Shown: positions 1 to 20,013 of the stretch, piece after piece
Layout of the letters: each line of letters starts with the position of its first letter
How positions within the stretch are numbered: the stretch's first letter is position 1
Virus record (IMG/VR): IMGVR_UViG_3300042731_008324
Coordinates: 1 to 20,013 of that record
Direction: 5' to 3' (one strand)
Origin: a virus
Length of the DNA: 20,013 bases
The notes under the pieces: generated by a model
Databases searched by the model: none
Told to the model about the DNA's origin: nothing
The model's input: the letters and a program-made list of their open reading frames with translations, nothing else
Made by a program: the position numbers and the translations under genes

Positions 1-433
1 GGGTGGAGCGAACAGAGTCCACGAGGAGCTGAGTCCCCCCGGCGGCGTCGGCAGGCCAGATGGCGATCCGCTTCATCCCGATGGGGATCCAGACGGCCGG
101 GCGAGTCGGGACCACTCCCCCAGTCGTAGTCGTCTCCCCCCTCCACGCCGGGCGCCCTTGGTTCATGTCGAAGACGGAGCCGACGTCCATGGGGTAGGAC
201 GAGAAGTTCACCCGGGCTGGGAGGATGATCGTCGAGGAGAGACCGTAGAAGACGGTGCTGGCCGTGGTGGGGATGGTCTCGACCTTGCGCCAGTACCCTG
301 TGAAGAGGTTCCACCAGCGGAGCGCCTCATTGATGGCACGGTCGGCCTCGGCATCCGTCCAGAAGGGGACGGATTCCCACGCCGCCTGAAGCGAGGTGCG
401 AAAGTCGGCGAGGGTGACCTGCTCGTGGGCCAC
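1..433 (-). CDS. Partial phage structural protein (probable neck/tail protein), runs off left edge
   Basis: An open frame on the minus strand begins with GTG at base 433, immediately after the TAG of the tail-fibre-like gene, and stays open for 144 codons to the window edge, so the C-terminus is missing. A GAGG tract 8 bases before the GTG supports this start. The visible protein has an N-terminal alpha-helical part rich in Trp and acidic residues (near residues 18-45, with FWTDAEADRAINEALRWW), followed by a beta-rich part with many Thr, Pro and Val. This resembles small adaptor, neck or tail-completion proteins of tailed phages, but I cannot name a family. It is read in a different frame from the overlapping plus-strand open frames, which are shadows. 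Its reality is supported by the unbroken frame, protein-like composition and tight junction with its neighbour. Confidence 0.75.
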   Translation of the reverse strand, partial: MAHEQVTLADFRTSLQAAWESVPFWTDAEADRAINEALRWWNLFTGYWRKVETIPTTASTVFYGLSSTIILPARVNFSSYPMDVGSVFDMNQGRPAWRGETTTTGGVVPTRPAVWIPIGMKRIAIWPADAAGGTQLLVDSVRST

Positions 434-1951
434 CTAAGGTGCCTCAAGAATCTCGACGATGAAGCCCCGCTGCTCGACGTCGTCGGTAGCCCCACCCTGA
501 CCAGTGACCTTCACCGTGACGGCGCCCGAGAGCGTCTCGGTAGGGCTGGCATCATCTATCGTCGTCGCGCCTGTCCCGCCCCGCGCGGTCATCTCCTGCG
601 TTGCGGCCCCGGTCCGTATGACGACGGCATGTGCGTCCCATGCGAGGTCGTTCCCGGTCGTGCTGTAAACCTGGATGGAGGTGGACCCGAAATAGACCTT
701 GATCGTCTTCGTGTTCCCGTTCGCCGCGAGGTGTCCGAAGACCGTGATACGGACGACGGCGCCATCCGCGGCAAGGGTATCCGCCGGGATCTCATAGGAC
801 CCGAGGTCCGTCTCGGCTGTCCCCGAGTTCCCTCGAGCAGTGTAGTCGGAGTAGATGACACCGCTGGCCCGGGCAGTGTCGCTGCCTGTCCCGGGGTTGA
901 AGAGCGGCGTCGTGGAGAAGGTCTTCTCTCCGGCGAGCGTCTGCGCTCCGGTGGACATGACGCCGCGCGCCGTGGCTGAGGCGTTGGGGATGTGGAAGGT
1001 GTGCGTCGTCCCCGAGGAGACGATGTTGAAGTCGGAGCCCGTGGTGCCAGTGGCGAAGGTCTGCGTCGCCCCAGTGAGGGTGTTGAGGGTCGTGATCCCC
1101 GTCCCCGTGACGGCGATCTCCAGGGTCCCCGCCCCCGGCGTGATCGTGACCCCGCTCCCCGCGGTGATCGACGCCCACACGGGCGGGTTGCCCGTCGACC
1201 CGATGAGGACCTGGCCGTTCGTCCCTGGACCCACCGAGGTGAAGACGCCCGAGGCGCCGAAGACGGCAACGGCGTTCTGGGTCATCCCCGTGAGCGTGGC
1301 CCCAGCGAAGGTGGGGGAGGCCCCGGAGTGGATGTTCTGCGGAGTGGCCAGCGTGATCGACCCGGCCCCGTTCGAGACCGTGATCTGGTTCGCCGTGCCC
1401 GTGAGGGTGGCCAGGACGAAGGCCGAGCCCCCGGAGCCGATCAGCAGCTCCCCGTTCGCTGGGGAAGCGTTGAGCCCAGTGCCGCCAGACCCCACCGCGA
1501 TGGGGGTCGAGAAGGTCTTCGCGCCCGCGAAGGTCTGGGCACCCGTCGAGACGACCCCCCGTGCCGCGGCGCCCGCGTCGGGCAGGTCGAAGGTGACAGT
1601 GGAGCCCCCTCCTGTGATGGTGAAGTCCGTCCCCGAGGTCCCAGTGGCGAAGTCGATCGTGTCCCCGGTGAGCCCCTCGATGGAGATGAGCCCATTCAGG
1701 TGGACATCCCCCCACGTGTAGGGGCTGGCGATCCCCCCTCCAGAGAGGCGGATGTCGTACTCCCCATTCGCCGCGTAGAAGAAGAAGAAGCCGTCCCCGT
1801 CCGTGGTGAACGGGTTCGCGAGCGGGGTCACCCCGTTGTCGGAATAGACTGTCGCGAGATTCAGCGTACCCGCGTCGTAGACCGTGACTGTCGCGTTCGG
1901 AGCCGGAGCCCCGGTCGCGAGCAACCGAGAGTAGCCGTTGAAGCGTTCCAT
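434..1951 (-). CDS. Tail-fibre-like appendage protein with internal repeats
   Basis: This 505-residue protein begins with a module of about 75 residues (VTVYDAGT near 22-29, then YSDNGVTPLANPF at 36-48) that is common at the N-terminus of phage tail-fibre and other virion-appendage proteins and probably attaches it to the virion. Residues 85-350 are low-complexity, rich in Gly, Thr, Ser and Ala, and contain two copies of a 57-residue unit ending in STGAQT-AG-KTFST, with a related GGTG/LLIGSGG repeat between them. Such repeats build fibrous trimeric beta-structures. Residues 355-505 form a C-terminal beta-sandwich-like domain (KTIKVYFG near 415-422, VTGQGG near 482-487), a plausible receptor-binding head. 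There is no signal peptide. The ATG lies 2 bases after the stop of the membrane/coiled-coil gene. It is probably a host-binding appendage; the exact receptor cannot be inferred. Confidence 0.85.
   Translation of the reverse strand: MERFNGYSRLLATGAPAPNATVTVYDAGTLNLATVYSDNGVTPLANPFTTDGDGFFFFYAANGEYDIRLSGGGIASPYTWGDVHLNGLISIEGLTGDTIDFATGTSGTDFTITGGGSTVTFDLPDAGAAARGVVSTGAQTFAGAKTFSTPIAVGSGGTGLNASPANGELLIGSGGSAFVLATLTGTANQITVSNGAGSITLATPQNIHSGASPTFAGATLTGMTQNAVAVFGASGVFTSVGPGTNGQVLIGSTGNPPVWASITAGSGVTITPGAGTLEIAVTGTGITTLNTLTGATQTFATGTTGSDFNIVSSGTTHTFHIPNASATARGVMSTGAQTLAGEKTFSTTPLFNPGTGSDTARASGVIYSDYTARGNSGTAETDLGSYEIPADTLAADGAVVRITVFGHLAANGNTKTIKVYFGSTSIQVYSTTGNDLAWDAHAVVIRTGAATQEMTARGGTGATTIDDASPTETLSGAVTVKVTGQGGATDDVEQRGFIVEILEAP
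911..1081 (-). repeat. Second copy of 57-residue tail-fibre repeat
   Basis: Residues 291-347 of the tail-fibre-like protein repeat residues 93-149 with 37 of 57 positions identical by hand alignment and no gaps. Shared landmarks are the FATGT motif, ATARG/AAARG, STGAQT and KTFST. The copies are 594 bases apart in register, consistent with an old intragenic duplication. Confidence 0.85.
1505..1675 (-). repeat. First copy of 57-residue tail-fibre repeat
   Basis: Residues 93-149 of the tail-fibre-like protein. They pair with the copy at 911-1081. The C-terminal half (GVVSTGAQTFAGAKTFST) is the best conserved part and is a repeat unit often seen in phage fibre shafts. Confidence 0.85.
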
Positions 1952-1953
1952 CG

Positions 1954-2313
1954 CTACCGCTCCTTCAGGTCCTTGACGTCGGTCTTGATCTCGTGGATGT
2001 CCTCAGCGATGCTCTGCAGCCGGCTCCCTATGACGCGGATCTGAGTAGAGTTTTCTGTCGCCACGGCGTGATTGTGCTTCACCTGCAGCTTCGTCTCGGC
2101 CATGCTGGCCCTGGCGAAGAAAAAGAAGCCGGCCCAGCCGAGGAGGACCGCGGCCAAGACGAGTCCTACCGCCCACTGGGTGAGCGGATTGGTCCTCCCG
2201 TTGGCAGCGACCACGACGCGCCGCCGGCCCGTGAAGTCCTCGCTCTCGGAATCCGTCTGCCTACGGCGCGCCAAGCCGAGAACCTCGAACTCCCCGCCGT
2301 GGTAGCCCCGCAT
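1954..2313 (-). CDS. Single-pass membrane protein with C-terminal coiled coil (spanin-like or accessory)
   Basis: This 119-residue protein has a basic N-terminal tail of about 45 residues, one strong transmembrane segment at about 47-67 (LVLAAVLLGWAGFFFF), and a C-terminal stretch of about 50 residues that looks like a coiled coil (heptad-like I/L spacing in IRVIGSRLQSIAEDIHEIKT). The basic residues before the membrane segment predict the N-terminus inside and the coiled coil outside. That topology matches i-spanins and also XhlA-like membrane/coiled-coil phage proteins, but no partner o-spanin lipoprotein is recognisable next to it. It sits between two virion-type genes, not in the lysis cluster, so a membrane-associated morphogenesis role is equally possible. 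The ATG is 3 bases after the preceding stop. Confidence 0.7.
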   Translation of the reverse strand: MRGYHGGEFEVLGLARRRQTDSESEDFTGRRRVVVAANGRTNPLTQWAVGLVLAAVLLGWAGFFFFARASMAETKLQVKHNHAVATENSTQIRVIGSRLQSIAEDIHEIKTDVKDLKER

Positions 2314-2316
2314 CCC

Positions 2317-2658
2317 CTACCACCACACGTAGAAGACGTGCAGGTCCTCGTTCGCAGTGCCCAGGACGAACACCTCCGACAGCTTGATCGGGCCCCCGCG
2401 ATCGAAGGGGCCGATCACGAGGGGTCTGTCCGGGACGCTCGTAGCCGGGGCGTTGATCCAGAGACCCCAGTCCGTGGCACTGAGACCCGTCCCCACACCC
2501 ACGCGGATCTCGTTCGAGTTCCCGTCGTCCGCCTGGAGCATGAGAAGGTTGCATGGGACGTCGTTCTCACCACCCACGGGCTCGCCAGCCCCGAAGAGGA
2601 GGGCCAGGAGCGACTGGGCGGACCCCGAGAGGTTGCCCGAATCGTGTCGAGCGGGCAT
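2317..2658 (-). CDS. Hypothetical protein, probable small virion or assembly protein
   Basis: A 113-residue protein with no signal peptide or membrane segment. The first half is mixed (a short hydrophobic stretch AQSLLALLFGAGEP near 14-27). The second half looks like a small beta-fold with regular V/I alternation (IRVGVGTGLSATDWGLWINA near 51-70) and a C-terminus ending in HVFYVWW. I do not recognise the family. Position in the head-to-tail stretch, 4 bases after the preceding stop and 3 bases before the next start, suggests a structural or assembly role. Confidence 0.65.
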   Translation of the reverse strand: MPARHDSGNLSGSAQSLLALLFGAGEPVGGENDVPCNLLMLQADDGNSNEIRVGVGTGLSATDWGLWINAPATSVPDRPLVIGPFDRGGPIKLSEVFVLGTANEDLHVFYVWW

Positions 2659-2662
2659 GGGG

Positions 2663-2878
2663 CTAGTAGGTCCCGCCGCCCGGGATCTTGAGCGTCGACG
2701 GCTTCGTTCCGGCCTTGGGACCGATGTCGGACACCTGGACTTCCTTCATCTCGCCCTTGGTCGGCGCGGGGCCGTCTGGAAGATGCTTCCCGAAGGAGGC
2801 GTCGTCCGCCGAGCCGGCGTTCGGCTTGGGGACGGAGCAGTCCTTTGCGGGAGTGCTGATCGGACCGTACTTCTTCAC
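2663..2878 (-). CDS. Small hypothetical protein, 71 residues
   Basis: Starts with GTG at 2878, preceded by a strong AGGAGG Shine-Dalgarno sequence at 5 bases. The product is rich in Lys, Pro, Gly and Ser, with no membrane segment, no recognisable motif and probably little fixed structure. The sequence from position 40 on (GEMKEVQVSDIGPKAG) is mildly amphipathic. It belongs to the structural operon by position: 4 bases before the start of the 113-residue gene and 13 bases after the adaptor-like gene. No function can be assigned. Confidence 0.65.
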   Translation of the reverse strand: MKKYGPISTPAKDCSVPKPNAGSADDASFGKHLPDGPAPTKGEMKEVQVSDIGPKAGTKPSTLKIPGGGTY

Positions 2879-2891
2879 GGCTTCCTCCTAT

Positions 2892-3842
2892 CTACCATCC
2901 TTGTGCCCAATTGTAAGGGGTGTCGTGGCTCTGAAGGTAACGGCTGTCGATCGGAGCGAAGTGGTATCGGTTGATCCAGGAGACGTGCTCCAGCCACGTC
3001 GAGTAGACTTCCTCGTCCAAGACCTCCAGCCGGGACGCCTCCTGCTCCGCCATGGCGCGCTTCGCTCGGGCGAGCGTGAGGTTGAAGTAGGGGTTTCTCC
3101 GGTCCTCGCTCCCAGGCCACTCCGCGGCTTCCGCCAGGGCGAGCGTCACCAGGAGGTTGGCGTTCGTGTTGAGGGGGCCGAGAAGCTCGTCGTCGTCACC
3201 GAGGGACTCGTCCGGGGTCTTCTGGTAGAAGTACCAGTAGTTGTTCTGAGCCGTCGGGTAAGGCCAGAGTTCGTACTGGACCCGCCCGCTGAGGCTCGTG
3301 ATGTCCGCAAGGCGACGGCTGACGATGGCCCAGGAGGTCCCAGTCGAGGAGCGCTGAGCGTCCCAGGTGTTCAGCTCCTCCTCGGTCACCCAGAGGTGGA
3401 GCTGCCAGTTGTTCGCGGTGTCCAGGACAGTGACGAAGCGGCGGAAGTCCGAGGGAGGGGTGACGTAGGCATCGAGGACCTGGGCTGCAGCCCCGGCCTC
3501 CGTAGCACCACCCCACACCCGATCGAGGGTGTAGGACGCTGCGTCCGCGGCGGAGATCGTGTAGGGGGGCTCATTGGAGGAGCCGCGGAAGACCCGGCCC
3601 GCGTCCGAAGCGGCATACGTGATAGTGCCCCCCGAGACGGTCGCCGAGTCGCGGGTGAGGTCACAGGTGCCAGTCTTGGCGTCGTCGATGAGGAACTCAC
3701 CCTCGCCGCGGAGGAAGGACCAGCTCCGGCGGTCGCAGAACTTCCGGTAGGCGGTCTCGGTCCAGAACTTGGCCAGCATCGGAGTCGCGCTCGGGCAGTG
3801 CAGGCGCACCATGCGCCACGCCTTGCCGTAAGTATCGGCCAA
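2892..3842 (-). CDS. Putative neck/adaptor or tail-completion structural protein
   Basis: A 316-residue soluble protein. The N-terminal helical region (FWTETAYRKFCDRRSWSFLR, residues 26-45) is followed by a beta-rich middle (about 50-215; TISAADAASYTLDRVW near 95-110, VQYELWPYP near 187-195) and a helical C-terminus with several Trp and Tyr residues. This helix-beta-helix layout, and its position just after the capsid genes, fits adaptor or neck proteins that close the head and join it to the tail. The start is TTG at 3842, supported by a GGGAGGG tract 5 bases upstream; no ATG gives a better start. The N-terminal helical motif, with FWT followed by an aromatic-rich helix, is reminiscent of the partial protein at the left window edge, which may be a related neck component. 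Confidence 0.7.
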   Translation of the reverse strand: MADTYGKAWRMVRLHCPSATPMLAKFWTETAYRKFCDRRSWSFLRGEGEFLIDDAKTGTCDLTRDSATVSGGTITYAASDAGRVFRGSSNEPPYTISAADAASYTLDRVWGGATEAGAAAQVLDAYVTPPSDFRRFVTVLDTANNWQLHLWVTEEELNTWDAQRSSTGTSWAIVSRRLADITSLSGRVQYELWPYPTAQNNYWYFYQKTPDESLGDDDELLGPLNTNANLLVTLALAEAAEWPGSEDRRNPYFNLTLARAKRAMAEQEASRLEVLDEEVYSTWLEHVSWINRYHFAPIDSRYLQSHDTPYNWAQGW

Positions 3843-3881
3843 GTCGGCCCTCCCTCTTAGATTGTCACCTCCTCCCGGAGG

Positions 3882-4196
3882 CTACATCCCGATTGCCTCG
3901 AACCGAGCCGAGTAACCGGAAAGGTCCGTCGCCGCCCCGACTTGGGAGCCCGTGTTGGGAACGATCCAGACCACCTTCTGATTCGCGTGGTCATAGGTGA
4001 GGAGTCGGTTCGCCGGAGTCGCGTTGATGGCGTTCTCGAAGATGAGGAACTCGATCGTGCCGAGCCCCAGCTCGCTCGGGAGAAGCTCGTCTCCCCCCGT
4101 TGCGTAGGAGGACGGGCCGGTGTACTGACCGACGATGCGCCGACGGACACCGGCCACGTCCCGGGAGCGCGCGACCGTGAGATCGATTGTCGCCAA
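3882..4196 (-). CDS. Small capsid-associated protein (putative auxiliary head protein)
   Basis: A 104-residue beta-rich protein starting with TTG at 4196, with a purine-rich AAGGGGG tract 5 bases upstream. It contains an SYATGGDELLPSELGLG segment (residues 30-46) like those I associate with small proteins encoded just downstream of phage major capsid genes, followed by strands ending in YSARFEAIGM, typical of a small beta-barrel. It lies 14 bases after the putative decoration gene. The most likely role is a minor head or decoration component on the capsid surface. No catalytic motif is present. Confidence is good that it is a gene and moderate for the role. Confidence 0.75.
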   Translation of the reverse strand: MATIDLTVARSRDVAGVRRRIVGQYTGPSSYATGGDELLPSELGLGTIEFLIFENAINATPANRLLTYDHANQKVVWIVPNTGSQVGAATDLSGYSARFEAIGM

Positions 4197-4210
4197 CGTT
4201 GCCCCCTTCC

Positions 4211-4777
4211 CTACGGCTGCTGCGGGATGTTCAGCTCGACGACGGCGAGCGCGTTCAGCACCTCGCCCTGACCCGTGGTGAGACCCATCTGCTGGTAGGT
4301 CGGAGCGGTTCCGGCGGTCTCGGTCTCAGCCTTGCCCGCGGTCGCGGACGGGATGACGTAGAGGCCGACAGTGGTGGCGGCGGCGTTCGCCTCGGCATCG
4401 GTGATCTTCACGCTGCCCGGACCCTCGACCTGCACGAAGCAGTATTGGCCCGGATCGATCGGGTAGTCCGCCTCGTCGTTCTGGAAGACCCCCGCGACAG
4501 CGTTGCGGTTGGTGGCAGCAGTCGTGACGAGATACTGCGCCCGGTTGGACCACCACGCGACGGCGCCCTTGAACGGGTTGGTCGACATCGTGGAGTCCGA
4601 ACGGACGAGCTGGTAGGTCTTGGCCCGGCCCTCCTCGTGACCGGCGGCGCTGGCCGTGGGCTGGACGACGGTGACGCGGCTCCCGAGAAGTCCCGGAGCG
4701 TAGAGACTGTCCGAGGCGTACTTCTCGGGGTCCCCGACTCCCGTCCAGGTTCCTTGCTGGCGGATGTTGCTGGGCAT
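4211..4777 (-). CDS. Putative head decoration / capsid-stabilising protein
   Basis: A 188-residue protein immediately downstream of the major capsid gene, the usual place for a decoration protein. The N-terminus is polar and flexible. From about residue 60 it alternates in a beta-barrel pattern: AVAGVFQNDE (92-101), QYCFVQVEGPGSVKI (about 110-125), VGLYVIPSATAG (near 137-148), and a final LAVVELNIP strand. Stretches of this kind with a terminal LA-VELN-type strand are seen in DUF2190-like and related capsid decoration proteins, but I cannot confirm the family. The ATG at 4777 has an AGGAG element upstream. The gene is 24 bases after the capsid stop, consistent with co-translation at high level. 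Confidence 0.75.
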   Translation of the reverse strand: MPSNIRQQGTWTGVGDPEKYASDSLYAPGLLGSRVTVVQPTASAAGHEEGRAKTYQLVRSDSTMSTNPFKGAVAWWSNRAQYLVTTAATNRNAVAGVFQNDEADYPIDPGQYCFVQVEGPGSVKITDAEANAAATTVGLYVIPSATAGKAETETAGTAPTYQQMGLTTGQGEVLNALAVVELNIPQQP

Positions 4778-4801
4778 GTCTGGTATCTCTCCTTTCTCCG
4801 C

Positions 4802-5860
4802 CTAGCGGGTGATCCCGTACAGGGCACGCATGAGGCGCGCTGCACGGACCGTGAAGTTGCCGCCGAAGAGGATCTGCCCGGCCACGACGGTGCTGTCCTG
4901 AGCCACCTTGAAGCCGGTCCAGCCGAACTGGTACTTCGGCGAGGACGAGAAGTAGAGGTTCAGGAAGGCGTTGTCACCCTCCGCACCGGGGTTGAGCCAC
5001 CAGAAGGTCTCGGCCGAGGCCGAGTAGTCACCGATGTCCGCGTCGTTGACGCCGTCGGCTCCGGGGGCGTACTGGTCCTCGATGATGGTCGCCTGCTTGA
5101 ACTTCAGGCCGGGATAGCCGATCGTCGGCTCGAGCTGGTCGATCCGCTGCTGCGGCTGGAAGTTCTCGTTGATGAACCCCATGCAGCGGTTCGTGGTCAC
5201 TCCGATGACCGGGTGCTCGTCGCCGATGACGCAGGACTGGTAGGTGTGCTCCAGCGTCCGGTAGTTGATGGCGCCGTCCACGTTGGGGTCCGAGATCAGA
5301 CCGGTCGGGGAGTTGAGCGCCGGGGAGACGTCCGCACGGGCTTGCGCCCCGTAGGACGTGAAGGTCGAACCACCCCAGGTCGTGTTCGTCCCGTCGGTGA
5401 GCGCCTCCTCGAGCCCGTTGAGCGCCGCGGATCGGTCATCGCCCGCGATGTTCTGTCCATGGTGGTAGAGCGCGATTGCGAGGATGGCCGAGAGCGTGAG
5501 CGCCGCGTCTCCGAGGTGTGCGTTGACGAGGCTGAGGACCGCCTGCGGCCCTCGGACGATCACCTCGACGTCCTCGGTGTACTCGGTGACGTTCACCTCG
5601 GCGAACTTGGGATCGAAGAGCAGGCCCGCCATGGTCTGGTGCTTCGTGATGTCGAAGGTGGCGCCCTTCTGGTAGAACCCACCCTTCATCGGCTTGAAGA
5701 GGAAGTTCTCCTGGATCTGCGGGCCACCCGCCCAGACCTTGTAGCGGTTGCGCTTCAGGAACGCCAGAACCGGGGAGTTCTTGAAGAAGTTGTCGACGAG
5801 ACCCGGCATGATCTTCTTCGTGGTGAGGGTGTTGATCTCGTCGAGGTTGGGATCGGCCAA
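4802..5860 (-). CDS. Major capsid protein (HK97-fold expected)
   Basis: A 352-residue protein following the scaffold-like gene, the classic order for a major head protein. The N-terminus (LTTKKIMPGLVDNFFKNSPV, residues 12-31) and the following aromatic beta segment with GFYQKGATFD (about 61-70) resemble the N-arm and E-loop regions of phage major capsid proteins. The VIRG-QAVLSLVNAHLGDAALTLSA helix near 100-125 suits the spine helix. The C-terminus contains FNLYFSSSPKYQFGW-like strands and ends in VRAARLMRALYGITR. No processing protease is encoded nearby and no cleavage delta-domain is obvious, so assembly probably relies on the separate scaffold. The start is TTG at 5860, 5 bases after a perfect GGAGG; the 28-base gap upstream has no better start. 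Confidence 0.85.
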   Translation of the reverse strand: MADPNLDEINTLTTKKIMPGLVDNFFKNSPVLAFLKRNRYKVWAGGPQIQENFLFKPMKGGFYQKGATFDITKHQTMAGLLFDPKFAEVNVTEYTEDVEVIVRGPQAVLSLVNAHLGDAALTLSAILAIALYHHGQNIAGDDRSAALNGLEEALTDGTNTTWGGSTFTSYGAQARADVSPALNSPTGLISDPNVDGAINYRTLEHTYQSCVIGDEHPVIGVTTNRCMGFINENFQPQQRIDQLEPTIGYPGLKFKQATIIEDQYAPGADGVNDADIGDYSASAETFWWLNPGAEGDNAFLNLYFSSSPKYQFGWTGFKVAQDSTVVAGQILFGGNFTVRAARLMRALYGITR

Positions 5861-5888
5861 CTTGGCCTCCTGAGAGTGAGATTAGGGG

Positions 5889-6704
5889 CTAACTTCCGTA
5901 GTTCTGCCCCTTGGCGTAGAACTCGTCAATGGCCGCCTTGACCCCGTAATCGGAGCCGGCGTCCTTGCCGTCGCCCCCCTTGAGCCCGACGAGTGTCGTC
6001 GGTGTCTCGGGCTCCGTACCCGGCAACGGATAGGCGCGGTGCCCCTCACGACTGCGAAGTTCCTTCTCTACCTTCTCCCTCTCGTCCTTGCGAATCTGGT
6101 CTTCCTTCTCCTTTGCGGCCTTCTCATCCAGTTCGGCGAACTTGCCGGCGAACTTCTGCTCGTAGAACTGGGGCACGGGCATCCCGGCAGCCTCGGCCTC
6201 CTTGAGGAGGTTGGCCACATCGAGAACCTCGTTGAAGCGCTGGAAGTGCTCCATCCCCAGCCTGTTGAAGTAGGCGATGGCCCCCACGGCGCCCCGTTCC
6301 GACGCGGCGAGCGCGTCGGCGAGCTGCTTCGAGACCTCGTCCTTGGTGAGCCCCGGAGGCGGGGCGGGGGTCTGCGTTGTGGGATCCGGGTTGTCTGGGT
6401 CCGGGGGGCTGGCCTTGAGCCTCTCCAGCTCGGCGGCGGCCTCCTCCCCCTTCTTGAGCTGGGGCAGCATCTCACCGTACCACTTGTCGAGGTTCTGCTT
6501 GTACTTCCCCACCAGCTCTCCATCCTTGGCGGCCTTGGCGATGGCCTCCTCGGCCTTGGTCTCGGCTTCGACGATGGGACCGCCGAGCTGCTCGACGTCG
6601 ATCCCGGTGAGTGTCTCCTTGATGGAGTCACGCTTGTCCTCGGGTACGAGGGCGAGGACGCCCTGCAGGAACTCCTCTCCGACTTCTTTCTTCGATCGCG
6701 GCAT
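5889..6704 (-). CDS. Head scaffolding protein
   Basis: A 271-residue, highly charged, helix-rich protein directly upstream of the major capsid gene. Residues 1-105 are Glu/Lys/Ala-rich helices (VEAETKAEEAIAKAAKDGEL near 45-64). A Pro/Asp-rich linker follows (about 108-127), then a long helical region ending in a strongly charged coiled coil near 190-222 (DEKAAKEKEDQIRKDERE). The C-terminus is short, basic and then polar, like the capsid-binding tails of scaffold proteins. Position and composition are the evidence; scaffold sequences diverge quickly. The ATG at 6704 has AGAGGA 7 bases upstream. No protease domain is fused to it. Confidence 0.8.
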   Translation of the reverse strand: MPRSKKEVGEEFLQGVLALVPEDKRDSIKETLTGIDVEQLGGPIVEAETKAEEAIAKAAKDGELVGKYKQNLDKWYGEMLPQLKKGEEAAAELERLKASPPDPDNPDPTTQTPAPPPGLTKDEVSKQLADALAASERGAVGAIAYFNRLGMEHFQRFNEVLDVANLLKEAEAAGMPVPQFYEQKFAGKFAELDEKAAKEKEDQIRKDEREKVEKELRSREGHRAYPLPGTEPETPTTLVGLKGGDGKDAGSDYGVKAAIDEFYAKGQNYGS

Positions 6705-6730
6705 CTCGTCTTCCTCTAACGACGGTTACC

Positions 6731-6754
6731 TTCTCCCTCTGGGTTTCTCCCTCT
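6731..6754 (-). repeat. Direct repeat of AGAGGGAGAA in the gap before the scaffold gene
   Basis: The decamer AGAGGGAGAA (minus strand) occurs exactly twice, at 6745-6754 and 6731-6740, with a 14-base period. It fills part of the 48-base gap upstream of the scaffold gene and overlaps the stop of the preceding gene. Both copies resemble Shine-Dalgarno sequences but sit too far (27 bases or more) from the scaffold ATG, which has its own AGAGGA. The role is unknown; it may be a ribosome standby site or chance. Confidence 0.5.
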
Positions 6755-7115
6755 AGAACGGCGACCCGGAGACCATGCCGCCTCCGGGGAACTGCGAGCC
6801 CGTGCCCCCCGGCGCCGCCGCCTCACCACCGCCGCTCGTGAGCAGCTTGGCGAGGCCCGCCTGGAGGAGCTTCCGAGCCTGACCGAACTCGGGGACCTGC
6901 CCCGGGGCCATCTCGGAGAGGGCCACGATAGCCCGGTCGATCTCCAGGCCCATCGCGGCGAACTGCTTCATGGGGTCCTCTGGGCTAGGAAGTGCCGCGC
7001 CCTGAACCCCCGTGCCTCCGTAACCCCCCGGAGGCGTCTCCGGCGTCGGAGGATTCGCCGGGGAGGGCGGCGGCCGGTCCAGAAGACCTGAGGGCGGTGC
7101 AGGCAGACTGGCCAT
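6753..7115 (-). CDS. Small Pro/Gly-rich phage protein of the head module
   Basis: A 120-residue protein whose N-terminal 48 residues are almost only Pro, Gly, Ser and Thr. They are followed by one amphipathic helical segment (residues 49-92, containing MKQFAAMGLEIDRAIVALSE and ARKLLQAGLAKLL), and the end is again Gly-rich. This organisation, disordered arms around a short helical hairpin, recurs in small proteins encoded between portal and scaffold genes in many phages, but the function is unknown. The ATG at 7115 directly abuts the TAG of the upstream basic gene (TAGATG), so the two are translationally coupled. Confidence 0.7.
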   Translation of the reverse strand: MASLPAPPSGLLDRPPPSPANPPTPETPPGGYGGTGVQGAALPSPEDPMKQFAAMGLEIDRAIVALSEMAPGQVPEFGQARKLLQAGLAKLLTSGGGEAAAPGGTGSQFPGGGMVSGSPF

Positions 7116-7241
7116 CTACCTCTTCGCCCCCGGCTTGCGTGCGACGGCGTCCTTGAAGGGGGACGAGCTGATGGCGCCCTTGCGGACTCCACCCACCGCA
7201 CCCTTCCGGTTCGACTTCAGGCTGCCCTTGCCCTTCTTCAC
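7116..7241 (-). CDS. Very small basic protein, 41 residues
   Basis: A GTG-initiated frame of 41 codons plus stop. The product holds 13 Lys/Arg and a single acidic residue, and begins with Lys-Lys-Gly-Lys. The evidence for expression is unusually good for such a short gene: an 11-base perfect match to the 3' end of 16S rRNA lies at the right distance, and it is packed between two other genes without a gap. It ends in the TAG that abuts the next ATG. It could bind DNA or the capsid interior; no family is recognised. Confidence 0.75.
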   Translation of the reverse strand: MKKGKGSLKSNRKGAVGGVRKGAISSSPFKDAVARKPGAKR

Positions 7242-7242
7242 T

Positions 7243-7253
7243 GGATCACCTCC
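7243..7253 (-). promoter_or_regulatory. Exceptionally strong ribosome binding site for the 41-residue gene
   Basis: The minus strand reads GGAGGTGATCC, an 11-base perfect complement of the anti-Shine-Dalgarno end of bacterial 16S rRNA. The GGAGG core is 7 bases from the GTG at 7241. It overlaps the TGA stop of the upstream gene and fixes the GTG as the start. Confidence 0.8.
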
Positions 7254-7476
7254 GCTTGGAATCCTTCCGTTTCTTGTCCTTCTTCCGGGGCTCGCCGTAG
7301 CGCTTCACCAGCTCCTCGTTCCGCCGGCGGATCTTCCGGAGTGTGTCCTCCGCCTCCTGCGTGGGCCCGGTCGGCTTCTTCTTCGGAGGCGGGGTGGCCT
7401 TGGCCTGGGGCTTCTTCACACCGAAGACGTCCTCCTCCCAAGGCTTCTTTTCCTTCTTCTGGGGCTTCTCGGCCAT
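7246..7476 (-). CDS. Small Lys/Arg-rich protein, 76 residues
   Basis: The product has 28 Lys/Arg against 13 acidic residues in 76, with Pro-Lys stretches (residues 22-38) and a short helical segment with alternating charges (DTLRKIRRRNEELVKRYGE, 44-62) before a wholly basic tail. There is no membrane segment. Such sequences often bind nucleic acid or pack in phage heads. It is the middle of three consecutive basic genes between portal and scaffold. The ATG at 7476 is 3 bases after the preceding stop. No family assignment is possible. Confidence 0.7.
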   Translation of the reverse strand: MAEKPQKKEKKPWEEDVFGVKKPQAKATPPPKKKPTGPTQEAEDTLRKIRRRNEELVKRYGEPRKKDKKRKDSKRR

Positions 7477-7479
7477 CGG

Positions 7480-7650
7480 CTACCTCCGGGAGGTCTGGCT
7501 CCGTCGGGCCCCGCGCCGCTTCGCGAGGGGCTTGCGGGCGAAGTCGCGGAGCTGGCTTTCAGACATTCCTGTCGCCGTCTGCTGCCCCTTCTTCTTCCGC
7601 CCGTACTCGGCGCCCATAAAGCGGCGCTGCCGCTCGGTGTAGGAAGGCAT
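7480..7650 (-). CDS. Small basic phage protein, 56 residues
   Basis: A short ATG frame with GAGG about 6 bases upstream. The product opens with MPSYTERQRRFMGAEYGRKK and continues with GMSESQLRDFAR, then an Arg-rich tail; 17 of 56 residues are Lys or Arg and 4 are acidic. The QRRFMG start together with a later LRDFA motif is a pattern I recall from small phage proteins near capsid genes (DUF3008-like and similar), but the function is unknown. It is the first gene after the only notable non-coding gap, downstream of the portal. Confidence 0.7.
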   Translation of the reverse strand: MPSYTERQRRFMGAEYGRKKKGQQTATGMSESQLRDFARKPLAKRRGARRSQTSRR

Positions 7651-7666
7651 CTACAACCTCAGGGGG

Positions 7667-7697
7667 AGGATACGAAGTTTTCTGGGAGGGTTGTCAA
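7667..7697 (-). promoter_or_regulatory. Possible sigma-70-type promoter in the gap after the portal gene
   Basis: The 51-base gap between the portal stop and the next start is the longest in the window. On the minus strand it contains a perfect TTGACA (7697-7692) followed after 19 bases by TATCCT (7672-7667). The spacing is long and the -10 weak, so this is a candidate only. If real it would drive the basic-protein, scaffold and capsid genes separately from the portal. Confidence 0.3.
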
Positions 7698-7701
7698 GCC
7701 C

Positions 7702-9723
7702 TCAGGACTCGGTGACCGTTGTCCGGTCCCCCTTCTGCTCGATCTGAGGGCTCTCCTGGCCGGTGGCCTTCCTCCCCGCTGGGGAGACGGTCTGCCCGAT
7801 CCCGAGCTGCTGCTGGGCGATGAGGCGCTCGGTGACCGTGACCGGCTCGCGGACGATCATCGGGGGCGGAGGCGGCGGGAGGGCCGCGCCCGTCTGGGGA
7901 TCGGTCTGGACTGGCGGTGGCTTGTAGTCGGGATCCGGAAGGGGAACCGCGGGCGGGCGGCCGACGTTCGGGACCTCCAGCCTCTCCAGCAGGGTCCAGA
8001 AGTCGATGTAGCCCTGACGGGAGAGCTGGAGGTACTTCATCTGCTCTTCCTGGGAATGCATCGCCAGCATCGAGTTGGGTTTGATGTAGAAGGCGAAGAG
8101 CTTGTGGAAGTGCTGGGCACGCTCATCCCGCGAGCGCCCCCGGTCCAGCTCCGGAACGTAGCCCTCGTCCCCCTCCTTCATGGCCGGGACGAGATTCCCG
8201 GGGTCGAAGTCGAAGTCCTGGAGCTGCTGCCCCGCATCTCCGAGGATGAGGACCCGCTTCGCCTGGGAGTAATACTGGAAGATGTTGACCTTCACCATCT
8301 CCGCCAGCTCGCGGAGGAAGACCTCCAGCAGGCGGCCCTCGAGACGGAGCCCCGGGGTGAGCGCCTGGTAGTACTTCTCGATCGTGTCGGCCGAGGGCAT
8401 CTGCCGGAGCGTCATGAGCTGCTGGAGGTTCGCCATCTCGGTCATGTCGTCGAACTGCTGCAAGAGGAGCGAAGCGAACTCGAAGGACCAGGGCGGGAGA
8501 TTGGGCACCTCAGCCAGCTTCACCCCCTGGCCTAGGGTGGGATTCACCTTCAGCTTGAAGTTCGGCACGCGGGGATCGAAGCGCTTGTAGGTTCCCTCGG
8601 GGATCGCCTTGGAGTCGAAGATGAGACCCTGGTTCACGATCCGGGAGAAGGCGGTCAGGATGTTGTTGACGACCCCGTTGATCCCGTCCTGCATCGGCTT
8701 CGTGTCGTTGATGAGGGGGAGCCCAAGGAAGTTCCAGGGCCAGGGGTCCAGCTTCATGCGGACGACCGGGAACATCCCATGCCAGAAGGGGTTGGGGCCG
8801 TCGAAGGTCACCCGCTTCTCGGTCGCCACGATGAGCCGCCCCCGCGGGTAGAGCTTGCCCCCGGGCGCGACCTTGTAGGCATAGTCCGTCCCCGGGACCC
8901 CCATGAGGACGGGCCCGGTGTTCTCGTTCCTCTGCCCATCCTTCAGCCACACCCGCACGACCCCCACCTCCGGGAAGATCCCGGCCGGGCCCTTCGTGGT
9001 GCGGAGCCCGTCGAGGGTCGAGACGGGCGTTGTGATCTTCATGGCCCGCCTGAAGCGTGTGAAGGCATTGGACCAGATGGAGCCCTCGGAGGGGGTGAAC
9101 GCTTCAGCCGGCATGTCGGGGTAGAACGATTGGAGGACTCCCGGGGAGTACGCCTCACGCAGAATGACCCCGCGCCAGTCCTGAAGCGTGTCCGTCCGAG
9201 AGGCCCGGATGGGCAGGGTGTCCCGGGGATCGCGGGCCATGAGGCGCGTGTCCCCGTCGTTGTAGAAGGGGTCGAACTCCACGATCAGGTCACCCGTCCC
9301 CAGCGTGAGGGCGTACTTCGCGCACTCGGCGAGACGGAGATCCACGAACGCGTTGAGCCACCAGACGAGCGTCAGGTTATTCAGGAGGTGCGCCTGGGTG
9401 TCGAAGCGGGTGTTCTTCGTCTTGTACCCGAAGAGCGGCCGGATGTCGGTGAGCGCCGCGACGTGCGTCCGGATGGCCTTCTTCGTCCGGTTGACGACCA
9501 CGTTGGGGAGGTACTGGGGACGATTCGCGGCGAGCTGCTGGCCGAGGACGTAGTCCTGGTTGTCGTCCATCCCCTCGTAGACGGGGTCGGATGCGTTGAC
9601 GAGGTCGCCCTCGCGGACTGCCTCCCTGATCCAACCGAGGATGCGGTTGTCTCGAGCAGGGAAGAAGCCCTCCTCTCCAACGGAGCGCCTCATGAGGCCA
9701 TCGACGAGGGGATCACGGGCCAT
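7702..9723 (-). CDS. Portal protein
   Basis: A 673-residue protein with hallmarks of phage portals. There is an N-terminal helical region; then VVNRTKKAIRTHVAALTDIRP (near 75-95), the conserved stretch before the wing; then repeated Trp-rich helices, a central beta/helix part with PVVRMKLDPWPWNFLGLPL and a KPMQDGINGVVNNI helix (the typical plQd-iN motif), and a crown region with long helices (RLEGRLLEVFLRELAEMVKV). The C-terminal 80 residues are Pro- and Gln-rich and probably disordered. It would form the dodecameric head vertex through which the terminase pumps DNA. The size is in the upper normal range. The ATG at 9723 is 3 bases after the zinc-ribbon gene stop. Confidence 0.92.
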   Translation of the reverse strand: MARDPLVDGLMRRSVGEEGFFPARDNRILGWIREAVREGDLVNASDPVYEGMDDNQDYVLGQQLAANRPQYLPNVVVNRTKKAIRTHVAALTDIRPLFGYKTKNTRFDTQAHLLNNLTLVWWLNAFVDLRLAECAKYALTLGTGDLIVEFDPFYNDGDTRLMARDPRDTLPIRASRTDTLQDWRGVILREAYSPGVLQSFYPDMPAEAFTPSEGSIWSNAFTRFRRAMKITTPVSTLDGLRTTKGPAGIFPEVGVVRVWLKDGQRNENTGPVLMGVPGTDYAYKVAPGGKLYPRGRLIVATEKRVTFDGPNPFWHGMFPVVRMKLDPWPWNFLGLPLINDTKPMQDGINGVVNNILTAFSRIVNQGLIFDSKAIPEGTYKRFDPRVPNFKLKVNPTLGQGVKLAEVPNLPPWSFEFASLLLQQFDDMTEMANLQQLMTLRQMPSADTIEKYYQALTPGLRLEGRLLEVFLRELAEMVKVNIFQYYSQAKRVLILGDAGQQLQDFDFDPGNLVPAMKEGDEGYVPELDRGRSRDERAQHFHKLFAFYIKPNSMLAMHSQEEQMKYLQLSRQGYIDFWTLLERLEVPNVGRPPAVPLPDPDYKPPPVQTDPQTGAALPPPPPPMIVREPVTVTERLIAQQQLGIGQTVSPAGRKATGQESPQIEQKGDRTTVTES

Positions 9724-9726
9724 GAC

Positions 9727-10185
9727 TCAGTCTCCTCGAATCCTGCGGACTGCTGGGTGGGTATGCCGACCGCGGGCGTCCTGCGAGAATCTGCCCCGGA
9801 TGTTCTTTCGCCTCGGGACTGGGACCTGGGGGGAGGGGCCGAAGGTGTTCACGTCGTAGTTGGAGCTGTCCTGGTGGAAGGCCCGGAAGCGGACAGGGGC
9901 AGTCCCCTCGCTCTGGTAGCGGCGCTCCGACTCCCGCTCGATCCGGTCCGCCGCCTGGATCGAGTCCACGCGCCGGCCCTCGTAGTCGAAGGCGGGGAAG
10001 AGCGGGCGGGGACGGATGGAGCCGTGGGGACAGAACGGCCACATGGGACGGCGGATCACGACGCCGCAGCGCTCGCACGTCGTACTGGGGTCGGTCGCCT
10101 CCAAGAGCACGAGAGAGCGCTCCCCGACGAGGAGGAAGTAGACGGGCCTCAACCTGTACCGTTTCCGCTCAGCCCGCGATGTCAA
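9727..10185 (-). CDS. Zinc-ribbon protein of unknown function
   Basis: A 152-residue protein with a single treble-clef or zinc-ribbon-like cluster, Cys37-x2-Cys40, then Cys52-x-His54. After it comes a charged, helical region (RRVDSIQAADRIERESERRY near 70-90) and a basic, Arg-rich C-terminus that is probably disordered. The start is TTG at 10185: a GGAGGAG lies 7 bases before it inside the end of the upstream gene, giving a 17-base overlap. An in-frame TTG 11 codons further in is possible but less well placed. Genes of this kind often sit just before phage portals, and a role in DNA or portal contact is conceivable but unproven. Confidence 0.7.
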   Translation of the reverse strand: MTSRAERKRYRLRPVYFLLVGERSLVLLEATDPSTTCERCGVVIRRPMWPFCPHGSIRPRPLFPAFDYEGRRVDSIQAADRIERESERRYQSEGTAPVRFRAFHQDSSNYDVNTFGPSPQVPVPRRKNIRGRFSQDARGRHTHPAVRRIRGD

Positions 10186-10579
10186 AGAACTGCTCCTCCA
10201 TGCCGCGGACGATGGCCCTGGTGGCCTCCTCCACGGTGATCCGGTTCCGCGTCGCGTAGTTCTTCACCTGCTCGAGCTGGCGCGTGGTGAAGTCCACGCG
10301 GATCCTCCCTATCTTCAGGTCGGCCAGCTCCCGGACCTTGGTGAGAAGGTCGCGGCCGGAGGCGAGCTGGCCCCCGGGGAGGATCTTCTCCAGGCCCTCC
10401 CGGGAGCGCGTATCCACGACCACCACCCTGTCCATCGGGGCCACCTTCGAGAAGCGCTCCAGTTGGGCCACCATCAGATCCTCGGCCGAGGTCCCCTGCC
10501 CACCCCGGCCTGCCAGAGAGTCTGCATGACGAAGGTAGGTCTCGTAAAGGTCGTCGGGAATCCGCAGCGTGACTTTCAC
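10169..10579 (-). CDS. Ribbon-helix-helix-like protein; candidate small terminase subunit
   Basis: A 136-residue protein. The N-terminus (VKVTLRIPDDLYETYLRHAD) has the strand-turn-helix look of ribbon-helix-helix DNA-binding domains. A second, similar segment lies near residues 93-130 (GRIRVDFTTRQLEQVKNYATRN, then a helix with TVEEATRAIVRGMEE). Two such elements suggest either two DNA-binding folds or a DNA-binding plus oligomerisation fold. The start is GTG at 10579 in a GTGA overlap with the preceding stop, supported by a GAGGGAG tract. No conventional small terminase is visible, and this protein lies between the terminase nuclease and portal genes, a usual terS position, so it is a candidate. 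That role is inference; it could equally be a transcriptional regulator. Confidence 0.65.
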   Translation of the reverse strand: MKVTLRIPDDLYETYLRHADSLAGRGGQGTSAEDLMVAQLERFSKVAPMDRVVVVDTRSREGLEKILPGGQLASGRDLLTKVRELADLKIGRIRVDFTTRQLEQVKNYATRNRITVEEATRAIVRGMEEQFFDIAG

Positions 10580-10818
10580 TTCTCCCTCCACTGACCGAGC
10601 CCGTCGCCGCGCACGACCCGGTAGACGGCAACCGTCCGCGTCTCCCTCTGCGGCAGGTAGAACATGTTCTTCTGTACCCACTCCGCAGAGCGGTCCTCGT
10701 CCGGATCCAGGAACAGCTCCCCGGTCAGCCCATCCTCGGTCTCGGCCACGACGAGGAGGGGGCGCCAGACGGGCGGGTCCTCGTGGATCAGGAAGAGGAC
10801 GATGTCGCCGACCTGCAT
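10576..10818 (-). CDS. Small phage protein, 80 residues
   Basis: The product begins MQVGDIVLFLIHEDPPVWRP and has an SH3-like beta pattern (LLVVAETEDG, then LTGELFLDPDED), ending in GLGQWREK. Small proteins of this pattern (an N-terminal VGDIV strand, a PLLV strand, a terminal G-W motif) recur near phage packaging genes, with no known function. The start ATG at 10818 overlaps the stop of the 38-residue membrane peptide as TGATG, and its own stop overlaps the next GTG, so it is embedded in a translationally coupled string. Confidence 0.7.
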   Translation of the reverse strand: MQVGDIVLFLIHEDPPVWRPLLVVAETEDGLTGELFLDPDEDRSAEWVQKNMFYLPQRETRTVAVYRVVRGDGLGQWREK

Positions 10819-10934
10819 CAGAGCACCGCCGCCCAGAGAATGAGCCCCGCGACACCGCAGAAGAGGATGAAGCACACCCAGGCGTCCCAGGTGGCAAGAA
10901 CGAAGAAAAAGGCCTCCTCCAGCCAGCGCAGCAT
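10818..10934 (-). CDS. Small membrane peptide, 38 residues
   Basis: A 38-codon frame coupled by TGATG overlaps at both ends, to the terminase nuclease upstream and the 80-residue gene downstream. The peptide has a short amphipathic N-terminus (MLRWLEEAFFFVLATWDAW) and a hydrophobic helix at about 17-38 that reaches the C-terminus. It is too short for a classical holin but might assist lysis or be a membrane anchor. There is no homology evidence; the hydrophobic, Trp-rich composition and exact stop/start coupling are what support it. Confidence 0.6.
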   Translation of the reverse strand: MLRWLEEAFFFVLATWDAWVCFILFCGVAGLILWAAVL

Positions 10935-11863
10935 CAGTACCACCCTCCCTGAGGAGCGTAGGGGTCGGGGCGCCCGGAAACCTCGTGCTCCGAGATGTCC
11001 GAGTTCTGGAAGTCCCGCCTCGTTCCGGTCTCAGACTGCATGGCCTCGCGACGGACCTGCTCCTCAGCCAGGCGGCGCCGCTGCTCGGAGAGCGGCTCAG
11101 ACTCCAGGAGGCGCGTCTGGGTCGCCACCTCGACCGAGATTGCGCCCGCCATGAGGCAGTCGTCGTGCGCCCCCGAGGACGCTTCGGCCTCCCAGGCCGC
11201 ACCCGTGGAGACGAAGTCCCGCATCTCCTCCATCGTGAAGGGGGAGTTGATCCGGTAGTCGGGGAGGCCGGTGCGGGGGTCGACCGCGGTCACGGCGCGG
11301 AAGTACCGGGCCAGCATCCGGGCCCGGGTCCGGGCGGTGGTGTACCACCCGTAGGCCTTCGTGTACCGCGAGCGCGGGTCACGTGCGTCCTCGTGCTGCC
11401 AGATGTAGAGATTGTCGTAGCCGCAGTGGTGCTGCAGCTCGGACTGGGTGGCGAGCCCCTGGCCGTTGCACTCGACCGCGACCAGGGCCCCAAGGTCGTC
11501 GTCGTCATGGTAGAAGCGGCCGATCGGGTCGATGAAGTAGGCCAGCTCGATGGGGTCGACGGAGTCCGAGACGAACTGGGCGACCTGCTCCTCGGGCTCG
11601 GTGAGGGTCCCCACCCGGAGGACGTCGATGACGGAGCGGTCGAGGCCCAGCCCCGAGGAGACGTCCACCGAGATCACGTAGGTCCGCCCCTTCCGGCGCA
11701 CCTCCCACAGCAGCAGCTTGTCCATGAGGCTCTCGAGGTAGTCCGGGTGGTCCTCCTCGGCCGCGGTGTGCCAGCGCTCGGGGGGGATCAGGTTGAATCC
11801 GTACCCCGGCGGGATCTCGATCGGGACGGGCTGCGGGACCAGATGCTGCTGTGGGAGGGGCAT
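10934..11863 (-). CDS. terL (nuclease part): Large terminase subunit, nuclease half (separate gene)
   Basis: A 309-residue protein matching the C-terminal RNase H-fold nuclease of phage large terminases, the domain that cuts concatemeric DNA at initiation and termination of packaging. After a linker of about 50 residues comes LLLWE, then motif I in YVISVDVSSGLGLD (Asp67, with Asp75 following), motif II in VAVECNGQG (Glu131), a GYDNLYIW strand (148-155), the KAYGWYTTARTRARML helix (169-184), and motif III GAHDDCLMAG with Asp234/Asp235. All metal-binding acidic positions are present, so the domain should be active. There is no Walker ATPase region in this gene; that half is encoded at 15603-16847. 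The C-terminal 60 residues are charged and probably disordered. The ATG follows the holin stop by 3 bases. Confidence 0.88.
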   Translation of the reverse strand: MPLPQQHLVPQPVPIEIPPGYGFNLIPPERWHTAAEEDHPDYLESLMDKLLLWEVRRKGRTYVISVDVSSGLGLDRSVIDVLRVGTLTEPEEQVAQFVSDSVDPIELAYFIDPIGRFYHDDDDLGALVAVECNGQGLATQSELQHHCGYDNLYIWQHEDARDPRSRYTKAYGWYTTARTRARMLARYFRAVTAVDPRTGLPDYRINSPFTMEEMRDFVSTGAAWEAEASSGAHDDCLMAGAISVEVATQTRLLESEPLSEQRRRLAEEQVRREAMQSETGTRRDFQNSDISEHEVSGRPDPYAPQGGWY

Positions 11864-11866
11864 CAG

Positions 11867-12118
11867 CTACTTCTTCTTCCTCGGGCGGTGGACCTTCCAG
11901 AGGTTGAAGAGGAAGCGGACGACGAAGACGCCTGCCGTGGCGAGGACGGCGGGGAGGCCGAGGTCCTGAAGCTCGTGCGCCTCGTCGATCATGGGGAAGA
12001 TCGCGTCGACACCGGCCACGAGGGCGGCCAGGCCGACAGCGGTCAGGACGCCGAGCCAGGCCTCACCGACCCCCTGGGCGCCCTTCGCGACGCCCTTGCG
12101 AACCGAGTACTGAGCCAT
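11867..12118 (-). CDS. Possible internally initiated short form of the holin-like protein
   Basis: Within the holin-like gene an ATG at 12118 (Met98) is preceded by a strong Shine-Dalgarno sequence, 6 bases away. In-frame initiation here would give an 83-residue protein with two hydrophobic segments and a Lys/Arg tail, itself holin-sized. Paired long and short holin products from one gene are known in other phages, such as lambda S105/S107, though with much closer starts. It is listed as possible: the frame is certain, but use of the start is inferred from the ribosome site alone. Confidence 0.4.
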   Translation of the reverse strand: MAQYSVRKGVAKGAQGVGEAWLGVLTAVGLAALVAGVDAIFPMIDEAHELQDLGLPAVLATAGVFVVRFLFNLWKVHRPRKKK

Positions 12119-12409
12119 GTCTTTCTCCTCTCCCCGAATGACACGGAGCCACCCGGTGATGAAGACGTAACCGAACGGGACCACGGTGACGGCTACGGTC
12201 CAGCCCGGCAGGAACGGCGGGACGAAGAAGTGCAGGAGCAGCACGCCAAGGAAGACCCCTCCGGCGATCCTCTTCCAGGTCGTGTCGAAGAAGGCCCACG
12301 TCGTCTGGGAGTAGGTGGGCTTCTTGAGGATGATCGCGACCAGCTCCACGATCCCGAAGACGACGAGGAGGGAGAGCCAGATTGTTGCCCACAGCGGGTC
12401 TATGGTCAT
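11867..12409 (-). CDS. Holin-like multi-pass membrane protein
   Basis: A 180-residue protein with about five hydrophobic segments: residues 8-28, 48-64, 71-90, 117-137 and 152-170, ending in a Lys/Arg cluster (KVHRPRKKK). This, and its place in a cluster with a peptidoglycan peptidase, fits a lysis-pore role (holin). The N-terminal part, up to about 95, and the C-terminal part each look like a small holin, suggesting a fusion or overlapping products. The ATG at 12409 is 2 bases after the preceding TGA, and a GGAG sits 8 bases upstream; a TTG two codons earlier is a poorer start. The protein could instead be an anti-holin or other membrane protein, since holins lack diagnostic motifs. Confidence 0.7.
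   Translation of the reverse strand: MTIDPLWATIWLSLLVVFGIVELVAIILKKPTYSQTTWAFFDTTWKRIAGGVFLGVLLLHFFVPPFLPGWTVAVTVVPFGYVFITGWLRVIRGEEKDMAQYSVRKGVAKGAQGVGEAWLGVLTAVGLAALVAGVDAIFPMIDEAHELQDLGLPAVLATAGVFVVRFLFNLWKVHRPRKKK
12125..12135 (-). promoter_or_regulatory. Internal ribosome binding site within the holin-like gene
   Basis: The minus strand reads GGGGAGAGGAG, with the AGGAG core at 12129-12125, 6 bases before the in-frame ATG at 12118. Such a well-placed site inside a coding region is unlikely by chance, although Gly/Glu codons (GEE) in a GC-rich gene can create it. Confidence 0.5.
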
Positions 12410-12411
12410 GG

Positions 12412-14118
12412 TCAAGGCTCCACGTATCCGACGCAGCTTCTGAAGAGGCTACCCGCGGCCTCAGCGCAGACGTCGCCATTGCCGGCGGCCATGGCCTTGG
12501 CCCACTGGCCCTCGTAAATCTTGCCCTGGGCGTCCCGCTTCCAGGACGGGTGATTCTCGAACTGCCCCTGTCCGCAGACGCGGACGTTGCGCGGGTGGTT
12601 CTGGTTGACGCACTGGATGTCGAGGACCAAGGCCTCCTCGCGCCCGAACTCCGCCCCGGCCGCGGTGATGCAGTACCAGGGGTCGAAGCTCATATGGGTG
12701 TCGGACTCGTAGGTGAAGGTCGCACAGGGCTGGCCGAGGAACTGGGACTCGCAGGCCGAGCGCTGGGGGTGCCCCGGAGGGGCGACCGGACCGTCTCGGC
12801 GGCCCTCAGCGCACCGCGCTGGCCAGAGCCCGTCCTGGCAGTAGTAAAGCGTGCCGTCAGGGAGGTCCGGCCAGCGGTCGCAGACCACGCCGAAGCCGAA
12901 GTTCTTCCTTCCCTCTCGCTGCGGGAGGACGCTGCACGTGCGGCCAGCCACCTGCATCGCTGCAGCGGTCGGGGTGTTGAAGTCGCATCCGGTGGGCTCC
13001 AGGGGCTCGCAGCCTCCCGACATGAGCTGGAGGGTCGTGCCCATCTGCTCCATCGTCTGGGTGTGGCGCCAGTACGCCATCTCGGTCCGGTTGGCCTTCG
13101 CCTGGCAGAAGCGGCGGTATAGCTCGGTTGGGGCCAGCGCCGGCGAGGGGTTGTACTCGTTGATGATGCTGGGCTTGCCGTAGACCGGGGCCGGGATGGG
13201 GTGCGCCTGGTGCCGGGTGACGTAGTCCACCGGGCCCTCCTCGGCCTCAGGCTTGGACGCATTCGTGGCGAAGAGGTGGACGGGGGTGCCAAGGGCATTC
13301 TCCCAATGCCGAACGCGCTCCCTCATCGAGAAGGTCCACTCGGTACCGTAGGGACCCAGGCCCACCTCGTTTCCGTCCTGCCAGATGACGCAGGGGAGAG
13401 GGCCGAGCACCGTGACGACCTGCCGAAGCCAGAGGTCCTCGAAGGAGCCGGGCCGTATGGTCGTGCGCCCCACGTGAAGGTTCATCGAGTAGGACTGGAC
13501 GTTCCACTCCGCCCGCATGGGGTTGGGGATGTCCTGCTGCTTGGCCCACCAGCGATCCACGAGGTCGAACTCGACATAGCCCCCCTCGAGACAGGTGGCT
13601 TCGGCCCAGGCTTGGACGCGGTCCCAGAAAAGCGGGTTGAAGGAGGCGAGGTCGGCCTTGCCCCCGACGCGGGAGTACGCCCCACCGACGTCGGCCCACT
13701 CGGGCTCAGCGGTGTGATCGCCGAAGAAGGGGCCGAGACGAGCGTGGAAGAAGACCGTCCTCCCCCCGACCTTGCCGTAGACGTACTCCCGCCAGTCGGG
13801 ATGGATCGCGATGGGCCAGCCGGTGTGCTGCTCCTGGAGGACGACCTCGCCCGTGTCGACGCTCGCCATCTCGATCATCAGGGGGAGCGGCTGGGGGACC
13901 TGCCCCGGCTCCAGAGGCCGGCAGCAGGGGATGGCCCCCAGGAAGTCCACCCGGGTCTCCGCGTCGAGGCGGCAGAGCTGGGACGGGTCGTCCGTACAGC
14001 GGCGGAGCGTCATCGAGGGGTCCGGGGTCGGCTCAGGTGTCGGGGTCGGCTCAGGGTCCGGATCCCCGTTGCAGGCTGGGAGGACGACGAGGAGGGCCGC
14101 GGCGAGAAGCAGACGCAT
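12412..14118 (-). CDS. Lipoprotein with TIM-barrel glycoside-hydrolase-like domain
   Basis: A 568-residue exported protein. Residues 1-16 form a lipoprotein signal with lipobox LPAC (Cys16 lipidated), followed by a Pro/Thr/Glu/Asp spacer (about 17-35) that would hold the domain off the membrane. The middle, about residues 60-350, has the alternating strand/helix pattern of a clan GH-A barrel: NPLFWDRVQAWAEATC helix, YVEFDLVDRWW strand, CVIWQDGNEVG with a candidate acid/base in Asn250-Glu251, and KPSIINEYNPS with a candidate nucleophile Glu321. The C-terminal 200 residues are Cys-rich and may be a separate binding domain. Substrate cannot be told. The ATG is 1 base after the subtilase TGA. Proteins like this are usual in bacterial genomes, not phage late operons. 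Confidence 0.75.
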   Translation of the reverse strand: MRLLLAAALLVVLPACNGDPDPEPTPTPEPTPDPSMTLRRCTDDPSQLCRLDAETRVDFLGAIPCCRPLEPGQVPQPLPLMIEMASVDTGEVVLQEQHTGWPIAIHPDWREYVYGKVGGRTVFFHARLGPFFGDHTAEPEWADVGGAYSRVGGKADLASFNPLFWDRVQAWAEATCLEGGYVEFDLVDRWWAKQQDIPNPMRAEWNVQSYSMNLHVGRTTIRPGSFEDLWLRQVVTVLGPLPCVIWQDGNEVGLGPYGTEWTFSMRERVRHWENALGTPVHLFATNASKPEAEEGPVDYVTRHQAHPIPAPVYGKPSIINEYNPSPALAPTELYRRFCQAKANRTEMAYWRHTQTMEQMGTTLQLMSGGCEPLEPTGCDFNTPTAAAMQVAGRTCSVLPQREGRKNFGFGVVCDRWPDLPDGTLYYCQDGLWPARCAEGRRDGPVAPPGHPQRSACESQFLGQPCATFTYESDTHMSFDPWYCITAAGAEFGREEALVLDIQCVNQNHPRNVRVCGQGQFENHPSWKRDAQGKIYEGQWAKAMAAGNGDVCAEAAGSLFRSCVGYVEP

Positions 14119-14119
14119 C

Positions 14120-15343
14120 TCACTCCCCCCTGGCGTAGACGAGCCGGTTCGGTGTTTCCCCGGTGAGCCCCGAGAGGACGTCCTTGGTCGAGAGACGGAA
14201 GACCTCCTCGGCGACCCCGGCCGGGGTGAGGACAGGGTTCCGGGCCAGCGTCAGGGCGGCGACCCCAGCGACGTGGGGGGATGCCATGGAGGTCCCGTCC
14301 TTGCGCCCCCCGATGGAGTCGATCCCGGTGCCCGGGGCGCACAGATCCACGACGTCGCCGTAGTTCGAGAAGTAGGCCTCCTCGTCCCCACGGGTGGAGG
14401 CACAGGTCGTGAGAGCCTGGACGACGCGGGCCGGGGAGTGCCCCTTCGCGTCCTCGTCCGAGTTCCCGGCCGCGGCAACGAACGTGGCCCCGGCGGCGAT
14501 GACCTTGCAGACGGCGTCGTCGATGGCCGGGGAGGCGGAGCCGCCCCAGCTCGCGTTGACGACCTTGCCGACGGCCCCGGGGCCGGGGTCGTGCTCAGCG
14601 ATCCACCCGAGCGAGCGGATGGCGTCGGTGTCGGTCCCCGAACCGCTCTTGTTCAGGAAGCGGACGGAGTGGATCGTGCAGCCGCGGCAGACGCCGAAAC
14701 TAGACCCGGCCGCGGTGCCGGCGACGTGGGTCCCATGCCCTGTCCCCTGAGGGTCGTCCGCGCAGCCCCCGAAGAGGATGGTCGAGAAGCAGTCCGAGGA
14801 GAGCCGGTCTGCGAACTCGGGGTTGGGGATGACCCCGGTGTCTTGGATGTAGAGATGAACCCCGGCACCGAGCGCGCCCGGCTCGAAGAAGCCGTCAAGA
14901 GGACGGACGCGCTGGTCGATCCGATCGAGGCCCCAGGACTTCACGTCCTGCGTCCGGACCGTCCCCTCCTCCTGGACGTACTGGACCCGGGGATCGGCGA
15001 CCACGGACTCGACGCTGCTCAGGTCGGCCGAGAAGCCACCGACGAGGTCGAGCGTCTGGATGTTGGAGGCCGTGCCGAAGCCCGCGGCCGCGAACTGCAG
15101 GGCCTGGGCCGGGTCAGCCCCCGCGGCGGCGAGGATACCGCGGCGTTCCTCGAGAACCTCGGGCTTCAGGACCACGATATAGCGCCCCGTCGGATCCTCC
15201 ACCTTCACGAGACCCTGGAGCTGAGGGGGGTTGTCACAGTCGTAGGCCTCGGGAGGAGGGACGGGGCAGAAAGGCGGACACGGGAGCTGGTCACAGCTCA
15301 GGAGCGGTAGGACCAGCAGTGCGGCCGAGATCGTCTTCTTCAC
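14120..15343 (-). CDS. Lipoprotein subtilisin-like serine protease (S8)
   Basis: A 407-residue subtilase with an export signal and lipobox (LPLLSC, Cys17). Residues about 52-130 form an I9-type inhibitory prodomain (YIVVLKPE near 55, GFSADLS near 103, then DPRVQYVQEEGTV). The catalytic triad is complete: Asp168 in IQDTG, His203 in GHGTHVAG, Ser352 in GTSMASPHVAG, with the oxyanion Asn294 in AAGNSDED. Extra cysteines (185, 194, 219, 222) could form disulphides, consistent with folding outside the cytoplasm. The fold is proteinase K-like. The start is GTG at 15343, overlapping the M15 stop as TAGTG. It is not a capsid maturation protease by sequence, since those lie in the cytoplasm and belong to other families. 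It could process surface proteins of the host. Confidence 0.9.
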   Translation of the reverse strand: MKKTISAALLVLPLLSCDQLPCPPFCPVPPPEAYDCDNPPQLQGLVKVEDPTGRYIVVLKPEVLEERRGILAAAGADPAQALQFAAAGFGTASNIQTLDLVGGFSADLSSVESVVADPRVQYVQEEGTVRTQDVKSWGLDRIDQRVRPLDGFFEPGALGAGVHLYIQDTGVIPNPEFADRLSSDCFSTILFGGCADDPQGTGHGTHVAGTAAGSSFGVCRGCTIHSVRFLNKSGSGTDTDAIRSLGWIAEHDPGPGAVGKVVNASWGGSASPAIDDAVCKVIAAGATFVAAAGNSDEDAKGHSPARVVQALTTCASTRGDEEAYFSNYGDVVDLCAPGTGIDSIGGRKDGTSMASPHVAGVAALTLARNPVLTPAGVAEEVFRLSTKDVLSGLTGETPNRLVYARGE

Positions 15344-15603
15344 TAGGTCACCTCCGGCTGAAGGTGGTCGTGGTCATGCTCACGAACCAGTTTGAGCCCG
15401 TGGTGGCGGGCTGCACGCTGAGCGACGCGAAGGGGGACGGGGGTGTCGTAGACCACGTCCCATGCGAGCCAGTCTTGGTGCCAGGAGTCCGGATGGCCGC
15501 CGACGAGGGCGTTGCGCTTTGCGGTGCGGCCCCACGAGGTCACGGAGCCCCCCGTCGCGGCGCAGAAGGCCTTGACCTTGGAGCAGCCCTCCTCCGGAGT
15601 CAT
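15343..15603 (-). CDS. Mini M15-type peptidase, probable endolysin
   Basis: An 86-residue single-domain zinc peptidase of the D-Ala-D-Ala / L-Ala-D-Glu carboxypeptidase type (family M15). The H-x6-D zinc motif is in SWHQDWLAWDVVYD (His42, Asp49), and the second zinc/catalytic segment is REHDHDHLQ near residues 74-82. The start (RTAKRNALVGGHPDSWH) matches the N-terminal face of the fold. It has no signal sequence and no cell-wall-binding domain, so release would depend on the holin two genes downstream. The usual Gly of the HxxGxAxD motif is Trp here. The size is below most members but viable for this compact fold. The ATG overlaps the TerL ATPase stop as TGATG. Confidence 0.8.
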   Translation of the reverse strand: MTPEEGCSKVKAFCAATGGSVTSWGRTAKRNALVGGHPDSWHQDWLAWDVVYDTPVPLRVAQRAARHHGLKLVREHDHDHLQPEVT

Positions 15604-16847
15604 CACCCCCGCACCACCTGCCTCATCGGCACCACCTCGAGCTGAGCCAGCAGCGGGCGCGCCTGGTCCCGGACCCGCTGCTGCACCTTGGTCGAGAAGA
15701 CCGAGCGCCCCGAGTGCTGGAAGCACTCGTCGTCGGTTACCGAGCCGTACTCCTCGACGAAGGTCTTGAGGTCGTCCTCGGATTCGTACTCCTCCCGGGT
15801 CCTCTCGTACCAGTAGAGCTGGTCCCGGGAGAGCGAGCACACCCGCCCGAGATAGGCCTGGGAGGTCTCCTCGCAGTGGCGCGCGTGGGAGAGCGTCGTC
15901 GAAGCAGGAGACCAGTCAGGCGGGGCGGGGAGGGAGTACCGCGGCTCCACGTACCAGGGGATGAAGATGTTGACCTTGAAGCGGGTGTTCCCGCCCCGCG
16001 ACGCCTTCCAGTGCGAGTGCCACCAGTTGTGCCGCCCCTTCGCCGTGGACTCGAAGAAGACGAAGGACGTGGGGAGACGGTGGATGGTCGGGAGGAGCGA
16101 GCCGCGGATCTGAGCGATCTGGACGACCTCCCAGGTCGACAGCTCCGAGAGGTGGCAGAAGCCGAGCGTCTTCCCACGGCCGAGCTGACCACGCTGGCCC
16201 TCGGTCCCGCGGGTCGACTTCCCCGAGCCTACCCAGACGTGGCACTCCGTGTCGAACTTCATCTCCTTGTTCTTGACATGCTCCTCGACCTTGGGGGCGA
16301 GCCACCAGGGGAGGTTCTCGATGATCCGCTCGTAGATGTCGAACATGAAGGCGGAGGTCTCTGGGACATCAGCGGCGATGAGGGCGAAGAGGTGCTCCTC
16401 AGTGGTCATACGATAGGCCGCGACCGCCTCGGCGAAGGTCGATCCACCGACCTGGCGAGCCCCCTTCAGGAGATTGCACAGGATCCCGTCGTGGATCTCG
16501 CCGTCGCGCACTGCCAGCTCGGCCTCCGCGAGGCGGCCAAGGATGAAGGCCTGGGTGTCCAGGAAGGGATTCATCCGCCCGAGGCGGGCCCCGCCCACGT
16601 TGATCATCGCGTAACGCGTGGCCCAATACTCGAAGGAGGACTGCACGAGAAGGCGCTCGTTCACCACGAAGCGAGCCTCGGCCTCCTCCAGGGGGCGCGG
16701 CGCCTTCCCCTTCACGGCGTGGACACCCGCAAGGCGGTGGACCATCTCCTCCACCTCCGCGACGGAGTGCGGCTGGACCGTGAAGCCAGGATGGAAGGCG
16801 TCCTCCAGCTTCCGCAGGCGCTCGTCGCAGACGTCGGGATGGAACAT
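15603..16847 (-). CDS. terL (ATPase part): Large terminase subunit, ATPase half (separate gene)
   Basis: A 414-residue protein matching the packaging-motor ATPase of phage large terminases. After an N-terminal helical part comes an adenine-binding-like region (TQAFILGR), then a deviant Walker A LKGARQVGGST (127-137). Walker B with catalytic Glu is in LGFCHLSELSTW (228-239; Glu235), and the coupling motif FFESTAKG is at 264-271. The protein ends shortly after DDECFQHSGRSVFS (372-385), the segment that normally leads into the nuclease domain. None of the nuclease motifs follows; they occur in the gene at 10934-11863. It therefore looks like a complete ATPase domain cut exactly at the interdomain linker. 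The ATG overlaps the FN3 gene stop as TGATG; longer alternative starts would overlap that gene further. Confidence 0.9.
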   Translation of the reverse strand: MFHPDVCDERLRKLEDAFHPGFTVQPHSVAEVEEMVHRLAGVHAVKGKAPRPLEEAEARFVVNERLLVQSSFEYWATRYAMINVGGARLGRMNPFLDTQAFILGRLAEAELAVRDGEIHDGILCNLLKGARQVGGSTFAEAVAAYRMTTEEHLFALIAADVPETSAFMFDIYERIIENLPWWLAPKVEEHVKNKEMKFDTECHVWVGSGKSTRGTEGQRGQLGRGKTLGFCHLSELSTWEVVQIAQIRGSLLPTIHRLPTSFVFFESTAKGRHNWWHSHWKASRGGNTRFKVNIFIPWYVEPRYSLPAPPDWSPASTTLSHARHCEETSQAYLGRVCSLSRDQLYWYERTREEYESEDDLKTFVEEYGSVTDDECFQHSGRSVFSTKVQQRVRDQARPLLAQLEVVPMRQVVRG

Positions 16848-17197
16848 CAGGGCACGATCGTGATGATGATCTGCACGGAGCTGGGGGCTACAGGGACGGC
16901 CGGCGTCGTGGCGCACGCCTCTGGGGAGACACCCTCCCCGACCGCGTTGAAGGCCACGATGCGGTAGCAGTACTCCGTGTTGGGGTTGAGAGGCTCATCG
17001 ACGTAGCTGACCGCGTCGACGGGCAGGGTAGCGATGGGAGCAAAGGTCCCTGCCACGCCCTCCTTCCGCTCGACACGGAAGCCGTCCTCGTTGTCGGAGT
17101 TGTCCACCCACGAGATGGTTCCTCGGATTCCCTGGGCCTCGGCAACCGAAGCCAGGCTGAAGGCCAGGGCCAGAGCGATCAGGATGCGCCAAGTCAT
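16847..17197 (-). CDS. Exported fibronectin type III domain protein
   Basis: A 116-residue protein with a Sec signal peptide (about 1-21, hydrophobic core ILIALALAFSLASV, AEA before the cut) and one fibronectin type III domain: ISWVDNSDNEDGFRVERK (strands B-C), FAPIATLPVDAVSYVDEPLNPNTEYCYRIVAFN and a final G strand near 90. No enzymatic motif is present. FN3 domains are common adhesion or spacer modules in phage virion proteins and bacterial secreted enzymes, but a free-standing exported copy is unusual. Its TGATG overlap with the terminase ATPase start means the two are co-translated. The ATG at 17197 has GAGG 8 bases before it. Confidence 0.85.
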   Translation of the reverse strand: MTWRILIALALAFSLASVAEAQGIRGTISWVDNSDNEDGFRVERKEGVAGTFAPIATLPVDAVSYVDEPLNPNTEYCYRIVAFNAVGEGVSPEACATTPAVPVAPSSVQIIITIVP

Positions 17198-17207
17198 ATC
17201 TGGTACC

Positions 17208-18800
17208 TCACTGCACCGGGATGCACATCCCGGCGGGACAACTGTAGTGGATCGTCACGTTTCCCGGGCCCGCGGGCGCCCCACTCTCGTACTCGAACGC
17301 GCCCGCGTCCCAACCGGAGCCCTGGGGTCGCGAAACGCCATCGTAGTCGACCTCGATGCTCTCGCCGTAGGTGGAGAAGTAGGTATCATAGATCGAGCTT
17401 TCGGAGCCGATGTCGATCGCGGGGCTCGTGTCTTCGAGATTGAAATCGTGGTTTGCCTGGTCCACGAAGTCGGGGTCCTCTAGGTAGTTCTCCGAGCCCC
17501 CCTCGAAGTTTGCTTGGAGGTCGGCGGTGTCGGTGTAGGTATCCGCAGTGCTGCCGCCCCACGCGATGTCCAGACTCCCGCCGCCCTGATAGAAGATGGT
17601 CCGGTCCAAGTCGGAGACGTCGGCAACGGCCGAGGGCTCGATGTAGACGTCATCATAGATAGACCCTGCGAGATCCACCGCGATGTTGTCGTAGATCACG
17701 AGGTCGAAGTTGTCCCGCCAAGCCGCCCGGAGGAAGTGGTCGCAGTTCTCAATCGTGTTGTTCACGATGTGGATCGGGGCGCCGCCCTTGTCGAACTGGA
17801 TCGCAGCGGAGGTGCAGTCCCGAATCACGTTGCCAAGGATGTAGGCCGGGCCCCAAGAGCCAGAACCGTTCGCCGCAGCCTCGATCCGGATCCCCTTGGT
17901 GTTGTTGCGGATCAGGTTGAAGATGACCCAGATGTCCACCGCCTGGTCGTCAAGGCCATTGGATCCGATAAGGACCGCGGTTCCGTCCGATCCTCCCGCT
18001 GGGACGTGGCCCCACATCTCGTTCTGCGAGATCACGATGTGCTCGGAGGTCTTGAAGTCGACGGCGTTCTCTATGTTCTCGTGGATGTTGTTGCCTCCGA
18101 TGTAGACCCACTGCGGGCCGGGTTCGGCGCAGTTATGGCAGAACTGGATGCCGTCACCGGAGCACATCTCGATCTCGTTCTCAAGGATCCAGAGGTAGTC
18201 GGTGGTGGACCCGGCGTAGATCCCGTGCCGGTCGTCCGGAACGGCGTAGTTCCCGCAGTCGTGGATGTGATTGTCGTAGTAAACGACGTAGTCGGCGTAG
18301 GTGTTATTGCCGTTCCTGTTGGGGTGGGGCCCGATGTCATTGTAGCGGACCGAGATGTGATCCCCTCCGCTATTCGTCGCCGTAGCGTGGAGGTTGAAGT
18401 TCTCGAAGATGAAGTAGCTCCCGTAGAGGGTCACGCGGTCGTTGCTGGCCTGCTGGAGCACCACCTGGGAGGCAGGGGACGTCGGACCCCGAAGGTAGAC
18501 GGGGGAACCCGAGGTGCCATTGCCTGTAAACGTCGGATCGGATGGGAGGTTGTAGGGACCGCCACGCACCTGGCAAATCTCGCCCGCCGAGAATGTCGTC
18601 GGAATCGTGCAGCGCGGCGAGCCGGGGGAGCCGTTGCCCGAATCGGAGCAGCTCCCCGAGTTGTCCACCCAGTAGTCGTAGGTGTTGTCGTCGGTCGTCT
18701 CGTCAATGCCGAAGGGTGGTTCTGGGATGCCGATGGGCGGGTCGTAGGCTAGAGCAGGGACGGCCGCGAGAACGAAGACTAGCAGAAGTAGGCTCCTCAT
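17208..18800 (-). CDS. Exported right-handed beta-helix protein with choice-of-anchor-Q-like C-terminus
   Basis: A 530-residue protein with a Sec signal peptide (residues 1-18, ending ALA). The N-terminal part has the YWVDNSGSCSDSGNGSPGSP opening seen in parallel beta-helix proteins, then runs of short turns with Asn-rich, I/V-rich strands (ILENEIEMCSGDGIQFC, VIFNLIRNNTKGIRIEAA, ILGNVIRDCTSAAIQFDK, IVNNTIENCDHFL) that repeat every 20-30 residues, the signature of pectate-lyase-like and NosD-like beta helices. Near 475-515 it has SPAIDIGS and GVSRPQGSGWDAGAFEY, typical of a choice-of-anchor Q domain in bacterial secreted proteins. Polysaccharide binding or depolymerase activity is plausible but no catalytic residues can be assigned. 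The start overlaps the preceding stop as ATGA. It differs from phage tail spikes in having a signal peptide. Confidence 0.85.
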   Translation of the reverse strand: MRSLLLLVFVLAAVPALAYDPPIGIPEPPFGIDETTDDNTYDYWVDNSGSCSDSGNGSPGSPRCTIPTTFSAGEICQVRGGPYNLPSDPTFTGNGTSGSPVYLRGPTSPASQVVLQQASNDRVTLYGSYFIFENFNLHATATNSGGDHISVRYNDIGPHPNRNGNNTYADYVVYYDNHIHDCGNYAVPDDRHGIYAGSTTDYLWILENEIEMCSGDGIQFCHNCAEPGPQWVYIGGNNIHENIENAVDFKTSEHIVISQNEMWGHVPAGGSDGTAVLIGSNGLDDQAVDIWVIFNLIRNNTKGIRIEAAANGSGSWGPAYILGNVIRDCTSAAIQFDKGGAPIHIVNNTIENCDHFLRAAWRDNFDLVIYDNIAVDLAGSIYDDVYIEPSAVADVSDLDRTIFYQGGGSLDIAWGGSTADTYTDTADLQANFEGGSENYLEDPDFVDQANHDFNLEDTSPAIDIGSESSIYDTYFSTYGESIEVDYDGVSRPQGSGWDAGAFEYESGAPAGPGNVTIHYSCPAGMCIPVQ

Positions 18801-19549
18801 GGCCCAACCCCCATGAGTGTCAGCTTAGGCGTAACTGCTGCACCAGATCCTTCATTGATCGCGACACACATCCCGTGGGTGTCATTGGTTCCTTGGTCCC
18901 AGCCGCAGCTAACATCCGTGGAGCCGATAGTGTCGTAGCGATACCAACCCCAGGAAGTAGAACCAGAGTCGAACTCGTAGGTTTGCGTCCAGCCCGGGGA
19001 TATAGGCGCTATGTTGTCTTCAGTGTTCATGCCGCTGCCGGCCATGATGACAACCCAGGATGTCTTCCCGTTCAGTCCGAGGGTCGCACGGGGGTTTGAC
19101 TGCACATTACTGTCAATCGAGACGTCTACTGCATTAACTTCTGGATCTTCACTGCTAGTCGTGACAGTAAACGAACATGCATGCAGTTCCTCTCCATTGG
19201 CGCTCGTGACGTAGACCGTCTGGGCGCCCGTGGGTACGGAGGACCCCAGAAAGAAGCCGTGAAGGTAGCTAATCGCCTCCGTGGCTCCCGTCGCTTGCTT
19301 GGGGCTGTTGGTGATCTCGCTCATGGAGTTGCCACCGTATGTGACGGTGGAAACCCCATCCCCCTCCGAGTCGTCGCTTTGCCCAATGAGGACCAGTACA
19401 CCATCAGGCGTCCCGCTCGGGGTGTGTGTCCAAGACAGGTCGCCCGTGCTACTGCCGGAGTAGCAGTCGTCCGCGTCGAAGGCGACGTCGGCCCAAGACG
19501 GCGCCGCCGCGAGGAGCAGCAGTGCGAAAATAAGAACTAGAGCCTTCAT
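18797..19549 (-). CDS. Exported beta-sandwich protein of unknown function
   Basis: A 250-residue protein with a clear Sec signal peptide (1-20, MKALVLIFALLLLAAAPSWA). The mature part is all-beta in pattern (LSWTHTPSGTPDGVLVLIG, then VSTVTYGGNSMSEI and TVYVTSANGEELHACSFTVT), very like the jelly-roll domains seen in environmental phage and bacterial proteins with an early W-H tract and a vTYGG motif. No catalytic residues are evident. The region is much less GC-rich than the rest: 59 of 120 G+C over 19081-19200 by hand count, versus 40 of 60 at 13741-13800. It overlaps the beta-helix gene start by 4 bases. It could be a surface or adhesion protein. Confidence 0.75.
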   Translation of the reverse strand: MKALVLIFALLLLAAAPSWADVAFDADDCYSGSSTGDLSWTHTPSGTPDGVLVLIGQSDDSEGDGVSTVTYGGNSMSEITNSPKQATGATEAISYLHGFFLGSSVPTGAQTVYVTSANGEELHACSFTVTTSSEDPEVNAVDVSIDSNVQSNPRATLGLNGKTSWVVIMAGSGMNTEDNIAPISPGWTQTYEFDSGSTSWGWYRYDTIGSTDVSCGWDQGTNDTHGMCVAINEGSGAAVTPKLTLMGVGP

Positions 19550-19551
19550 GC

Positions 19552-19890
19552 CTACCGCCGGTAATTCTTCTCCGCGTAGCCGTCCCAGAGCGTGTCGGAC
19601 ATGGCCGAGGTGATATTGGCGTCAGTGACTTCGGCTTGGTTCAGGGGATCAGTAAGGTCCAGCGTTGCAATAGGATTCTGCGTCACCAGAACCCGGGCAA
19701 AGTTGGCGGCCTCCTCCAGCGGATTGTCGAGAACGCGCCCGGCGAGGTCTTTCCGCCACGGGATGGCCACCCCAGCCGTGGTCTCTTGTGCGATACCAGC
19801 GGCCTTGCTCTCCATGGCGTAAGTAACCCGGCCGACAAAATCCCCGTTCCCGGCCAGCTCGTTCAACAGCTTGAAATCCCCGATTGGCAT
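19552..19890 (-). CDS. Small phage structural-type protein, 112 residues
   Basis: The ATG at 19890 is chosen because AAAGGAG lies 8 bases upstream and the TAA of the previous gene is 13 bases upstream; a longer frame from 19992 would run through that gene. The protein is helical and then extended, with RVTYAMESKAAGIAQET near residues 21-37 and SAMSDTLWDGYAEKNY at the end. This pattern, an alanine-rich helix, an intermediate VLDNP-E-A-FARVLVTQNP segment and a terminal D-W-YA motif, is one I recall from small phage proteins near tail or baseplate genes, with unknown function. The TAG is 2 bases before the next ATG. Confidence 0.75.
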   Translation of the reverse strand: MPIGDFKLLNELAGNGDFVGRVTYAMESKAAGIAQETTAGVAIPWRKDLAGRVLDNPLEEAANFARVLVTQNPIATLDLTDPLNQAEVTDANITSAMSDTLWDGYAEKNYRR

Positions 19891-19903
19891 TCTATTTTCT
19901 CCT

Positions 19904-20013
19904 TTAGTAGATGGCGTATGAGATGCTGCCGGAGAGCTGCGTCGCGGCACTCGTGACGATGCAGACAGAATCACCGGTGGCGCCAGCTCCATTCGTGCTC
20001 AGGACCGAGCCCA
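19904..20013 (-). CDS. Partial protein, C-terminal 35 residues
   Basis: An open frame from the window edge ends in TAA at 19906-19904. The 35 visible residues are Gly/Ser/Thr/Ala-rich with beta alternation (SVCIVTSAATQLSGSISYAIY) and look like the last strands of a virion or appendage protein. The start is outside the window, so the size and function are unknown. It is supported by the unbroken frame, the tight spacing and the Shine-Dalgarno sequence of the next gene right after its stop. Confidence 0.6.
   Translation of the reverse strand, partial: GSVLSTNGAGATGDSVCIVTSAATQLSGSISYAIY

What the first reader, a model, noticed from the sequence alone, without database searches (positions are those of the whole stretch)
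10934..16847. Large terminase encoded as two genes, ATPase and nuclease, 3.7 kb apart
The ATPase gene (15603-16847) carries a deviant Walker A, a Walker B with Glu235 and the FESTAKG coupling motif, and stops at the usual interdomain linker. The nuclease gene (10934-11863) holds motif I Asp67, motif II Glu131 and motif III Asp234/235. Neither carries the other domain. In nearly all tailed phages both domains are one polypeptide, because packaging and cutting must be coordinated. The split lies at the linker and both halves keep their key residues, so this looks like a functional two-subunit motor. Intron- or intein-interrupted terminases are known, but no such element is seen here. I do not know of a precedent with a lysis cassette between the halves.
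Basis: partly seen in the sequence, partly recalled or inferred. Interest (0 to 1): 0.88.

Follow-up and report, generated by a model that had tools for sequence, protein, structure and literature searches.

The report
Phage packaging motor naturally split in two
In a large, uncultivated lineage of phages the DNA-packaging enzyme, normally one protein with a motor half and a cutting half, is made as two separate proteins, and in this virus several unrelated genes have slipped in between; this matters because in phage T4 cutting the enzyme at that same place destroys packaging.

Summary
The 414-aa ATPase (15603-16847) and 309-aa nuclease (10934-11863) are the two halves of a T4 gp17-like large terminase by sequence, predicted fold and catalytic residues. 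It is neither chimera nor broken gene: contigs from two other metagenomes share the separation, and both halves are under purifying selection.

It is not unique. Of 54 distinct split family members, 28 have the genes overlapping or abutting. The window's insert is a late addition: relative L003 has none there. Other relatives carry other genes at the junction, so it acts as a cargo slot. Another 35 family members are fused. One fused clade is nested inside split lineages (100/100), and one single split clade is rejected (AU p = 0.01); the simplest history is one fission and at least two re-fusions.

No intron, intein or homing endonuclease was found at the window junction. Best reading: a two-subunit motor working through a non-covalent interface, unlike T4, where splitting gp17 at the linker abolishes translocation. 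Published phage precedents are isolated cases, mostly attributed to introns, homing endonucleases or possible assembly error. That the two proteins bind each other is inferred, not shown.

The parts
15603..16847 (-). terminase ATPase half (TerL-N), 414 aa; deviant Walker A K128..R131Q132..G134..S136T137, Walker B E235, coupling motif ESTAKG 266-271
   Evidence: conserved residues; T4 gp17 ATPase; pLDDT 92
10934..11863 (-). terminase nuclease half (TerL-C), 309 aa; D67, E131, D234/D235
   Evidence: RB49 gp17 nuclease E 1.4e-18; pLDDT 85.7
15343..15603 (-). cargo gene 1: 86-aa M15-type peptidase-like protein; its ATG overlaps the ATPase stop (TGATG)
   Evidence: Pfam Peptidase_M15_3 E 1e-3, below cut-off; PHROG endolysin E 2e-3; junction read; 62% id in L001
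14120..15343 (-). cargo gene 2: subtilase (Peptidase_S8), 407 aa, with N-terminal signal and lipobox-like LLSC
   Evidence: Pfam S8 E 3.9e-34; 65% id in L001/L002; signal and lipobox by eye
12412..14118 (-). cargo gene 3: 568-aa putative lipoprotein of unknown function; replaced by an unrelated 438-aa protein in L001
   Evidence: no Pfam match; L001 counterpart
11867..12415 (-). cargo gene 4: 182-aa multi-pass membrane protein, possible holin; stop lies 3 nt before the nuclease ATG
   Evidence: (62% id in L001); no confident family match
10169..10579 (-). small ribbon-helix-helix-like protein downstream of the nuclease, conserved in many relatives
   Evidence: 36-73% id in relatives; RHH label rests on a weak Pfam hit to the longer ORF
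7702..9723 (-). portal protein
   Evidence: PHROG 156 E 5e-8; conserved in order in relatives
4802..5860 (-). major head protein
   Evidence: PHROG 9953 E 3e-17

Best explanation
This phage belongs to a lineage whose T4 gp17-like large terminase has been divided at the interdomain linker into two proteins. In about half of the members the second start codon overlaps or abuts the first stop, so the halves are likely made together by translational coupling (inferred). The ATPase half and the RNase H-fold nuclease half then meet at the portal as a two-subunit motor, held by the non-covalent domain interface instead of a peptide hinge (inferred). In the window's own branch a cassette of about 3.7 kb (peptidase-like, subtilase, lipoprotein, membrane protein) was inserted between the two reading frames; this is tolerated because the halves no longer need to be contiguous. 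Shown: the split, its conservation, its spread, the insertion, and at least three changes between split and fused on the tree. Inferred: that the two proteins form one motor, and that fission came first and fusion followed.
For: Catalytic residues are conserved across the relatives aligned and both halves fold as T4 gp17 domains. Split on separate ORFs in 54 distinct members; 28 overlap or abut, mainly by 4 or 1 nt. dN 0.11-0.36 against dS 0.82-1.10 for both genes. Same separation in L001/L002 from two other metagenomes. Junction of L003 resembles the window on both sides of the insert...CAGGTGGTGCGGGGGTGA / CCCCTCCCACAG against ...CAGGTGGCGCGTGGCTAG / CTCCCTCCCGAA. The halves mostly track each other in pairwise distance (r = 0.82 split, 0.88 fused) and in separate trees. 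Members of the main fused clade carry a variable 65-90 residue linker, so the link is not rigid. Tree and AU test. One ATPase locus and one full nuclease locus per record tested.
Against: No biochemical or co-folding evidence that the two proteins bind each other. In T4, splitting gp17 at the linker kept ATPase and nuclease activity but abolished translocation (PMC3012670, PMC9958956). The ATPase-nuclease distance correlation is slightly weaker in split than in fused members. The outgroup branches are very long, so the direction of change is less certain than the number of changes. No close isolate of the split lineage was found in the phage collection (best hits under 30% identity).
Confidence: 0.78

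Rival explanations
1. Decoupled motor: the ATPase ring alone translocates DNA, and the nuclease is a separate headful cutter recruited at the start and end of packaging, in a different copy number.
For: Two independent genes allow different stoichiometry; nuclease-portal distances correlate better (0.92) than nuclease-ATPase (0.82) in split members with a portal; the linker in fused members is long and variable. From general knowledge, phi29 gp16 packages with only a vestigial nuclease domain.
Against: In T4 the nuclease domain carries a translocation groove and is required for translocation (PMC3012670). The two genes mostly stay adjacent and in order, and fused forms arose again, which argues for a shared complex.
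Confidence: 0.2
2. The two halves are joined after all, by a split intron, trans-splicing, a split intein or recoding.
For: Jug phage terL fragments are rejoined by group I introns (PMC12363816); herpesvirus UL15 exons flank other genes (PMC3079670); inteins exist inside the ATPase of relatives L019, L127, L133, L135.
Against: No Rfam intron in the window or seven relatives; the halves start and end with ordinary start and stop codons; in 28 relatives the genes overlap or abut, leaving no room for an intron; no intein-like ends at the window junction.
Confidence: 0.03
3. Assembly chimera or frame-broken pseudogene.
For: The record is a 20-kb fragment of an uncultivated virus.
Against: Same order in L001 and L002 (two other metagenomes, 3606-bp gap); even G+C (0.64-0.70) across the region; purifying selection on both genes and on the subtilase; split state in dozens of other contigs.
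Confidence: 0.02
4. About history only, not about function: fused terL is ancestral throughout and the linker broke independently about eight times at the same place.
For: A single point change near a flexible linker can create overlapping stop and start codons.
Against: Needs about 8 changes on the tree instead of 3 (my count); the fused clade of 34 sits deep inside split lineages with full support.
Confidence: 0.15

Closest known systems
Phage T4 / RB49 gp17 (TerL)
   Same: Both domains match by profile, fold and catalytic residues; D67/E131/D235 correspond by motif order to T4 D401/E458/D542.
   Different: gp17 is one polypeptide; splitting it at the linker abolishes translocation (PMC3012670). 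The conserved P-loop lysine lies before the loop (K128) instead of in GKT.
Tunturiibacter phage Tunturi_1 TerL (PP887698)
   Same: Best E-value among named phages for the ATPase (28% over 300 aa); both domains; same order terL - small gene - portal - head protein.
   Different: Fused, 723 aa; very distant.
Fused uncultivated relatives (e.g. L159, L136, L145)
   Same: Same terminase family, about 40% identity, contigs up to 70 kb.
   Different: One polypeptide with a 65-90 residue variable linker.
Parabacteroides phage phiPDS1 (MN929097; PMC10773633)
   Same: Reported as two CDS holding the two large-terminase domains; 92 bp apart in the record.
   Different: Single report, for which the authors consider an alternative codon table or an assembly problem; no cargo between.
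Jug phage terL (PMC12363816) and Enterococcus phage vB_EfS_SE (PMC11510935)
   Same: terL in several pieces with other genes between.
   Different: Attributed to group I introns (spliced) or to a homing endonuclease; no such element here.
Herpesvirus UL15/UL89
   Same: Large terminase coding sequence in two parts several kb apart with unrelated genes between (3.5-kb intron holding UL16 and UL17 in duck enteritis virus, PMC3079670).
   Different: Joined by mRNA splicing into one protein; UL16 and UL17 are on the other strand.

Membership tests
Large terminase (TerL), T4 gp17-like | N-terminal P-loop ATPase with deviant Walker A, Walker B and coupling motif | tested here: met
Large terminase (TerL), T4 gp17-like | RNase H-fold nuclease with D-E-D catalytic triad | tested here: met
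Large terminase (TerL), T4 gp17-like | both domains in one polypeptide | tested here: not met
   two ORFs 3739 bp apart; family is split in 54 distinct members, fused in 35
Large terminase (TerL), T4 gp17-like | gene lies with portal and major head protein | tested here: met
Large terminase (TerL), T4 gp17-like | the two domains act together at the portal to translocate and cut DNA | not testable with these tools
   no co-folding or assay available
Intron-interrupted terL (Jug phage type) | group I/II intron between the parts | tested here: not met
   no Rfam match at gathering scores in window and 7 relatives, none credible at E<=5 in 10.5-17.3 kb
Intein-interrupted terL | intein ends at the junction | tested here: not met
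   no intein-like Cys start or His-Asn end at the junction ends of either half, by eye; inteins are seen elsewhere, inside Walker A of L019, L127, L133, L135
terL split by a homing endonuclease (vB_EfS_SE type) | homing endonuclease gene between the halves | tested here: not met
   none of the four window cargo genes matches one; an HNH gene is in the gap of one relative, L056

The most novel reading that the evidence does not exclude
A widespread phage lineage runs its packaging motor without a covalent hinge: force passes from ATPase to nuclease/translocation domain across a protein-protein interface, or the ATPase ring translocates alone and the nuclease is a separate, independently regulated cutter. 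Freed from contiguity, the junction became a landing site for cargo, and the enzyme was later re-fused at least twice.
Probability: 0.6. Interest if true: 0.85.

Novelty: new variant of a known kind. Interest (0 to 1): 0.72.

Why it matters
Models of DNA packaging built on T4 treat the hinge between ATPase and nuclease as part of the transmission, and cutting it in T4 stops translocation (PMC3012670). A natural lineage with the hinge removed, next to relatives with it restored, is a ready-made experiment on whether covalent coupling is needed, on how motor and cutter are coordinated, and on their copy numbers. Practically, split terminases are easily missed or half-annotated: the window ATPase has only sub-threshold Pfam hits to unrelated domains of unknown function, and the nuclease has none at all. 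Pipelines that rely on TerL may under-count this lineage.

Tried and rejected
Chimera: rejected by L001/L002 and even composition. Pseudogene: rejected by dN/dS and conserved catalytic residues. Intron, intein or homing endonuclease at the window junction: searched, none found. Programmed frameshift joining: not possible across 3.7 kb. L152, which looked like a different split, has its break inside the ATPase domain and was set aside as a likely sequencing frameshift. One scan of GTDB genomes gave a single relative, on a contig binned with an Acidobacteria (gp7) MAG, too little to name a host. Halves exchanged between lineages: some distance discordance (L016) but trees broadly agree, so no claim is made. 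Paper searches for a described split-terL lineage gave only the isolated cases cited; the last one, on T4 gp17 domains, led to the reviews reporting the linker-splitting result. M15 dN/dS could not be computed, probably because the coordinates I used were out of frame.

Full report
What is there. The ATPase gene (15603-16847) is followed by a peptidase-like gene whose ATG overlaps its stop (TGATG), a subtilase, a lipoprotein, a membrane protein whose stop is 3 nt before the nuclease ATG, the nuclease gene (10934-11863), a small gene, portal and major head protein. From the ATPase to the nuclease all genes read the same way with almost no gaps, so the two halves and the cargo look like one operon; no promoter-like site was found in 10.8-17.3 kb by a simple consensus scan, which is weak evidence.

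The halves are terminase. Pfam finds nothing credible for either; PHROGs gives terminase at E 2e-5 for the ATPase and an unnamed family at E 2e-9 plus a terminase family at E 4e-4 for the nuclease. Profiles from relatives find T4 gp17 (ATPase, E 1e-5) and RB49/T4 gp17 (nuclease, E 1e-18 and 4e-13) in the PDB. Predicted folds (pLDDT 92.0 and 85.7) match the same proteins first. In 50 and 48 aligned sequences K128, Q132, E235 and E266 of the ATPase and D67, E131, D234 and D235 of the nuclease are invariant. The conserved P-loop lysine is K128, before the loop; the GKT lysine of T4 is replaced here (alignment).

The split is shared. Searches of IMG/VR with each half and with alignments gave loci with both domains; after removal of near-duplicates there were 54 split members including the window (L152 set aside), 35 fused family members and 4 fused outgroup phages. 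In 28 of the 54 split members the nuclease start overlaps or abuts the ATPase stop, usually by 4 nt (ATGA, GTGA, TTGA) or 1 nt; in 21 the gap is 26-450 bp; five have larger gaps: L022 726, L005 768, L060 1044, L001 3606 and the window 3739 (start codons were chosen by rule, so small gaps are approximate). The closest relative without cargo, L003 (75-78% identity), has the genes overlapping by 8 nt, and its junction resembles both sides of the window insert. L001 and L002, near-identical sequences from two other metagenomes, share three of the four cargo genes (62-65% identity) but have an unrelated third gene. So the 3.7-kb separation is a late insertion into an older junction.

The junction is a cargo slot. 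Other relatives carry other genes in the gap: Tad2-like proteins (L011, L023; Pfam E 1e-24 and 3e-23), an HNH nuclease (L056), a weakly phospholipase A2-like protein (L005), zinc-ribbon-like proteins (L009, L071, L078, L062; by eye), HExxH-like proteins (L059, L083; by eye) and Tat-signal proteins resembling the head protein N-terminus (L016, L026, L055, L057; a shorter relative in L060). Gap ORFs were read.

History. On a maximum-likelihood tree of both domains (94 rows; 36 rows with bootstrap) the main fused clade is a fully supported group nested within split lineages; L050/L051 are fused separately; the named phages Tunturi_1, CRP-7 and douglas 12A4 and the genome ctuNt529 are fused outgroups. 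The tree needs three changes (four with L152 counted). Forcing all split rows together is rejected (AU p = 0.0098; the group was named after the first tree was seen). With fused outgroups this reads as one fission and at least two re-fusions; about eight separate fissions is the alternative. The outgroup branches are very long, so direction is less sure than the number of changes.

Function. dN is 0.11-0.36 and dS 0.82-1.10 for both genes against three relatives, so both are maintained. ATPase and nuclease distances correlate (r = 0.82 split, 0.88 fused). The linker of the main fused clade is 65-90 residues, Pro/Ala-rich by eye and variable, a tether rather than a rigid arm. In T4, splitting gp17 at the linker preserves both activities but abolishes translocation (PMC3012670; also PMC9958956). 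The natural split therefore implies either a sufficient non-covalent interface or a decoupled motor; the sequence does not decide which. I favour a two-subunit motor because the genes mostly stay adjacent and re-fused forms exist.

Precedents. phiPDS1 has been reported with the two domains in two CDS, with doubts about codon table or assembly (PMC10773633). Jug phage terL is split by group I introns and respliced (PMC12363816). vB_EfS_SE has two terL CDS with a homing endonuclease (PMC11510935). Herpesvirus UL15 has other genes between exons joined by splicing (PMC3079670, PMC6466031). None describes a lineage with an intact, conserved two-gene terminase, but the paper library is limited to open-licence articles.

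Limits. All split relatives are metagenome contigs. The record is a 20-kb fragment, and the single-copy result rests on it and on long but formally incomplete relatives; L016 (71 kb) shows a near-identical, not exact, overlap between its ends, which suggests it is nearly complete. Co-folding was not available.

Noticed in passing
L019, L127, L133, L135 (ATPase ORFs, e.g. L019:5692-7866): Intein-like insertions of about 255 residues in the Walker A loop (GRQLGA^C...SHN^ST), with a LAGLIDADG-like GGMLDGEGSGG stretch, in otherwise split terminase ATPases; Pfam gave no match at E 0.01 to the one tested.
   Followed up: partly
L016:11362-11613, L026:3689-3991, L055:7160-7465, L057, L060, L002:586-831: Small proteins with a Tat-like RR signal followed, in most, by a segment resembling the N-terminus of the phage major head protein; several sit between the terminase halves. 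Purpose unknown.
   Followed up: partly
L011:1923-2144, L023:4466-4750: Tad2-like (anti-Thoeris) genes placed between the terminase halves.
   Followed up: partly
window 14120-15343: Phage-encoded subtilase with a signal peptide and lipobox-like LLSC, conserved at 65% in L001/L002; possible surface-acting protease.
   Followed up: no
window 17208-18800: Right-handed beta-helix protein with a signal peptide upstream of the ATPase gene (Pfam Beta_helix E 1.6e-8).
   Followed up: no
L180 (QHVT01000038.1): A split terminase of this family lies on a contig binned with an Acidobacteria gp7 MAG; with the Tunturiibacter outgroup phages this hints at Acidobacteriota hosts.
   Followed up: no
L016 against L026/L023/L087: Nuclease halves are 75-78% identical but ATPase halves only 57-59%, a possible exchange of one half at the junction.
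   Followed up: partly
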